Assembly: GCF_026240635.1 (NCBI RefSeq)
Contig: NZ_CP110848.1
Location: 1,800,501 to 1,864,500, forward strand
Source of the DNA: Trichothermofontia sichuanensis B231
GTDB lineage: Bacteria > Cyanobacteriota > Cyanobacteriia > B231
Direction: 5' to 3'
Length of the DNA: 64,000 bases
Shown one piece after another: positions 1 to 64,000 of the stretch. The number at the start of each line of letters is the position of its first letter. Positions within the stretch are counted from its first letter, which is position 1. Position numbers and translations under genes: made by a program. Under the pieces are notes generated by a model. It was not told where the DNA came from, did no database searches, and worked only from the letters and a program-made list of their open reading frames with translations.

Positions 1-1240
1 CGGTATAGTCAGGAATATCATTGAGGGCTACTGCTATAACTGCACCGAGTTCACCCATGAGAATAAAACCAACATAAATAGCAATTCCCATGAATAGTGC
101 CTTGGCAAAAGATGATACAGCATAATAGCCCGATTTCCCTAGGGCAAGAAGGGTTGGACTGGTTGTGTTCACCAGTACGTTTGGCCACAACCCCAGCGCT
201 AAAAGTGGCAACATCCACGCCGCTTGGGAAAAGTTGTCAGGATATAGAAATTTTATAACTAGATCGCCAAAGCTGCTCAACAAGGCAACGGCAATAGTGA
301 CTGGGACAAGAATCAGTTGATGATTTTTGATCAGCTTAATTCGGAATTCCTGGCGAGGTAAGGATATAAATTTTGCGATCGCCGGGAAAAAAACGCTACT
401 GTTGAGATTTTCCAAAACTTGCCTTGGAATGTCAGAGAGACTATAGGCGATCGTATAGATGCCGAGCATTTCAAAGGAGAAAAGTTTAGCCAACATCAGA
501 CGATCAAGTTGATTGGCTAAAAAAGTCATGGCTGTTGCGATAAAAATCCATCGTCCAAACCTAAAAATATTTTTGGCGACTTCCCGATCGAAACAAAAGC
601 GATTTTTAATTCTTGGATCTAAGAAATGACTCCATGTCATTGTCGTAAATGAGGCGATTAGGTTACCGCCTGCTAATGCCCAAATGCTGGGACTAAAATA
701 GGCCCAAACAATGATAAAAACAATAGATATAACTTGAGAGATAGTTTTAAAGATAATTAACTTACGCAGTGCGAGATCCTTATTAAGGGTAAATTCGGCA
801 GTAGATTTGAATCCGTCTAAAACAACCCCTACGCTCAGGACAGGTAGGAGCCACAGTAATTTTGGCTCATTATAGAATTGAGAAACAGGCCATGCAATGA
901 TCCAACAAAAGAGGGCAATAATAAAGCTCCGAATCACTTGGATAGTCCATGCTGTATTAATAAAAGTTTCATCATTGCGTTTGCTTTGAATAATGTTAGG
1001 GCCGATACCAATATCAGAAAAAAGGTTCAAACCAATCAAGAAGACAAATGCCAATGCCATTAAGCCAAATAATTCTGGTAGCAGCAGGCGCGTCAGAATT
1101 AAATTGCTAGCAAACCGAATTACCTGACTGGTTCCATAACCAGCGACTGTCCAGGCAGCGCCTTTGATGGCTCGTTTTTTGACTTCTGAGGCTTCTTGCC
1201 AATAGGTGCGCAGGTTGGAGGGATGAAATTTTTGAAACAT
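1..1240 (-). CDS. Oligosaccharide flippase (Wzx-like), cut by the left edge
   Basis: Reading leftwards from ATG at 1240 gives an open frame of about 413 residues that runs off the window. After a short cytoplasmic N-terminus (MFQKFHPSNLRTYWQEASEV) the protein is a chain of hydrophobic segments, for example around GAAWTVAGYGTSQVIRFASN and LTRLLLPELFGLMALAFVF. The pattern GxxxxxxxxIRFxxNxxLTRLLxPxxFGxxAL is typical of the MOP/PST family of lipopolysaccharide and exopolysaccharide flippases, which move lipid-linked sugar units across the inner membrane. The C-terminus is missing, so the family length cannot be checked. The start has no competing upstream ATG in frame with a good ribosome site. 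A role in surface polysaccharide synthesis is inferred from the family; the exopolysaccharide genes at the other end of this window are a separate cluster. Confidence 0.8.
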   Translation of the reverse strand, partial: MFQKFHPSNLRTYWQEASEVKKRAIKGAAWTVAGYGTSQVIRFASNLILTRLLLPELFGLMALAFVFLIGLNLFSDIGIGPNIIQSKRNDETFINTAWTIQVIRSFIIALFCWIIAWPVSQFYNEPKLLWLLPVLSVGVVLDGFKSTAEFTLNKDLALRKLIIFKTISQVISIVFIIVWAYFSPSIWALAGGNLIASFTTMTWSHFLDPRIKNRFCFDREVAKNIFRFGRWIFIATAMTFLANQLDRLMLAKLFSFEMLGIYTIAYSLSDIPRQVLENLNSSVFFPAIAKFISLPRQEFRIKLIKNHQLILVPVTIAVALLSSFGDLVIKFLYPDNFSQAAWMLPLLALGLWPNVLVNTTSPTLLALGKSGYYAVSSFAKALFMGIAIYVGFILMGELGAVIAVALNDIPDYT

Positions 1241-1453
1241 GGGTGGGTTGGCTCGATCGAAAGGACAGTTGACGCCAAACTGGGTACCTACACCCGTATG
1301 GTTGGAGCACCCCTGGGGCGGATTGAGAACCAGGCGAGTGCCTAGCAACTTGTCACAATCATCGCCACAGCTAGCCCTTGCTCGCGGCAGCCGCTTGTCC
1401 CTGGCATTACTTGGCCTCAGGGGGGGTAGGCTGCAACTAGCAAGGTTATTAAT

Positions 1454-1480
1454 CTAACACTGGGCTTAATGGTGTGTTAG
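1454..1480 (-). terminator. Weak hairpin after the SGNH hydrolase gene
   Basis: CTAACAC and GTGTTAG form a 7-bp inverted repeat around a 13-nt loop, 24 bases beyond the stop codon of the leftward gene ending at 1505. It is not followed by a run of T, so a terminator role is only a guess. Confidence 0.25.
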
Positions 1481-1504
1481 TCAATATGAGGCATCATAGC
1501 TGAG

Positions 1505-2437
1505 TTATGGCTGGGCTGTCGCTAGGGCCAGTTGTCTAAAGGTATAGAGTGCCGATCGCCACACTAGGTAGCCATTGCCGTTGAGGTGCAGGCCATCAGT
1601 GGTCAAATCCGCCCGCAAGTTGCCGTTGGCATCTACAAAGAGGGGATGGAGATCGAGGTAACGTGCCCCAGCCTCTGCACAAATCGTCGCCAGTGCCCGG
1701 TTCAGTTGGCGAATATCCTCATTACTCAGAGCCAGGAGTTGCTCACGCCCGTCCCAAGTAGCCTGTTCGCCGCTGTGGGGCAGAATCGACTGGATCACCA
1801 CTTCGGCTTGGGGATGCTGCCGTCGTAAATCTCGAATAATCCGCTCTTGATTGCGCAGGACAGTGGCGCTGGGCACCCCGCGAATGAGGTCGTTAATACC
1901 AATCATGACAAAAATCACTTGGGGCTGAACCTCTTGGAATAGCGTCAACCGATCGCGTAAGCCTGCCGAAGTCTCACCCGAAATCCCCTGGTTGAGCCAG
2001 GTATAGTCTGTGGGTAACAAATCGGGAGGAAACCACAGGCTGAGGGAGTCCCCCGCCAAAATTGCTAGATTGGTCGGTTTTTGGGCCGCCATTGCGGCGG
2101 CTTCCCGCTGGAGAATGTCTAGCCAATCCTGGTAGGTGAGTTGATGGCGCGGGCCAATATCCGGCGTGGGGGGGGCCGCGATCGCCGATAACTGGGTGCT
2201 GCCCACCTGGGTCACCGGTACCCAGGCCATGGGGCTAGGGGCTGCTGGGGCGATGGAACTGCCTTTACGGAGTTGATCGGGCCGCAGGAGTGAGAAAACC
2301 GCGATCACCAATACCCCGTTTGCCAGTAACGATAACCAGGCCCAGCTAGGAATTACTTTGCGAACGCGTCTGGACACCAACTCAGATCTCACGGCGGCTT
2401 CGGAATTCACCAGGGATTTGGCTTCGATTTTAACCAC
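1505..2437 (-). CDS. Membrane-anchored SGNH/GDSL hydrolase
   Basis: 310 residues. A single hydrophobic segment lies at about residues 30-50 (WAWLSLLANGVLVIAVFSLL), followed by a Pro/Ala-rich linker and an SGNH hydrolase domain from about residue 125. The blocks are visible: block I LAGDSLSLW with the nucleophile Ser, block II Gly in NQGISGETS, block III VIFVMIGINDLIRG with the Asn of GxND, and block V DGLHLNGNGY with the catalytic Asp and His. Members hydrolyse or transfer acyl esters of lipids or sugars. The N-terminal anchor suggests that the domain faces the periplasm. The neighbouring flippase makes acetyl editing of exported sugars plausible, but nothing in the sequence fixes the substrate. 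Confidence 0.8.
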   Translation of the reverse strand: MVKIEAKSLVNSEAAVRSELVSRRVRKVIPSWAWLSLLANGVLVIAVFSLLRPDQLRKGSSIAPAAPSPMAWVPVTQVGSTQLSAIAAPPTPDIGPRHQLTYQDWLDILQREAAAMAAQKPTNLAILAGDSLSLWFPPDLLPTDYTWLNQGISGETSAGLRDRLTLFQEVQPQVIFVMIGINDLIRGVPSATVLRNQERIIRDLRRQHPQAEVVIQSILPHSGEQATWDGREQLLALSNEDIRQLNRALATICAEAGARYLDLHPLFVDANGNLRADLTTDGLHLNGNGYLVWRSALYTFRQLALATAQP

Positions 2438-2615
2438 GATCGTGTCTTAAGCTCTCTAAAAATCGTATTTGGCTCACATTTGGCGGCAGCCACCGCCCCC
2501 AGTTCTTGGCTTTTGCACGGGTAACCAACAATTGTCCGGAGAAGTTTATCTTGAAAACAGCGGTTTGCCGCCTGGCAACGATAGTGTTTCTCCCCGCAGC
2601 GTGTCCATTGTGACT

Positions 2616-3158
2616 ATGGCTTCCATCTCCAGCCTGCACTCTCTCCCAGTCCAACCCATTACGGCAGCAGCCTTTCAACCCTATGGCCAGTTGATTACAC
2701 CCATGCCCGATGCCCACCCCTATGGACCCGACAATGCCCAGTTGGTCCTCTCCCCCGGTATCCCCCGTTTTTACCTGATGCACCTGACCTATCGGGGCCG
2801 ACGATTTCATCAAATGACCCGTCATGTTGCCTGCACCCAATGCTTGGGGTCCCTAGCCGGGAAAAGCTGGTTCTTGGCCGTCGCACCCCCGAGTGGCCCC
2901 GATCACCCCGATCACCCCGATCGCGCCGCTCTCCAAGCCTTCCAGATTCCTGGTAACTGTTTTGTGAAATTGGCGATCGGCACCTGGCACGCCGGTCCCT
3001 ACTTCGATCACCCATTTGTGGATTTCTACAACCTGGAACTCAGCGACACCAACGAAGTTGACCACTTCAGTTATGACTTTCAGCAAGCGGAAAATGTCAT
3101 CTTTGAGTTAGTCGGGGGTGTACCCGATACGGAGACCTCTCACGATCATCCGGACTAG
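2616..3158 (+). CDS. Ureidoglycolate lyase family protein (AllA-like)
   Basis: 180 residues from ATG 2616; the frame stays open upstream to 2469, but the extra 49 residues look non-coding. The body matches ureidoglycolate lyase (ureidoglycolate hydrolase family): AAFQPYGQLITP near the start, RFYLMHLTYRGRRF, the His-rich centre RHVACTQCLGSLAGKSWFL, and the C-terminal GTWHAGPYFDHPFVDFYNLE. The enzyme splits ureidoglycolate to glyoxylate and urea in purine (allantoin) breakdown. No other allantoin genes are in this window, so a pathway role is inferred from the family alone. It is divergent from the SGNH gene. A short run of CACCCCGAT repeats lies inside the gene (about 2900-2920) and lengthens a loop. 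Confidence 0.72.
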   Translation: MASISSLHSLPVQPITAAAFQPYGQLITPMPDAHPYGPDNAQLVLSPGIPRFYLMHLTYRGRRFHQMTRHVACTQCLGSLAGKSWFLAVAPPSGPDHPDHPDRAALQAFQIPGNCFVKLAIGTWHAGPYFDHPFVDFYNLELSDTNEVDHFSYDFQQAENVIFELVGGVPDTETSHDHPD

Positions 3159-3197
3159 GCCGTTACAATAGAACCCAGGCACTATTAAGTTTTGTAT

Positions 3198-4103
3198 ATG
3201 GCAGATCAGCTAATACGGGCAACGGCAGCCGACGGGGGCATCCGGGCCGTGGGGACGATCACTACCCGCCTAACCGAGGAGGCGCGACAGCGCCATAAGC
3301 TCTCCTATGTAGCCACGGCGGCCCTAGGGCGGACAATGGCAGCGGGGTTGTTGCTGGCTTCGAGCATGAAGCGTGAGGATGCACGGGTGAATATCCGTGT
3401 GGAGGGGAATGGTCCGCTAGGGGGGATTTTGGTCGACGCCCGGCCTGACGGCACGGTGCGGGGCTATGTGTCCAACCCTAGTGTGGAATTACCGCCGAAT
3501 GCGATCGGTAAATTAGACGTGGGCAAGGCGGTGGGGCCGGAGGGCTACCTCTACGTCGTGCGGGATGTGGGCTATGGTTATCCCTATTCGAGTACGGTGG
3601 AATTGATATCGGGTGAGATTGGCGATGACATTAGCCACTACCTGATCACCTCGGAGCAAACTCCCTCAGCGCTGCTGTTGGGCGTCTTTGTGGGGGCGGA
3701 GGGGGTGACGGCAGCGGGCGGATTGCTGCTTCAGGTATTACCACGGGCGGCACGGGATGAGTCGTTGATTCAAACCTTGGAAAGTCGTGTGGCCCAACTC
3801 TCTGGCTTCACCCCCCTGCTGCGATCGGGAAAATCCCTCACCGATATTTTTCAAGATCTCTTGGGGGATATGGACTTACAGATTCTGCCCGATCGCCGTC
3901 TGGTCCGATTCCACTGTGGCTGTTCCTTCGATCGGGTTCTCGGTGCGCTGAAACTCCTCGGCGAAGTTGAACTTCAGGACATGATCGAAAAAGATGACGG
4001 GGCGGAAGCGACCTGCCATTTCTGCGGTGAAGTGTACCGGGCCAGTAGTGCTGAGTTGGCCGATTTAATTACGATTCTGCGCGAGGAGGCAACGGCGCGG
4101 TAG
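3198..4103 (+). CDS. hslO: Hsp33 redox-regulated chaperone
   Basis: 301 residues from ATG 3198 (an in-frame ATG at 3192 is two codons upstream). N-terminal MADQLIRATAADGGIRAVGT and LGRTMAAGLLLASSMK are classic Hsp33. The C-terminal zinc site is intact: CGCSFDRV followed by CHFCGEVY, giving the four cysteines (CxC and CxxC) that bind zinc when reduced and form disulfides on oxidation, switching on holdase activity. Acts in the cytosol against oxidative unfolding. It starts 39 bases after the AllA-like gene, so co-transcription is possible. Length fits the family. Confidence 0.95.
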   Translation: MADQLIRATAADGGIRAVGTITTRLTEEARQRHKLSYVATAALGRTMAAGLLLASSMKREDARVNIRVEGNGPLGGILVDARPDGTVRGYVSNPSVELPPNAIGKLDVGKAVGPEGYLYVVRDVGYGYPYSSTVELISGEIGDDISHYLITSEQTPSALLLGVFVGAEGVTAAGGLLLQVLPRAARDESLIQTLESRVAQLSGFTPLLRSGKSLTDIFQDLLGDMDLQILPDRRLVRFHCGCSFDRVLGALKLLGEVELQDMIEKDDGAEATCHFCGEVYRASSAELADLITILREEATAR

Positions 4104-4149
4104 AGGAAAAAGAGGAGAGAGAAAATGAGGGGGCGCATCCTCGTTTGGC

Positions 4150-4215
4150 AACAAGGCAGCCTTCAGCCCCCAACCCCCTTTCTCCCAAACGGGGTGAGGG
4201 CCGCAAGAGGGGGAT
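4150..4215. repeat. Partial copy of the family B/C repeat core
   Basis: The stretch around CAACCCCCTTTCTCCC and GGGGTGAGGGCCGCA matches the right half of the dispersed family B/C core. Outer inverted ends are missing. It fills most of the spacer between hslO and anmK. Confidence 0.55.
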
Positions 4216-4256
4216 GCTTGTAACCCCTGATCACTGCAACCGGGAGATACTGCGGA

Positions 4257-5528
4257 ATGCGGGTCGTGGGCTTGATGAGTGGCACGTCAGTCGATGGGAT
4301 TGATGCGGCCTTGGTGGAGATCGCGGGAACCACCTTTGATCTGCAGGTGAACTGTCTGGCAGCGGCAACCTATCCCTATCCGGCGGCTCTACGGCAGCGC
4401 ATTCTCGATCTAGCAGGCGGGGGGGTGATGTCCCTGGCGGCGTTGGCTGATCTGGATGAGGCGATCGCCCAGGTCTTTGCCACGGCGGCTTGTGAGATTC
4501 AACAGGGCTGTCCCGCGGCTGAGCTGATCGGTTCCCACGGCCAAACCGTTTACCACCGCCCACCCGGTCAGCCCCATCCTCTGGGCTATAGTCTTCAGCT
4601 TGGACGCGGGGCTACGATCGCAGCCCTCACTGGCTTGCCGACTGTTACCAACTTCCGCGCTGCTGACCTCGCGCTGGGGGGCCAGGGCGCACCGCTGGTC
4701 CCACGGGTTGATGCTTACCTTCTCAGCGATTCCCAGCAGGATCGCTGTGTGCAAAATATTGGTGGCATTGGTAATGTAACCTATCTCCCTGCCTGGGGAC
4801 CGATCTTGACCCCTGCTAACCCTGTGATAACGGCTCATGCCGACTTCACCGCGTTTACGCAGCCTCTTCCAGAGGAAGTCGCCCGCTGGGAACAGCAGAT
4901 CAAAGGCTGGGATACGGGTCCTGGTAACATCTTGCTGGATTTAGCGGTTCAACACTTCTCCCGAGGACAGCACACCTATGATCAGGATGGGGTTTGGGCG
5001 GCCCAAGGCACGGTCTGTCAAGCCCTCGTGGAGCAATGGCTGTGCCAACCGTTTTTCCAGCAGCCACCACCCAAATCAACGGGCCGTGAGCACTTTGGAC
5101 GAGACTACCTTCAGCAATGCTTAGCCGACGGCGATCGCTATGCCCTCTCGCCTGCTGACCAGTTGGCCACCCTGAGTGAGTTCACGGCGGCAACGATCGC
5201 CCACAGTTATCGCACCTACCTGCCGCGCCTGCCCCACCAGGTGTATGTTGCCGGCGGGGGTGCCTTTAATCCTGATCTCATGGGCCGCTTAGCACGGTTA
5301 CTGGCCCCGATCCCCGTCGCCACCACGGAAGCGTTAGGGTTAAGCGTTGCCTTCAAAGAGGCGATCGCCTTTGCGGTGCTGGCCTATTGGCGGTATCAGG
5401 ATCTTCCTGGTAATTTACCCAGTGTGACCGGGGCACGCGCCCTCGTTCCCCTAGGCGACCTCTCTCCAGGTGGCACGCGCCCAGACAATCGCGTAGAATC
5501 CCGTTCAGGGAGACCAATAGCTCGATAG
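4257..5528 (+). CDS. anmK: Anhydro-N-acetylmuramic acid kinase
   Basis: 423 residues. N-terminal [20 protein letters not shown] is the family signature. Further motifs: [13 protein letters not shown] with the catalytic Asp region, [13 protein letters not shown] (substrate loop), [13 protein letters not shown] (phosphate binding) and [14 protein letters not shown]. The enzyme opens and phosphorylates 1,6-anhydroMurNAc in cell-wall recycling. At 423 residues it is longer than the usual 370-390; the extra length includes an insert around residues 185-210 ([15 protein letters not shown]) and a C-terminal tail after [12 protein letters not shown] that may not be folded. It is the only gene of the pathway visible here. 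Confidence 0.93.
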
Positions 5529-5626
5529 TATCGATATGCCTGCGGTGGGATATAGGGATGTTCGCCTCACATCGCCGCAGGGGAATTGTATCGGGCGTGA
5601 TCGCCAATTGATGCCGGGGTAACACT

Positions 5627-6076
5627 GTGTCGCATACTTTTTTATTAGAACCAGGGCGGTGGTTGCTGCAAGGAAACTGGCTCGATCGCGATGGGATGCC
5701 TATCACGATTAAGGGAAAAACCCTCGTTGCCTGGACACGTGACAATTGGTTCACGATGGTGACATTATTAAAGTTTCCGGGTGCAGCACGGGACGATATT
5801 ACGTTCCAGTACAAAGGGCGTTTGAACCTGGGTGAACGCCAGTATACGTTTGTCCTTCACCATAGCGAGTTAGGACGTGTCGAAGGGGAAGGTTGGATCG
5901 CACCTGCCTCGATCGTGCAACGATACTGGGTCTTAGGCGATAAACAGCGGCGGAGTGGGTTTGAAACCATTCACCGGGTTGACGATAACACCTATTTTCT
6001 CGCTAGTGCGGTGATTGAGGCAGGCCGCAATTTGATCAGTACGATGGAGGCAACCCTTGAGCGGCAGTCAGACTAA
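5627..6076 (+). CDS. Conserved-looking hypothetical protein, possible small beta-barrel
   Basis: 149 residues from GTG 5627. I do not recognise the family. The protein has no signal peptide or membrane segment. Alternating hydrophobic residues (GRWLLQGNWLDRDG, FTMVTLLKFPG, RQYTFVLHHSE, GRVEGEGWIAP, NTYFLASAVIE) suggest a beta-rich fold, perhaps calycin-like; that is inference from pattern only. It stands alone between anmK and the kinase gene, on the same strand as both. Good codon bias and a clean frame argue that it is real. Confidence 0.6.
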   Translation: MSHTFLLEPGRWLLQGNWLDRDGMPITIKGKTLVAWTRDNWFTMVTLLKFPGAARDDITFQYKGRLNLGERQYTFVLHHSELGRVEGEGWIAPASIVQRYWVLGDKQRRSGFETIHRVDDNTYFLASAVIEAGRNLISTMEATLERQSD

Positions 6077-6218
6077 TCCGTTGGTCAGGCGAGCGTCAGC
6101 CTGAGATCAGGTTGAAGGGTTCCCAGCGGCAAGCTGCTGCCCCGCGTCCTTTGTCCACTGTATCCTGAGCCGCTTTTGGCGTTGTGAAGCTATCGGTTGT
6201 CCGGTTGGCCCACGTATA

Positions 6219-7865
6219 ATGACAGACCCAAAACTTGGTCGCATTCTCGAAAATCGCTATCAGTTAGTAGAACTGGTGGGTAGGGGGGCAATGGGCCGGG
6301 TATACCGTGCCCAACATGTCCTCCTACGGGGAACATTTGCTGTTAAGTTCTTAGCCCAAACGCTCTTGAATGCGCCCATGCGCGATCGCTTCTTTGCTGA
6401 GGCACGGGTCTGCGCCCTCCTGGGGCAGAAAAGCATTCATATTGTCCGGGTAATTGACTATGGGGTAGATGAGGATGAAATCCCCTTCTACGTTATGGAA
6501 TACCTGGACGGGCGTAACCTCACCGATATCATTAACGAGTCTCCCCTAACTCTCCCGCGGTTTCTGAATCTCACCCACCAGATTTGCCTGGGTCTACAGT
6601 GCGCCCATCAGGGGGTCCCGATTGATGATGCTGGGGACGTTCGCCCCATCATTCATCGGGATATCAAGCCACGTAATATCGTGGTGGTACAGGACAATAC
6701 CCTGGGGGAGTTGGTCAAGATCCTGGACTTTGGCATTGCCACCCTGTTGCAGGGTGAAGGGGGTAACAATCCCCAGGCCAATAAGTTTATGGGCACCCTG
6801 GCCTATTCCTCACCGGAACAAATGGATAGCCAGGAATTGGATGGTCGCTCGGACATCTACAGCCTGGGCATTGTCATGTTCCAGATGTTGACGGGCAAAC
6901 TGCCGATTCACACCCCCGGACGCACCTTTAAGGATTGGTACCACGCCCACAAAACCCAGGTGCCGCGATCGTTTCAGGAGGTTGACCCTAACCTGAAGCT
7001 CCCCAAGGCACTGGAATCCCTGATCATGGACTGCTTGGCTAAGTCGCCTGCCGATCGCCCCCAAAATATCGATGCGGTGATTGATGCCCTGCGGCCTCTG
7101 CTCCAGCGCTATGGCAATGGTCAGGAAATTGGACGACGAATTGGCGATGCCCTCTCACGGGTTCCTGTCGTCGCCGAGTCGTTGGTGGAAAAGGCGGCCA
7201 CCTCGGATGAGGCATCGGCAACCGAAACCAATGGCGCCACCCCCATCGATCATGCGGTCAAGGTGGTGTATTCCACTTCAGAGCGGCTTTCGGCCTTTGA
7301 AGCCTTTTGGCGTCAACTAACGTGGCCCAGTGGAATGCCGATTGCCCAGATTGTCTTTTCCAAAAATATCGAAACCCCGAAAGGGCGTATGGCTACCCTG
7401 TGGACCATGTTGTCTGAGGACGAAATTAACTATCTGCGTAACAGTAGCCTTTACAACCACTTCTATAAAAACTTCCTGGGGATCATGTCCCCCCACCCCA
7501 CTGTCCTGTGGATTACGGCCCTTTACAACCGTTTTCGTCATCAGGAGCGCGGCCCGCGTTGGTTCAGTTGTTATCTCGATTTACAATCCCCTACCGGTCA
7601 AGAAACTGTCCGCCTTTTGACTGAGCGGGGGACTTATCGCCTGTTGTTTTTTAGCTTGGAACCGCCGCACACCTGTCTCCATGCGGTTAAACTCAAGATT
7701 CACCCCTACCAATGCCAACTGCTCCAACGGTGGGTACTGACGGGTACCACCTGGAAGTCGATCGGCAATTTCAACGAAAGTAAGGAAATCCTTAAGCAAG
7801 AGTTGGAAAAACTCAAGCCTAGGGTTCAGACGGATTTGGAAAATGCCAGTAGATTAAGGGAGTAG
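6219..7865 (+). CDS. Serine/threonine protein kinase with a novel C-terminal domain
   Basis: 548 residues. Kinase domain at about residues 13-290 with all key parts: glycine loop GRGAMGRVYRA, the lysine in FAVKFL, HRDIKPRN (catalytic loop), DFGIA (Mg binding), GTLAYSSPEQ (activation loop end) and DGRSDIYSLGIVMFQMLTG. It is a PknB/Hanks-type kinase. Residues 350-548 form a separate unit I cannot assign (SAFEAFWRQLTWPSGMPIAQ ... GPRWFSCYLDLQSP ... LLFFSLEPP), ending in a Lys/Glu-rich helix. No transmembrane segment, so soluble. It converges on pyk with only three bases between the stop codons. Phosphothreonine-reading FHA proteins encoded at 34.6-39.8 kb are possible, unproven, partners. Confidence 0.9.
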   Translation: MTDPKLGRILENRYQLVELVGRGAMGRVYRAQHVLLRGTFAVKFLAQTLLNAPMRDRFFAEARVCALLGQKSIHIVRVIDYGVDEDEIPFYVMEYLDGRNLTDIINESPLTLPRFLNLTHQICLGLQCAHQGVPIDDAGDVRPIIHRDIKPRNIVVVQDNTLGELVKILDFGIATLLQGEGGNNPQANKFMGTLAYSSPEQMDSQELDGRSDIYSLGIVMFQMLTGKLPIHTPGRTFKDWYHAHKTQVPRSFQEVDPNLKLPKALESLIMDCLAKSPADRPQNIDAVIDALRPLLQRYGNGQEIGRRIGDALSRVPVVAESLVEKAATSDEASATETNGATPIDHAVKVVYSTSERLSAFEAFWRQLTWPSGMPIAQIVFSKNIETPKGRMATLWTMLSEDEINYLRNSSLYNHFYKNFLGIMSPHPTVLWITALYNRFRHQERGPRWFSCYLDLQSPTGQETVRLLTERGTYRLLFFSLEPPHTCLHAVKLKIHPYQCQLLQRWVLTGTTWKSIGNFNESKEILKQELEKLKPRVQTDLENASRLRE

Positions 7866-7868
7866 CTT

Positions 7869-9650
7869 CTAGCCAATCGTCCCGGCATAGATAATGCCCC
7901 TAGGCATATCCAAGGTGAGCAGGGTACCGTCTCGAATAATTTGGGTTGCATTTTTGACCCCAACAATTACGGGGATGCCTAACCGGAGGCCAATGACTGC
8001 GGCATGACTGGTCAGGCTTTCATCCTCTGTGATCACGCCAGCGGCTTTCCGAATCACGTCGACATAATCGGCGCTGGTGTGGGAAGCCACTAGGATTTCG
8101 CCCACGTTGAAGTTGCTGATGGTGTTGCCGTTGGTGGCTACCCTGGCCCGTCCACAAATCATGCCTTGGCCAATACTGATACCGCGACAGAGGATGGCAG
8201 TGACGAGTTCCACTTTGATCAGGTCGGTAGAACCCGGAACGCCCTGGAGCGTACCAGCGGTCATCACCACTAGGTCGCCTTCGGCTACGAGGGATTGTTC
8301 TTGGGCAATGCTAAGGGCAGCTTGGGAGGTTTGATCTGTAGAGGCCAGATCCAGTACCAACAAGGGTTTAACGCCCCAAACCAGTTGCAGCCGTCGGGCC
8401 ACATCGACGTGGGGGGTAACTGCCAGGATGGGGGTTTTGGGACGGAATTTGGAGACGTTGCGGGCGGTGGCGCCGGTCTTTGTTAGGGTCATGATGGCAG
8501 CTGCCCCTAATTGTTCGGCAATGTTGCCCACTGCCTGACTGATGGCATTGGGGATCGATCGCTTGCGAACCCCGGTCGCATCGGCGTCGGCCCAGGTTTG
8601 GGGTAAAGCCCAGATCGATCGCTCCTGTTCAATACGCTGGGCAATTTTGGCCATTGTCGCCACGGCTTCGACGGGATACTGACCGACAGCGGTTTCGTTG
8701 GAAAGCATGATCGCGTCAGTCCCATCCAGAATCGCATTGGCGACGTCGGAGATTTCGGCGCGGGTGGGTCGGGGATTGTTGACCATACTGTCGAGCATTT
8801 GGGTGGCGGTAATGACCGGGATCCCCAGACGATTAGCAATGCCAATCAGGCGCTTTTGCAAAATGGGTACGTCTTCAGCAGGCAGTTCCACCCCCAGATC
8901 CCCCCGTGCCACCATGACGCCATCGCAGAGGGACAGGATTGCCTCCATTTGTTCGATCGCTTCGTGCTTTTCGATCTTGGCGATCACGGGTACTGACTTG
9001 TTGGCATTGGAAATCAGTTCCTTAATTTCCAGTACATCCTGGGGATTGCGCACAAAGCTAAGGGCGACCCAATCTACGCCTTGATCCAGACCAAACATAA
9101 GATCTTTGCGATCCTTATCTGTTAGGGCCTTGATCGATAGGTAAACTCCTGGAAAATTAACCCCCTTATTGTTCGATAGCGTGCCGCCCACGACCACCCG
9201 ACAATGGAGAAGGCGCTGGTCACGATCGACGGCCTCAACGCACATTTCTACTTTGCCATCATCCAGCAGGATGGTGGCGTTCTCTGGTACCTCATCCGCT
9301 AAGGGTTCGTAAGTCACGGAAGCAATTTCCTGGGTACCGATGACGGGCTTACTGGTCAGGGTGAAGCGATCGCCCCGTTTTAGCGTGATTGACCCGTGCT
9401 CAAATTTACCCAGGCGAATTTTTGGCCCCTGGAGGTCCTGGAGAATCCCGACGGGTTGATTCAGTTCAAATGAAACCTGGCGGATCAGACGAATACTCCG
9501 CTGGTGATCGTCATGGCTACCGTGGGAAAAATTGAGGCGCAGGGTTGTCGCACCTGCCAGAATCAACTCGCGCAGAACATCTGGCTTACTGGTTGCAGGT
9601 CCGATCGTGGCCACAATCTTAGTGCGTCGCTGAGGCTCGCCAGGTAACAT
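7869..9650 (-). CDS. pyk: Pyruvate kinase with C-terminal PEP-utiliser domain
   Basis: 593 residues. Begins MLPGEPQRRTKIVATIGPAT, the usual pyruvate kinase start. Seen: LRLNFSHGSHDDH, the active-site block VIAKIEKHEAIEQMEAIL with the catalytic Lys, MVARGDLGVELPAEDVP, TATQMLDSMVNNPRPTRAE, and ATGDA-type region DGTDAIMLSNETAVGQYP. After the A/B and C domains (to about 475) an extra domain of about 110 residues carries the PEP-utiliser phosphohistidine-like motif ITEDESLTSHAAVIGLRLGI. This extended form is common in cyanobacteria and Bacillus-type enzymes. It catalyses PEP plus ADP to pyruvate plus ATP in the cytosol. Monocistronic by position. Confidence 0.96.
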   Translation of the reverse strand: MLPGEPQRRTKIVATIGPATSKPDVLRELILAGATTLRLNFSHGSHDDHQRSIRLIRQVSFELNQPVGILQDLQGPKIRLGKFEHGSITLKRGDRFTLTSKPVIGTQEIASVTYEPLADEVPENATILLDDGKVEMCVEAVDRDQRLLHCRVVVGGTLSNNKGVNFPGVYLSIKALTDKDRKDLMFGLDQGVDWVALSFVRNPQDVLEIKELISNANKSVPVIAKIEKHEAIEQMEAILSLCDGVMVARGDLGVELPAEDVPILQKRLIGIANRLGIPVITATQMLDSMVNNPRPTRAEISDVANAILDGTDAIMLSNETAVGQYPVEAVATMAKIAQRIEQERSIWALPQTWADADATGVRKRSIPNAISQAVGNIAEQLGAAAIMTLTKTGATARNVSKFRPKTPILAVTPHVDVARRLQLVWGVKPLLVLDLASTDQTSQAALSIAQEQSLVAEGDLVVMTAGTLQGVPGSTDLIKVELVTAILCRGISIGQGMICGRARVATNGNTISNFNVGEILVASHTSADYVDVIRKAAGVITEDESLTSHAAVIGLRLGIPVIVGVKNATQIIRDGTLLTLDMPRGIIYAGTIG

Positions 9651-9826
9651 GGATAGCTTTAGGAAAATGAATGATGCAAGGCGGATATTAGCATGGGGAT
9701 GAGACCAGATGACAAGTTGGGGAGAATTCTTAAGGAGTTGAGGATTCGCTACGATACGATCGGCCTCAAAAGCGGGCGCACGTCCCGCACGGGTGCCCTA
9801 GCGTAATGGCTTCGCAGGAGAATCGT

Positions 9827-10246
9827 ATGCCCCACTATCAACAGCGCCTCAGCCTGCGCACAACTGGCAAATCCCTTCATAAAATTACTCGCCCGGTTGA
9901 GGAGATTGTGGCTGCCTCCGGTATTCGGACGGGGTTGTGTAGCCTGTTCCTGCGCCATACCTCGGCTAGCCTGATCATTCAGGAAAATGCCGATCCGGAT
10001 GTGCTCAAAGATTTAGAAAATTTTCTGGCCAAGCTGGTTCCTGAAGGCGATGCCTATATCCACAGTACGGAAGGTCCTGATGATATGCCTGCCCATATCC
10101 GCACGGCGTTAACCCACACGTCTGAGCAAATTCCGATCGCTCAAGGGCGGCTGGTCCTGGGCACTTGGCAGGGAATTTACCTTTGGGAACACCGGCAGTT
10201 TGGCCACCATCGGGAACTGATTGTTCATATTTCGGGCGATGCGTAG
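9827..10246 (+). CDS. YjbQ/UPF0047 family protein (secondary thiamine-phosphate synthase)
   Basis: 139 residues from ATG 9827, chosen over ATG 9806 because AGGAG sits seven bases upstream. The family block SGIRTGLCSLFLRHTSASLIIQENADPDVLKDL contains the conserved HTSAS and ENADP, followed by HSTEGPDDMPAHIRTAL with the conserved His and LGTWQGIYLWEHR at the end. E. coli YjbQ has weak thiamine phosphate synthase activity; the natural role is unsettled. Small soluble trimer-forming protein. The DUF3370 gene starts 35 bases later. Confidence 0.88.
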   Translation: MPHYQQRLSLRTTGKSLHKITRPVEEIVAASGIRTGLCSLFLRHTSASLIIQENADPDVLKDLENFLAKLVPEGDAYIHSTEGPDDMPAHIRTALTHTSEQIPIAQGRLVLGTWQGIYLWEHRQFGHHRELIVHISGDA

Positions 10247-10281
10247 TTGCAGATGTCCAAACCCCTGATTCTAAACGCCTT

Positions 10282-11664
10282 ATGCTGATCTTGATGTCTG
10301 TGTTCCCCCTACCGGCTGCGATCGCGCCGCTCATCGCCCAAACGCCTGCCGCGCCCCCGCCCCAGGAGATCGTCCAACCCCAAACGGTGCGGCCCTTACC
10401 GGGGCGGCTGGATACCGTGCCCGTGTTTAACAGTAACAGTCCCGAACTTGTCCAGGAACCGGGAATTCTGCTCTCGACGTTTCCCCCCCAGGGCAAACGG
10501 GTGCCAACGGCCCATTTGCATTTTCCCCTCCAGGGCCGGTTTGATGTGTTCGCCCACCATGTCGCTAGGGCGAAGACGCCCGATGATCGGCGCACGTTGT
10601 ATGTGGCGATGTTACTCCAGAATCCGGGCGATCGCCCGGTGACGATCGATATCCTGCAAGCGGCCAGCTACCTCAGCCAGCCGGATGCCCCCTTTATTCC
10701 CTTACCGCCGGTGGTGGAAAATCCTCTGGGAACGGTCTTTGCGGGACCGGGGAGCCGGGTAATGGGAGATATTCTCCGGGGCCAACGTCAAGCGATCTTT
10801 CCCCCCCAACTCCGGATAGCGTCGCAATCGGAGGCCCTCTTGTTCAACCTCCCGATCCCAGTCAAAACCCTTGATCCCCCCCTCAATGGGCGCTCAACCC
10901 TGATGCGGCTCCGCAGCAGTGGCCCGGTTTATGCTGCCAGTTTGGCCCAATTTGCGACGGTAACCCCCACGGGCGAGGAACAGCCGCCCAGTTTAGAAAC
11001 CTGGCGGACTCTGTTGACCACGGGTGGGTTGGCCGGTCCTCGCGATCGGGCGCCTTCTCCCATTGGCGAACCAGGGCCGATCGTCTACGGTCGCGTGGCT
11101 GGTGTTGCCCAGGGATCCCAATGGCAGGCACAGTTGACGGATGGGCCAGATGCGGCCCACCTCAGCCTGCCTGATCCAGGGACAGCCGTTTCCTACGGTT
11201 TAGCTACCCTTTATGGCGGACGGTTAGGCACGGGTCAAAATCAGAGTGCCCGGATGTTAGTGCGCTATCCTGATACGGCCTATGAGGCTCACGGTAATTA
11301 TGGGGTTCACTACCACCTCACCCTGCCGTTGCACAATGCTAGCCCCAATCCCCAAACTGTGGTCGTCAAGCTACAAACACCGATTAAGGAAGATATCCTC
11401 AGCCAGAATGGCCTCCGGTTCTTTGATCCGCCGCCGGATCGCACGTTTTTCCGAGGGCCGGTGCGGGTTCGCTTTGTGAACGATTTAGGATTCCCTCAGA
11501 TCCGGGATGTGCATCTGGTGCAAAAGCGCGGCCAACCGGGGGAACCGCTGGTGCAATTGCAAATGCCAGCGGGCGATCGCCGCCTGGTTGCGGTGGAGTT
11601 CCTTTATCCGCCAGATGCGACGCCGCCGCAAGTGTTGACGATCGCGACGCTCGCCTCACCCTAA
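10282..11664 (+). CDS. DUF3370 family secreted protein
   Basis: 460 residues from ATG 10282. A signal peptide (LILMSVFPLPAAIAPLIAQT, likely cut after the second Ala or Gln-Thr) leads into EIVQPQTVRPLPGRLDTVPV, the start typical of DUF3370, a family I know only from cyanobacteria. The body is beta-rich (HLHFPLQGRFDVFAHHV, YGVHYHLTLPLHNASPNPQT, FFRGPVRVRFV). Function unknown; periplasmic or cell-surface location inferred from the signal. The stop codon TAA lies inside the family B repeat that starts at about 11655, so the last two or three residues are encoded by the repeat. Confidence 0.82.
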   Translation: MLILMSVFPLPAAIAPLIAQTPAAPPPQEIVQPQTVRPLPGRLDTVPVFNSNSPELVQEPGILLSTFPPQGKRVPTAHLHFPLQGRFDVFAHHVARAKTPDDRRTLYVAMLLQNPGDRPVTIDILQAASYLSQPDAPFIPLPPVVENPLGTVFAGPGSRVMGDILRGQRQAIFPPQLRIASQSEALLFNLPIPVKTLDPPLNGRSTLMRLRSSGPVYAASLAQFATVTPTGEEQPPSLETWRTLLTTGGLAGPRDRAPSPIGEPGPIVYGRVAGVAQGSQWQAQLTDGPDAAHLSLPDPGTAVSYGLATLYGGRLGTGQNQSARMLVRYPDTAYEAHGNYGVHYHLTLPLHNASPNPQTVVVKLQTPIKEDILSQNGLRFFDPPPDRTFFRGPVRVRFVNDLGFPQIRDVHLVQKRGQPGEPLVQLQMPAGDRRLVAVEFLYPPDATPPQVLTIATLASP

Positions 11665-11807
11665 ATCCCTCTCCCGCTTTGGGAGAGAAACTTGAAAATC
11701 CGGCTCCCCTTCGCCCCACTTGGGAGAAGGGGTTGGGGGATGAGCGCTGCCGGTCAAATCAAGCTCCAAACCTTAATGGTGTACTGAGTAAATTAGGTAA
11801 AGGCTGT
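11655..11807. repeat. Hybrid copy of repeat families B and C
   Basis: The left part is the family B core (CACCCTAAATCCCTCTCCC ... TTGGGAGAAGGGGTTGGGG). The right part, TTAATGGTGTACTGAG to AAAGGCTGT, is the right arm of family C, ending in GGCTGT at 11802-11807. The left ACAGCC end is missing; the element appears truncated where it meets the DUF3370 coding region. Confidence 0.7.
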
Positions 11808-12028
11808 ACTTCTCAGTCTACGTCCTAACTGTCTTGACGGCAGCTATCAGTCCAAGGGGGCGACAACCAAGCGAGGTACGGAGTTGTGGCATTGATGTGT
11901 TACTCCTTACTCTTCACCACTAAGAAGTGGCGGATTGTCATCGGCGTCATAGTCGCGGTAGTGGACGCGGAGGTTGCGTAGACTAATAAGATATTTGGCG
12001 TCGTCTGAGGTGCTATGCAGGAGGCTTG
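11808..12028. other. Spacer with a possible short coding remnant on the minus strand
   Basis: No intact gene. On the minus strand, between about 12035 and 11910, a frame reads SLLHSTSDDAKYLISLRN and then NLRVHYRDYDADDNPP before a stop. The acidic, ordered-looking composition suggests the tail of a lost gene, but I cannot name a family and there is no start codon. Confidence 0.25.
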
Positions 12029-12631
12029 ATGCTCACTACGGCTATCAAACCTAATCAAACCCCTAAGCCTGTGTGATTTACAGTGCAGGATTATCACCGT
12101 TTAGTAGCCTTGGGGGTTCTGAACGAGGATGACCGCATCGAGCTAATTCGGGGGGAGTTGATTCAAATGGCCGCAAAGGGTACAGCCCACGAAGCCTGTA
12201 TCACTCGATTACTCAGGATCTTGCTCCCAATTATTGGAGATAGAGCGACTCTTCGGTGCCAGTCTCCTATTACGCTTGCATTCGATAGCGAGCCAGAGCC
12301 AGATTTTGCAATTGTGAGGAACCGGAAGGCTGATTATGAATCAGCCCATCCAACCCCTGCGGACACGCTGCTGGTTATGGAAGTGGCGGATTCATCACGG
12401 GAGTATGATCGCACAGTGAAGTTATCTCTGTATGCCGAAGCGAGCATTCCCCATTAGTGACTGTTTAATGTCATCGATCGCACGCTGGAAGTATACAGCG
12501 AACCGGCCCAAATTACCCCCAGCCAGTTTGGGTATCTCAGTAAAAGAATTATCCCGACAACTGGGGTTGTGCAACTGCCGCAGTTCCCTGAACAAGTGCT
12601 TGAGCTTGGTTCAGTTTTTCCAAGGATTTGA
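12029..12631 (+). pseudogene. Decayed Uma2 family endonuclease-like gene (three in-frame stops)
   Basis: A single reading frame of 201 codons from ATG 12029 to TGA 12631 gives a full Uma2 (DUF820) protein interrupted by three stops: TGA at 12074, TAG at 12455 and TGA at 12458. The pieces join without any frameshift: MLTTAIKPNQTPKPV, stop, FTVQDYHRLVALGVLNEDD ... EPEPDFAIVRN ... TLLVMEVADSSREYD ... YAEASIP, two stops, then LFNVIDRTLEVYSEP. Intact relatives read IPEYW at the double stop. The PD-(D/E)xK-like core (EPDFAIV, VMEVADSS) survives. Uma2 genes are abundant in cyanobacteria and their role is not known. Two intact copies are at 43868 and 56690. Confidence 0.85.
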
Positions 12632-12637
12632 GAATTT

Positions 12638-12745
12638 TATGGTCAATCCAAATAAGAACGATACAGTTTTTCACTCCCCCTCTCCCACAGCGAGAGAGGG
12701 GTTGGGGGTGAGGGTGCTGTTTCAGCCTAAATTGCAATGACTATA
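12638..12745 (+). mobile_element. Family A MITE, copy 1
   Basis: 108 bp from TATGGTCAATCCAAATAAG to the end ATTGCAATGACTATA. The ends are inverted repeats (reverse of the right end: TATAGTCATTGCAAT). The centre holds the palindromic core CCCTCTCCC ... GAGAGGGG. It starts six bases after the Uma2 pseudogene. See the findings for the link with the IS630-type element. Confidence 0.75.
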
Positions 12746-12912
12746 AGCCTATCCTGAAAATCATTATTTCTGAGGATGAGGGTTGAGATGTCGCCAGTTG
12801 GCCATGATCATGCGGCAGATAATTCAATAGTGGATTATGCCGTGCGGCTGTTTTGTACGATCAAGTGCATTTTCTCCCAAACCGGGAGTAGGGGAACCGA
12901 TCTGGCCCCTGC

Positions 12913-14259
12913 TTAGTGACACACTTGCTGGAGGGTGGTGACGAAATCGGGGTAGGAGATGGCGGCAGCTTCTGCTTGTTGGATTGTGGTTGTGCCCTGG
13001 GCGTTGAGGGCCGCGATCGCCAGACTCATGGCAATCCGGTGATCGGTGTGGCTATCCACCTCGGCACCCTTCAGTGGCACCCCTCCTGTAATCTCCAAGC
13101 CATCGGGTAATTCCGCCAGCCGTGCTCCTAAGCGCTGGAGTTGAGACGCCATCACCGCTAAGCGATCGCTTTCCTTTACCCGCAGTTCCTGGGCATCCCG
13201 AATCACGGTGGTTCCCTGGGCAAAGGCTGCTGCCACCGCCAGGATTGGAATCTCGTCAATCATGCGCGGGATCAACTCTCCCCCAAACTCAGCCGCCTGG
13301 AGGGTGCTCGATCGTACCCGCAGATCGGCTACGGGTTCCCCGGCCACGACCCGTTCATTTTCCCGCATGATATCGGCCCCCATGCGTTCTAGGCTCTCCA
13401 AAATGCCGGTACGGGTAGGGTTGACGCCGACATTTTCAATCGATAATTCCGAGTTAGGAACGATCGCTGCCGCCACTAACCAGAACGCCGCTGAACTGAT
13501 GTCCCCCGGCACAATCACCGTTTGGCCTGTGAGTCGGGCCGGCCCGGTCACGGTCACGCTATGGGTGGCATGATCGATCGCCAACTTGGCACCAAAGGCT
13601 TGGAGCATCCGTTCGCTATGGTCGCGCGAAAGCACGGGTTCGGTCACCGTGGTTTCCCCCGTCGCCATCAAGCCCGCTAGCAGGATACAGGATTTGACCT
13701 GGGCTGAGGCGATCGGCGAATGGTAATGAATGGGTTGTAGCACTTGGCCCTGAATGGCCAACGGTGCCAGCGATGCATTATGCCGCCCCCAAATCTGGGC
13801 TCCCATCTGTTGTAGGGGTTGGACGACCCGCGACATCGGGCGCCTGCGCAGGGAAGCATCCCCCGTGACGGTAAAAAACCGCCCTGGATGGGCTGCCAAT
13901 AGCCCCAGCATTAAGCGTAGGGTTGTTCCTGAATTGCCTGCCTGAAGCACATCCAACGGCTCCTGCAAATTCCCTAGCCCAATGCCTTGCACTTGAACTA
14001 ACTCTGAGTTGAGTTCCGTAATGTCCGCCCCCAACGCTCGGAAGCAGGCCGCTGTACTGCGGGGATCTTCGCCCAACAGTAACCCCTGGATGCGCGTTTC
14101 CCCTTCCGCGATCGCGCCTAGCATCAATGCCCGATGGGAAATGGATTTATCCCCTGGTACCCGAATCGTGCCCCGGAGGGAAAACCCGCTGGGGGGGCGG
14201 TGGATCGTCAGGGACTGCTGGGGGGTATTGGTATTTAAAGCGATGACGGGACGTTCCAT
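12913..14259 (-). CDS. aroA: 3-phosphoshikimate 1-carboxyvinyltransferase (EPSP synthase)
   Basis: 448 residues from ATG 14259 (an upstream frame to 14376 looks non-coding). Motifs: [20 protein letters not shown] (PEP and shikimate binding), [20 protein letters not shown] (NSGT), [17 protein letters not shown], then [30 protein letters not shown] and [15 protein letters not shown]. It joins shikimate-3-phosphate and PEP in aromatic amino acid synthesis. The LQAGNSGTT form with the Ala after Gln, together with RRRPM, fits the class II-like EPSP synthases of cyanobacteria and Gram-positives; class assignment is inference. It is divergent from the gene at 14409. Confidence 0.96.
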
Positions 14260-14408
14260 TAGAGATAGACTGAGGAGGGCGTTAGTAATCCTACCGCTTT
14301 CGGATCCTTTCCTGCCGAGATGGCTGTCGTTTTGTGGGCGTAGTCCCTCCGCAGGAGAATCGGCTGGCATCTGCATCGGGGGCCAGTTACTTCACTCTTG
14401 TCTGGCGT

Positions 14409-14900
14409 ATGTTAAAGCACCAACGCAAACCGGTCTCCCTATCCTTAATTTCCACCGATCTGCCAGTTTGGTCTGGGGTAGATACCTTTGCAACGTTTTA
14501 CCAGCGGGACCGCGATCGCTTTCACCTGCTCCTGAGTGAACCGCCCATTATTGACCAGATCGCCCTTGCCGACAATCGGGAAGTGACCACGCTCCCGGCG
14601 GTGGCTCCCCCCCGCCTGCTATGGCTGGAAATTGCGCCTTCGCGGGTGATTATGACGATGCAGGGCAATGGCAAGTTTAGCTATCGGCATCTCTGGGAAC
14701 GGGGGGTTTATGGCGTCAGTCGGTACTGGCTTCAGGGTGACTCCCTACGCACCAGCAGTCAACTCCGGCTGCGCAACTACACGCGCTTGCTGGCCCTAAC
14801 CGGTACCTTTGCCACCCCTCAACACTTGCGGGTTGAATACGAACTCTGGGCCACCCAGGTTCAACTCGGACGCTATGTCCTAGATGTGGAAATTCACTGA
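14409..14900 (+). CDS. Hypothetical protein
   Basis: 163 residues from ATG 14409. I do not recognise it. No signal peptide or membrane helix. Seen: VSLSLISTDLPVWSGVDTFA, RDRFHLLLSEPPIIDQIALA, PRLLWLEIAPSRVIMTMQGN and a C-terminal LELWATQVQL-like strand (RVEYELWATQVQLGRYVLDV). The mix of short strands and the even composition suggest a folded soluble domain. It is divergent from aroA with a 149-base spacer, long enough for two promoters. Confidence 0.6.
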   Translation: MLKHQRKPVSLSLISTDLPVWSGVDTFATFYQRDRDRFHLLLSEPPIIDQIALADNREVTTLPAVAPPRLLWLEIAPSRVIMTMQGNGKFSYRHLWERGVYGVSRYWLQGDSLRTSSQLRLRNYTRLLALTGTFATPQHLRVEYELWATQVQLGRYVLDVEIH

Positions 14901-14980
14901 TCCCCTGCGCTTGCGCCGGTTAGGGTTGAGTTGGCGAGGCTCCACAGGCTCACTGGTGCAAAATTCACGGGCGAACCCAT

Positions 14981-15919
14981 TCAGCGAGATAGAAGACTAG
15001 CTAACCACGCTAGGATGCGAGCGTTGACGATTTCGGGTCGTTCGTCATGGGGGCAGTGGCCGGTGTTGGGAATGGCAGTAAATTCAATCGGGGCGGGCCA
15101 ATGGGCTTGTTGGAAAATGGCACCGCCTTTGACGGGGGTCCAGGGATCGGCTTCCCCCCAGAGGACCAGGAGCGGACAGGTAACACAGGGGAGGAGGTCG
15201 ATCGGGCGGGGACCAGCGGGAGCCGTCAAAATCGAGGCAAAGACCTGCTGCGCACCCGGATCACAGGAGGGTTCATAGAGCATATCTACTAGCTCATCGG
15301 TGACCGCTGCGCGATTGCCATAGACCTGGTTCAGGGTGGCGCGAATGCGGTGTTTTTGGCGAATGCGATCGAACATAAACTGGCCTAACCAGGGGGAACT
15401 GACCACACGGGTAAAGGTGCCCATGAGCAGGCGTAATGGCAGGGGTAATTCCTCCGGGCGATGGTTCAAGCCACCCGCACAGTTGAGCAATACTGCTCCC
15501 TGGGTCATCTGGGGATAGTCGGCTGCTATCATCAGGCTGAGCAGGGCACCGATCGAGTTGCCAATAAAGATCGCAGGCTGGTGGACCTTCTCGGTCCAGA
15601 AGTCGGTCAGCAGGGCTTGCCAGAGGTCCAGGCTGTAATCTAACGGCGGTTTCTCCGAGCCGCCAAAACCCAGGAGATCCAGGGCCAACACCCGATAGCC
15701 GGCTGCGGCCAGGACGGGAATGTTTTTGCGCCAATGGCCGATCGCGGCTCCGAAGCCGTGAACCAGGATCAGGGCAGGACCGCTGCCCACATCGGTATAT
15801 TGGATGCGGTGGCCACGCCAGAGCCAGGTTTGTTGCGTCTGGGCCAGAGTTGCCCACGACAGCGATGGGGTCAGGGTTTCAGGGGGCACGGCGTTAGTCG
15901 TTACAGCGTCAAGAGTCAC
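14981..15919 (-). CDS. Alpha/beta fold hydrolase
   Basis: 312 residues. Oxyanion strand ALILVHGFGAAIGHWR, DLLGFGGSEKP, nucleophile elbow FIGNSIGALLSLM (GxSxG with Ser), acidic residue in LLVLWGEADPWTP, and the catalytic His in IPNTGHCPHDERPEIV. All triad positions are therefore present. A cap region lies between (RPEELPLPLRLLMGTFTRVV). The first 35 residues are a family-poor extension. Related cyanobacterial and plastid proteins include pheophytinase-like and general esterases; the substrate cannot be read from the sequence. The gene is divergent from the feoA operon. Confidence 0.88.
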   Translation of the reverse strand: MTLDAVTTNAVPPETLTPSLSWATLAQTQQTWLWRGHRIQYTDVGSGPALILVHGFGAAIGHWRKNIPVLAAAGYRVLALDLLGFGGSEKPPLDYSLDLWQALLTDFWTEKVHQPAIFIGNSIGALLSLMIAADYPQMTQGAVLLNCAGGLNHRPEELPLPLRLLMGTFTRVVSSPWLGQFMFDRIRQKHRIRATLNQVYGNRAAVTDELVDMLYEPSCDPGAQQVFASILTAPAGPRPIDLLPCVTCPLLVLWGEADPWTPVKGGAIFQQAHWPAPIEFTAIPNTGHCPHDERPEIVNARILAWLASLLSR

Positions 15920-15998
15920 AGAGGGCGGGGGATAAAGGCCAGGATATCGAGGGTGCCACCGCTGGGGAGGCGGTTAGTGGGGACTCGATAATGTTAAT

Positions 15999-16023
15999 AA
16001 TCTTAACTATAAACCTTAAGATT
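15999..16023. promoter_or_regulatory. Palindromic operator-like site before the feoA operon
   Basis: AATCTTAA and TTAAGATT form a perfect 8-bp inverted repeat with a 9-nt spacer in an AT-rich stretch. It ends 39 bases before the ATG of the FeoA gene and about 80 bases before the divergent hydrolase. A metal sensor of the Fur/Zur or ArsR type is a reasonable guess, but the site does not match the cyanobacterial Zur box (TGATAAT..ATTATCA). Confidence 0.4.
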
Positions 16024-16062
16024 TAATTGCGCGTCTTCACTAGGGGGAGGGGGAGGGACCAG

Positions 16063-16299
16063 ATGGTAACACTGACAGCATTGCAAGCGGGGGAGCAGGG
16101 CCTAGTGACGGCGTTAAGAACTCAGGATGAAACGATCGTCAACAAATTGTTCGCAATGGGGATCAGTCCTGGGGTTGTTTGCGTGTTGGAACAACGCTTC
16201 CCCTCGTTCATTGTCAAAGTGGGTCGATCGCGGGCTGCCCTCAATCGCGACATTGCCGCCCTGATCGAGATCCAACCGTTGCCCTCGGTAGCCCCCTGA
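16063..16299 (+). CDS. FeoA domain protein
   Basis: 78 residues from ATG 16063, preceded by a GGGAGGG ribosome site (a TTG at 16027 is in frame but unlikely). The whole protein is one FeoA domain, an SH3-like fold: LTALQAGEQGLVTALRTQDE, KLFAMGISPGVVCVLEQRFP, FIVKVGRSRAALNRDIAALI. In FeoA-FeoB systems this domain helps ferrous iron uptake. No feoB is here; instead a UPF0718 permease follows after 64 bases and a DUF1980 protein after that. The context points to a metal-related job other than classic Feo uptake. Confidence 0.85.
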   Translation: MVTLTALQAGEQGLVTALRTQDETIVNKLFAMGISPGVVCVLEQRFPSFIVKVGRSRAALNRDIAALIEIQPLPSVAP

Positions 16300-16363
16300 G
16301 CCTCCCCCCACCCCAAGCAGGTCGAAATTGTTAGACTCCCGATATCGGGACTGAAACTACTCC

Positions 16364-17383
16364 ATGACTCAACTGCAAAACGCCTTCACCCTCTTTCTTA
16401 GCCTATTGGTCGAGGCGATGCCCTTCTTGCTGCTGGGGGTGTTATTTTCCAGCGCCCTCCTCTTTTTTGTCGATGAGCGTCGCCTGCTAGCCCTCCTGCC
16501 CAAAAGTGCATTCTGGGGTGCCCTAGCGGGGAGCATAGTCGGGTTCCTCTTTCCCGTGTGTGAATGTGGCAATGTCCCGGTTGCCCGCCGCCTGTTGATC
16601 CAGGGTGCCCCTACTTCCGTCGCGATCGGCTTCCTACTCGCGGCTCCGACCGTGAACCCGATTGTCTTCTGGTCTACCTGGACCGCCTTCCGCGGCCAAC
16701 CAGAGATGGTGTTCCTGCGGGTCGGCTTGTCCCTGGCGATCGCTACGATCATCGGCTGGGTCTTCAGCGCCCAAACGGATCTGAGGCCGCTGCTGCAACC
16801 GAATGTGCGCGACAGGGTAGCCGTTACCCAGTTGCGCCATCCCGAAATGGCAGCAACCTCGCCCCTACTGCAATCGGGCACCTATCTTCTGGGGGGCAGC
16901 GGGGGGACTGCTGTTCGTTGGGAACAGGCCGCCATCGAAAGCAGCTTACCCATACCCGCTTCAACCCTGGGGACGGCCACCCGCTGGCGCTTATTTATTG
17001 ACAATACCGTGCAGGAACTGCGCGAGTTGGGGGCGATGTTGGTGTTGGGAAGTGTGATCGCGGCCCTGATTCAGGTGTTTGTGCCGCGCGATTGGATCTT
17101 GGCGCTGGGGCAGGGGCCGGTGATGTCGATCCTGGCGATGATGTTGCTCGCTGCCGTTGTGTCAATCTGCTCCACGGTGGATGCCTTTTTTGCCCTGTCC
17201 TTTGCCTCGCTGTTTACCACTGGCTCACTGTTGGCCTTCCTCGTCTTTGGTCCCATGATTGATCTCAAGGCGATCGGTCTCATGCTCACCGTCTTCAAAC
17301 CCAGGGCCATTTTCTATCTCTTTACCCTTGCCGGCCAACTGGTTTTTCTAGCCTGTTTGTTCATTAACTTTTACATCAGCTAG
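16364..17383 (+). CDS. UPF0718/DUF318 permease
   Basis: 339 residues with about eight hydrophobic segments in two halves, joined by a cytoplasmic loop at about 135-205. The first half carries FLFPVCECGNVPVARRLLIQ and GFLLAAPTVNPIVFWSTW; the second half carries VSICSTVDAFFALSFA and FLVFGPMIDLKAIGLML. The paired CxC...N-P motif and the SxCSxxD motif identify the DUF318 permease family (YcgR in Bacillus). The cargo is unknown; cysteines in the membrane core suggest a soft metal or a thiol-binding species, as inference. Twelve bases separate its stop from the next start, so the two are surely co-transcribed. Confidence 0.86.
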   Translation: MTQLQNAFTLFLSLLVEAMPFLLLGVLFSSALLFFVDERRLLALLPKSAFWGALAGSIVGFLFPVCECGNVPVARRLLIQGAPTSVAIGFLLAAPTVNPIVFWSTWTAFRGQPEMVFLRVGLSLAIATIIGWVFSAQTDLRPLLQPNVRDRVAVTQLRHPEMAATSPLLQSGTYLLGGSGGTAVRWEQAAIESSLPIPASTLGTATRWRLFIDNTVQELRELGAMLVLGSVIAALIQVFVPRDWILALGQGPVMSILAMMLLAAVVSICSTVDAFFALSFASLFTTGSLLAFLVFGPMIDLKAIGLMLTVFKPRAIFYLFTLAGQLVFLACLFINFYIS

Positions 17384-17395
17384 GAGGTTTTGCCC

Positions 17396-18172
17396 ATGAC
17401 TACGGGTGTGGCCCCCCGTCGCCGCCGTGCCTTTCCCTTCGCTGACGTGCTGGATGTGCTGGTATTGCTGCTGTGGGGCATGATGCTGCTGCGGCTGTGG
17501 TGGACGAATCGCATCCAAATTCTCATCCATCCTAATTACCATCCGTTAGTGATTGGGGCCGGGATTATGTTTGTGGCGATGGGCCTCTGGCAGTTGGGTA
17601 TCCTTGGGCAACGGTTAATGGCGGGTCAAGCACCGCCGCGTCAATCCCATAGCACGCTGTTTCCGCGCCATTTCAGTCTGATGGTCCTACTGGTGGCCGC
17701 TTTGATGGGCTTGGTGATCCCTCCTAGGGCCTTTTATAGCCAAACCGCCCTTGATCGGGCGGGGGAAAATTTTGCCGTTCTGACACGGGCACAGCCCCAA
17801 TCCTTCCAGCCATCCCAGCGCCCAGAGGCGCGATCGCTCATTGATTGGGTGCGGACTCTGGATGTCTACCCAGAACCGGACGCCTATGCGGGGCAACCAG
17901 CCAACGTGCAGGGGTTTGCGATGCATTTGCCCCAATATCCGGACAATTATTTAACGATCACCCGATTTGTGATTACGTGTTGTGCTGCCGATGCCTACCC
18001 GGTGGGATTACCGGTTAAACTCTCCGCCAGTCGGACGGCCTATCCGCCCGATACTTGGTTAGAAGTCGAGGGCGAAATGATAACGGAGACCCTGGCCAAT
18101 CGTCGTCAATTGGTTATTCAGGCCAAACGCATCCAACCGATTCCGGAGCCGGAAAATCCCTACGATTACTAG
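17396..18172 (+). CDS. TIGR03943/DUF1980 family permease partner
   Basis: 258 residues from ATG 17396; a textbook AGGAGG sits eight bases upstream, which decides the start against TTG 17390. Two or three N-terminal membrane segments (VLDVLVLLLWGMMLLRLWW, LVIGAGIMFVAMGLWQLG, FSLMVLLVAALMGLVIPP) are followed by a soluble domain with NVQGFAMHLP and the conserved double cysteine TRFVITCCAADAYPVGLPV. This is the YcgQ partner of UPF0718 permeases. The CC motif is a likely metal or thiol site. It is the last gene of the feoA-permease operon and is followed by a family A MITE. Confidence 0.85.
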   Translation: MTTGVAPRRRRAFPFADVLDVLVLLLWGMMLLRLWWTNRIQILIHPNYHPLVIGAGIMFVAMGLWQLGILGQRLMAGQAPPRQSHSTLFPRHFSLMVLLVAALMGLVIPPRAFYSQTALDRAGENFAVLTRAQPQSFQPSQRPEARSLIDWVRTLDVYPEPDAYAGQPANVQGFAMHLPQYPDNYLTITRFVITCCAADAYPVGLPVKLSASRTAYPPDTWLEVEGEMITETLANRRQLVIQAKRIQPIPEPENPYDY

Positions 18173-18186
18173 ATTCAAAACAGTAC

Positions 18187-18293
18187 TATGGTCAATCCAA
18201 ATAAGAACGATATAATTTTTGACTCCCCTCTGCCGCTTTGGCAGAGGGGCTGGGGGTGAGGGGGCTGTTGCAGCCTAAATTGCAATGACTATA
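18187..18293 (+). mobile_element. Family A MITE, copy 2
   Basis: 107 bp with the same TATGGTCAATCCAAATAAG left end and GCAATGACTATA right end. It sits between two convergent genes and ends three bases from the stop codon of the aminotransferase gene. Confidence 0.75.
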
Positions 18294-18296
18294 GAT

Positions 18297-19367
18297 TCAG
18301 AACAGGTAGTTTCTGAGGGCTGCCAGTAAGCGTTGATTGTCCTCTGGGGTACGGATGGCTACCCGAAAATAGTACTCACCCAATTCTGGAAAACTCAAAC
18401 AGTCCCGGATAAGCAGCTGATGCTGTTGTAGCAAGTGAGCCTGAAGGGGGGGAACGGGTTCCTGGCTATGTACCAGTAGAAAATTAGCGGCACTGGCGTA
18501 GGGTTGAAACCGGGGATCTTGGGCCAGCCCTGCGTACAGGCATGAGCGTGCCGGGGGCAGCCAAGCCCACGTACTCTGCTGGAAGTCGCGATCAGGTAGT
18601 GCCGCCAGTGCCGCCACCACCGCTAACTGGTTTACGCACCATGGGTCCCGCCAAGACTGCCAACGTCGCAACCGCTCGGGATGGGCGATCGCATACCCCA
18701 GCCGTAAACCCGGTAGGCTATAGAACTTCGTCAGCGATCGCAAAACGATGAGATTTGGAAAGTCAGGTACGCGATCGCTCAAACTTTGCTGCTCCGCTGG
18801 AGGCAAAAAATCCATGAAGGCTTCATCCACCACCACCAAGGCAAAGTGATCAAGGTAGCGTAGAATCTGCGCCCGTGGGAAAATTTTACCGGTTGGATTG
18901 TGGGGATTATTGAGTAAGAGGGCTGCGGTCGGGGGGGCCGCCGTGAGGGCGCTGGGGAGTTCTGCCGCGATCGGTGTCGGTGCAAAGCCAAAAGGCATCG
19001 GTTGTACCCCTGCACTGAAGGTCCGCAGCGATCGGCCATAGTCTGCAAAGGCAGGGGTTAAGATATACGTCCCTGAGCACGCCGCCAAATCACGACCAAT
19101 CCACGTCAACAACTCGGCAGCCCCATTACCCGGCAGCACCCAGTCGGCAGACAGCCGATGACCCTCTGCCAGAGCCGTCCGTAGTTCCCTATACGCTGGA
19201 TCAGGGTAGCTCCGGATGGTCAACAGGTTTTCCTGAAGCGCTGCCAGGACCCCAGCGGGTGGCCCCAGCGGATTAATACTGGCCGAAAAATCTAGGATGG
19301 CACGGGGAGAACAGCCCGCTAGCGATGCGGCCCAAGCTAAGTTCCCCCCGTGGGTGGGACGGTTCAC
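18297..19367 (-). CDS. PLP-dependent aminotransferase, CobD/threonine-phosphate decarboxylase type
   Basis: 356 residues. Begins MNRPTHGGNLAWAASLAGCS followed by LDFSASINPLGPP, the CobD-like start (HGGN ... DFSxNxNPLGPP). PLP fold type I residues: NNPHNPTGK, VVDEAFMDF (Asp binding the ring nitrogen) and LRSLTKFYSLPGLRLGY with the PLP lysine. Threonine-phosphate decarboxylase makes the aminopropanol arm of cobalamin; histidinol-phosphate aminotransferase is the close alternative, but the HGGN start favours CobD. No other cobalamin gene is in the window. Downstream of hup on the same strand. Confidence 0.8.
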   Translation of the reverse strand: MNRPTHGGNLAWAASLAGCSPRAILDFSASINPLGPPAGVLAALQENLLTIRSYPDPAYRELRTALAEGHRLSADWVLPGNGAAELLTWIGRDLAACSGTYILTPAFADYGRSLRTFSAGVQPMPFGFAPTPIAAELPSALTAAPPTAALLLNNPHNPTGKIFPRAQILRYLDHFALVVVDEAFMDFLPPAEQQSLSDRVPDFPNLIVLRSLTKFYSLPGLRLGYAIAHPERLRRWQSWRDPWCVNQLAVVAALAALPDRDFQQSTWAWLPPARSCLYAGLAQDPRFQPYASAANFLLVHSQEPVPPLQAHLLQQHQLLIRDCLSFPELGEYYFRVAIRTPEDNQRLLAALRNYLF

Positions 19368-19390
19368 TAGCCGTGTGTCCTGCTGGTAAT

Positions 19391-19666
19391 TTAAGACGCA
19401 ACCTTTTCCTTAAATAACTTACCAGCGGAAAAAGCCGGAACTTTGGTTTCGGGAATTTCCATCTTCTCACCCGTTTTGGGGTTGCGCCCCTCACGAGCCT
19501 TGCGTTCCCGTGATTCAAAGGACCCAAAGCCCACCAGCGTGACCTTTTTGCCTTCGGAAACGGCTTCCATGATCGCTTCCAGCGCTGCCGTCAGGACAGC
19601 ATCAGCTTCTTTCTTGGTAACGCGGGCCTTTTCAGCAACCGCATCCACGAGTTCACCCTTATTCAT
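19391..19666 (-). CDS. hup: HU family DNA-binding protein
   Basis: 91 residues. MNKGELVDAVAEKARVTKKE, then GSFESRERKAREGRNPKTGE with the DNA-binding beta-arm (RNPKTGEKMEIPET) and PAFSAGKLFKEKV. This is a full histone-like HU/IHF fold, which bends DNA and compacts the nucleoid as a dimer. The ribosome site AAGGAG lies seven bases before the ATG. The CobD-like gene follows after 23 bases and may be read through. Confidence 0.96.
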   Translation of the reverse strand: MNKGELVDAVAEKARVTKKEADAVLTAALEAIMEAVSEGKKVTLVGFGSFESRERKAREGRNPKTGEKMEIPETKVPAFSAGKLFKEKVAS

Positions 19667-20162
19667 GCAACATCTCCTTACTCAGTCGGGTTTAGGGTTA
19701 ACTGACAACTTCGTGCCTGCAGGGAGGACTAAGGGCATAGAATCGGGAAGCGCCGAAACCCTCGTAGACTCGAAGTTTCAATGCACTATTCTAGGAGGAA
19801 CTCCCGTGATATGGATCGTCGAAACCTTTAAGTTATATGGATTTCGGCGTTTTTTTCACAAAAATCATCATTTTGATAGGTATTTGTACTCAAAAATCTG
19901 CGATCTAGCCCTTGGTGGGTTGTTGGGATAGGGTGCTTTCCCATTGGCGATAGGGGGCAAAAGCGGGTAAATGCTGTTGTGGGGCGCAGGCTACAGACTC
20001 CCTAGTTCCCCGAATTTGGATCATCGCTTAGGGAGCATCTGGTTGCTGTCTGGGGAAAAAGGGGGGCGATCGGGTTGGAAGGCGGGGGAAGCGGGCCTAA
20101 CTGCAGTAGATTGGTATTGAGTCAGCAGTGAACTGTTTTTTAGAGAGAGGAGCTTCGACCCC
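19667..20162. other. Divergent spacer between hup and ycf66
   Basis: About 500 bases with no gene. The hup side is AT-rich (around 19830-19900, with a TTTTTTTC run and GATAGGTATTTG) and probably holds the hup promoter on the minus strand. The right side ends in GAGAGAGGAGC, a good ribosome site for ycf66. No repeat family or structured RNA was recognised. Confidence 0.5.
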
Positions 20163-21641
20163 ATGCTTCCCTACATTCTGGCCCTGGTTGTGGCTGTGGG
20201 TAGCCTAATCCTGTACCTGTCTGCCTTTTTCTTCCCGGAAACCCATCGCAAGGGGGACATTGTCTTCAGCGGGGTGGGCTTGTTCTATGCTCTGGTGTTG
20301 TGGGTCTGTGCCAATCGGTTTACAGGGGCGGCTTTGCTGGGGCAGACGGCCAGTGTGGCGCTGTTGACCTGGTTGGGCTGGCAAACCCTGACGCTGCGGC
20401 GGGAGTTGGTGCCGAGCGATCGCCGGACGGGTTGGGGGCCGAAGACGATTCAACAGGGGGTCGGGCGGCTGATCGGTGGGCTGATGAAGTTACCGGGGGA
20501 TCTGGTTGGGCTATTCTCCCAGTCTAAAGCGGTTCCAGTTGCACCACCGCCTTCTGTGCCAGCGGCGCCTGAAACGCTCACGGAAATACCAACGGGGTCT
20601 GCTGAAGTGACCGTGGAGGCAGCAGATACAGCAGGGATCGTAGAAGCGGCGATCGCGCCTGAGCCTGCTACCCCGGACCTGCCGACGACGATCGTGGACA
20701 CACCGGCTCCCAGTCCAGAAGTCATCGAGCCACAGGCCCCTGTAACCGGAGTGGTTGATGAGCCAGCGGCCCCAACCCCGATCGCGCCGCATGTCGATCA
20801 GAAAGTTGCACCTGAGCCGGAATTAGTGGAGACAGAAGCTCTGACTGCGGCAGGCTCTCCTGACACCGAGACTGGGCAGGAGGCCGATACCAGGGAAGCG
20901 GAGGAGACAGGTGATGTTTGGACAGAGGCCGATCAAGGAACGGCAGAAAGTCCCCCAGAAGCACCTACGAAGCCACAACGGGAGAATCTTTTGACGGTAT
21001 TGAAAGATGCACTGGTGGCGTTGTCTCCCTTTAAACGACGTCCAAGCCGTCCGATGATTACGTTGAATCGCCCCGAAGTTGGGGAGGCAACGTCTGCCCT
21101 GCCTAGAGTTGAGTCTCAAGTTGAGTCTGAAAGTGAAGCTGAAGCGCTTGGGCCTGTAGCTGAAACTGAAATCGCGGCTGAAGCGCCCCCCGGTATGGAG
21201 GCGAGTCCGGCGGCTGCAGGGGAAGGAATCCCGACGGTTGAGCCAGATCAATCGGCAGTGGACGACTGGAAGGCTGAAGCGAGTCCGGCGGTTGCCCATA
21301 CTACGGATGCTTTATCGGATGCTTTATCGGAAGAAGGGTTAGCCGATGCAGCTGAGAGGGTATCCAATGAGGCAGATGCAGCAAGGTTAGAACTCCCTGA
21401 AGAATTAGAAGCTTCTGGGGAAACTGATCGGGAATCCGACGGGGCGGCAGCGATCGCGGTATCCGCTGAGGTTGAGGTAGCCCAGTCGGATTTGGATGTG
21501 ATCGATGAGCCAGTACCGGAAGCGGCGATCGAGATTGAGGCAAGTCCCGTATCGGAAACTGAGGATGATTTGGCGGGTGAGGTGACCAGCGCTCCGCAAC
21601 GCGATCGCGACCATGAATCGAAGCCAAAAACGTCTCCCTAG
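20163..21641 (+). CDS. Ycf66 family protein with a long acidic tail
   Basis: 492 residues. The first 90 residues are the Ycf66 domain with three membrane segments: YILALVVAVGSLILYLSAFF, IVFSGVGLFYALVLWVCA and ALLGQTASVALLTWLGW, ending LTLRRELVPSDRRTGW. The remaining 400 residues are low complexity, rich in Glu, Ala, Pro and Val (PAPSPEVIEPQAPV, ESQVESESEAEALGP) with a short basic patch LVALSPFKRRPSRPM at about 285. Ycf66 is found in cyanobacteria and some plastids and its function is unknown. The tail is probably disordered and cytoplasmic or lumenal; that is inference. Confidence 0.87.
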   Translation: MLPYILALVVAVGSLILYLSAFFFPETHRKGDIVFSGVGLFYALVLWVCANRFTGAALLGQTASVALLTWLGWQTLTLRRELVPSDRRTGWGPKTIQQGVGRLIGGLMKLPGDLVGLFSQSKAVPVAPPPSVPAAPETLTEIPTGSAEVTVEAADTAGIVEAAIAPEPATPDLPTTIVDTPAPSPEVIEPQAPVTGVVDEPAAPTPIAPHVDQKVAPEPELVETEALTAAGSPDTETGQEADTREAEETGDVWTEADQGTAESPPEAPTKPQRENLLTVLKDALVALSPFKRRPSRPMITLNRPEVGEATSALPRVESQVESESEAEALGPVAETEIAAEAPPGMEASPAAAGEGIPTVEPDQSAVDDWKAEASPAVAHTTDALSDALSEEGLADAAERVSNEADAARLELPEELEASGETDRESDGAAAIAVSAEVEVAQSDLDVIDEPVPEAAIEIEASPVSETEDDLAGEVTSAPQRDRDHESKPKTSP

Positions 21642-21651
21642 GGGTTCTTTT

Positions 21652-21691
21652 GGGTTTATGGTGGGGGCGTACGCGCCCCCACCATAAACCC
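21652..21691. repeat. Family D hairpin, copy 1
   Basis: Perfect palindrome GGGTTTATGGTGGGGGCG around a short loop, ten bases after the ycf66 stop. As RNA it would form a very stable stem, so it may also end the ycf66 message, though no T-run follows. It lacks the CAGGAGAGCC tail of the other copies. Confidence 0.65.
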
Positions 21692-21853
21692 AGCATTTTA
21701 GCTACCAGGTGGGAAGCCTCGCGCGCTACCGAAGGTGAGCGTCCGGACGAGAACCGCGCTTGCTGAGTGGGGTTCGATGCCTCCGCAGCCAGCAATAGTC
21801 GACGCACCGCAACTAGTATTTACAGATTACTAGGTTCATGGTACAAAAGCGGC

Positions 21854-22382
21854 ATGTTGAAAGCAATCAAGGTCAGAATTTACCCTACCGACGCGCAGTC
21901 CGTCACCCTAGCCAAGCATTTTGGCTGTACACGATGGCTGTGGAATCATTGCCTGTCTGTCATGACGGCAACGTACAAGACGACAGGCAAGGGAATGTCT
22001 GCCTTGACTATGCAGAAACAGATTCCTGCGCTAAAAGCAGAGTATGAATGGCTGCAAGAGTGCTATTCATAATGCTTACAGCAGTCGGTACTGAATCTGT
22101 CTCAAGTGTTTCAGATGCTCAAACAGCCTGTTACCGCTAGGGAAGATGGCTCTCTCGGTTCGCTCATTTGTGTGCCCTCATTGCTCAGAGAGACACGACA
22201 GGGACATCAATGCAGCAATCAATATCAGAAATGAAGGCTTGAATGAAGGCTTGCGGATATTGGACTCAGGAAGTGGGTCTACTGCTCTCGGAGGGAAGGT
22301 AAGACCAAAGGGAGGTAGGCGAAAGTCTACCCTCCTAGAGGCGGTTCCCGGTGAAGAGAGAAGCCCGTGCTCGATTGCGTAG
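21854..22382 (+). pseudogene. TnpB (IS200/IS605-IS1341 type) remnant
   Basis: From ATG 21854 the frame reads MLKAIKVRIYPTDAQSVTLA and TRWLWNHCLSVMTATYKTTG up to LQECYS, then a TAA at 22070; the frame continues CLQQSVLNLSQVFQ. The catalytic middle (RuvC I and II) is deleted. In another frame from about 22164 comes the C-terminal zinc-ribbon half and the third RuvC block, FVCPHCSERHDRDINAAINI, then a basic tail to 22382. TnpB is an RNA-guided nuclease encoded by IS605/IS1341 elements; this copy cannot be active. No tnpA was found beside it. Confidence 0.85.
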
Positions 22383-22404
22383 CAATGAGCGGCGGGTACT
22401 TCAC
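22360..22404 (+). ncRNA. Omega-RNA-like 3' end of the TnpB element
   Basis: GAAGCCCGTGCTC ... GAGCGGCGGGTACTTCAC overlaps and follows the tnpB tail. CCCG/CGGG and GCTCGATTGC/GCAATGAGC pair into a long stem with a GTA loop. A GAAGCCC stem ending GGGTACTTCAC is the usual right-end hairpin of IS1341-type TnpB elements and the scaffold end of their guide RNA. Here it is a fossil, since the protein is broken. The bases right after TTCAC would mark the old guide position. Confidence 0.6.
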
Positions 22405-22409
22405 TTCTT

Positions 22410-23317
22410 TATAGCTAATTCAATTAGCAATGAGACGAACTTAGTCTATAATTTGACTGGGTATTGTTGAGGGTGAGAAGCCATGCCTTACAGTCTAGAT
22501 TTAAGAGAGCGCGTCGTCAACTTTGTAGAGGAGGGCGGTAGTGTCTCGAAGGCCGCTCAGCAATATAAAGTGAGCCGAGCTACCATTTACCGCTGGTTAG
22601 GTCGCGAGGACTTGAAGCCTACACCAGTAACTAGGCGAAAGCGGAAACTAGATTGGGAAGCGCTCAAGCAAGATGTCGAACAGTATCCCGACAGCAAGCT
22701 AGTCGAACGCGCTCAAAAGTTTGGCGTGAGAGCCAGTGCCATCTTCTATGCGCTCAGGAAGATGAAAATCACGCGAAAAAAAAAGAGCTGAGGTATCGCC
22801 AGAGAAAGGCAGAAGAGAGGATTGAATATCTTCGGAGCCTGAGAGGTTTAATGGAGCGATAGGGTAGTAAAAGCCTTGTTTCCATTGACGAATGCGGCTT
22901 TGAGGAGTGTGCAACTGGTCGATATGCTTGATATGCTTGGTCGGAACAGGGTAAGAAAGTATATGGATAGCGTCCGGAGAAGCGAGGCAAGAAGGAGAAT
23001 CTTGTTGCCGGTAGAGGCAAAGCGGAAAAAGATTTGATTGCACCGATGATTTTCACAGGCAGTTTAGATGCGGTGGGCTTTACGGGGTGGCTGAGTCAGT
23101 GTAAGAGCAAGATCAAAGAGATAGTAGAAGCGGCAGGGCATAAAGTCTTATTTTTGCCGATTTTTGCCGACATATTCTCCTGGCTTCAATGAAATTGAGC
23201 ATGACTTTAGTGCATTAAAGATAGCCAGGATGTACGGGAAGTCTGGGACTTCTCTGGATCAAATAATTCGAGACTATTGTGCCGCCTAGTGTCTCATTCT
23301 TATCTGCAATAACTATA
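22410..23317 (+). mobile_element. IS630 (ISY100/Tc1-mariner-like) insertion sequence, inactive
   Basis: 908 bp bounded by imperfect inverted repeats of 27 bp (20 of 27 positions match): left TATAGCTAATTCAATTAGCA then ATGAGAC, right (reverse strand) TATAGTTATTGCAGATAAGA then ATGAGAC. The ends begin with TA, as expected for the TA target of IS630. The transposase gene inside is broken. It lies six bases after the TnpB hairpin. Confidence 0.82.
22483..23289 (+). pseudogene. IS630 family transposase, broken
   Basis: The first frame (22483-22791, 102 residues) is the helix-turn-helix half: MPYSLDLRERVVNFVEEGGS and SRATIYRWLGRE. It ends at a run of nine A (22776-22784), the usual programmed frameshift site of two-frame IS630 elements, after which the second frame reads ELRYRQRKAEERIEYLRSL. 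That half is dead: stops at 22860 and 22929, then a frame change and deletion near 23150. The first acidic catalytic site (SIDECGFEE) and the last (FNEIEHDFSALK) are visible, but the middle MDNAxxH block is gone. Confidence 0.85.
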
Positions 23318-23349
23318 ACTCACTACCCCCTGTGACTTGCACTGACCCG

Positions 23350-24225
23350 ATGATGAACTTTGCACCTCAACGCCATACGGTGCCCCTACCCGATCTGAAC
23401 CTATCCTATCTAGAGTGGCCAGCAACTGGTGATCCCCTGATTTGCCTGCATGGACTAGCGGATCATGCGGGGGTGTGGGCTAGCTTGGGAACGTACTTAG
23501 CTACGGGGATGGCCTCAGAATCAGGGCGATGTTTTCATTGTGTGGCACCGGATATTCGCGGCCACGGGGATAGCGATAAACCGCAAATGGGTTATCAAAC
23601 CGATGTGATTGTGGCGGATCTGAATGCCCTGTTGGATCGGTTGGGTTGGTCTGCTGCCCATGTGGTGTGTCATTCTTGGTCGGCTCAAATTGCAGCAGTT
23701 TGGGCCACGCAGTATCCCGATCGGGTGCGTAGTCTAGTTTTTGTCGATCCGTTTTTTATCGCTCGGATACCCGCCTGGATGGGGCTAACCTTCCCCATCC
23801 TCTACCGTGTGCTGCCATTCCTGAAAACAATGGGACCGTTTGGCAGCTACGAGGAGGCCGAGCAGGTGGCCCGTGGGCTAAAGCAATACCAGGGTTGGAC
23901 TCCCCTTCAGCAAGCAGTCTTTCGGGACAGTATGGAATGTAAGCCCAATGGCCAATGGGGGAGTAAGTTTGTTGTACAGGCCCGTGATGAAATTTTCGAC
24001 GATGTCCGGCGGGTGGCCGGGTTAACTCAGCCACTCACAGTCCCTAGCTTATTCTTACAGCCAGAAAACGGCTTGAATCGAATGGCATGGCAACTTAAAC
24101 CCTATCGAAAATATCTCCAAAATCTTCAGGTGCGTCGAATTCCTGGCAACCACTGGCCCTTTTTGGTGGAGCCGGAGGCATTTAATCAGGCAGTGGCAGA
24201 ATTTTTAGTGCGGGGAGCCTTTTAA
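23350..24225 (+). CDS. Alpha/beta fold hydrolase
   Basis: 291 residues from ATG 23350 (GTG 23332 and ATG 23353 are alternatives). Motifs: PLICLHGLADHAGVWASLG (oxyanion strand), VAPDIRGHGDSDKP, nucleophile region AHVVCHSWSAQIAAVWA, and C-terminal RRIPGNHWPFLVEPEAFNQ with the catalytic His. The elbow reads CHSWS and lacks the usual first Gly of GxSxG, a deviation seen in some family members. The acidic triad residue is probably the Glu of LFLQPENGL. Substrate unknown. It begins 30 bases after the dead IS630 element. Confidence 0.83.
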   Translation: MMNFAPQRHTVPLPDLNLSYLEWPATGDPLICLHGLADHAGVWASLGTYLATGMASESGRCFHCVAPDIRGHGDSDKPQMGYQTDVIVADLNALLDRLGWSAAHVVCHSWSAQIAAVWATQYPDRVRSLVFVDPFFIARIPAWMGLTFPILYRVLPFLKTMGPFGSYEEAEQVARGLKQYQGWTPLQQAVFRDSMECKPNGQWGSKFVVQARDEIFDDVRRVAGLTQPLTVPSLFLQPENGLNRMAWQLKPYRKYLQNLQVRRIPGNHWPFLVEPEAFNQAVAEFLVRGAF

Positions 24226-24248
24226 TGACTCAGGAGAGCTGGCGGGTT

Positions 24249-24391
24249 GGGTGCCTCTCACTTGTGCGACCCTCACCCTAAATCCCTCTCCCAGAACGGG
24301 AGAGGGACTTGCCAATCCGGCTCCCCTTTGCCCTTTTGGGGAGAAGGGGTTGGGGGATGAGGGCCGCATGTTGCCCAACTGAGATGCTCCC
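24249..24391. mobile_element. Family B MITE-like element, full copy 1
   Basis: 143 bp starting GGGTGCCTCTCACTTG and ending CAACTGAGATGCTCCC; the reverse of the right end is GGGAGCATCTCAGTTG, so the ends are inverted repeats. GGCGGGTT lies directly on both sides (24241-24248 and 24392-24399), an 8-bp target duplication. The core is the CCCTCTCCC ... GGGAGAGGG and AGGGGTTGGGGGATGAGGG sequence found in all partial B copies. Confidence 0.78.
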
Positions 24392-24515
24392 GGCGGGTTG
24401 GGCTTTGTGGTTACGCTGAGCATCGGGGGGATGACCAGCGCGAAGATGAAGGTTAGGGAGGTTTCTGCTAGTATCTTGAGCACGAACCTAGCCCATTGGC
24501 GAGAGAAGCGAGCGC

Positions 24516-25061
24516 ATGAATGGTGATACGTTGCAATGGTTAACAGAAATTCAAGCGTTGCAACACCAGGTGATGGCCTTGCAGCAGGAGCGAGATGCAA
24601 TGGCAGCAACGGCCCAACGCTGGCAGAAGCTTTATGAAACCGAGGCACAACAGCGACGAGCGGATGCTGCGGCTGCCCAAGCCACGATCGCCCAATTACA
24701 TGCTGATTTGGCAGCCCAGTCTCCGATCAAGGGGGTGTGGAAAATGGGTAGTGAGGGGGCGGAGGCCCTCTCGGCTTTGCCAGAGTTAGCGGAATTACAG
24801 GCCCGCTGCGATCGCGCCCAAACCCTTGCTGAGGCCCAAGCTGAGCTGCGGGGCCTCCTCCTGACTTGTGCCAAGCTTCAACACCAGGTGGCTCAACTCA
24901 GCCATGACCTTGCGGTTGAACAAGCTGCTCACCAACAAACTCGCAACACCCTAACCTTGGCCCTCGGTGACACGATCGACCTTCTTACTCAGGAACGCCA
25001 GAAATATCAGTCTCTGCCGACAACGCCCATGCCTAAGGACCCAATGCCAGAGCCGATTTAA
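24516..25061 (+). CDS. Coiled-coil hypothetical protein
   Basis: 181 residues. Almost entirely helical: EIQALQHQVMALQQERDAMA, RADAAAAQATIAQLHADLAA, ELAELQARCDRAQTLAEAQA, KLQHQVAQLSHDLAVEQAAH. Heptad spacing of Leu/Ala supports a coiled coil in two stretches separated by a Gly-rich break at about residues 70-85. No signal or membrane segment. No known family. It could be a structural or scaffold protein; similar coiled-coil proteins are common in cyanobacteria. Confidence 0.65.
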   Translation: MNGDTLQWLTEIQALQHQVMALQQERDAMAATAQRWQKLYETEAQQRRADAAAAQATIAQLHADLAAQSPIKGVWKMGSEGAEALSALPELAELQARCDRAQTLAEAQAELRGLLLTCAKLQHQVAQLSHDLAVEQAAHQQTRNTLTLALGDTIDLLTQERQKYQSLPTTPMPKDPMPEPI

Positions 25062-25362
25062 CCTTGCTCAGCGATCGCTTGCTCAACCAGTTCTCAACAC
25101 GGTCGAGAAATGCAGAGAGCCGAAAAGTGCATCGAAACCAATCCTCTCATGACACTGGCTGGGGTACTGAGAAGGGCTTGCACGGGGTCCACAATGTTGC
25201 CTTTGAGGAGATTTGAGGAAAATAGAGCAAGTCCGGGAGGCTAGAGGACAGGAGAGGGGCTAGGGCTGAGGGCAATTAACGCTCGTTCAGTTGAATCCCC
25301 CATTGCCTTGGGTTAAATTCGTTAAGATTAGTAAAGTTCCCTGGCAATGGAGTGACGATTGC
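25062..25362. other. Spacer upstream of gcvPA
   Basis: About 300 bases. I looked for a glycine riboswitch and saw none. The purine-rich stretch near 25200-25270 is unremarkable. GGAG ten bases before GTG 25363 supports that start for gcvPA. Confidence 0.4.
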
Positions 25363-26733
25363 GTGGCCTGTTACAGTTCCCATACCCCCACCACCCGGCA
25401 ACACCTGCTCCAGGAATTAGGGTTGTCGGATATAGAACCCCTACTTGCAGTCATCCCCGCTGAGCTACGCCAGCCTGAGTTTAAGTTAGGGCCAGGTAAG
25501 TCGGAACTGGAGGTGCGGCAAGAGTTGCAACAACTAGCCGATCGCAACCGCCATTTGGATCAACTGGCTTGCTTTCTGGGAGCAGGCTGTTATCGTCACT
25601 TTATCCCCGCAGCCGTCTGGGCGATCGTTGGGCGGGGGGAGTTCCTCACCAGCTATACGCCCTACCAACCGGAGGCAGCCCAGGGGACCCTGCAAACCAT
25701 CTTTGAGTTTCAAACCGGGATTGCGCGGCTGACGGGGCTACCGATCGCCAATGCCTCGCTTTACGATGGGGCTAGTGCCACGGCTGAAGCGGTGCTGATG
25801 GCCCTGCGGCAACAGAAAAACCGGAGCCATCTCCTCATTGCCGAGGGTCTGCATCCGGAATATCGCGAATTATTGACCACCTATTTGCAGGGGTTGGATG
25901 TTACCCAGGCGATCGTCCCGGCAACCGCGACGGGTCAACTGGATCTGGCCACGTTGCAACAGCAACTCCAGGCAGCAGCGACCGCCTGTGCAGCGGTGGT
26001 GGTGCAATCGCCCAATTTTTATGGGGGGGTTGAGGAAATGGGGGCGATCGCCGAGATGGCCCACGCGGTGGGCGCCCTGCTGATTGTCGTGGTCACTGAT
26101 CCGACCACCCTGGCAGTGCTGCAACCCCCTGGTCACCTGGGGGCTGATATCGTGGCGGGGGAAGGCCATGCCCTGGGGACACCCCCCAGTTTTGGCGGCC
26201 CCCACCTGGGACTACTGGCAGCCCGTCAGGAATTTTTGCGCCAGATTCCCGGACGTCTGGTGAGTTTGACCCAGGATGCCCGCGGGCACACGGCCTATAC
26301 CCTGACACTGCAAACCCGTGAACAGCATATCCGGCGGGCCAAGGCGACCAGCAATGTGTGTACCAACCAATCCCTGATGGCGGCGGCAGCAGCAGTGTAT
26401 ATGGCCCTGCTAGGCCCAGATGGGTTGCGCCAGATCGCAACGGTTAGTTTGCAACGGGCACACCAGTTAGCGGCCCAGATTCAAGCCTTGCCGGGGTATG
26501 ACCTGGTTTATAACGGTCCCTTTTTCCATGAGTTTGTCGTGCGCTGTCCGATCGCGGCACAGGCGGTCATCGATCGGGCGGTGGCAGTGGGGCTATGTCC
26601 GGGGGTGGCGCTTTCCCGGTGGTTTCCAGCTCGGACTCAGGATTTGCTCATTTGCGTAACGGAGATGAATTCAGCGGCGGAGATGGAGCGATTAGTGGCG
26701 TTTTTGCGAGAATTGGCGATCGAGGGAAAATAA
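25363..26733 (+). CDS. gcvPA: Glycine dehydrogenase (decarboxylating) subunit 1
   Basis: 456 residues from GTG 25363, which aligns with the usual start of the family; the open frame reaches back to 25291. Seen: FLGAGCYRHFIPAAVWAIVG, SYTPYQPEAAQGTLQTIFEF, YDGASATAEAVLMAL, VVVQSPNFYGGVEEM, EGHALGTPPSFGGPHLGLLA, TREQHIRRAKATSNVCTNQS. This is the N-terminal half of the P-protein, which in the split form pairs with GcvPB (the half with the PLP lysine) to decarboxylate glycine and load the H-protein. No gcvPB is next to it. The best-known cyanobacterial P-proteins are one long chain, so this is noteworthy. A decayed DUF4058 gene follows. Confidence 0.92.
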   Translation: MACYSSHTPTTRQHLLQELGLSDIEPLLAVIPAELRQPEFKLGPGKSELEVRQELQQLADRNRHLDQLACFLGAGCYRHFIPAAVWAIVGRGEFLTSYTPYQPEAAQGTLQTIFEFQTGIARLTGLPIANASLYDGASATAEAVLMALRQQKNRSHLLIAEGLHPEYRELLTTYLQGLDVTQAIVPATATGQLDLATLQQQLQAAATACAAVVVQSPNFYGGVEEMGAIAEMAHAVGALLIVVVTDPTTLAVLQPPGHLGADIVAGEGHALGTPPSFGGPHLGLLAARQEFLRQIPGRLVSLTQDARGHTAYTLTLQTREQHIRRAKATSNVCTNQSLMAAAAAVYMALLGPDGLRQIATVSLQRAHQLAAQIQALPGYDLVYNGPFFHEFVVRCPIAAQAVIDRAVAVGLCPGVALSRWFPARTQDLLICVTEMNSAAEMERLVAFLRELAIEGK

Positions 26734-26748
26734 CCTACCCTGATCTAC

Positions 26749-27353
26749 CCTGATGTCGAAGTGTTGGCTCCCCCGCAACGCTGCCTTGCAACCGTCGCCG
26801 CAACGGACAGGGGTCCCCTCACCATTACCCCACCCACCCTCATACTGCCCGTACCCCCTGTCATGCAGGTGTGCTTTACCAATGGGGAAATCCGGGATAC
26901 GGCTAAAATCGTCTGATTACCTGCATCGAGATCCTCTCCCCCGTCAACAAACGCGAGCCAAGGCTGACCGCCTATCGCCAGCAACGCCAGCGACTTTACC
27001 AGGCCCATGTTCACCTCCTGGAACTGGATCTACTGCTGGATCTGCTGCGACGCAGCACCCGCCCCTTTGCCCAACCCTGTTGCCCCGATGTGGTTTACTG
27101 CATTGCCCTAACCCGTGCTCAAGCCCAACACGTTGAACTCTAGCCGGTAGATTTGTCAATGCCGTTACCTGTGGTTCCCGTTCCCCTTCAAGCGCCTGAC
27201 CCGGATGTCCCCCTAGACCTACAGGCCGTTCTCACAGCCATTTACGACGAGGCCGCCTATGATCTGTCCCTCGACTATACCCAACCGCCACCCCCGCCTA
27301 CCCTCTCTAGCGCCGAGGCCAAGTGGCTTCAGGCCCAACTGGAGGCCCATTGA
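26749..27353 (+). pseudogene. Decayed DUF4058 family gene
   Basis: The 5' part of the gene is lost. From 26749 the first frame reads PDVEVLAPPQRCLATVAATD ... GPLTITPPTLIL ... EIRDTAKIV and stops at TGA 26914. A frame change near 26905 moves to IEILSPVNKREPRLTAYRQQ, RQRLYQAHVHLLELDL, RRSTRPFAQPCCPDVVYCIA and ALTRAQAQHVEL, then TAG 27141 (Trp in relatives), and continues LQAPDPDVPLDLQAVLTAIY, DEAAYDLSLDYTQPPPPP to 27353. The pattern matches DUF4058, a cyanobacterial family often found in many copies and related in context to Uma2. Function unknown; this copy is dead. Confidence 0.83.
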
Positions 27354-27371
27354 AGGGGGACGCAAGGTTAA

Positions 27372-28538
27372 CTAACCCATTAGGAGGGAACCGGGGACGG
27401 CTTTTTTGATCCAGTTGGTAATGACAAGTTGGCTGGGGTTAAGGGCGGTGGGCGTTTCGCGGGTGAGGGTGCAAAAGGTGAGATCGGGGGGAACAGGAAT
27501 CGCTTCGCCGGTGGGGGTGCGCAAGGTGCGAATTTGGGCAGGTGTGAAGGGTTGCAAGGGTTGCCACACAATATATTGGCCACTTTCGCCAGCGATGGCT
27601 TCGGCAAGGCAATGGGGCTGGTTGCGATAGGCGGCTAATTTGGCTTTAGCTTTTAGGCGGGGGAAGAGGGCGGTGGTGCGGTTGGCGTTGAAGAAGGGGG
27701 CCTGAATGGGTCGGGGCCAGGTTTGCCGCAGTTGGCTGGGATCGGTCTGAAGTTGGGTGCAGAGGGCGGTGATGCCGGTGGCAGCTTCGCCCGATCGGCT
27801 CAGGTGGCGCAGATCGAGCCGGACCATTGCTAAACCAGCGGCGGCGAGGTTGGCCAAGCGATCGAGGATAAATTGATCCTTGTCCAGAAACATCAAGGTG
27901 CCATGCGGCGTTTCGTAGGTAGGAAATTGACGCTGGGGGGTGTCTGCAAAGGCGACATGGGCGGTGAGGGGTTGCTCATCCGGATCATCCTGATCAGGAA
28001 CATGGGCGGCCAGGAGCGATCGCGGTGAATAAAACAACAGAATCGGTCCCGCACCAAGCACTTCGCATTCGACCGGTAATTGCTGGCAATAGTCAACCAG
28101 GGTCGCTTCGGGCAGTTCGATCGACAGAATCAGGCGTTCAAGGGAAGGATGCAATAGCTCACACCACCCCTGCAAGGCTTCCCGGTTGTGATTGCCGGTT
28201 TCCGCGATCAGGTGAATAGGCATTTGGGGTTGGTGGTGCTGCACCCAGGCGGCTGCGCCGATATCACCCACGCGAATTGCATCAAAGCACGATAAATCCC
28301 AGGTCTGGAGGCGATCGCTAATTCCCTGCATCACTGGTTCGGTCATCAGGATATCCCACACCAAGACCGGACGCAGCCCCCGTTGCCGTGCCGCGATCGC
28401 CAGCCTCTGGGCCTCCTGCGGTGACAAGCTCCCCTGTCGTGCCGTGAGTCGGGGTTCCAAGAGCACTTCCTGGATTCCCGGTGCCGCTGCACAGGCATCC
28501 AGATCCGCGATCGTACTGACAAAAGTGTTAAATTGCAT
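27372..28538 (-). CDS. U32 family peptidase-like protein
   Basis: 388 residues from ATG 28538. The first half resembles the U32 TIM-barrel of the collagenase-like/UbiU-UbiV-RlhA group: EAQRLAIAARQRGLRPVLVW, CFDAIRVGDIGAAAWVQHHQ, IHLIAETGNHNREALQGWCE, RLILSIELPE and ECEVLGAGPILLFYSPRSLL. The typical Cys-containing cluster motif of UbiU/V is not obvious. Members in E. coli act in tRNA or rRNA hydroxylation or ubiquinone synthesis, so peptidase activity should not be assumed. A family C repeat lies just upstream and occupies the in-frame extension to 28631. Confidence 0.7.
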   Translation of the reverse strand: MQFNTFVSTIADLDACAAAPGIQEVLLEPRLTARQGSLSPQEAQRLAIAARQRGLRPVLVWDILMTEPVMQGISDRLQTWDLSCFDAIRVGDIGAAAWVQHHQPQMPIHLIAETGNHNREALQGWCELLHPSLERLILSIELPEATLVDYCQQLPVECEVLGAGPILLFYSPRSLLAAHVPDQDDPDEQPLTAHVAFADTPQRQFPTYETPHGTLMFLDKDQFILDRLANLAAAGLAMVRLDLRHLSRSGEAATGITALCTQLQTDPSQLRQTWPRPIQAPFFNANRTTALFPRLKAKAKLAAYRNQPHCLAEAIAGESGQYIVWQPLQPFTPAQIRTLRTPTGEAIPVPPDLTFCTLTRETPTALNPSQLVITNWIKKAVPGSLLMG

Positions 28539-28615
28539 TACTGTCGCCTGGGAAAATTGAATGCTGGGGTTAAATTGGTGAGCCAGGACAGCGGTGCGCC
28601 CCTCATTCGACAGAT

Positions 28616-28828
28616 ACAGCCCTGACCGCAATCATCAAGTCCAGTTTTACCTGGGTAGGCTGGGGTCAGCCTACGGGTGCGGCCCTCACCCTCTCCCAGC
28701 GCCGGAGAGGGATTTAGGGTGAGGGTTGCCTTCGCCCCGTCTGGGAGAAGGGGTTGGGGGATGAGGGCTACCGGTCGGATCAAGAGCCAAACCTTAACGG
28801 TGTACTGAGTCGATTAGGTAAAGGCTGT
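28616..28828. repeat. Family C repeat, full-length copy
   Basis: 213 bp from ACAGCC (28616) to GGCTGT (28823-28828). Left arm contains CAATCATCAAGTCCAGTTTT and ACCTGGGTAGG; the middle is the B-type core (CCCTCTCCC ... GAGAAGGGGTTGGGG); the right arm is CCTTAACGGTGTACTGAGT to TTAGGTAAAGGCTGT. It lies between the U32 gene and TpsB. Confidence 0.7.
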
Positions 28829-28856
28829 AAGAAGCTTAGCTAGCAAAAATTGGCCC

Positions 28857-28945
28857 GTAAAAATTAGCTGATAAAAAGCTGAAAAATTAGCTAAAAAGAT
28901 TAGTGGCTAAACATTGGTCAGTAAAAATTAGCTAAAAAGATTAGC
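28857..28945. repeat. AT-rich direct repeats before the TpsB gene
   Basis: AAAAATTAGCTAAAAAGATTAG-type 22-bp units at 28883-28904 and 28924-28945 are identical, and a shorter copy (GTAAAAATTAGCT) lies at 28857-28869. The block is 100 bases upstream of the TpsB start. It could be a promoter region or leftover of a slippage-prone sequence. Confidence 0.6.
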
Positions 28946-29061
28946 AAAATCAGCCAGCCTCCCGGAGAAGGGATATGTCTAGGGTATGGTGTTAAGCAGC
29001 CGATTGGCAACGCATCGGTTGGAATCGGGCTGTGCTGATCTTGGAAATTTGAGGCAAAGGT

Positions 29062-31074
29062 GTGAAGTATTTCCCTGATCGAGTGTATCCAGCGTCACTT
29101 GGGGGGCGTTCGTTGCGTTTGTCCTTGATTGCGGCGGGTGGACTGCTACCGGTCGTCGGTATGGCTCCCGGCTGGGCTGCCCTCCCCAGCGGCACGGTTC
29201 TCCAGGGGAGAGAGGGTGTGAGCGACCCTGGAGTCACAGCCGTGAGTCCGGTAGCCCTATCATTCGTTGCAACACCGGTTGCAATCCCCGTTGTTGCAAC
29301 TGCTGGCGCGACTGCCCCACTGGTCAGCCCCCTGCCTGCTTTGCCAGCCGTTCCGGCAGCGGTAGGTTCTCTGACTAGCTTGACTGCCGTTGAGTTCAGC
29401 GATCCCCGTGCTTCCCTCGTGGCCCAGGAACCCCAACTACAACCAGGAAACCTCCCGAATCCGGTTCCGCCTGCCCCCACCCTCTTTCCCCCAGCGGTGG
29501 TGCCTGCGCCCCAACCAGCTCCGTTGCAGGTGCCGGACCTGCCGACGCCTACACCGGAAACACCGTCTACAGATGCCCCCGATACGATTACGGTCGATCG
29601 CTTTGAGTTCGAGGGGAATACCGCCTTTAGTGATGCGGAATTGGCGGCGGTAACCCGCGAGTTTACGGGCCGACCCTTGAGTTTTGGCGAACTGTTGCAG
29701 GTGGAGGCGCTGGTCACTAAAACCTATACGGATGCGGGCTATATCAACTCTGGCGCGGTGATCCCGGCGGGCCAAACCTTTCCACGGGAGGGGGCGGTGG
29801 TGACGGTGCAGATCATTGAGGGGGGCATTGAAGATATCGAAGTGAGGGGTACCCGTAGGCTCCGACCGGGGTATGTCCAATCGCGGCTGGCGATCGCGAC
29901 GAAGGCCCCGTTGAAGCGGGAGCGGCTGCTGGAGGCGCTGCAACTCTTACAATTAAATCCGCTGATCGCAAGTATTTCCGCAGAATTGCAGGCGGGAACA
30001 CGCCCGGAAGTGAGTTTACTGAAGGTGCAGGTGCGTGAGGCGGATGCGTTTGCCGTTGACCTGTTTGCTGATAATGGCCGGGTTCCCAGTGTGGGCAGTT
30101 TTGAACGCGGGGTGGAACTCCGACATGGCAATTTGTTGGGCCTGGGCGATGCGCTGGCGCTGACCTATACGAATACGGATGGCAGTAATGAGTATGAGTT
30201 TAGCTATGCACTGCCGGTGAACCCGCGCAATGGGACGGTGCGCCTGTACGGGAGTCTGACGGATACCGAGGTGATTACAGCGCCGTTCGATCGCATTGAT
30301 ATTACGGGGGAATCGCAATATCTGGAGTTGAGTTTCCGGCAACCCATTATTGAGAAGCCCAATCGAGAGTTTGCCCTGGGCTTAATGGGGTCGTTCCAGG
30401 AAAGTCAGACTTTTTTATTAGGGGAGGCGTTTCCCCTGTCGCCAGGGGCGAATGAGGAGGGGATTACCCGTGTGACGGCCCTGCGATTTTTCCAGGATTA
30501 TTTGTCCCGGCAACCAAGGGCAGTGTTTGCGGCACGATCGCAGTTTAATTTAGGGCTGGATGCCTTGGGTTCAACGGTCAATGACGATGCCCCGGATAGT
30601 CGCTTTTTTAGTTGGCGGGGACAGGCGCAGTATGTGCGGTTATTGGCTCCGGATACGCTGTTAGTGCTGCGATCAGATGCGCAGTTGACGCCCAGTTCTC
30701 TGGTGCCCCTGGAGCAGTTTAGTGGGGGGGGGTTGAATAGTGTGCGGGGGTATCGTCAGGATAGTTTGCTGACGGACAATGGGGTGTTCTTGTCTGCGGA
30801 GGTGCGGGTGCCAATTTTGCGGATGCCGGAGATTAAGGGACTGTTACAGGTGGCACCGTTGATTGATTTTGGGGTGGGCTGGAACCATGCCAGTAAGTTT
30901 AAGGTGCAGGGAACGAATACCCTGATCGGTACCGGATTAGGGTTGATTTGGCAGATGCGCGATCGTCTATCGGTCCGGTTGGATTGGGGGATGCCTCTGA
31001 CCGATCGGGACGATAGCGATCGCACGTGGCAGGAGAATGGGATCTACTTTTCGGTGCGGTTTACGCCTTTTTAG
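29062..31074 (+). CDS. ShlB/FhaC/HecB family outer-membrane secretion protein (TpsB)
   Basis: 670 residues from GTG 29062. Signal-like start RSLRLSLIAAGGLLPVVG, then a Pro/Val/Ala-rich linker to about residue 170. POTRA domain(s) follow: ITVDRFEFEGNTAFSDAELA, EALVTKTYTDAGYINSGAVI, VQIIEGGIEDIEVRGTRRL. The C-terminal barrel starts near residue 335 (VDLFADNGRVPSVGSFERGV) and contains SGGGLNSVRGYRQDSLLTDN, the VRGY/F motif of Omp85-TpsB loop 6, ending YFSVRFTPF with a C-terminal Phe. Such porins export a large TpsA partner by two-partner secretion. No TpsA lies in this window. A terminator-like hairpin is about 180 bases downstream. Confidence 0.9.
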   Translation: MKYFPDRVYPASLGGRSLRLSLIAAGGLLPVVGMAPGWAALPSGTVLQGREGVSDPGVTAVSPVALSFVATPVAIPVVATAGATAPLVSPLPALPAVPAAVGSLTSLTAVEFSDPRASLVAQEPQLQPGNLPNPVPPAPTLFPPAVVPAPQPAPLQVPDLPTPTPETPSTDAPDTITVDRFEFEGNTAFSDAELAAVTREFTGRPLSFGELLQVEALVTKTYTDAGYINSGAVIPAGQTFPREGAVVTVQIIEGGIEDIEVRGTRRLRPGYVQSRLAIATKAPLKRERLLEALQLLQLNPLIASISAELQAGTRPEVSLLKVQVREADAFAVDLFADNGRVPSVGSFERGVELRHGNLLGLGDALALTYTNTDGSNEYEFSYALPVNPRNGTVRLYGSLTDTEVITAPFDRIDITGESQYLELSFRQPIIEKPNREFALGLMGSFQESQTFLLGEAFPLSPGANEEGITRVTALRFFQDYLSRQPRAVFAARSQFNLGLDALGSTVNDDAPDSRFFSWRGQAQYVRLLAPDTLLVLRSDAQLTPSSLVPLEQFSGGGLNSVRGYRQDSLLTDNGVFLSAEVRVPILRMPEIKGLLQVAPLIDFGVGWNHASKFKVQGTNTLIGTGLGLIWQMRDRLSVRLDWGMPLTDRDDSDRTWQENGIYFSVRFTPF

Positions 31075-31490
31075 CGACGGGTCACCCGTCAACTCAGGCA
31101 GCTCCTATGGGACGTGTTGTTCTGAACGCTCACAAAGATAGCGGTCGTTGCTTGACGAGCCAGCAGCGAACTTCATGAAATCTTTTTATTGGGGTTATCC
31201 GGATTGTTGTCGCCAAACCGGAAGAGTGGAGTGGTAGATGCACCCTGATTTTTAATGCCCTGGTTCGCAATGCGGATTAGGGCTTTTTTAAAGGGGTGCC
31301 GATCGCTGCCAAAGGCCCAGATCACAATGCACCAACATCATGTCCCTTGCATTATGGGCACCTGATCCACCCAGATGCAGCCCTTAAGCTACCTAATAAT
31401 AACAGAAACTTATTCCTCAACCGAGGGTCTGTTTATCAATGTTCAACAATTCTGCTAGCAAATGATCCGGACGGGCCAGCCGCCAGTTCC
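31075..31490. other. Spacer after TpsB
   Basis: 416 bases with no convincing gene. A plus-strand frame from 31296 (126 codons) mostly overlaps the fructosamine kinase gene in the opposite strand and has no recognisable features. The only structure seen is the hairpin at 31257-31289. Confidence 0.5.
31257..31289 (+). terminator. Possible terminator downstream of the TpsB gene
   Basis: GCCCT and AGGGC pair around a 17-nt loop that itself contains CGC/GCG, followed directly by TTTTTT. The stem is short and lies 180 bases after the stop, so the call is tentative. Confidence 0.4.
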
Positions 31491-32375
31491 CTAGAGATGG
31501 CGCAGGAGTTGTTCAATCATGCGGTTTGCTTGGGCTGCATAGCTGCCCCCAAAAAGATTGAAGTGATTGAGGATGTGATACAGGTTGTAAAGGACTTGGC
31601 GCTGTTCATAACCCGCCGCGATCGGAAAAACTTCGTTGTAGCCTTGATAAAATGGAGCCGGAAACCGTCCAAATAACTCGCTCATCGCCAGATCCACTTC
31701 GCGATCGCCCCAATAGGTTGCCGGGTCAAAGATCACCGGCTCCCCCTCGATGGTAATCGCCGCATTGCCGGACCAGAGGTCACCGTGGACCAGAGAGGGT
31801 TGGGGGTGATGATCCGCCAGAAGCTGGGGCACCGCCGCCAACAGTTCCGCCTGTCGCGGGAAGTGCCCCCCTCGCCGCGCCGCCAATTGCAATTGAAACG
31901 CCAGCCGATAATCGCGAAAAAATGTCGCCCAGTCCTGGGTCCAGGGATTTGGTTGCGGGGTTGCGCCGATCGTATTATCCCGGTCCCAGCCAAATTGAGG
32001 GTTGCCTTGGGTGGGTTGCCACTGGTGCAAAGCGGCCAACTGTTGCCCCAGGCGGTGCCAACTGGCTGTGCCCGTTCCCCCCAGGTTGAGATATTCCAAC
32101 ACTAAATAGCTCTGTCCCGCGGCAACGCCACAGCAAATCGGTCGCGGTACCCGGATCGTCTGGGTAGCCGCCATTTGCGCTAGCCCCAACTGTTCCGCCT
32201 CAAACATGGCGACCTTCGAGGCGTGGTTGAGTTTGACGAAATATCGCTCATCGCCCTGGTTGAGCAGATAGGCTTGATTGATGCAACCGCCGCCGAGCGA
32301 TCGCACGTGCGGCTTGGACAAAGGCGTTCCGGTCACCTGGGTAATGTGTTGGGCGATCTCAGTCCACATGGGCAA
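31491..32375 (-). CDS. Fructosamine kinase family protein
   Basis: 294 residues. HVRSLGGGCINQAYLLNQGD and RYFVKLNHASKVAMFEAEQL carry the ATP lysine; LVLEYLNLGG is the hinge; LVHGDLWSGNAAI is the catalytic loop; VIFDPATYWGDREVDLAMSE has the Mg-binding Asp. The N-terminal GGGC is a conserved redox-switch cysteine loop in fructosamine-3-kinases (FN3K-RP type). The enzyme phosphorylates ketosamines on glycated proteins or ribulosamines, leading to repair. Length fits. It is divergent from the methyltransferase gene. Confidence 0.93.
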   Translation of the reverse strand: MPMWTEIAQHITQVTGTPLSKPHVRSLGGGCINQAYLLNQGDERYFVKLNHASKVAMFEAEQLGLAQMAATQTIRVPRPICCGVAAGQSYLVLEYLNLGGTGTASWHRLGQQLAALHQWQPTQGNPQFGWDRDNTIGATPQPNPWTQDWATFFRDYRLAFQLQLAARRGGHFPRQAELLAAVPQLLADHHPQPSLVHGDLWSGNAAITIEGEPVIFDPATYWGDREVDLAMSELFGRFPAPFYQGYNEVFPIAAGYEQRQVLYNLYHILNHFNLFGGSYAAQANRMIEQLLRHL

Positions 32376-32501
32376 GGGTCCTTGCGCAACGGCCAGTCCC
32401 AGGTTATCGCGAAATTCGCCCTAAACTGCCTAAACTAACGGAAGGTCAGCATTGTTACCCCGTTACCCCTCGATGCAGGCACCCGATTACGCATGGACGG
32501 C

Positions 32502-33134
32502 ATGACTGTTTATCCCCAACCAGACACCTCCCACCCCGCCGCTTGGTTTGAACCTGTTTATGCCCAAGCCAACTATAACCCCGACCACATTCCCTGGGCC
32601 AAGCGATCCCCCCACCCCTACCTGCTCCAGTCCTTATCCCAATCCTCGCCCCCACCCGCCCCCACCTGCGCGATCGTGGTTGGGTGTGGTCTGGGTGATG
32701 ATGCCGAAGCCATCGCCCAGGCTGGGTTCACCGTCACCGCCTTCGACATCTCGCCCACCGCAATTAGTTGGTGCCAGCGACGCTTCCCCCAGTCCCCCGT
32801 AACTTATACCACTGCCGACCTGCTCGATCTCCCGCCCCACTGGCTGGGGGCTTTCAGTTTTGTCTGGGAAAACCGCACGATCCAGGCCCTGCCCCTAGCC
32901 ATTCGCACCCAAGCGATCGCTGCTGTCGCTGCCCTGGTTGCGCCTGGTGGCAAACTGCACCTGGCCACCCATTGGCGTCCTGATGATACCGTTCCTACCG
33001 GTCCCCCCTGGGCTGTCAGCGATCGCGAACTCGTAGAATTCACCCACCACAGTCTTACCGCAACCCAACGTCAACTGGTTCACGATGCGTCCAAAGCCCT
33101 CACTTTCGCCTATTTGGAATTTAGCCGTACCTGA
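32502..33134 (+). CDS. SAM-dependent methyltransferase (thiopurine methyltransferase-like)
   Basis: 210 residues from ATG 32502 (ATG 32493 is three codons upstream). Rossmann motif I CAIVVGCGLGDDAEAIAQAG, motif II VTAFDISPTAISWCQRRFP, then TADLLDLPPHW and VWENRTIQALPLAIRTQAI, and VAPGGKLHLATHW. The pattern with FDISPTAI and W-C-Q fits the TPMT-like class I enzymes found in bacteria, which methylate sulfur or selenium in small molecules. The N-terminal WFEPVYAQANYNPDHIPWAK supports this. Substrate not determinable. Confidence 0.85.
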   Translation: MTVYPQPDTSHPAAWFEPVYAQANYNPDHIPWAKRSPHPYLLQSLSQSSPPPAPTCAIVVGCGLGDDAEAIAQAGFTVTAFDISPTAISWCQRRFPQSPVTYTTADLLDLPPHWLGAFSFVWENRTIQALPLAIRTQAIAAVAALVAPGGKLHLATHWRPDDTVPTGPPWAVSDRELVEFTHHSLTATQRQLVHDASKALTFAYLEFSRT

Positions 33135-33171
33135 GTAAGCTGGTGCCTGAGGGGAAATTGGCGTTGTCGCC

Positions 33172-33314
33172 GGGTGCATCTCACTTGTGCGGCCCTCACC
33201 CTAAATCCCTCTCCCAGAGCAGGAGAGGGACTGGGAAATCCGGCTCCCCTTCTCCCCACTTGGGAGAAGGGGTTGGGGGATGAGGGCTGCATCTTGCCCA
33301 ACTGAGATGCTCCC
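33172..33314. mobile_element. Family B MITE-like element, full copy 2
   Basis: 143 bp, the same length as the copy at 24249. Ends GGGTGCATCTCACTTG and CAACTGAGATGCTCCC. GTTGTCGCC lies on both sides (33163-33171 and 33315-33323), a perfect 9-bp target duplication. Confidence 0.82.
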
Positions 33315-33503
33315 GTTGTCGCCTTAGCCCAATGGTGCTGTCAGTAGCCTGAGATATCCCTGACCCGTTCGTGTTTGCAGGGGCTGCGACTCGCTGCTGC
33401 GACTATTTTGCGACTATCTAAAGTTATCTAAAAGTTAATCACCTGCGTTAAGGTAGCAACAAACCTTGCTACCCTCGATGTGTTACTGGCAACGATCGCG
33501 CCT

Positions 33504-34520
33504 ATGTCTTTACCAGAATCCAGTCGCTTCCCCCTCACCGAGGATCTCACCATTTGTCGCGTCCTGAATGGCATGTGGCAGGTCTCCGGTGCCCACGGTC
33601 CGATCGATGCTGCAGCGGCGATCGCGGCCATGTTTCCCTACGTTGATGCGGGTTTTACCACCTGGGACCTCGCCGATCACTATGGACCAGCGGAGGATTT
33701 TATGGGTGAATTTCGCCAACGCCTGCGGACGGAACGGGGCGAAGCCGCCCTCGACCATTTGCAAGCGTTTACCAAATGGGTGCCGCGCCCAATGCCTATG
33801 ACCCGCCGGGTGGTTGAGGAAAATATTCAACGCTCGCGGCAACGCATGGCGGTTGATAGCCTGGATTTACTGCAATTCCACTGGTGGGATTATAGCGATC
33901 GTAACTATCTAGAAGCCTTACGCATCCTCACGGATCTCAAAACCGAGGGCTGGATCAAGCATCTTGCCTTAACCAATTTTGATACAACCCACACCAAAGC
34001 GATCCTAGATCACGGGTTCCCGATCGTCTCCAACCAGGTGCAATTTTCACTGATCGATCGGCGTCCTCTGAAAAAAATGGTGCCGCTATGTCAACAGTGC
34101 GATGTGAAATTGCTGGCCTATGGTACCCTCTGCGGGGGACTACTGTCAGAGAAATATCTCGGTGTTGCTGAACCAAGCCGTACCAAACTAAACACGGCTT
34201 CCCTGCGAAAATACAAAAACATGATCGATGCCTGGGGGAGTTGGGAACTGTTCCAACAACTGCTAGTGGCTTTGCAGGCAATTGCCCAGAGACATGGCGT
34301 TACCATTCCGAATGTGGCCGTGCGCTATGTCCTGGAACAACCCGCAGTCGCGGGGGTCATTGTGGGGGTGCGGTTGGGCGTTTCTGAGCATTTAGCAGAA
34401 AATGCCCAGGTGTTTACATTTAGTCTCGATCGCGAAGATTACGAGCGGCTAGAGAGTGTGTTGGAAAAATCCCAGGATCTCTATCGCTTGATTGGCGACT
34501 GTGGGGATGAATACCGCTGA
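33504..34520 (+). CDS. Aldo/keto reductase
   Basis: 338 residues from ATG 33504 (33480 also possible). N-terminal CRVLNGMWQVSGAHGPID, YVDAGFTTWDLADHYGPAED with the catalytic Asp and Tyr of the family, AFTKWVPRP with the Lys, DLLQFHWWDY with the His, LALTNFDTTH, and SNQVQFSLIDRRP. Near the C-terminus VRYVLEQPAVAGVIVGVRLG binds NADPH. The tetrad is therefore complete. The last residues before the stop (DEYR) lie in the first of four 13-bp tandem repeats. Confidence 0.9.
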   Translation: MSLPESSRFPLTEDLTICRVLNGMWQVSGAHGPIDAAAAIAAMFPYVDAGFTTWDLADHYGPAEDFMGEFRQRLRTERGEAALDHLQAFTKWVPRPMPMTRRVVEENIQRSRQRMAVDSLDLLQFHWWDYSDRNYLEALRILTDLKTEGWIKHLALTNFDTTHTKAILDHGFPIVSNQVQFSLIDRRPLKKMVPLCQQCDVKLLAYGTLCGGLLSEKYLGVAEPSRTKLNTASLRKYKNMIDAWGSWELFQQLLVALQAIAQRHGVTIPNVAVRYVLEQPAVAGVIVGVRLGVSEHLAENAQVFTFSLDREDYERLESVLEKSQDLYRLIGDCGDEYR

Positions 34521-34557
34521 TGAATACCGCTGATGAATACCGCTGATGAATACCGCT
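34506..34557. repeat. Four perfect 13-bp tandem repeats at a convergent gene junction
   Basis: GATGAATACCGCT is repeated four times with no mismatch. The TGA of the aldo/keto reductase begins in copy 1 and ends in copy 2, and the TAG of the leftward penicillin-binding protein overlaps the end of copy 4. Confidence 0.92.
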
Positions 34558-37255
34558 AACGGAACCGAGCTAAAACTTGGGCCATATAATCTCCCCAAAG
34601 TTTAGCCGCGATCGCGCTACTACCCGATGTGGGTGAATTATCATCATTACCCAGCCAGATGCCAGTTGCAATGCCGGCAGGGATCCCATCGCGAATCGCA
34701 ACCTCCGGGAGATAGCCCACAAACCAGGTATCGACATTATCATTAGTCGTCCCGGTTTTCCCCGCTGCTCCGGCACCGATATTGGCATTGCGTCCGGTAC
34801 CGGATTGCACCACCCCCTGTAATAAGGCGGTCATCGTGGTCGCCACCTCTGCCGCTACTCCCGGTTGGTTCGCCTCAGCCGTGTTGGCAAAATCGTAGAT
34901 CACCCGGCAACTTTGGGCATCATTGCGATCGCGGCAATCGCCACTATCCAGTACCCGCTGAATCGCATGGGGCCGGTTATACACCCCGCCATTGGCAAAG
35001 GTGGCCACGGCCCCCGTCATCTCCAACACCGTAACCTCACTCTGTCCCAGGGCTAAACCGGGTACTGGCTTTAACGGAGACTCAATTCCCAAGCGTTGAG
35101 CCAGCCGCACCACCCGGTTTAATCCCACGGCCTGGGCAATGCGCAACGCCACCACATTCTCCGACTGGGCCATCCCCTGGTACATATCCACCGCCCCACG
35201 ACTGCGCTGACACCCGGAAAAAGCTTGCCCCTGCCAGGTCAACGGCGCACAGGAAAAGGTTTCACTGGGCGACATCCCCTGCTCCAGAGCGGCGGCATAG
35301 ACCAAAACCTTAAACGTCGATCCCGGTTGGCGGAGGGCCTGGGTCGCCCGATTAAACTGGCTGTCGGCATAGTCTACCCCGCCCACCATTGCCATAATGG
35401 CTCCCGTTTGCGTGTCGATCGTCGCGATCGCCCCCTGGGAAAACCCCAGCGCCGCTCCCTCAGTATTGATCAATGCTTTCAGCGCCGTTTCGGCTTCGGT
35501 TTGGATCTGGGGATCGAGGGCCGTCTCAATAATAAAATTGCCTTCCTGGGCCAGTTGGCTTCCCAAGAGACGCTCCAGTTCGGCAAAGACGTGATCGTAA
35601 AAATAGGGAGCGATCGTGCTTTCCAACTGCTCCCGGGCACGGGGGTTAATTTCAATGCGCGATCGGCGGGCACGCTGGGCCTCGGCTTCGGTAATAAACC
35701 CCTGGCTGAGCATCCGGCTGAGGACGCGATCGCGCACCCGGACCGCCGCTTCATAGTCTCGAATCGGGTTGAAACTATTGGGGGCTGGCAAAATCCCCAC
35801 CAGTGTCGCCGCCTCCGACAGGGTGAGGTCACGGGCAGATTTACCAAAGTAAAACTGGGCCGCATCCTCAAAGCCATAACTGCCGCTGCCCAGGTACACG
35901 CGGTTCAGGTAGGTGCGCATCAGGAAGTCTTTGCTGTAGACCATTTCCAGCTGCAGGGCCACGATCGCCTCCCGGATCTTGCGCCCTGCCGAGTCTGCTG
36001 TGCCTACGTAATCGCGGAAGAGACTGCGGGCTAACTGCTGGGTCACCGTACTGCCTCCCTCCTGGACCGAGCCACTGCGCAGATTGGTGACCACCGCCCG
36101 CAGAATGCCGATCGGGTCTACGCCCAAATGCCAATAAAACCGGGTGTCTTCGGACGCAATGACCGCATTGGGGAGATAGGCCGGGAAATCCGATAACCGG
36201 GCAAACTCAATATGGGCACGGTTGTAGGGTTCCCGCAGGGGCGTCACGTTGTCACGGGCATAGACAATCACGGGACCCTGGATGGAATGGGGCAGGGGCC
36301 GCACGGAGAATTTTTGCCATTCCAGACCAATCCACAAAGCCAGCAGCAGGCTTAGCCCTGTAAAACCATAGATCCCATAACGCAGGACTCGAATATAGGG
36401 ATCAAAACAGGTGAGCGTCACCACATCCTGAAGGTCCGGGGGACCCAGAGTGAAGCGATCGCCATGCCGGAGTCGATGTTTACCCGTAAGCCGCCGCCGC
36501 CCCCGATAGGTCCCATTCGTGGACCCAGGGTCCTCCACCCAGAACCAGTTGGGATGTTGGGGATCGCGATCGAAGGTCAGATGACATTCACTAACCAATC
36601 TGTTTTGTACCTGGATATCCAGCGCCGACGCAGCCGATGGTTGGCTGCGCCCCAACGTGTAGTGATCGCCCGCCAGGGGATAGGGAGCCGGGTGCTGATC
36701 CGGGTGTTGGGGGTCATACACCCGCAGCTTGAGCACCCGGGCACGGGGCTTGAGCCTTTGCGAGATTTCCGTCAAACCCAGAACGGCAGTTTGGAGCGGT
36801 GGCAGCCCGCCCTGGGGTACCGTGTAGGTCAGGGTAACCCCCTCCGCCAGATCGGGAGGGCCAAGGGTAAAGCGATCGCCGTGTCGCAACCGTTGCCGGG
36901 TTACCCGTTGTTTACCCTGATAAAGGCCGTTTTGTGACTGTTCATCTTTAATCCAAAACCAATCCGGTCGCTGCGGATCGCGTTCAATCGTGAAATGGCG
37001 TTTGCTCACCATTGTATTGCGGATTTTAATATCACAGGAACTACTCCGTCCGCCGGTATAGTAGTCCCCGACTAAATGGTAGGGATTGCTGTGGGCACCA
37101 GGATTCTGGGGATCGTCGATACGTAGTTCGGGAGCTTGCGCGTTGGGTTTTAGCTTGAGGTGGGATAAATTGCCAGGAACGACCGTCTGCACAAAATTTG
37201 TCAGGGTGGTCATGATCGGGTTTGGCTTGCGGGGAGGAGGAGGCGTTGGCGTCAT
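34556..37255 (-). CDS. Class A penicillin-binding protein with two N-terminal FHA domains
   Basis: 899 residues (ATG 37255, or ATG 37213). Two FHA domains at about 50-140 and 180-275: GGRSSSCDIKIRN, SKRHFTIERD and DEQSQNGLYQG in the first, LGRSQPSAASALDIQV, SECHLTFDRD and DPGSTNGTYRG in the second. One membrane segment YGIYGFTGLSLLLALWIGLE at about 293. Transglycosylase: ASEDTRFYWHLGVDPIGILR and GGSTVTQQLARSLF. Transpeptidase: QPGSTFKVL (active Ser and Lys), MAQSENVVAL (SxN) and AGKTGTTNDNVDTWFVGYLP. It makes and cross-links peptidoglycan outside while FHA domains inside the cell read phosphothreonine. It is 21 bases downstream of the FHA-GGDEF-EAL gene. Confidence 0.94.
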   Translation of the reverse strand: MTPTPPPPRKPNPIMTTLTNFVQTVVPGNLSHLKLKPNAQAPELRIDDPQNPGAHSNPYHLVGDYYTGGRSSSCDIKIRNTMVSKRHFTIERDPQRPDWFWIKDEQSQNGLYQGKQRVTRQRLRHGDRFTLGPPDLAEGVTLTYTVPQGGLPPLQTAVLGLTEISQRLKPRARVLKLRVYDPQHPDQHPAPYPLAGDHYTLGRSQPSAASALDIQVQNRLVSECHLTFDRDPQHPNWFWVEDPGSTNGTYRGRRRLTGKHRLRHGDRFTLGPPDLQDVVTLTCFDPYIRVLRYGIYGFTGLSLLLALWIGLEWQKFSVRPLPHSIQGPVIVYARDNVTPLREPYNRAHIEFARLSDFPAYLPNAVIASEDTRFYWHLGVDPIGILRAVVTNLRSGSVQEGGSTVTQQLARSLFRDYVGTADSAGRKIREAIVALQLEMVYSKDFLMRTYLNRVYLGSGSYGFEDAAQFYFGKSARDLTLSEAATLVGILPAPNSFNPIRDYEAAVRVRDRVLSRMLSQGFITEAEAQRARRSRIEINPRAREQLESTIAPYFYDHVFAELERLLGSQLAQEGNFIIETALDPQIQTEAETALKALINTEGAALGFSQGAIATIDTQTGAIMAMVGGVDYADSQFNRATQALRQPGSTFKVLVYAAALEQGMSPSETFSCAPLTWQGQAFSGCQRSRGAVDMYQGMAQSENVVALRIAQAVGLNRVVRLAQRLGIESPLKPVPGLALGQSEVTVLEMTGAVATFANGGVYNRPHAIQRVLDSGDCRDRNDAQSCRVIYDFANTAEANQPGVAAEVATTMTALLQGVVQSGTGRNANIGAGAAGKTGTTNDNVDTWFVGYLPEVAIRDGIPAGIATGIWLGNDDNSPTSGSSAIAAKLWGDYMAQVLARFR

Positions 37256-37276
37256 AGTCGTAGCACAGGATGGGCA

Positions 37277-39757
37277 TTACCACGTAGGATTGGCGGTTAG
37301 CAAGGCTTCCACTTCGTGACTGGGTAAGGGATGCGAGAACAAATAACCCTGACCATACTCACAGTTGCGTTCCCGTAAGTATTGCAGTTGTTCGATCGTC
37401 TCGATCCCCTCGGCAACGACGCTAAGTTCCAGGTTATGTGCCAACATGATAATCGTTTGGGTGATTTCGCTCCCGGTTTCACCATGACTATCAGTGTGGG
37501 GGCTGATTGCATTGACAAAAGAACGATCGACTTTAAGGATATCGATCGGGAAACGATGCAAATAACTGAGGGAGGAGTACCCGGTCCCAAAATCATCGAT
37601 ACATAGTTGTAGATTCAAGCGCTTAAGGGCAACAAAAATATCTTTAGAAAGTTGGATATTTTCCATAATCGTCCCTTCAGTAATTTCCAGGTTAAGTGTA
37701 CCGGGGGCCATACCCGTTTCCGCCAGGATTTTCCCAACTTTTTCAACCAGTTGCGGTTGGGAGAATTGCTGGCTGGCTAGGTTAACACTCATGGTTAGGG
37801 GCGAGGCTTTGGGAAACTGCTGTTGCCATCGTTGGGCTTGGGTACAGGCTTCCCACAGGAGCCAATCCCCCATAGCAATGATTAATCCAGTTTCCTCCGC
37901 CAGGGTAATAAATTCATTAGGCGGAACCAGCCCGCGTTGGGGGTGCTGCCAGCGAATCAGGGCCTCAAACCCCGTAATGTGGCCAGTTGCCAGGGAAACA
38001 ATGGGTTGGTAGTACAGGAGAAATTCCTGGCGTTCTACGGCTCGCCGCAGATCATTATCGAGTTGCAACAGGGCCACTGCACGATCGTGCATCTGTTGAT
38101 CAAACAGTTCATAGCGGGCACGCCCCAAAGACTTAGCGTGATACATCGCCGTATCTGCGTCACGCAACAATTCCTCTGGTAGACGGTAGCCGGTTGTACT
38201 GAGGGCAATCCCTACACTTAAGGTAACAAATACTTCCTGATGATCGAGATAAAAGGGAACGGACAACTCCCGCTGCAAACGTTCAGCTAGGGCCGTTGCA
38301 TCCTCGGTGCTGTTAATATCCTCCAGAAGGATGGCAAATTCATCCCCCCCCAAGCGAGCCACCGTATCCCCAGAACGCAGGCAGGCTTCTAATTTGCGTG
38401 AAATTGCAATCAGAAGTTGATCGCCCACAATATGACCGAGGCTATCGTTAATCACCTTGAAGCGATCGAGGTCAATAAATAACACAGCAAAGAGGTAATC
38501 ATCCCGTCGTTTAGCCAGTTCGATCGCGTGGGAGAGGCGATTCATGAACAGATTCCGATTGGGTAAACCCGTCAAGGCATCATGTAAGGCATCGTAGAGT
38601 AATTGTTTCTCAAAACCTTTGCGATCGGTAATATTACGAATAATGGCTAGCGCCTCATCTTGAGTAATCGTGACAATCCGCGCTTCATAGAATAGGATAC
38701 TACCATCCACCAGAGATTCATACTCAAACACCTCAGTACGGTTAGTTTGTAATGTCCGTCGCACATAACGAATCATTTGTTGAGCCGCAGGTGTTGGCAA
38801 AATTTGATAAATATTCTGGCCTACGAAATTAGCAGATGAACTTTGTAAAGGATGCCCTTTAGGCACTTTAAAGTCTAGAATGATACCACTGGAGTTCAAA
38901 TGTAGCATCAGATCTGGGATGGCATCCAGTAAGGCACGATTCTTTGCTTCACTTTTACGCAGGGCTGCTTCTGCCTTTTTATAATCGGTGATGTCAACAA
39001 CATAACTACGGACTAAATCACTTTCATAAATGTAGTGGACCAATTGTTGAAAGCAGCGATCCTTGAGGTAGATTTCACGTTCAAAGTGTTTTTGTTCAGG
39101 GTAATGTTTATCTACGGGTAGGATTCCAGCCAAGAGCGGATGCTTCAAAAGTAGGGTTTGTATATCTGGGAAAACTTGAATAGCAGCGGGATTTAGATAG
39201 GTTAATTTTCCCTTCATGCTGATTTCAATCACTGGATTGGGATTGAGTTCTGGGAAGGAAGCTAATCGAATGAGTGAAGTTTCATAAACTTCTTTTAATT
39301 CAGCATGGTCAGTAATCAGTGTTTTCTCTAAGACGTTTTCTTCGTCTTCGTCAATGTGGCTCAGCAGATCACTGATATCACCACTTTCTAAGATTTTAGG
39401 ATCAACTGCAGTGTAGGTTGTATAGTAACGTGCTTCAATATCTTTGCCAAAGCTAATAACATCTCCATGCTTGAGGTCATGCGAGACTCGTGATCGGCCA
39501 TTAATGCGTAAACCATTGGTACTTCGCTTACCTTGTAAATCGCCATCAATAATACGAAAAAGATAGTTATTAGAATTGGGGACAGTGACCCGCAACAGGA
39601 TAGCATGTTGGCGTGAGACCCAACGGGATTTTAAGGGAATCGAGTTATTCGGATCCCGCCCGATCGAATAGGTAGAGGACTCCAGTGGAATCACGCGCTT
39701 ACCCTGAGTATCTGAAATCACTAGGTAATGGCAAATTTGCTGCTGCTCACCATTCAT
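37277..39757 (-). CDS. FHA-PAS-PAS-GGDEF-EAL cyclic-di-GMP enzyme
   Basis: 826 residues. FHA at 1-110 (STYSIGRDPNNSIPL, SRWVSRQHAILL, STNGLRINGRSRV). Two PAS-like units follow, about 155-265 (FPELNPNPVIEISMKGKLTY) and 270-385 (LLDAIPDLMLHLNSSG). GGDEF domain with an intact active site VARLGGDEFAILL and an upstream RSGD that fits an inhibitory I-site. EAL domain intact: HITGFEALIRWQHP, LEITEGTIMEN, CIDDFGTGYSSLSYL. Both synthesis and breakdown of c-di-GMP are therefore possible. No membrane segment. It is the first gene of a two-gene unit with the FHA penicillin-binding protein. Confidence 0.94.
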   Translation of the reverse strand: MNGEQQQICHYLVISDTQGKRVIPLESSTYSIGRDPNNSIPLKSRWVSRQHAILLRVTVPNSNNYLFRIIDGDLQGKRSTNGLRINGRSRVSHDLKHGDVISFGKDIEARYYTTYTAVDPKILESGDISDLLSHIDEDEENVLEKTLITDHAELKEVYETSLIRLASFPELNPNPVIEISMKGKLTYLNPAAIQVFPDIQTLLLKHPLLAGILPVDKHYPEQKHFEREIYLKDRCFQQLVHYIYESDLVRSYVVDITDYKKAEAALRKSEAKNRALLDAIPDLMLHLNSSGIILDFKVPKGHPLQSSSANFVGQNIYQILPTPAAQQMIRYVRRTLQTNRTEVFEYESLVDGSILFYEARIVTITQDEALAIIRNITDRKGFEKQLLYDALHDALTGLPNRNLFMNRLSHAIELAKRRDDYLFAVLFIDLDRFKVINDSLGHIVGDQLLIAISRKLEACLRSGDTVARLGGDEFAILLEDINSTEDATALAERLQRELSVPFYLDHQEVFVTLSVGIALSTTGYRLPEELLRDADTAMYHAKSLGRARYELFDQQMHDRAVALLQLDNDLRRAVERQEFLLYYQPIVSLATGHITGFEALIRWQHPQRGLVPPNEFITLAEETGLIIAMGDWLLWEACTQAQRWQQQFPKASPLTMSVNLASQQFSQPQLVEKVGKILAETGMAPGTLNLEITEGTIMENIQLSKDIFVALKRLNLQLCIDDFGTGYSSLSYLHRFPIDILKVDRSFVNAISPHTDSHGETGSEITQTIIMLAHNLELSVVAEGIETIEQLQYLRERNCEYGQGYLFSHPLPSHEVEALLTANPTW

Positions 39758-40375
39758 GGATTAGAGGTGCCCCTGGTATCTGCAAAAAGTTAAATTTTAA
39801 CAACGCTCTGATGCCGCTGACGAGGACAGCAGATGCATCGCAACTGTTGCCACCCTTACCCTTAATCCCTTTCCCAGGATGAGAGAGTGACTGGGAAATC
39901 TAGTCCCCCTGCGCCCACCTCCCTATTGGCATGGGGCAGGGGTGCAGGGACAAGGGGCGAAGGCGATAGGGGTTGCCTGGACCGAACTGAAATGTTTTCA
40001 GCGCAGCCTCTCCTGCCCCTAAAAATAGTCAATCAGAAACGAGAAAGAGGCCGCTGCTGTCGGTTGAGGGATAAGCCGCTGCCAATTGGGCAGTCGGTGT
40101 GAGTTGAAGGTGCCAGTGGAACATTGGGTTAGACCATTTGACCATTTGGACTGTGTGGGGTCCATTAGTTGATCCAATCTACGCAATTATTCCCCTATTA
40201 TGGGCAATTCATAGCCTGATCTCCACTGCACCCTGCCGCGCTTACCGTGCCTTTAAGGTTATCCCCCAATTGCCAGGGTTGCTAGGTCAGGGATACGGGG
40301 GTTGATGGCTCGACGGACGCCTAACTTTTTGTCACGATTTATAACCAACTCGTGTTCTGAGCCGGGAAGGGTGGG
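39758..40375. other. Long spacer with a degenerate family B repeat
   Basis: 618 bases with no gene. 39850-39960 is a worn copy of family B (CCCTTAATCCCTTTCCC, GACTGGGAAATC). The rest (40030-40370) shows a short ACCATTTG doublet near 40133-40150 and nothing else recognisable. A promoter for the cupin gene must lie at the right end. Confidence 0.5.
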
Positions 40376-40882
40376 ATGAATTGGCACATTTGGCGAGACT
40401 GTTTGGCGCTTCAGCCGCATCCGGAGGGGGGCTATTATTGTGAATCGTATCGATCGCCTACCCGGATACCCCTACCCCAGGGCGAACGGCATTGCAGCAC
40501 GGCAATTTATTACCTATTGGTAGGCACCCAGATCTCCCGATTACACCGCCTTCGTTCTGATGAGGTTTGGCACTTTTACCAGGGGGTGGGCCTCTGGGTG
40601 CATGAGCTAACTCCCACTGGGGAGCATCATGTCCATCGGTTGGGCATGGATCTGGCGCAAGGCTATCGGCCTCAGGTGGTGATTCCAGCAGGGCACTGGT
40701 TTTGTGCTGAGGTGGCTCGCGGTTCAGAGGAACAAGGCGATCGCGATCGGGCTTGTTTAGTGGGTTGTACGGTTAGTCCTGGGTTTGAATTTGCGGATTT
40801 TGAGATCGGCGATCGGGCAACCCTATTAGCCCACTATCCCCAGCACCAAGCCTTGATCGAGCGCTTCACGCCCAATCCCTAG
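40376..40882 (+). CDS. DUF985 cupin family protein
   Basis: 168 residues. LALQPHPEGGYYCESYRSPT is the family start, followed by STAIYYLLVGTQISRLHRL, SDEVWHFYQGVGLWVHELTP, HRLGMDLAQGYRPQVVIPAG, HWFCAEVARG and CTVSPGFEFADFEIGDRATL. The DUF985 cupins are small beta-barrels that bind a metal or sugar nucleotide; function not established. Length is typical. A family B repeat follows the gene. Confidence 0.9.
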   Translation: MNWHIWRDCLALQPHPEGGYYCESYRSPTRIPLPQGERHCSTAIYYLLVGTQISRLHRLRSDEVWHFYQGVGLWVHELTPTGEHHVHRLGMDLAQGYRPQVVIPAGHWFCAEVARGSEEQGDRDRACLVGCTVSPGFEFADFEIGDRATLLAHYPQHQALIERFTPNP

Positions 40883-40998
40883 GTCAGTGTCAGTGCCCTG
40901 TCAATTTAGTTTGGGTCGGTTGGGTCAAACACTGGGCAACCGAACGAAGCCAGGGTATGGGGTCTGGCGGTGCTATGACCCCAATCTAGAACTGGGGG

Positions 40999-41103
40999 TG
41001 CGACCCTCACCCTCAATTCCTCTCCCAGAGCGGGAGAGAGACTTGAAAATTCGGCTCCCCTTCGCCCCTTGTGGGAGAAGGGGCGAAGGGGATGAGGGCT
41101 TCT
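40999..41103. repeat. Partial family B repeat
   Basis: GACCCTCACCCTCAATTCCT to GGGGATGAGGGCTT, about 105 bp without the outer inverted ends. It fills the junction of the convergent cupin and rsmH genes. Confidence 0.65.
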
Positions 41104-41112
41104 GAGGGGTTT

Positions 41113-42012
41113 TTAAGCAGGTATCTCTGCCGATCGTTGCGCCAGTCGTAACTTGGCCGATCGCGCCCTGGGATTGGCGGCCACCTCCTCTGGTTCCGGC
41201 ACGATCGGTTTCTTAGTAATGACGGTCAGGAGTGCGGACTCACGCAGCCGGTGTTTGACCAGCCGATCCTCCAGGCTATGGAAACTGATGATACCGATCC
41301 GTCCCCCTGGGGTGAGCCAAGCTGGCGCCTGGGCCAAAAACATTTCCAGGGCGGTGAGTTCTTGATTGACCGCGATCCGTAACGCCTGGAACACGCGCGT
41401 TGCCGGGTGAATGGCTTTCCCCCGCGATCGCGATCGGGTTGCAGCAGGGTAGCAGTGGGCGATCGTGTTGGCCAACGCCGTCGTCGAGTGAAAGGGGCGT
41501 TGGGCCACAATCCGGCGGGCAATGCGACGGGATAACCGCTCTTCCCCATAGGTAAAAAATAAATCCGCCAACGCCCCCTCATCGTAAGTATTGATAATGT
41601 CAGCTGCCGTCAGCCCCTGACTAGGGTCCATGCGCATATCCAGGGGAGCCTCATGGCGAAAGCTAAACCCTCGTTCCGGCGTATCCAACTGAGCCGAACT
41701 CACCCCCAGATCTGCCAGAATGCCGTCAAACTTACCCAACGCTGGCACCGGCCCCAAGGTTTGGAAATAGTCCGCGAAATTCCCCTGCCAGAATTGCACC
41801 CGATCGCCATAGTCCGCCAGCGCCACTTGGGCTGCCGCGATCGCCAGTGGATCGCGATCGATCGCCACCACCCGCGTCTCCCGGCCCTGCGCCAGGATCA
41901 AGTCACTATGCCCACCCCCCCCCACCGTCGCATCCAAATACAGCCCCCCCGGACGCACCCCCACCCCCCTGATCAGCGCCTGCGCCAAAACCGGCACATG
42001 GGAAAAAGTCAT
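41113..42012 (-). CDS. rsmH: 16S rRNA (cytosine(1402)-N(4))-methyltransferase
   Basis: 299 residues from ATG 42012; the frame is open to 42327 but the extra part is repeat-derived and overlaps the ndhH start. [35 protein letters not shown] (SAM site), [73 protein letters not shown]. It methylates N4 of C1402 in the ribosomal P site. In many bacteria rsmH lies in the mra/dcw cluster; here it stands alone next to ndhH. Confidence 0.96.
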
Positions 42013-42020
42013 ACCACCCC

Positions 42021-42060
42021 TTTCGTGCTCCTTCGTGTCCTTCGTGTCTTCGTGGTTCCC
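42021..42060. repeat. CACGAAG short-period repeat upstream of rsmH
   Basis: On the minus strand the sequence is a run of near-repeats of CACGAAG (ACGAAGACACGAAGGACACG and so on), which in frame reads [12 protein letters not shown]. The same motif turns up before genes in unrelated bacteria as a spurious peptide, so it is a mobile or expanding DNA repeat, not coding. It directly abuts the rsmH ribosome site. Confidence 0.6.
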
Positions 42061-42258
42061 ACCCATGTCTATCCTCTTGAACCCCCATCCCCCGATCGCC
42101 AACCCCCCGCTTCCAGAGCACCGACTATTCCCTATAATGTTAGACACAATTGTTAAGCAAATTAACGAACCCTCAGCCGCACCTGCCGCCCCACTCGGCA
42201 GAGTCAGCGCTGAACCAGACCCGCCTACACGATCGCCAACGGTAAGGGATAGCCACCG

Positions 42259-43446
42259 ATGACACGGATTGAGACCAGAACCGAACCCATGATCCTGAAC
42301 ATGGGTCCCCACCATCCCTCGATGCACGGGGTATTGCGGTTAATTGTCACCCTGGATGGGGAAAACGTGATCGACTGCGAACCCGTTCTGGGTTATCTGC
42401 ATCGCGGCATGGAAAAGATTGCCGAAAGCCGCACCAACGTCATGTACGTTCCCTACGTCAGCCGTTGGGACTACGCCGCGGGGATGTTTAACGAAGCGAT
42501 CACCGTCAACGCCCCGGAAAAACTGGCCGATATTCCGGTTCCCAAACGGGCCAGTTACATTCGGGTGATCATGCTGGAACTGAACCGGATTGCCAACCAC
42601 CTCCTCTGGCTAGGTCCCTTCCTGGCTGATGTCGGTGCCCAAACGCCCTTTTTCTACATTTTCCGCGAGCGGGAAATGATTTATGACCTGTGGGAGGCGG
42701 CCACTGGCTCCCGTCTGGTGAACAATAACTACTTCCGCATTGGGGGCGTTGCCGCCGATCTACCCTACGGCTGGATCGACAAATGCCATGATTTTTGCGA
42801 TTACTTCCTGCCGATCGTCGATGAATACGAAAAGCTGATCACCAATAACCCGATCTTCCGGCGGCGGGTAGAGGGCATTGGCGTGATCACCCGCGAAGAG
42901 GCCATCAACTGGGGGCTGTCGGGTCCAATGCTACGGGCTTCTGGCGTCAAGTGGGATCTGCGCAAAGTCGATCACTACGAGTGTTACGACGATTTCGACT
43001 GGGAAGTCCATTGGGAGACAGCCGGGGATTGTCTGGCCCGTTACCTGGTTCGTATTCGGGAAATGCGTGAGTCAGTCAAGATTATCCGGCAGGCCCTCAA
43101 GCAAATCCCAGGCGGTCCCTACGAAAATCTGGAAGCTAAGCGGATGCTGGCCGGAGGTAAGAAATCGGAATGGGATGACTTTGACTACCAATATATTGGT
43201 AAAAAAGTAGCCCCTACCTTTAAGATCCCGGCAGGTGAACACTATGTTCGCATCGAGAGCGGCAAGGGCGAACTGGGCATTTTCATTATGGGTAATGATT
43301 CCGTTTTCCCCTGGCGCTGGAAGATTCGCGCTGCTGATTTCAATAATCTGCAAATTCTGCCCCAGTTACTGCGAGGGATGAAGGTGGCAGATATTGTGGC
43401 CATCCTGGGCAGTATTGACGTGATTATGGGATCAGTCGATCGCTAG
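42259..43446 (+). CDS. ndhH: NAD(P)H-quinone oxidoreductase subunit H
   Basis: 395 residues. [97 protein letters not shown] and ending [13 protein letters not shown]. This is the 49-kDa/NuoD homologue, with the quinone-site His and Tyr regions, part of the peripheral arm of cyanobacterial NDH-1 used in respiration and cyclic electron flow around photosystem I. Length matches the usual 394. It stands alone, divergent from rsmH. Confidence 0.97.
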
Positions 43447-43867
43447 GACATGCATCCTTGGAACACGGCTTGAGCCAGATCTTGACGATCGGGCATCATT
43501 CGCTCCTGACGCCGTGAGGACTTCAACCGGTCACAGGTGGATATCCTGTTCCTTTGGCCATTGCCTGAGTGTATTGGTCGCAACAGCCCATTTACTGATT
43601 ATGGTCAATCCAAATAAGAACGATACAGTTTTTCACTCCTCTCTCCCGGAGCGGGAGAGAGGCTGGCGGTGAGGGTGCTGTTTCAGCCTAAATTGCAATG
43701 ACTATACTGTTTACACCCAAATCTCAGAAGAGCCGCCTGACCCAAGATTGATTTTTGTCATCTTTTGTTTACCGGGCCGTAGACACAAGCAATTGCCTAC
43801 GGTATTCTCATCTGGTTATTGAGCCAAGTCTTGCCAGTGGGATTGGGTTAGTTTCTGGAGGTATCAA
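43447..43867. other. Spacer with family A MITE copy 3
   Basis: 421 bases without a gene. The MITE takes 43600-43706. The right end, CTGGAGGTATCAAGTG, gives a GGAGG ribosome site for the Uma2 gene, supporting its GTG start. Confidence 0.55.
43600..43706 (+). mobile_element. Family A MITE, copy 3
   Basis: 107 bp, TATGGTCAATCCAAATAAG at the left and GCAATGACTATA at the right, with the palindromic core CTCTCCC ... GGGAGAG. Confidence 0.75.
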
Positions 43868-44476
43868 GTGATTGAGACAAAACCAGGTGGAATGTCATTT
43901 GAAGAATTTCTCAGTTGGAAGCCAGATGCTCCTGGCTACGAACTCTTTAGGGGACAGGTAATGGTTACGCAACCAGCAGGTAAACATGAGGAAATTATTG
44001 GTTTTGTTAACCTGGAACTGAGTCGCGAAGTACGGCGGTTACAGTTGCCTTACTTTATCCCCAAACAAGCGCTGGTTAAGGTGGCGGGTGATAACACTAG
44101 CTATTGCCCCGATGTGATGCTGGTTAATCGGGATGAATTGCCTAACGAACCCCTGTGGGAAAACGTGTCTACCCTCACCCACGGAACCAGTATTCCTCTC
44201 GTCGTTGAAGTGGTCAGCACTAACTGGCGCACAGATTATGCCTACAAGTTAGTGGACTATGAATATCTAGGGATTTGTGAGTATTGGGTAATTGACTATT
44301 TGGGGAGTGGGGGCCGGCGCTATATTGGTTCGCCCAAACAGCCTACCCTTTCGATTTATCAACTCATTGACGATGAATATCAACTCAGTCAGTTTCGGGG
44401 TGATGAGATTATCCAATCGGGGCTTTTCCCCGATCTCAAGTTCACAGCCCACGAGATACTAACGGGGGGTCGTTAG
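43868..44476 (+). CDS. Uma2 family endonuclease-like protein
   Basis: 202 residues from GTG 43868 with GGAGG upstream. MSFEEFLSWKPDAPGYELFR, SYCPDVMLVNRDELPNEPLW, IPLVVEVVSTNWRTDYAYKL, DYEYLGICEYWVIDYLGSGG, and LFPDLKFTAHEIL. The PD-(D/E)xK-like residues are visible in YCPDVMLV and VVEVVSTNW. The family is greatly expanded in cyanobacteria; nuclease activity is a fold-based prediction. Intact, unlike the copy at 12029. Confidence 0.9.
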   Translation: MIETKPGGMSFEEFLSWKPDAPGYELFRGQVMVTQPAGKHEEIIGFVNLELSREVRRLQLPYFIPKQALVKVAGDNTSYCPDVMLVNRDELPNEPLWENVSTLTHGTSIPLVVEVVSTNWRTDYAYKLVDYEYLGICEYWVIDYLGSGGRRYIGSPKQPTLSIYQLIDDEYQLSQFRGDEIIQSGLFPDLKFTAHEILTGGR

Positions 44477-44619
44477 TCCCAAGCCTGCGGACAGGTTTTG
44501 GGACCATGCTGAATTTGACTGGGTTCGGGTAAAGCGCCGGTCTATGTGGGGCCAGCCCGGCTCCTTGTGCTGACAGGAGCCTCTAGGACTAGCTTTATCC
44601 CTATGGCTGCACAGCTAAG
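44477..44619. other. Short spacer after Uma2
   Basis: No gene or known RNA. A small palindrome CCTGCGGACAGG (44487-44498) lies just after the Uma2 stop. Confidence 0.3.
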
Positions 44620-44805
44620 TCAACTCCGATCGCCCCCAATACCGCTGCAATATGTCACCTGATAGGTGGCTGTAAAGCGGGATTGGTAAATGATGAAGCG
44701 ATCGCTGGCCGGGTCCCTTGTCTGGGTAAGTTGCACCTCAATCTGGGACTGGCTAGGGGAAAGGAAGCGATCGACTGCCTGTTGCCGCTGCACCCCCGTC
44801 GGTTG
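44620..44805 (-). pseudogene. Detached C-terminal part of the small membrane protein gene
   Basis: On the minus strand this frame reads QPTGVQRQQAVDRFLSPSQS, QIEVQLTQTRDPASDRFIIY and QSRFTATYQVTYCSGIGG to TGA 44620. It has no start of its own. If the 31 extra bases between 44812 and 44843 are removed, it joins the gene at 44831-45229 in frame (TTITYIN + GQPTGV). It is therefore the lost tail of that protein. Confidence 0.72.
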
Positions 44806-44830
44806 ACCATTAGTTGACCATTAATAATTA

Positions 44831-45229
44831 TTAATATAAGTTAATATAAGTAATTGTCGTGTAGGGTTCCATCACCGTATAGCGCACCAGCGGGGCCGGT
44901 TGCTCCACCCGCTCCCCCGCCACACTGCCTGCCACTTGGGCAATCTTCACTTGTTCCCAGTGGTGATACCGATTCGCCAACGTTGCGCAGAGAAGAAAAC
45001 CCGTAATGACCAAAATGGCAATCAGAATCCCATGACGGGTCCCCTGGCGCAGTTGACTATAGCGATCACCCAGGGGAGGTAACCAATCTGGACGATTGCG
45101 CCGGTAGGCAAACACGATCGCCGCCAATAGCACCAGTAACCACTGCCCCCACTGGAGAAACTGCGCACCGTAGTGGAGCATCATGTGGGGCTGCGTCAGA
45201 TCCGGCAAACCCGGAATGCCCTGATTCAT
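44831..45229 (-). CDS. Small membrane protein, truncated by a local insertion
   Basis: 132 residues as it stands. Two membrane segments, QFLQWGQWLLVLLAAIVFAY and HGILIAILVITGFLLCATLA, then a soluble part VAGERVEQPAPLVRYTVMEP that stops at YINLY. I do not recognise the family. The original protein was about 195-200 residues; the last 60 are now out of frame in 44620-44805. Whether the shorter form works is unknown. It precedes a DUF4149-like gene on the same strand by distance only. Confidence 0.6.
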   Translation of the reverse strand: MNQGIPGLPDLTQPHMMLHYGAQFLQWGQWLLVLLAAIVFAYRRNRPDWLPPLGDRYSQLRQGTRHGILIAILVITGFLLCATLANRYHHWEQVKIAQVAGSVAGERVEQPAPLVRYTVMEPYTTITYINLY

Positions 45230-45334
45230 ATTAGTTACCTATCTTCAAAGATGAGAATGACATCCTGCTTTGACGGCGAGCAGACCTAATTGGCTCCCCA
45301 ATCCTGAGCCTAAATTCCTAGATAAACGGCCCTT

Positions 45335-45407
45335 CGTTCCCCTCTCCCGCTCTGGGAGAGGGGCTGGGGGGGAGGGTGTTGTTTCAGCCTAAATTGCAAT
45401 GACTATA
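45335..45407 (+). mobile_element. Family A MITE, copy 4, left end missing
   Basis: Only the right two thirds remain: CCCCTCTCCCGC, the core, and CCTAAATTGCAATGACTATA. The TATGGTCAATCC end is absent. Confidence 0.65.
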
Positions 45408-45437
45408 ACTACACATCAACTATAACTACATATCAAA
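45404..45437. repeat. 17-bp direct repeat at the MITE edge
   Basis: ATAACTACACATCAACT-type unit is doubled (TATAACTACACATCAAC, then TATAACTACATATCAAA) right at the right end of MITE copy 4. Confidence 0.55.
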
Positions 45438-45449
45438 GAGCTGAAACGC

Positions 45450-45500
45450 TGAGTTTATGGTGGAGGCGTGCAGCGCCCCCACCATAAACTCAGGAGAGCC
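45450..45500. repeat. Family D hairpin, copy 2
   Basis: TGAGTTTATGGTGGAGGCG and CGCCCCCACCATAAACTCA pair, followed by GGAGAGCC. It lies just beyond the stop of the DUF4149-like gene and could end its message. Confidence 0.7.
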
Positions 45501-45520
45501 ATCGGGGCATCATTCCGCCA

Positions 45521-46033
45521 TTAGCGATCGTGGCGATAAATTAACCCTAGAAGCACTCCGCCCGCAACCAACTTCAGCATTTCTAATGTCCAATAGATTC
45601 CGTGTAGTTGGTCCATGCCGCTCGGCGTTTCCGTAACGGGTTGAAATAGATTCAGTTGAATCCCCAATGCACCCATCTGGGGCGTTAGCAAATAGTTAAA
45701 GAGCAGGGCCACGCTTAACAGGGCGATCGCGAGGAAAACCGACCAGTTTTCCCAGTTCGCTACGCGATGGAGAACACGGGTATGCAGATACCGGAACACT
45801 AGGACAGCCGTCAATACGAGCGCTGCACAGAACACCTCAATATGGTTAAACACCTGGAAAAGGGTATAACCCGTGGTAGCAAAATTGGCATCGCTCATCA
45901 TTCCCGTAGTATACAGGACGGGCATGACCACCAAATCCAGCAGCAGACTCCCGCTGAGCCAAAAGCCTAGGGTCAGGAGCGCCAGCGATCGCCAGTCGCG
46001 CTCCTTCAGTTCAAGATTAGACATTATTGCCAT
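45521..46033 (-). CDS. DUF4149-like integral membrane protein
   Basis: 170 residues from ATG 46033, with GAGG eight bases upstream (the frame stays open to 46084). Four membrane segments: SLALLTLGFWLSGSLLLDLV, FNHIEVFCAALVLTAVLVFR, WSVFLAIALLSVALLFNYLL and WTLEMLKLVAGGVLLGLIY. The layout and FWLSGSLLLDLVVMPVLY fit DUF4149-like four-helix proteins. Function unknown. Monocistronic by position. Confidence 0.72.
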   Translation of the reverse strand: MAIMSNLELKERDWRSLALLTLGFWLSGSLLLDLVVMPVLYTTGMMSDANFATTGYTLFQVFNHIEVFCAALVLTAVLVFRYLHTRVLHRVANWENWSVFLAIALLSVALLFNYLLTPQMGALGIQLNLFQPVTETPSGMDQLHGIYWTLEMLKLVAGGVLLGLIYRHDR

Positions 46034-46084
46034 GATGACGACCTCAGGAGGTATAACACTATGCTTACTTCCTAGCCTAATCAA

Positions 46085-46383
46085 AATCAGATAAGCTAAC
46101 CGTAAAGTAATTTTTCAGCACGTTACCAAACCTATCAAAATCCATCGTCCTCATGCACCCAAGGGTTGACAGAATCAGCCTTACGCTCGACAGGTCTAAT
46201 ACCCACCTTCCCCAATTTCCCAACGTTTCGTGACGTAGTGAAGACGTAGCTAGTCAGGTAGACGGGCTAGCTCGCACCCAATTCTTGTTGAAAATTAACC
46301 ACAGCTCAGAAAAGTTTATATTGCTAACATCAACCCGTGCGCTCAGGCCGTTGCGTTGCAGGAGTCGCGCGATCGCTCCCTCC
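46085..46383. other. Spacer upstream of the DUF4149-like gene
   Basis: 299 bases with no gene, repeat or hairpin recognised. The DUF4149 promoter should lie at its left end (AT-rich AATTTTTCAGCACG). Confidence 0.35.
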
Positions 46384-46752
46384 CTACCCCCACCCCTCTA
46401 GGCGTAAATATTCCACCAAGGCACGATCGTCTTCGCGATCCGGTACCCAGGCCCAGGCTTGATTTGGTAACTGTCGAACTTGGGCAGAACGAATAATCAT
46501 GTCATCATCAAAGTTCAGAGAAGGGCTAATTTTCGACCAAAAACTGGGTATTTCTTCAGTCAACACAGGTAACCATTCTTCCTGTAGAGATAGACCCATC
46601 GTTAGAACAGCCGGTGGCCGTCGCGTTTGCCATGATAACCTAAACGTATAAATTCCTAGTAGAGAATGGGCAGCTTCTACACATTCACCACAGGACTTAA
46701 ACTGTTTTGCCAATAGGTGTTTCAATAACCCAGGGATTGTATCGGCAGGCAT
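46384..46752 (-). CDS. Hypothetical protein
   Basis: 122 residues from ATG 46752 (the frame stays open to 46803). No family recognised. Seen: IPGLLKHLLAKQFKSCGECV, GIYTFRLSWQTRRPPAVLTM, LTEEIPSFWSKISPSLNFDD and AWVPDREDDRALVEYLRLEG. No signal or membrane segment. Acidic C-terminus. Even composition and a sensible codon pattern suggest a real gene. Confidence 0.5.
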   Translation of the reverse strand: MPADTIPGLLKHLLAKQFKSCGECVEAAHSLLGIYTFRLSWQTRRPPAVLTMGLSLQEEWLPVLTEEIPSFWSKISPSLNFDDDMIIRSAQVRQLPNQAWAWVPDREDDRALVEYLRLEGWG

Positions 46753-46912
46753 TGAACTTTCACCCTCCCACCACCAGATCAACGATTCACGAATGCCTCT
46801 CATTTAACAGGACTTGGCTAGCCCCATCCGGTTGGTTTTAGCGGTTTAGGTAACTGAACAATTCCTTCGCAGCGACGCGAACGCCATCAGTCTTCCTGCC
46901 TGCTCCTTATCC

Positions 46913-47464
46913 TTAGAACCAATCACTATAAAAGTGCAACCGCCCAAACCCCATAAAATGAGGCGTTGCCCGATCGCCTGTTGGAAACGCCGTTACCCCG
47001 AGCAGGTAAACCCCACTCAGCGGATTCTGTACCGGGCGGAGGGCAAGGGTAAACTGGGTACCCGGTGGAATAGGGGGATCAAAGACAACCGTCAACCGCC
47101 CCGTCCGACGATCAAACACCTGCTGCCCAATTGCTAACCATTCGCCCCGCCGCGATCGCGATCCTGCGTAAGCCCGCGTCTCCTCTAGGCGATACCTAAT
47201 TCGCTCAACCCCCTGGTTTTGGTCAATCTGGACCCGCTGTAGCGGTTCGCTGGCACCCGCTGGCAACTGCATATTGAAGTAATAGGTCGCTGACCAAGCC
47301 CTAGCGGTACTTTGGGTTGTCGTTGCGTCAAACAGGACGGGTTGTTGCACAAAGGCCGTTGTCCCATCCGCCAACTGGACCGCCGCCGCCGGTTGGTCGC
47401 TAGCCGCGATCGCCGTCGTTGCCACCAACCCACTGAAGATAAGGGAAAGCCAACGCCGTGTCAT
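46913..47464 (-). CDS. DUF2808 family secreted protein
   Basis: 183 residues. Signal peptide RRWLSLIFSGLVATTAIAAS with likely cleavage near AAA-VQ. The mature part has VQLADGTTAFVQQPVLFDAT, ATYYFNMQLPAGASEPLQRV, FDPPIPPGTQFTLALRPVQN and SGVYLLGVTAFPTG, the DUF2808 pattern seen in cyanobacterial periplasmic proteins. Function unknown. A candidate small RNA lies upstream on the other strand. Confidence 0.85.
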   Translation of the reverse strand: MTRRWLSLIFSGLVATTAIAASDQPAAAVQLADGTTAFVQQPVLFDATTTQSTARAWSATYYFNMQLPAGASEPLQRVQIDQNQGVERIRYRLEETRAYAGSRSRRGEWLAIGQQVFDRRTGRLTVVFDPPIPPGTQFTLALRPVQNPLSGVYLLGVTAFPTGDRATPHFMGFGRLHFYSDWF

Positions 47465-47696
47465 GATGACACCTCCAGAAATGCGATCGGGAAAAATCCA
47501 GACATACTACGGCATTATGCCATGTTTCTAAACACTTGCCCCACAACCTCAAGCAAGGGAATCACTGGCAACCCTGACTAGGCCTCGTCCGATGATCGAT
47601 ACCCTCAACCATCACCAGCAGAGGTTCGGCCAATTCAGAAAAAATTTAGAGTTTAGGGGATGACAAACCCCAATCGGTCTGCTAGGGTATATCTAG

Positions 47697-47762
47697 TGTG
47701 AGGAGCGAACCAGTAGGGACACCGAGACGAAACACGGCAAGTCGTCGGTGTCCTTTCTGATT
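47697..47762 (+). ncRNA. Candidate small RNA with a terminal hairpin
   Basis: GTGAGGAGCGAACCAGTAGG leads into GGACACCGAGAC ... GTCGTCGGTGTCC, a strong stem with a 12-nt loop holding GAAACACGG, then TTTCTGATTTT. Upstream, GGTATATCTAG could be a -10 region. The transcript would be about 65 nt. The layout (short leader, AACCAGTAGG, purine-rich loop, terminator) resembles the Yfr2-type sRNAs of cyanobacteria, but I am not certain of that assignment. It lies in a 500-base spacer with no protein gene. Confidence 0.45.
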
Positions 47763-47855
47763 TTAAACCTACCTCCCCCCTCGGCACTTTCCCGCTACCG
47801 CTTTTGAGCAACTTTTGAGCAACCGCTTTTTATCGACTGTAAAAATTACAGTAGT

Positions 47856-47960
47856 TATGGTCAATCCAAATAAGAACGATATAGTTTGCACTCCCCTCTC
47901 CCAGAGCGAGAGAGGGTTGGGGGTGAGGGGGCTGTTTCAGCCTAAATTGCAATGACTATA
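47856..47960 (+). mobile_element. Family A MITE, copy 5
   Basis: 105 bp, TATGGTCAATCCAAATAAG to GCAATGACTATA. It separates the candidate sRNA from the HAD hydrolase gene. Confidence 0.75.
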
Positions 47961-47972
47961 CAGTACTAAGAA

Positions 47973-48848
47973 CTACAGTAAAAATTCTGCGATCGCGGCA
48001 GCGACCCCATCCGCTTCCACACCGGGGGCTACCCAATCCGCCATTGCCTGGACTTCTGGCGGCGCATTGCCCATCGCCACACTAAAACCCGCATATTGCA
48101 ACATTTCCACATCGTTGAAATTATCCCCGATCGCCATCACCTCACTAGCGGGAATACCCAGTAACTCCTCAGCCAGATAGCGCACAGCAGTTCCCTTATT
48201 AACGGCAGGGTGGGTGGCCTCAAAAAACGTTGCCACTGAGCGGGTGAGGTACAGTTCGGCGGGGCTATAGCGCTGGCGCAGGTGGGCCATAAGATCAGCA
48301 ATCAGGTCAGGATCATCGCTCAAGGCTAGGATTTTAGTCGGTTCTTCGGGGAGCAACCGCCGCAGATCACCCACGACCACCGGTTCAATGTCACTCCGTT
48401 CTAAATACAGTTGGGTCACGGGCGAGAGATCACGGACATGGAGCCGATCGTCCAGATAAAAATGGATCGACAGCGCCGATCGCCACTGAGACTGTTCCAA
48501 GTCATCCAGAATCCGGGCCGTCATCGCCCGATCAATGGGCCAATGGCGATGCACCACTTGGGTCTGGGGGTCCTTGATCAAAGCCCCCTGGTAGGCAATC
48601 AGGGGTAACTGGGAACCCACCGCCTGGTGAAACCGCAGGGCAGAACAAAACATCCGCCCCGTCGCGATCGCCACCTGTACGCCTGTAGCTTGGGCTGCCC
48701 GGATCGCCGCCAAAACAGGTTCCCGAATCGTGTTAGACTCCCCCGCGATCGTGCCGTCAATGTCCAACACCAGTAAACGGATGGTCCTCGGCCTCTCTAC
48801 CGGAGGACGGGGCGCAGTCATCGGGATTGGGGCAAAGGAGAACGTCAT
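47973..48848 (-). CDS. Cof-type HAD family hydrolase
   Basis: 291 residues from ATG 48848 (GTG 48872 and ATG 48821 also possible). HAD motif I RLLVLDIDGTIAGESN with both Asp, motif II VAIATGRMF, motif III Lys in the region NKGTAVRYLAEELLG, motif IV VMAIGDNFNDVEMLQYAG. The cap is of the C2B (Cof) type. Such enzymes remove phosphate from sugar phosphates, pyridoxal phosphate or FMN. Substrate not visible. Confidence 0.9.
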   Translation of the reverse strand: MTFSFAPIPMTAPRPPVERPRTIRLLVLDIDGTIAGESNTIREPVLAAIRAAQATGVQVAIATGRMFCSALRFHQAVGSQLPLIAYQGALIKDPQTQVVHRHWPIDRAMTARILDDLEQSQWRSALSIHFYLDDRLHVRDLSPVTQLYLERSDIEPVVVGDLRRLLPEEPTKILALSDDPDLIADLMAHLRQRYSPAELYLTRSVATFFEATHPAVNKGTAVRYLAEELLGIPASEVMAIGDNFNDVEMLQYAGFSVAMGNAPPEVQAMADWVAPGVEADGVAAAIAEFLL

Positions 48849-49166
48849 AAAACCTGACAGCGGATTCACCACTCCCCATCATAGGAACGAATCGCCTAAA
48901 AAACGAGTTGCGAGTACTTCACTCAGCTTAATTGACTAAGTTTGATTACAAACAATGTCTAGAACTATCGCGAAAACCTTCATTATATTGCAATTCTAAG
49001 ATAATCCCGAAAAAGATTAAAACGGTAGCCTACAATACAGATAAATAAAAATTCGTTCATCTCTCCTATCTGCTCTCACGGGGATCAGGGTTGGGGGAGA
49101 CGGAAGTAGGGAGCCATCCCGAAGGAACGCCCCGCTGATTGCACCAATCCCTTCGAGCAGGACGAT
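48849..49166. other. Divergent spacer before the small hypothetical gene
   Basis: About 320 bases, AT-rich at 48930-49060 (TTATATTGCAATTCTAAG, AAGATTAAAACGG), so probably a promoter region. No repeat found. Confidence 0.4.
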
Positions 49167-49409
49167 ATGGAACTCACTAATCGCAATGGACACAGGGCAA
49201 ACCCAACGCTCGATCTGGATGCCAGGTCACGAGCCTTGTTTATTGAACGGCATCAAAAGGTGCGCAAACGGGAACGGTCAATGCTCACCCGCTTGGATGA
49301 AGAGGTTGGCCTCTCGGTTGAAGATGCTGTTAACTACGAAAGTCATATCCAAGGCAAGGTTCCCCACGATTTTGCCACGTACGATCGCAGCCGGAGTGGG
49401 ATGAGTTAG
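49167..49409 (+). CDS. Small hypothetical protein
   Basis: 80 residues, charged and soluble: LDARSRALFIERHQKVRKRE, RSMLTRLDEEVGLSVEDAVN, YESHIQGKVPHDFATYDRSR. No family recognised. AGGA seven to ten bases before the ATG supports the start. It is directly followed by a family C repeat whose ACAGCC end begins two bases after the stop codon. Confidence 0.5.
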   Translation: MELTNRNGHRANPTLDLDARSRALFIERHQKVRKRERSMLTRLDEEVGLSVEDAVNYESHIQGKVPHDFATYDRSRSGMS

Positions 49410-49411
49410 TG

Positions 49412-49686
49412 ACAGCCTTTACCTAATTTACTCAGTACACCATTAAGGTTTGAATCTTGATCCGATCGGCAGCCCTCATCCCCTAACCTCTTCTGCCTAA
49501 TCAATCCAAATAAGAACGATACAGTTTTTCACCCCCTCTCCCGCTCTGGGAGAGGGGCGGGGGGTAAGGGGGCTGTGTTTCAGCCCAAATGGCAATGGCT
49601 ACTGCCAAAAAGGGTGAGGGCCGCCCCAGGGGGTTACCCCCATCTACCTAGGTAAATCTGTACTTTATGATTGAGGTAAAAGCTGT
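49412..49686. repeat. Family C repeat interrupted by a family A MITE
   Basis: Starts ACAGCCTTTACCTAATTTAC and ends TTGAGGTAAAAGCTGT. The core is split: CCCTCATCCCCTAACCTCTT is followed by the MITE and then AAAAAGGGTGAGGGCC. The nested order shows that the family A element arrived after the family C copy. Confidence 0.72.
49499..49602 (+). mobile_element. Family A MITE, copy 6, nested
   Basis: AATCAATCCAAATAAGAACG to GGCAATGGCTAC. The outer bases have decayed. CTGCC lies on both sides, so the target duplication is either five bases or the expected TA; the sequence fits both. Confidence 0.65.
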
Positions 49687-49703
49687 AATGATCTGAAGCG
49701 CCA

Positions 49704-49752
49704 AGTTGGTGGTGGGGGTGCTACGCACTCCCACCATCAACTCAGGAGAGCC
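49704..49752. repeat. Family D hairpin, copy 3
   Basis: GTTGGTGGTGGGGGTG and CACTCCCACCATCAAC pair imperfectly, followed by the conserved tail TCAGGAGAGCC. Confidence 0.65.
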
Positions 49753-49979
49753 ATTAAATCAGATGCCTTTATCAGATGCCTTTATGAGGCGCCGCGATCG
49801 TAGGATTTACCGGTGCGGCGATGTCGGCTTCGACACTTAAAGTAGCCGCCCCACCAACTTTAAGTCAGGTTAATAGTGTTTGGAATTGCCCTCGCATCCG
49901 CTCTAAAATTAGAAACAGGTTGTGCCATCGCCAACTAGCGGTGACCGCTGCTGCTTCTCACATCGACAGGCAATTCCCT

Positions 49980-50408
49980 ATGTTGAAGATGCTTCCTCTT
50001 ACGCTCACCGCGACCCTCGTCGCGGGCACGATCGCGCTATCCAGCCGCGTCCAGGCTCAAGACTATTCCAATTATGTCTACTCCCGACCAACCGTTAAAG
50101 CAGGTGATTATATTCATCTACAAGTGGTGAACTACTCGCGTAAAAAAGTGGACTTTGAAGTGCCCCCCTTCATTGGACCAACCACCTTACAACCCGGAGC
50201 ACAACGGACCGTTACCCTGCGGTTGCGCGAGAATGATCATGGTCTATCGTTACTCTACTGGAACCCCGATAATTTCCCCGTACGGGCACATCTGCAACAA
50301 GCAGCCGGTTCCAAACACTATCGCGTAACCCTGACATCCACCGGCTTTTTGCAAGACGATCGGGCACTCTACGATACTGAGTTCACTAATTTCTTGCGCA
50401 TCTTCTAG
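49980..50408 (+). CDS. Secreted hypothetical protein
   Basis: 142 residues from ATG 49980; the frame stays open to 49821, but the extension looks non-coding. Signal peptide LPLTLTATLVAGTIALSS with cleavage after VQA-QD. Mature part: YVYSRPTVKAGDYIHLQVVN, YSRKKVDFEVPPFIGPTTLQ, RTVTLRLRENDHGLSLLYWN and YRVTLTSTGFLQDDRALYDT. It looks like a small beta-sandwich. No family recognised; probably periplasmic. Confidence 0.65.
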   Translation: MLKMLPLTLTATLVAGTIALSSRVQAQDYSNYVYSRPTVKAGDYIHLQVVNYSRKKVDFEVPPFIGPTTLQPGAQRTVTLRLRENDHGLSLLYWNPDNFPVRAHLQQAAGSKHYRVTLTSTGFLQDDRALYDTEFTNFLRIF

Positions 50409-50535
50409 GCCGATCGGCGTGTTTAGCTAGAGATAGACCGCATACTCCCCCCTCCCGCTAGTAATCCTCTCCCTCCCAGCGGGGAGGGTAACCCTCCCCT
50501 GCCTAAACCGATGTTAAACCGACTAATTCAATTTT

Positions 50536-50763
50536 CTAATCGTTATCCCAGTTTTCCGATCCCATTAAGTCACCAATTCGATCCCGCAGCAGGAAGTTAT
50601 GTCTTTCTAATTCACACTCAACACAGACCCACTCCCGCGCGGGGATGTACTGACAAAGTGAATAAATTGGCTGTTGGCGACTAAGGAGACCGCGATCAAC
50701 TAACTGGCGCGCTTCCTCCTGGATCACGTCGAGGGAATATTGCACCGATAATGTGTTAACCAT
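50536..50763 (-). CDS. DUF4327 family protein
   Basis: 75 residues from ATG 50763. YSLDVIQEEARQLVDRGLLS, RQQPIYSLCQYIPAREWVCV and ECELERHNFLLRDRIGDLMG match DUF4327, a family of small soluble proteins known from cyanobacteria. CQYIPAREWVCVECELE is the most conserved part, with three cysteines that could bind a metal. Function unknown. Confidence 0.88.
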   Translation of the reverse strand: MVNTLSVQYSLDVIQEEARQLVDRGLLSRQQPIYSLCQYIPAREWVCVECELERHNFLLRDRIGDLMGSENWDND

Positions 50764-51021
50764 AATGCCAGACTGCCTTTGAGAATCGTGTTGAGGAGAA
50801 GGGTTGAGACTACCTAACGAAGTCGCTATCCCAATACTGGCGATAGGCAATACTTCTGTAGTCCACTATACCGAATTCCTTTTATTCTCAGGCATTTATT
50901 TCGCTCATAATGTTAATAAGTATTTTAAAGTCAAGAAGTTCTGACATTAGGGATCTATAATCAGCGGTTACAAACAGCCCTATTCCCCTCATCCCAGAGA
51001 CCCTGCTAGGGGCAAACTAGA

Positions 51022-51780
51022 CTAGAGCGAGCTGGAGTTCAGGCTTTCCGCTTCGTTCGGTGTTAAAGGCAGGTGTAAGCCGCATTCCTGCTTGAGGCCT
51101 TGGAAGCGGGTGTCCCGTTCATGCGCATCGGTTGCCAACAGGGGGCGGCTAGAGTGCCAATCCCCGACGGTGGTATAGCCCTGGTCAAAGAGAGGATGGT
51201 AGGGCAAGTCATGGGCCATCAAGTACTCGTAGACGTCCTTGGCACTCCAGGTAATGATGGGCAAAATTTTGTAGAGACCAGATTGTTGCTCGATGACGGA
51301 TAGGGACTTGCGGTGCTCCGTTTGGCCCTGTCGTAGACCCGCTAGCCAGGCCGTGGCGTTGAGTTCGCGAAGGGCGCGCTGCATGGGTTCCACTTTCCGG
51401 ATACGATCGTACAGGTTTAAGGCTTCTACCGTCCCTGCTTCCCACAGGCGTCCATGCAGGGCCTCCATCCGGGCCGGACTCATGGGGGATTGGTACACCT
51501 TCAGATTGAGGTCTAACCGCTTGGTTAATTCTTCCGCAAACCGATAGGTCTCAGGTGGCAGATAACCCGTGTCCACCCAAATCACCGGAATTTTTGGTAT
51601 CACCTGAGTAACCAAGTGCAACATGACAGCAGACTGGATCCCAAAGCTGGTGCTGAGGACAAGGCCAGGGCCGAAGGTGACATCCGCCCATTCGATGATC
51701 TGTTTGGCGTCTAGGCCGGTGAGTTCTTCCCGTGCCCGCTCGATGTCAAACACTGGTTTTACAAGTGCTAGATTGACCAA
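51022..51780 (-). CDS. cysH: Phosphoadenylyl-sulfate reductase (thioredoxin)
   Basis: 252 residues. [20 protein letters not shown] (PP-loop-like), [60 protein letters not shown] and the C-terminal active site [13 protein letters not shown]. The catalytic Cys is in ECGLH. The extra cysteines of iron-sulfur APS reductases are absent, so this is the PAPS, thioredoxin-dependent type, in sulfate assimilation to sulfite. The start overlaps no other gene; the M16 gene is 70 bases upstream on the same strand. Confidence 0.94.
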
Positions 51781-51849
51781 GTTCGTTCTTCCTTAACCTT
51801 TCACACAGAGACAAATCGAGGATTGCAGGGCAGCGCCTGACCGGAGGGG

Positions 51850-53346
51850 TCAGGAGGCGGGGGGTGGAATTGTAATGTCGATCGCCGTCACCGACTTTGC
51901 AAAGCTGAGGGACTCCAGGGGCGGTTGCATTGCCGGCGAGTTGCCCACCACTAATGTTACCAACTTATTGAGGTTTAGGTAGGTACGGGCGACCCGCTGA
52001 ATATCCGCGATCGTTGTCCGTGCTAGGCCTTGCTGGTAGCGGAATAGAGTGTCGGGCGGATAGCCGAAATAGTCATAGCGTAAGCGCCGCGAGAGGATCT
52101 GGCTGGGACTGGCAAAATTGAACACGAAGGAGTTCAGGACAGAATCCTTGGCATAAGCGAGTTCTGCCGGGGTGATGGGTGTGGTTTGGAGCCGTTCCAG
52201 TTGCGATCGAATTGCCTCAATGAAGGGGACGGTGGTCTCCGATCGCGTCTGGCCCCCGGCCACAAATAGACCAGGATAATCATAGGCCGGACTCCAAACT
52301 GCATAGACGGAGTAGGCTAAGCCTTGGCGCGCTCGCACCTCATTACCTAGACGTCCGCCGAACCCATTCAAGACCCCATTTAACACATCCAGAGCCGGAT
52401 AGTCGGGGCTGTCGAGGCGACCGCCCAAATGCCCCATCTGCACAAAGCTTTGAGTCAATTGGGGCTGCTCAACCGTAAAGACTCCCTCCGCCTGGGCTGG
52501 GTAGACAGGGGGCGGGTCAGGGAGCGGGGGAACATCCGGATGCCCCTGCCAATTACCAAACTGCTGTTGGAGCAGCGATCGCACGTGGGCTACGTCAAAA
52601 TCCCCAACGATGCCCAAAATCATCCTTTCTGGGCGAAATGACTGCTGATAAAAGGTAATTAAATCCTGGCGCTGCAGGCGATCCAGATCGGTATACTCCA
52701 GCGTGCGTGCATAGGGGCTGTCTGCCCCGTAGAGCAGCTTGGCAAATTCCCGCTGGCTAATCTCCCTTGGGGTATCATTACGGCGGGCGATCGCCCCCCG
52801 TAATTGGGCCTTCGCAAAGTCGATCTTATCCTGGGCAAAGATGGGTTCCTGGAGAATTTCCGCCAATAGGGAAATAAGCCAGGGGAGATCTTCACTCAGG
52901 GCACTAAAGCTAGCTGACCCCAATACGGTATTGATGTCGGTTTCGATTGTGGCCGCTCGCTGTTCTAACAGCGCATTGATCGCATCTCCACTGTGATGCT
53001 GAGTTCCCCCTGTCCGCAGAACCATGCCCGTGAGATCGGCCACGCCGACGCGATCGACCGGCTCTTGACGTTCTCCCGTGCGGAATAGGGCTAGCCCACT
53101 CACCAGCGGCAAATTATGGTTTTCGATCAGATAGACACTGATCCCATTTGCCAGGGTGAAGTGGGTCATGTCGGGCAGTGGCAGAGTCGGGAGGGGCGCA
53201 AAGTCCAAGTCGGTGTAGTGGCGAGGCGTGATTGCCCAGGAGATAGGAACATGAGCAAGGAAGAGTGCCAGCCCCATCAGACACCCCAGACAGCCCCACA
53301 GCAGCGATCGCGGGTTTAACCGTCGTATTATTTGCATCAATGGCAT
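51850..53346 (-). CDS. M16 family peptidase homologue, non-catalytic subunit type
   Basis: 498 residues from ATG 53346 (53364 and 53337 also possible). Signal or anchor LLWGCLGCLMGLALFLAHVP. M16 fold: FTLANGISVYLIENHNLPLV, GLALFRTGERQEP. The zinc motif HxxEH is missing where it should lie (DRVGVADLTGMVLRTGGT), as in the partner subunits of two-chain M16 proteases (PqqG/YmxG type). Second half: ILGIVGDFDVAHVRSLLQQ, GGRLGNEVRARQGLAYSVYA. A catalytic partner with HxxEH is expected elsewhere in the genome. Periplasmic or membrane-anchored. Confidence 0.88.
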   Translation of the reverse strand: MPLMQIIRRLNPRSLLWGCLGCLMGLALFLAHVPISWAITPRHYTDLDFAPLPTLPLPDMTHFTLANGISVYLIENHNLPLVSGLALFRTGERQEPVDRVGVADLTGMVLRTGGTQHHSGDAINALLEQRAATIETDINTVLGSASFSALSEDLPWLISLLAEILQEPIFAQDKIDFAKAQLRGAIARRNDTPREISQREFAKLLYGADSPYARTLEYTDLDRLQRQDLITFYQQSFRPERMILGIVGDFDVAHVRSLLQQQFGNWQGHPDVPPLPDPPPVYPAQAEGVFTVEQPQLTQSFVQMGHLGGRLDSPDYPALDVLNGVLNGFGGRLGNEVRARQGLAYSVYAVWSPAYDYPGLFVAGGQTRSETTVPFIEAIRSQLERLQTTPITPAELAYAKDSVLNSFVFNFASPSQILSRRLRYDYFGYPPDTLFRYQQGLARTTIADIQRVARTYLNLNKLVTLVVGNSPAMQPPLESLSFAKSVTAIDITIPPPAS

Positions 53347-53538
53347 AGGTACACAGCGTCCCAATGATTCCCCAGGCTAGCAAAAGCAAGATCGCGGTAA
53401 CTGACTTAGGGTCACCGCGATCGCAACAATCCATAACAATGCTTAACAACGAGTCCTCTAAATTCCCTCAGTACATGCACCTTAGTTGATGCATCGTTAA
53501 GGAGACGCACTCCTCAACCTGAGGTTCTGCATGGGGGG

Positions 53539-53655
53539 CTAGGCGTCGCTTTCAATGTGAATGAAGAGCAAACCCATCACCACTGCCGGCATCAGCCAGC
53601 ACACCACTGGAATCAAAATCCAGGGCAAAAACGAAGCTGCATAGTCGCCAGTCAT
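53539..53655 (-). CDS. psaI: Photosystem I reaction centre subunit VIII
   Basis: 38 residues, read leftwards from ATG 53655: [20 protein letters not shown] then [18 protein letters not shown]. One membrane helix and the terminal HIES are the PsaI signature. AAGGAG lies seven bases upstream. PsaI stabilises PsaL at the oligomer interface of photosystem I. It is the last gene of the psaF-J-L-I row, 79 bases after psaL. Confidence 0.95.
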
Positions 53656-53734
53656 AACAAAATCTCCTTACAAGTCTGGTTATCATCCGGGAGACGTCTT
53701 AGGGACGTATTCGCGAGCAATCAAGGGTGTGCCC

Positions 53735-54205
53735 TTAATTAACAAGCCCTCGGAAGATGGCATCAATGCCACTAAAGTTAAGCAGCAGGAAGTAAGCCAC
53801 AAAAGCTCCCCCCATACCGCCCACAAAGAAACCCCCCGTGAATTCACTCCAACCCCGTGCGCTATGCAGGGAATCGGACGGCTCATCGCCCTTGTAGGAA
53901 ACCAAACCGTGGGCACCTAGGCAGGCAGAAGCCAGCAGGATCAAGGCAATCCCGGAAACCAGACCTCCCAAGGCGGCAGCATCCGAGTCACGTAGGGGAC
54001 CCAGTTTAACCCAGGGACCAATGATGAAATAACCGTGGGCCAACCCCACTTCCAACCCCCGCATCAGGGGCGATAACCCCTTGCGATAGGCGGGCAGGTT
54101 GTTAATAAAGGCACGGCTAAACCCAGAGGAATTGATTGGCGTCTCCAGGTTACCGATTTGGGGGTCCCCATTAGCAGGACCGATGAGTGGACGAGTTGCA
54201 GTCAT
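53735..54205 (-). CDS. psaL: Photosystem I reaction centre subunit XI
   Basis: 156 residues. GDPQIGNLETPINSSGFSRA, INNLPAYRKGLSPLMRGLEV, GLAHGYFIIGPWVKLGPLRD, SGIALILLASACLGAHGLVS and FFVGGMGGAFVAYFLLLNFS. Three membrane helices; PsaL forms the contact between photosystem I monomers. It follows psaJ by 28 bases and precedes psaI. The gene order and the oligomer question are treated in the findings. Confidence 0.97.
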   Translation of the reverse strand: MTATRPLIGPANGDPQIGNLETPINSSGFSRAFINNLPAYRKGLSPLMRGLEVGLAHGYFIIGPWVKLGPLRDSDAAALGGLVSGIALILLASACLGAHGLVSYKGDEPSDSLHSARGWSEFTGGFFVGGMGGAFVAYFLLLNFSGIDAIFRGLVN

Positions 54206-54233
54206 AATTCTTAATTCACTCTCAGGTTAAAGG

Positions 54234-54353
54234 TCAACGCAGGGGATGGAAGAGGAGGTCAGGATAGAAACGGTTGAATTCAATCAGAATTCCTGCCGTG
54301 ATCGTTAGCCAGATGGCTGTAACCACGGGAGCCGAGGCCAGAAATCGTTGCAT
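54234..54353 (-). CDS. psaJ: Photosystem I reaction centre subunit IX
   Basis: 39 residues from ATG 54353: [20 protein letters not shown] then [19 protein letters not shown], a standard PsaJ with one membrane helix and the FNRFxPDLLF end. It lies 90 bases after psaF and 28 before psaL. PsaJ helps to position PsaF. Confidence 0.95.
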
Positions 54354-54443
54354 AAAAAATGACTCCAAATCATTCAGGGGTCTACATCAAGCGCCATCGC
54401 CAATAGATTAGGAATATGCACTACCTGGCGATTAGAATGGGGG

Positions 54444-54938
54444 CTAGCGAGGTGATACGGAAACCTCTTCGTCCTTGGCGATCAATTCACCTGAGGTGAA
54501 TTCCTTGAGCGCAGCTAACGGCCAGATGAAGCCGGTCAAGGACAGGCTAACCGCTAGGGGAATATCGATGATGATTTCCTTCTCTTCAGGATTGCTCGAC
54601 TTTTTCGCTGCCTGAAGGTAGGCGCGACCAACCCAACCAATCCAACCGGCAATATAGAGGAAGAGAACACTGGGAATCAAAAAGTCGCCAGCGCGGCTAA
54701 GACGACCATCGACGATGAGATGGGGTAACCCCTCTGGCCCACAAAGGGCTTCGGAGTAACGCTCAAAACGCTTTTTGCCGGAATCCGGATCGGCAGTCGT
54801 TGGTCGTGCATTTTTTGCCCGTTGTAAAAATGCAGAGGACTCGCTACAGGGAACGAGTCCAGCTACATCAGCGGATGCAGTGGGAACAACGGCAGCCCAC
54901 AGAAAGATTGCCAGTACAAGAGCAAATAGTCTTCGCAT
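54444..54938 (-). CDS. psaF: Photosystem I reaction centre subunit III
   Basis: 164 residues. Lumenal targeting signal [20 protein letters not shown] then [20 protein letters not shown], cleaved after [23 protein letters not shown] and [34 protein letters not shown]. It is the plastocyanin/cytochrome c6 docking-side subunit, though the lysine-rich eukaryotic helix is absent. First gene of the psa row, divergent from tsaD with a 234-base spacer. Confidence 0.97.
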
Positions 54939-55172
54939 GAAACGAATTCCTTATGGTTACAGGTTTCCCCTCGGTAAAACAAAATCTCGATTCCCTAAGG
55001 GGTTCTCCGATGGAGAGGTGGCGCGGCTGCGTCACGAATCGAGACGACATCGCTAAAACCGAGCGGGGACTAACAGGGGACCCCAACAGGGCTATCCTTT
55101 TGGAGCAACCTGAATGGCTCCCGCTCAGTTTAAGCTGCTATTAGCACTTCTATATCAGAAAACTACCAGCCA
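54939..55172. promoter_or_regulatory. Divergent promoter region psaF/tsaD
   Basis: 234 bases between two divergent genes that must hold both promoters. No clear -10/-35 pair was singled out. The right half contains GAGCGGGGACTAACAGGGGA; the left part next to psaF contains a GTTACAGG stretch. Confidence 0.5.
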
Positions 55173-56255
55173 ATGGGCACTGTCCTCGCAATTGAAACAA
55201 GTTGTGACGAAACAGCGGTCGCAATTGTAAAGAATAGAAAAGTTTTAAGTAGTATTGTTTCAGCCCAACTCGATCTTCACCGCCAGTATGGAGGGGTGGT
55301 GCCAGAGGTGGCGTCGCGACAACATCTGGAATGGGTGAATCCTGCGATTGCCCAGGCGTTGGCTGCGGCGCAGGTAGATTGGACGGCGATCGATGGGATT
55401 GCGGCTACCTGTGCGCCTGGGTTGGTGGGGGCCTTACTGGTAGGGATGACAGCGGCCAAAACCCTGGCGATGCTTTACCAAAAGCCGTTTCTGGGCGTCC
55501 ACCATCTGGAGGGTCATATCTATGCGGCTTATTTGAGCGACGCAGACCTTCAGCCACCGTTCCTGTGTTTGCTGGTTTCGGGGGGGCATACGAGCCTGAT
55601 CCGGGTGCAGGATTATGGCCAGTATGAGGTGTTGGGCCAAACCCGTGATGATGCGGCGGGGGAAGCCTTTGATAAGGTGGCACGCTTGTTGGATTTGGGC
55701 TATCCAGGGGGGCCGGCGATCGATCGGCTGGCGGCGGTGGGCGATCCCCAGGCGTTTCCCTTGCCGGAGGGTAAAGTTTCTTTACCCGAGGGGGGCTTCC
55801 ACCCCTATGATTGCAGCTTTAGCGGTTTGAAGACAGCGATGCGACGGCTAGTGGCCCAAGTGCGCCAGGAACGGGCAGTTTTTCCGGTGGCGGACCTAGC
55901 GGCGAGTTTTCAGTACACTGTGGTGCGGGCGTTAACGCGGCGGACGATCGCCTGTGCGCGGGATTATGGCTTGGAGACGATTGTTGTGGGGGGGGGAGTC
56001 GCTGCGAACCGGGGACTCCGAGCGCAACTCCAAGCAGCGGCAGAGGAACACCAATTACGGGTCCTGTTTCCCCCGATGCAGTTCTGTACGGATAATGGGG
56101 CGATGATTGCAGCAGCAGCGGTGGCCCATCTTGATCGTGGTCGTTACTCCCCCCTAACTCTCGCAGCCCAGTCGCGCCTACCGATTACTGCCGTCATGGA
56201 ACTTTATGCCTCCCGTTGCCAACCAGGCCCAAAGATGCTAATTCAGGGGGGGTAA
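55173..56255 (+). CDS. tsaD: tRNA N6-adenosine threonylcarbamoyltransferase
   Basis: 360 residues. [60 protein letters not shown] with the metal-binding His pair [84 protein letters not shown]. It transfers threonylcarbamoyl to A37 of ANN-reading tRNAs with TsaB/E. Next to psaF, a pairing seen in several cyanobacteria. Confidence 0.97.
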
Positions 56256-56689
56256 TTCAACCGTAAGGTTCTCATCCCCTAGCCCGTTTTCCCAGTTGGG
56301 GAAACGGGGAACTGAATCTAGCTCCCTGCACTGGATGGGCGCGTTGGTGGGGGCAGGTAGGGAAGATCCGTCTCTTGAGTAGCGAACCCAGGCTATATAG
56401 GCTTAGCCCGCACCCTAGGCGCCGCTACAGTTTCGCAACCCTCATCCCCCAACCTCTTCTCCCCAAAAGGGTGCGGGCCGTACCCGTGGGCTGCCCCTAT
56501 CCTACCCAGGTAAAACTGGACTTTATGATTGGGGTAAAGGCTGTAATCACGGCTGCGACGATCGCGACTTGGGGCGAGATGGACTAGATTAGCGCCAAAG
56601 TTCTTCAGCCCTGCGACGTCCCCCAAGCGTTGTTTGAGGTGACCGGTCACTCGCGGCTGGAATGAAGCTGGGCGTTGATGGGATAGCGG
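56256..56689. other. Spacer with a worn family C repeat
   Basis: 434 bases with no gene. The region 56425-56544 holds a family C copy: CCCTCATCCCCCAACCTCTT, GGTAAAACTGGACTTTATGA and GGTAAAGGCTGT at the end. A shorter B-like piece (TCATCCCCTAGCCCG) is near 56275. Confidence 0.55.
56425..56544. repeat. Family C repeat, left end worn
   Basis: The right arm is well kept (TTTATGATTGGGGTAAAGGC, GGCTGT at 56539-56544). The left end has only ACAGTTTCGCAACCCTC, a poor match to ACAGCC. Confidence 0.6.
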
Positions 56690-57406
56690 TTAGACCTGAT
56701 CAGCATCAATACCCATCTGCCGTAAGCGATCAGCCAATCGTTTGGCTTTAGCTTCGGCTTGTTCGGCCCGTTGGCGTTCCTGTTCGGCGCGCTGGCGTTC
56801 CTGTTCAGCCCGTTGTCGCTCTTGCTCTACCTGCCGAGCAATTTCTACATAAGTCAAAAAAGGTTGTCCATCAGGGCGAAAAATGTGGAGGTCGCTTGCT
56901 CCCATCTCAAACCGGATTTGCAACCGGGGGCTAACCCAGTTATCGATCGGGTCGATGACATCTAGGAACTCCTCCCGACGTAGCCAGCCACTCAATTCAT
57001 GCTGATCGGGATCGTACAGGTAGTATTCCTCCACGCCAAAGCGATCGTAGAACAATAACTTATGATTCATCTCGGCGCGGGTATTCCCGGGTGAAAGAAT
57101 TTCAAAGACCACTTGCGGGGGCAGATTATCTTCTTCCCACTGCCGATAGGAACCGCGATCGCCCTTAGGACGGCCTAGGACGACCATAACATCCGGGGCC
57201 ATACGGATTTTGTTGTTGCCTTCCACTGGATACCAGAGTAAATCACCGGCCACGAACACATTGGGATCTGCGGCAAACCACCACTCTAAATTTTGCTGAA
57301 TCACGACAATCCAGCGAAATTGTTTGGTATTGTCTGCCATTGCTCTGCCGTCACTGTCGGGGTAGATGACCGTTGGCTTGGGTGGTTGAGGTAACTGGAG
57401 CATCAC
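56690..57406 (-). CDS. Uma2 family protein with a coiled-coil tail
   Basis: 238 residues. WIVVIQQNLEWWFAADPNVF, GDLLWYPVEGNNKIRMAPDV, MVVLGRPKGDRGSYRQWEED, VFEILSPGNTRAEMNHKLLF and YDRFGVEEYYLYDPDQHELS are the Uma2 domain with the acidic residues in APDVMVV and VVFEILSP. After residue 190 the tail is a strict seven-residue repeat EQERQRA (three and a half copies) and then a KAKRLADRLRQMGID end, often seen in cyanobacterial Uma2 proteins. The tail should be a long helix. DNA bases repeat at a 21-bp period there, which can expand or shrink. Confidence 0.9.
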   Translation of the reverse strand: MMLQLPQPPKPTVIYPDSDGRAMADNTKQFRWIVVIQQNLEWWFAADPNVFVAGDLLWYPVEGNNKIRMAPDVMVVLGRPKGDRGSYRQWEEDNLPPQVVFEILSPGNTRAEMNHKLLFYDRFGVEEYYLYDPDQHELSGWLRREEFLDVIDPIDNWVSPRLQIRFEMGASDLHIFRPDGQPFLTYVEIARQVEQERQRAEQERQRAEQERQRAEQAEAKAKRLADRLRQMGIDADQV

Positions 57407-57619
57407 GTCACAATTGGTTAGGCATTAGCTGAGTACTTTGATACTAGCATGATGGATTGGTTGGCTTGAAAGGTACTTACGAATGGGAGTTGCAAGCTAA
57501 CATAATGCCAGGTATCCCCATCCGTTTCCACATCGATCTTACCCAACTGGCAGTAGATCGGGTTCTTCTGGGATTTTGGGGTAAGCAGTATCAGCAGCTA
57601 CAAATAAACGATCGCAAAT

Positions 57620-57672
57620 GCTGAGTTTATGGTGGGGGCGCGTAGCGCCCCCACCATAAACTCAGGAGAGCC
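57620..57672. repeat. Family D hairpin, copy 4
   Basis: TGAGTTTATGGTGGGGGCG and CGCCCCCACCATAAACTCA pair perfectly around a short loop, with the tail GGAGAGCC. The best-preserved copy. Confidence 0.75.
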
Positions 57673-57830
57673 TTCATGGTATAAATTATTGATTTCCATT
57701 GCCTGGATAAACTTCTCACCGATCGTAGGGATAAAGTTAATCCGCTGCCACCGCCGACTCAAGATTGGGGCTGGTAATCGCGGCAAAGGCCCCATTAATA
57801 TCTGATAATACGTTTTCTAGGTTTTCCCAT

Positions 57831-57932
57831 TATAGTGATTTCAGATTAGAAGGAGATGTCTAAGCCCCTCTCCACAGGGGGAGAGGGGTTGGGGGTGGGG
57901 GGGCTGTTTCAGCCTAAATGGCAATGACTATA
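57831..57932 (+). mobile_element. Family A MITE, copy 7 (divergent)
   Basis: 102 bp. The left end TATAGTGATTTCAGATTAGA is closer to the IS630 right end than to the other MITE left ends; the right end is GGCAATGACTATA. Core CCCCTCTCC ... GGAGAGGGG. Confidence 0.7.
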
Positions 57933-58045
57933 ACACCCGATCGTTCGCTTCCATCAACCCTCACTACCGCTCCCCACCCCAACTGCGGAGGGGATGATAG
58001 TATTTTTATATTATTTTTTATATTATAGTATCCTTGTATTGGCTG

Positions 58046-60289
58046 CTACTGAGCACCCATTGAGGGGGGGTGTTCCTCCGGGCTGGGGGGTTGGCGGTGG
58101 TAATAGCGATAGTAGTAGCCACCGTAGGAATATCCTGCGGCAGCGACCCGCTTCACCCCATTGGCAATCATGCCAATCAGCGGGATTTGCGCCGTTTTGA
58201 GATTACTGATCACACGGGTTAGACCCGATCGCTTCGTCTTCCCCAGGCCCATCACGACCACTAGGCCACTGGTATAGGGGGCTAGCACTTGGGCATCCGA
58301 GAATCCCAACAGTGGCGGCGTATCATAAATCACGACATCAAACTGACGCTCAAACGTCTGCACAATGTCCTGCATCCGCCGCGACCCCAATAACCGCGAG
58401 GGATCACGGGGAGAGGGGCCTGCCGTCAGCACAAACAGATTTTTCTCCTGGGGAATTGACTGCACCATCTCGTTGGGCGGTGCTTCCGTGGTCAGCAGTG
58501 TACTCAGGCCCTGATCATTGGGCAGATTGAGCACGCGATGCAGCTGGGGCCGCCGCAGATCCGCATCGACCAGCAGAATCCGCTTTTCCATGACTGCTGC
58601 TGCCTGGGCCAGGTTCAGGGCTACCGTTGACTTGCCTTCTGCCGGAGCCGCTGAGCTAATCACTAAGGACCGGATCGGGCTGAGATTCCCTAAGAGCGAG
58701 ATCACCATCCACAGCGATCGAAACGCCTCCAGAAATGGCACCAGCTTGTAATGCCGATAGCCGTTCTCCCGTCCCAGTCCTCGGTGTGGCTCCCGCGTCG
58801 TCGGTGGGGTGGGCAAATCCTCTAGGTGGATTAACCGCTGTTCCTGGGCCAAGTGATCACTGAAAGGAATCACTCCTAATAGCGGTACCCGCGTTATCTG
58901 TTGCAGATCCTCTAGCGTCTGGATCGCCTCGTCCAGCTTCTCTGCCAGAAACACGGCTGCCCCCCCGGCCAACAGACCCGCGATCGCCCCCAGAAGTAAC
59001 TGCCGGGGGATATTCGGCTCCACCGGACGGCGGGGGACCTCCGGCGTTACCAACAGTTGCCAGGGGACCTCCCGTTGGGCAGCATCCAGCAGCAACCGCT
59101 CACGGGCTGCTAGTAACCGGGTCAGTCCCTCCGTCGCCAGTGTCAGTTCCCGTTGTAGATCCGTGTTAAACCGAAACAGTACCGGAAGTTGCTCCAACTG
59201 TTGCCGCAGGCGACGTTCGACCGCGAGTAGGGTTTGCTGCCGACTCTGGAGGACCTGGTACTCATGGGCTGCCACCGCTAATTGTCCCCCCAGGGTACGC
59301 TCGGCTTCCTGGTAAAGCTGGGGTAAGAGATTCGCCCGCTGGCGTTGTAGTGCCCGAATCGGGGGACTGTTGGCCCGCGATCGCGCCAACTCGGCGGCAA
59401 TCTGCCCATCCACGGTGCGCAACTGCTCTAATAGGTTCTGATAGAGGGAATCCGATCGCAGGGTTGCGATCGCTGTTTCGGGCTGACTCAGACTGGCCAA
59501 GCGTTGCCGAGCCGCTTGCAGTTGGAGTTGCACCTCCAGCCGTTGACTTTCCAGCGTACTCAGTTGGGTTTCCAGTTCCGTCGCCTTGGTGCTGGGATCG
59601 ATCAAGGCATACTGTTGCCGGAGAGTTTGGAGCGTCGCCTGTAACCGATTCACCCGCGCCTGCATCAGCGGGATCTGGGCTTCCACAAACTGAATCCCCT
59701 GGCTCAGCGAGGTTTGCCGTTCGAGCAGACTGTGGCGCAGGTACCCTTGGGCCAACTGATCCAACACCGCTTTAATCTGCTGTGGGTCTGGGTGACGGTA
59801 GCGAATTTCCAGGATCTTGGTTTCCTGAAGCCGGACGATCGTCAACCCCTGGCTCAACGTCTCATAGGTTACCTGGGGATATTGGGTTTGGAGCGTTTGT
59901 AGAATCGGTCCCAAAATTTCCGGACTGCGCAACACCTGGATCTGCGTTTCATAGTCCAGGCGATCGCGGCGTCCCACACTGCCATTGGTCATCTCACTCA
60001 AGATTTGGGGCAACGGGTCCTCATTCGCCACGGGTTCGACCAACAAGCGAAACTGGCCCTCATACTGGGGCACAATCTGGGCACCTCGATACCAAACCAC
60101 CGCACTCACACAGGCGGCCACGCTCACCAGCAGCAATATCCGCCGCCGTAGGGCCTGCAAGATCTGGGTGAGATCCACGTCATTGGCGATCGGCGGTCCT
60201 AGGGGTCCCCCAGTCCCCGGCGGTGGCCAATTAGGCGGGGGCTGGGGAATCCCATTTTTTTCGGGTAAGGAAGGGTTGGAGTAGGTCAT
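58046..60289 (-). CDS. Polysaccharide biosynthesis tyrosine autokinase (Wzc-like)
   Basis: 747 residues. N-terminal Wzz chain-length domain with a membrane helix at about 52-70 (RRRILLLVSVAACVSAVVWY), a long coiled-coil middle (about 190-400, ARVNRLQATLQTLRQQYALI), a second helix LLLGAIAGLLAGGAAVFLAE, then the BY-kinase domain: Walker A AAPAEGKSTVALNLAQ, Walker A' RILLVDADLRRPQLHRVL, Walker B FDVVIYDTPPLLGF. The C-terminus is tyrosine-rich (GYSYGGYYYRYYH), the autophosphorylation cluster. Controls polymer length and export. Third gene of the leftward cluster, 146 bases after the Wza-like gene. Confidence 0.94.
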   Translation of the reverse strand: MTYSNPSLPEKNGIPQPPPNWPPPGTGGPLGPPIANDVDLTQILQALRRRILLLVSVAACVSAVVWYRGAQIVPQYEGQFRLLVEPVANEDPLPQILSEMTNGSVGRRDRLDYETQIQVLRSPEILGPILQTLQTQYPQVTYETLSQGLTIVRLQETKILEIRYRHPDPQQIKAVLDQLAQGYLRHSLLERQTSLSQGIQFVEAQIPLMQARVNRLQATLQTLRQQYALIDPSTKATELETQLSTLESQRLEVQLQLQAARQRLASLSQPETAIATLRSDSLYQNLLEQLRTVDGQIAAELARSRANSPPIRALQRQRANLLPQLYQEAERTLGGQLAVAAHEYQVLQSRQQTLLAVERRLRQQLEQLPVLFRFNTDLQRELTLATEGLTRLLAARERLLLDAAQREVPWQLLVTPEVPRRPVEPNIPRQLLLGAIAGLLAGGAAVFLAEKLDEAIQTLEDLQQITRVPLLGVIPFSDHLAQEQRLIHLEDLPTPPTTREPHRGLGRENGYRHYKLVPFLEAFRSLWMVISLLGNLSPIRSLVISSAAPAEGKSTVALNLAQAAAVMEKRILLVDADLRRPQLHRVLNLPNDQGLSTLLTTEAPPNEMVQSIPQEKNLFVLTAGPSPRDPSRLLGSRRMQDIVQTFERQFDVVIYDTPPLLGFSDAQVLAPYTSGLVVVMGLGKTKRSGLTRVISNLKTAQIPLIGMIANGVKRVAAAGYSYGGYYYRYYHRQPPSPEEHPPSMGAQ

Positions 60290-60435
60290 GGGGGCTGGGG
60301 ATTTGCGCTTTTGGATTTGAGCTTTTAGGTGAGGGTGGGTCGCTTGCGGGTTTGGCGGGTGAAGGAACGAGGCCAGGACACCCCAAACTCGTCACTCTTT
60401 GCCTACTCCCCTACGCCCCGGCTTGCCCCCTCTCC

Positions 60436-62385
60436 TCAGAACAATCGCAGTAAATTCAGCAGGAAAAGCGTAGGGGCTGTGACTTGACTAATGGTGTCAG
60501 CGGTCCGGGCGAAGCGCGATCGCGTCACCAACACCACATCATTGGGTTGCAGGATCGGATTCGTGGCTTCGTTCACCCCATCAGCCAGATCGACAGCGAT
60601 CGTGCGGCGCTGGATGGTCCCATTGGGTTGCAGGCGAATTAACTCCACAGCTTGGCGGTTGGCCCGTCCATTGACGAAGCCACCGGCACGCAGCACCGCC
60701 TGGTTCAGGGGGGTATTGGGCGTGATTTCCACCACCCCCGGTCGCACCACCTCACCGATGACATTGACGCGAATCGTTGCGGGCGCAAAGTTAGCTTCTG
60801 CTAGTTGCGATCGCTGGGTCGGAGTGAGGGTCGGCGCGGGGGCAATGCGAATCATGTCGCCATCCCGCAGGGTGATGTCCTGGGCCAAATTACTGGACTG
60901 TACTAAATCCCACAGGTTGACCTCGATGACCTGCTCCAGTCCATTTGCCTGGGGTCGGCGAATTTCTACCCGCCGCAGATCGGCAGTTTGGGTAATGCCC
61001 TCGGCCTGCCGGATGGCCTGGGTGAGGGTGGGGAAGGCCCCGGTCTCGGTGGGTTTGAACTGGTAGCTGCCAGGACGGTTGATTTCGCCACTCAAGGCAA
61101 CAGTGACCGGTCTGGCTTGCTCCAAAACCAGGGTGGTCAATGGCTCTACAAAGAACTGACGATAGCGATCGCTAATCAGCGCACTGGCCTGATCCAGCGT
61201 GAGTCCAGCTACAGCGAGCCGACCAATTCGGGGCAAACTCAGGGTGCCATCTACCATCACCTGATAAGACTTGCTATATTCCGGCACGTTGAAAATATCG
61301 ACAAAAACGCGATCGCCCGGTCCCAGGGTATAGTCCGGGGCGATGCTAGGGGTTAGGGATTGGGCGATGGAAGTCGCCTTTGAAGACGCGACGCGAACGG
61401 GTGAGGGTGGCGTGTGGCGAGGGGAAGGCGAGTCGGGAGTGGTCGCCCTCTTTTCAGCGATGGTGGGAGCAGTATCCGCCAGCCATCCCGACTCAGGGGG
61501 GGGAACCGGGATGTCTATAACGGCTTTAGGGAAGTCCTCCTCTGGTGTTCCTACCAGAGAGGGGGGGGATGTTGTGGTTGCGACCGCCGGTTGGGGTGGG
61601 GATGATACGGCATCGACCTGTTCGTAAGCGGTAACCGCTTGGAGCGGGGCCAATTGCAGGGCTGAGCCAGTCTCTGGGGATAGGAGGGCGGCAACCAAAA
61701 TCCCGGCGTTATGAAGGTGAGTCTCTGGAGTAGGGGCGGCTGTGGCAGGGCTTGGGGTAGCGGCCAGCGGGCTATTGGGGAGGGGGGCGACAGAGTCATT
61801 GTTTGACCCATTGTCAATCACAGGTAATCCTGGCTCTGCGAAGCTAATATCCCCAGTCGCTCTCCCCGGTTCTATGCCCTGATTCTCAGGATTGCCTCCC
61901 CCGATACTGGCCACCTCAGCCGTCATCATCGTCTCTAACGGGCTGGCACTGAGCGCTTGAACGGAGGTATGGATTAGGACCGGATCGGGAGAGACTTGGG
62001 CGGGCACCGGCGGGGGGACCTGGGCAAAGACCGCTGAGAGGGATGGAGTCTGGGGTAATTCGGGGATGGGATAGGGTTGATTACTGGCTACCAACAGTGC
62101 CTCAGCGTCCACCAATGCCAACTCCGGCGGCACCGCTTCTGGGATAGCGATTTGGGTATGGATGCCGCGAGAGCTTGCGGTCAGGGAGTTAGCCGGAGCA
62201 GTGGGAGGCGTCTTCGGGGGTATCCGGGGTGAGGGTGTGGTTGGGCCGATCGGCACTTGAGGACCTTGGGATAGGGCTGCTGGGTCCCGCAACAGGTGGC
62301 CACCAGAAAAACTGGCGACGGACAGCGCCGCCATCGGGGGAAAATACCGTAAAAAGTCTTGCATCTCCATCGTGCACCACCTCAT
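60436..62385 (-). CDS. SLBB/poly-export protein (Wza-like) with long N-terminal extension
   Basis: 649 residues. Residues 1-345 are Pro/Ser/Thr/Ala-rich and low complexity (LAATPSPATAAPTPETHLH). The export domain begins at about 350: DYTLGPGDRVFVDIFNVPEY, LSLPRIGRLAVAGLTLDQAS, VTVALSGEINRPGSYQF (SLBB), VNVIGEVVRPGVVEITPNTP (second SLBB), ending LLNLLRLF. The signal near the start (FLRYFPPMAALSVASFSGGH) is weak and has no clear lipobox, unlike E. coli Wza. It forms the outer channel for exopolysaccharide. Its ATGA overlaps the stop of the glycosyltransferase gene, so the two are translationally coupled. Confidence 0.9.
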   Translation of the reverse strand: MRWCTMEMQDFLRYFPPMAALSVASFSGGHLLRDPAALSQGPQVPIGPTTPSPRIPPKTPPTAPANSLTASSRGIHTQIAIPEAVPPELALVDAEALLVASNQPYPIPELPQTPSLSAVFAQVPPPVPAQVSPDPVLIHTSVQALSASPLETMMTAEVASIGGGNPENQGIEPGRATGDISFAEPGLPVIDNGSNNDSVAPLPNSPLAATPSPATAAPTPETHLHNAGILVAALLSPETGSALQLAPLQAVTAYEQVDAVSSPPQPAVATTTSPPSLVGTPEEDFPKAVIDIPVPPPESGWLADTAPTIAEKRATTPDSPSPRHTPPSPVRVASSKATSIAQSLTPSIAPDYTLGPGDRVFVDIFNVPEYSKSYQVMVDGTLSLPRIGRLAVAGLTLDQASALISDRYRQFFVEPLTTLVLEQARPVTVALSGEINRPGSYQFKPTETGAFPTLTQAIRQAEGITQTADLRRVEIRRPQANGLEQVIEVNLWDLVQSSNLAQDITLRDGDMIRIAPAPTLTPTQRSQLAEANFAPATIRVNVIGEVVRPGVVEITPNTPLNQAVLRAGGFVNGRANRQAVELIRLQPNGTIQRRTIAVDLADGVNEATNPILQPNDVVLVTRSRFARTADTISQVTAPTLFLLNLLRLF

Positions 62386-63698
62386 GAATGTTTAGGTCGT
62401 ATCGCCTTACCCGACTGGGTTTTGGCTATAACCCGGTGCAGCAGGTGATAGTAGTCCTGGACAATGTGTTCTGGGGAGAAATGGGTTTCCAGGTATTGCC
62501 GCCCCGATCGCCCTAACTCAGCCGCCAGCGCACGATCGTGGTTCAACTGTTGAATAAAACGGGCCAACCCTTGACTATCTCCATGCCGAAAGGTTTGACC
62601 ACAATTCGCCTCGCGGAGTAGATCATTGAGATAGGAGTCACTGTCGCAGATAGCCGCGATCGGCCTACCGGCTGCCAAGGCTGAATAGAGCTTACTGGGC
62701 GCAACTAATCCCTCCATGCGCGGCCCAATACTCACAATCGACAGATCACAGGCAGTCAGGGAATAGGGCAACACCGCCTTATCCTGGTAGGGCAGAAACA
62801 GAACTTGTTCTAATTGCCAGTCCTTGGCCTGCTGCTGACAGGCTTGGTATTGGGTACCGCCTCCAATAAAGACAAATTTAATCGGCTCTTGACGGAGTAA
62901 TTTTGCAGCGTCTAGCAGGGTTGCTAAATCATGGCAGCGTCCCGTATTACCCGAGTAGAGGACGACAAAGGGATCAACCAGATTGTGGATTTGGGCAAAC
63001 CAGTTCGCCTGTTTCGCGATCGGTTGAATCAGAAATGGATCAGCCCAATTATGAATGACTGTAATTTTAGGTGCGAGTTCGGGATGATTGCTTATCAAAC
63101 GCTGTTTCATGGTTTCACTGAGAACGACGATCGCTGCCGCCCGCTCCCAAATTCGTTGGTTCAACCCATGCCAAAACTGAATCAATGGGCTGTCCTCTGG
63201 TAGCACACCTAACTCAGTAATAATGTCGGGGTAAAGATCATAGATCAGGCAAACATAGGGCAAACCAAACAGGCGGTGAATGCCATAGCCAAGGACTTGG
63301 AGAAAGGGCGGAGATGTCGTTAACAACAATACCTGGGTTTGATGCGCATGACGCAGTAAATGTAACGTTGATCGCAAACAAAAAAGAACACCACTCAACG
63401 CCTTGCCCCGGATACGCTGGGGCCAGAGATAAATACTGCGAGTACGACGGACACTCACGCGATCGATCGTCTCGGCTGGGGAAGCCGTACTATCCTGAAA
63501 AGCATATCCCGGTTGCCCAGTAAAAATTCGCACATCAATCCCCTGCAGACTAAGGCGGTGAGCCAATTCTTCAATCAATTGGCCCGTTGGTGCATAGTCT
63601 GGTGGAAAGAACTGCGTCACGATTAATAACTTGAGCGACGCCGTCGGATCAGGATTGCACCAACCCTTGCACATCTGCACACTAAAGCCAGTACTCAT
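62382..63698 (-). CDS. GT4 family glycosyltransferase (WcaI/WbuB-like)
   Basis: 438 residues from ATG 63698 (frame open to 63761). LLIVTQFFPPDYAPTGQLIE is the donor-domain start of the group; VYDLYPDI-type LIYDLYPDIITELGVLPEDS; AAIVVLSETMKQRLI; KITVIHNWADPF; FVVLYSGNTGRCHDLATLLD; FVFIGGGTQYQACQQQAKDW; SIVSIGPRMEGLVAPSKLYS with the E-x7-E like motif; ALAAGRPIAAICDSDSYLND. A retaining sugar transferase of GT-B fold acting on a lipid-linked acceptor. First gene of the leftward exopolysaccharide row as seen here. Confidence 0.92.
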   Translation of the reverse strand: MSTGFSVQMCKGWCNPDPTASLKLLIVTQFFPPDYAPTGQLIEELAHRLSLQGIDVRIFTGQPGYAFQDSTASPAETIDRVSVRRTRSIYLWPQRIRGKALSGVLFCLRSTLHLLRHAHQTQVLLLTTSPPFLQVLGYGIHRLFGLPYVCLIYDLYPDIITELGVLPEDSPLIQFWHGLNQRIWERAAAIVVLSETMKQRLISNHPELAPKITVIHNWADPFLIQPIAKQANWFAQIHNLVDPFVVLYSGNTGRCHDLATLLDAAKLLRQEPIKFVFIGGGTQYQACQQQAKDWQLEQVLFLPYQDKAVLPYSLTACDLSIVSIGPRMEGLVAPSKLYSALAAGRPIAAICDSDSYLNDLLREANCGQTFRHGDSQGLARFIQQLNHDRALAAELGRSGRQYLETHFSPEHIVQDYYHLLHRVIAKTQSGKAIRPKHS

Positions 63699-63896
63699 AG
63701 CGTTATCGAAAACAACGGAAACGCGCTCCCACCAAAGGTGGGGAAGACAGAGTAGAGGCAACCTCGTTTAGGATTTACATCCGCTCTGTTCAAGATCAGG
63801 ATAGTTTGCAAATCAGGAGAGAGGAAATAGGAAACAGGAAACAGGGACGCCCCCTGCTTGACTGACCCATCTTTGCCCCTTATGAGGGGACAGGGG

Positions 63897-64000
63897 ACAG
63901 CCTTTACCTCAATCACAAAGTACAGCTTTACCGGGGTAGGATGGGAGCAGCCCGCGGGTGCGGCCCTTACCCTAAATCCCTCTCCCAGAGCCGGAGAGGG
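63897..64000. repeat. Family C repeat, cut by the right edge
   Basis: ACAGCCTTTACCTCAATCAC is the left end, then AGTACAGCTTTACCGGGGTA and the shared core CCCTAAATCCCTCTCCC. The right end lies outside the window. Confidence 0.65.

Follow-up and report, generated by a model that had tools for sequence, protein, structure and literature searches.

Tandem FHA domains on a class A penicillin-binding protein encoded beside an FHA-bearing c-di-GMP enzyme in Trichothermofontia sichuanensis B231, and the distribution of FHA-bearing wall synthases among cyanobacteria

Two genes lie in tandem on the minus strand of a 64,000-nucleotide stretch of the Trichothermofontia sichuanensis B231 genome (contig NZ_CP110848.1, positions 1,800,501 to 1,864,500; hereafter the window). 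The first in the direction of transcription (37277-39757), recognized from its open reading frame, Pfam matches and motifs, encodes a soluble c-di-GMP enzyme of 826 aa with FHA, PAS-like, GGDEF and EAL regions; the second (34556-37255) encodes a class A penicillin-binding protein (PBP) of 899 aa with tandem FHA domains. The coordinates of the open reading frames confirm the positions, strands and 21-nt spacer (37256-37276) given in a preliminary description of this DNA. Because the flanking genes, an aldo-keto reductase gene ending at 34520 and a cupin gene starting at 40376, run in the opposite direction, the pair can form a two-gene unit at most. Its close, co-directional spacing is consistent with co-transcription; a promoter and terminator scan of the spacer yielded nothing informative, with site counts near those expected by chance.

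The PBP scores 530.6 bits against the NCBIfam model PBP_1a_fam (TIGR02074; cut-off 508.75) and contains a Transgly (glycosyltransferase) domain (35711-36220; Pfam, 189.9 bits) and a transpeptidase domain (34706-35434; Pfam, 128.3 bits). Its motifs are complete: EDTRFYWHLG (369), STFK (646), SEN (698) and KTGT (833), the last three belonging to the transpeptidase. Of the two FHA domains, FHA1 (36860-37060) was located by Pfam, a genome-wide FHA search and alignment, and FHA2 (36443-36661) by the genome-wide search and alignment. Hydropathy predicts a single membrane segment (residues 293-311 approximately; 36323-36379) that follows both FHA domains and precedes the Transgly domain, and since the membrane segment comes after them, the FHA domains are predicted to be cytoplasmic; the catalytic domains would correspondingly be periplasmic. 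The earlier identification of a class A PBP with two FHA domains is thus borne out by the Pfam domains and intact motifs; its placement of those domains in the cytoplasm agrees with their order along the protein, the orientation itself being a prediction.

FHA-bearing PBPs are widespread: with the FHA region as the query, a match is found in 295 of 390 cyanobacterial genomes, approximately three quarters. Tandem FHA domains, on the other hand, were rejected as a general feature of these proteins. Exactly one FHA domain is present on the PBP of all 29 relatives examined, nearly all of the matches listed cover approximately one FHA length of the two-FHA query, and the doubled domain is unique to this genome within the sample. 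Identity between FHA1 and FHA2 is 56%, whereas the FHA domains of other PBPs are on average 47% and 46% identical to these two; therefore, the simplest reading is an internal duplication specific to this lineage. PBPs with an FHA domain and FHA-GGDEF-EAL proteins are existing architectures, of which the tandem FHA arrangement and the pairing of the two genes are new variants. No paper on cyanobacterial FHA-PBPs was found in the open-access literature searched, where class A PBPs fused to a phospho-reader appear to be unstudied; the domain combination should be visible in domain databases.

The c-di-GMP enzyme begins with an FHA domain (residues 30-104; 39446-39670; Pfam, 48.5 bits) whose GR, SRQH and STNG pocket is intact, and ends with a GGDEF domain (residues 390-547; 38117-38590; 169.7 bits) and an EAL domain (residues 568-810; 37328-38056; 246.7 bits). 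The catalytic motifs comprise an RxxD I-site (RSGD) with the GGDEF signature (461), EALIR (598), NLEITE, DDFGTGYS and AEGIE. All of the key residues that had been called intact in the two genes are present, in the catalytic motifs and in all three phosphothreonine pockets. The FHA, GGDEF and EAL assignments of the preliminary description are upheld by Pfam, whereas its PAS domain corresponds to a marginal PAS_4-like stretch (residues 308-380; 38618-38836) that scores 21.2 bits, below the curated cut-off of 23.1. Pfam matched no GAF domain, and hydropathy gave no obvious membrane segment. The N-terminal FHA-PAS module defines a cyanobacterial family with members in 103 of 390 genomes; among 80 loci, it is fused to GGDEF-EAL in 45 and to histidine kinases in 32. 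Other genomes encode two or three FHA-PAS proteins in tandem (G331:C204:20670-26448, G305:C75:2081-5411 and G388:C1:3197748-3201302), and a cyanobacterial FHA-PAS gene on a contig labelled Candidatus Gracilibacteria SU_1_2 (L081) nests with Hydrococcus, probably on a misbinned contig.

Conservation of the gene pair was rejected. The pair occurs in no other cyanobacterium examined, an outcome that the preliminary description had itself named as counting against its proposal. None of the 80 loci with the closest FHA-PAS modules, which were drawn from 84,980 species' genomes in a set that may leave out records of or very near the source genome, has an FHA-PBP within up to 8 kb on either side; a more distant PBP-like match is present at two of them (28% and 42% identity). 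Conversely, within approximately 8 kb on either side of the PBP in 20 families, the c-di-GMP gene and all other window genes that were tried are missing, and no c-di-GMP gene lies upstream of the PBP in a further 79 and 20 loci with shorter upstream stretches. The closest genomes returned by the search for relatives belong only to the same class.

Gene order around FHA-PBPs is poorly conserved in cyanobacteria, and the commonest identified neighbour is lspA. In three separate families with ordinary FHA-PBPs, a signalling gene is found directly upstream: a Hanks kinase-TPR gene at 27 nt (L178:8656-13470), a Hanks kinase gene at 3 nt (L182:5786-10177), and a gene for a PAS-HisKA-HATPase-FHA-receiver hybrid histidine kinase that overlaps the PBP gene by 4 nt (L179:5762-10182). 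In total, a kinase or FHA gene is directly upstream in approximately four of 119 loci. This enrichment has a Poisson probability of 0.0008-0.02, calculated post hoc against a roughly guessed expectation of 0.4-1.0; paralogous PBP loci, a weak control, gave none in 35 scorable loci, which is indistinguishable from four in 119. The idea that cyanobacteria as a rule keep a kinase gene immediately upstream of the PBP gene was rejected, such a kinase being rarer there than lspA.

The pairing in T. sichuanensis may be an accident of gene shuffling, with a c-di-GMP enzyme that acts elsewhere and is unconnected with the PBP. A plausible alternative target of c-di-GMP would be the exopolysaccharide genes at 58046-63761 of the window (Wzz/AAA, polysaccharide export and glycosyltransferase), approximately 18 kb from the c-di-GMP gene. 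The fluid gene order near the PBP, the absence of the window neighbours beside it in 20 families and the scattering of FHA-PAS relatives of the enzyme over unrelated genomic places all argue for such an accident; the co-directional 21-nt spacing and the independent recurrence of kinase and FHA genes directly upstream of the PBP in other lineages argue against it. It is a serious contender, although its chances are put below even.

The three FHA domains of the pair score 59.1, 54.5 and 53.3 bits in the genome-wide search (cut-off 20.7), and alignment shows the G-R, SxxH and S-x-N-G residues of the phosphothreonine pocket in each of them. Loss of the Arg/Ser/His set, the other finding that had been named in advance as telling against the proposal, is thus not observed. 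The genome (4.44 Mb, one contig) encodes 19 Hanks kinases and eight FHA domains above the Pfam cut-off, in seven genes. Elsewhere in it, an FHA-kinase gene directly adjoins a gene for a double-zinc-ribbon FHA protein (L366:1591-4070), and an FHA-GAF-nucleotide cyclase gene adjoins a kinase-TPR gene (L360:1870-5662). The Hanks-type kinase suggested as the partner of the pair (6219-7865, plus strand; Pfam) lies approximately 27 kb away; no evidence singles it out, and the other 18 have an equally good claim.

The preliminary proposal of joint control is considered unlikely: in it, a single Hanks kinase, perhaps the one at 6219, would phosphorylate one partner to which both proteins bind through their FHA domains, and would so steer wall synthesis and c-di-GMP jointly. 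In its favour are the intact pockets of two genes only 21 nt apart, the recurrence of an FHA partner beside a PBP in the form of the overlapping hybrid histidine kinase gene, and the small number of FHA genes: because there are just seven, adjacency of two by chance is unlikely. Nevertheless, no other sampled genome has the pair, the genome offers 19 kinases, a common ligand for the three pockets is a presumption, and the surroundings of the pockets differ (an insertion in FHA2, SQNG in FHA1).

Beyond this locus, not one of the seven pocket residues (G, R, S, H, S, N and G) varies among 103 distinct PBP FHA domains, which are approximately 46% identical overall, and the GR, SxxH and NG pattern is kept even in the diverged PBP FHA domains of one family of 81 genomes (f2). 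Since exactly the residues of the phosphothreonine pocket are retained while the rest diverges, a role as a spacer only would be unexpected.

The distribution of FHA-PBPs is also linked to that of kinases. Among 59 relatives, all three genomes without a Hanks kinase also lack an FHA-PBP, whereas four genomes have kinases and no FHA-PBP: G056 and three Gloeobacter-like genomes (f13). The Gloeobacter-like genomes have 14-15 kinases each, which counts against a kinase-linked explanation of the FHA-PBP. In the 81-genome family, kinase matches are of two kinds. The main Hanks kinase and the first type of FHA-PBP are both present in 29 genomes and both absent from 51; the kinase never occurs alone, and the PBP does so in one genome that is 89% complete. 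Fisher's test gives 4e-21, a value that ignores relatedness and could be produced by a few joint losses; the co-occurrence may reflect such shared losses. The main kinase could not be convincingly matched to an ortholog in T. sichuanensis, the best candidate (L355; 2833000-2838000) being 27-36% identical over the kinase domain.

A second class A PBP of the same family, 36-39% identical to the window PBP, carries an FHA domain in the loci read and, in all eight cases among the matches listed, is approximately 2 kb from a kinase match. Three of these loci were examined (L387:734-7211, L389:2481-7049 and L390:2992-9134), and the PBP has an FHA domain in each. In L387 and L390, the two that were scanned for vWA and PP2C, genes for a kinase, a vWA protein and a PP2C phosphatase form a tight row divergent to the FHA-PBP gene; in L390, a gene for an extra FHA protein was recognized as well. 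The kinase of this cassette has C-terminal cysteine pairs that resemble zinc ribbons. Taken across cyanobacteria, near-absolute conservation of the PBP pocket and its apparent genomic linkage to Ser/Thr kinases are supported.

Some FHA domains act without phosphothreonine, and the PBP FHA could likewise be a phosphate-independent docking surface or structural spacer, but total conservation of the phosphothreonine-contacting residues, extending to the diverged family, and co-occurrence with kinases make this very improbable.

The account that is favoured, and thought reasonably probable, is that the window PBP is a local version of a widespread cyanobacterial class A wall synthase with a cytoplasmic FHA domain that binds a phosphothreonine partner, which recruits or switches the synthase. 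The partner would be a Hanks-type kinase or a protein phosphorylated by one, and its binding would recruit, localise or gate the synthase at the inner membrane. Duplication of the FHA domain in this lineage may have created a two-pocket platform with higher avidity or the capacity to join two partners. The gene directly upstream, for a bifunctional c-di-GMP enzyme of the CdgSH kind that brings an FHA-PAS sensor of its own, would have come to sit there in this lineage, probably on the same transcript; its product may be co-expressed and read the same signal as the PBP, or be a mere neighbour. Phosphopeptide binding, control of the synthase, co-transcription and coupling of c-di-GMP to the wall are all deduced from sequence, and the coupling, which is based on adjacency in one genome, is speculative.

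A bolder version of the favoured account seems improbable: that cyanobacterial wall synthesis is governed by way of a class A PBP to which a phosphothreonine switch, fed by Hanks kinases, is directly fused, with a second FHA domain and an FHA-bearing c-di-GMP enzyme in one operon here, such that c-di-GMP turnover and wall synthesis would assemble on one phosphorylated partner.

The interest of these observations is in the general, testable claim about FHA-PBPs rather than in the gene pair itself. For the question of how kinases act on cyanobacterial growth, an invariant phosphothreonine pocket on a widespread class A PBP offers a concrete target for mutation in model strains. The 81-genome family, where the majority of genomes with any kinase possess just one main Hanks kinase alongside an FHA-PBP, may be a simple system for studying a kinase-synthase link.

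Comparable proteins and pathways are known for both halves of the pair. FHA-GGDEF-EAL hybrid proteins of the same domain kind are described in Microcystis aeruginosa in a single-species survey, the consulted portions of which draw no link to wall synthesis (PMC7063779). CdgSH (All1175) of Anabaena sp. PCC 7120 is an FHA-PAS-GAF-GGDEF-EAL protein that is bifunctional with dominant phosphodiesterase activity (PMC8682488). The window enzyme resembles CdgSH in being soluble, in its order of an FHA domain, sensor domain(s), a GGDEF domain with an I-site and an EAL domain, and in its intact catalytic motifs; by analogy, it would probably be a net hydrolyser of c-di-GMP. Two differences are that the GAF domain between PAS and GGDEF in CdgSH, which a Scytonema protein (L077) also has, was not detected in the window enzyme, and that a tree built from FHA-PAS modules, without All1175 itself, puts the window enzyme on a long branch of uncertain position, apart from the Nostocales proteins that share the CdgSH architecture. 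The PBP shares transglycosylase and transpeptidase domains with PBP1A-family class A PBPs, scoring above the curated cut-off, and differs from them by the added N-terminal FHA, predicted to be cytoplasmic, one copy in cyanobacteria generally and two in the window. The kinase-vWA-PP2C row beside the second FHA-PBP of the 81-genome family presumably corresponds to cassettes of the TerY-P type, in which vWA, kinase and PP2C genes are combined; no such cassette is present at the window locus. In mycobacteria, FHA proteins and PknB control peptidoglycan synthesis (FhaA-MviN, FipA), and phosphothreonine-reading FHA domains likewise pass Ser/Thr kinase signals to wall synthesis; there the FHA domain resides on a separate adaptor, whereas in the cyanobacterial PBP it is fused to the synthase.
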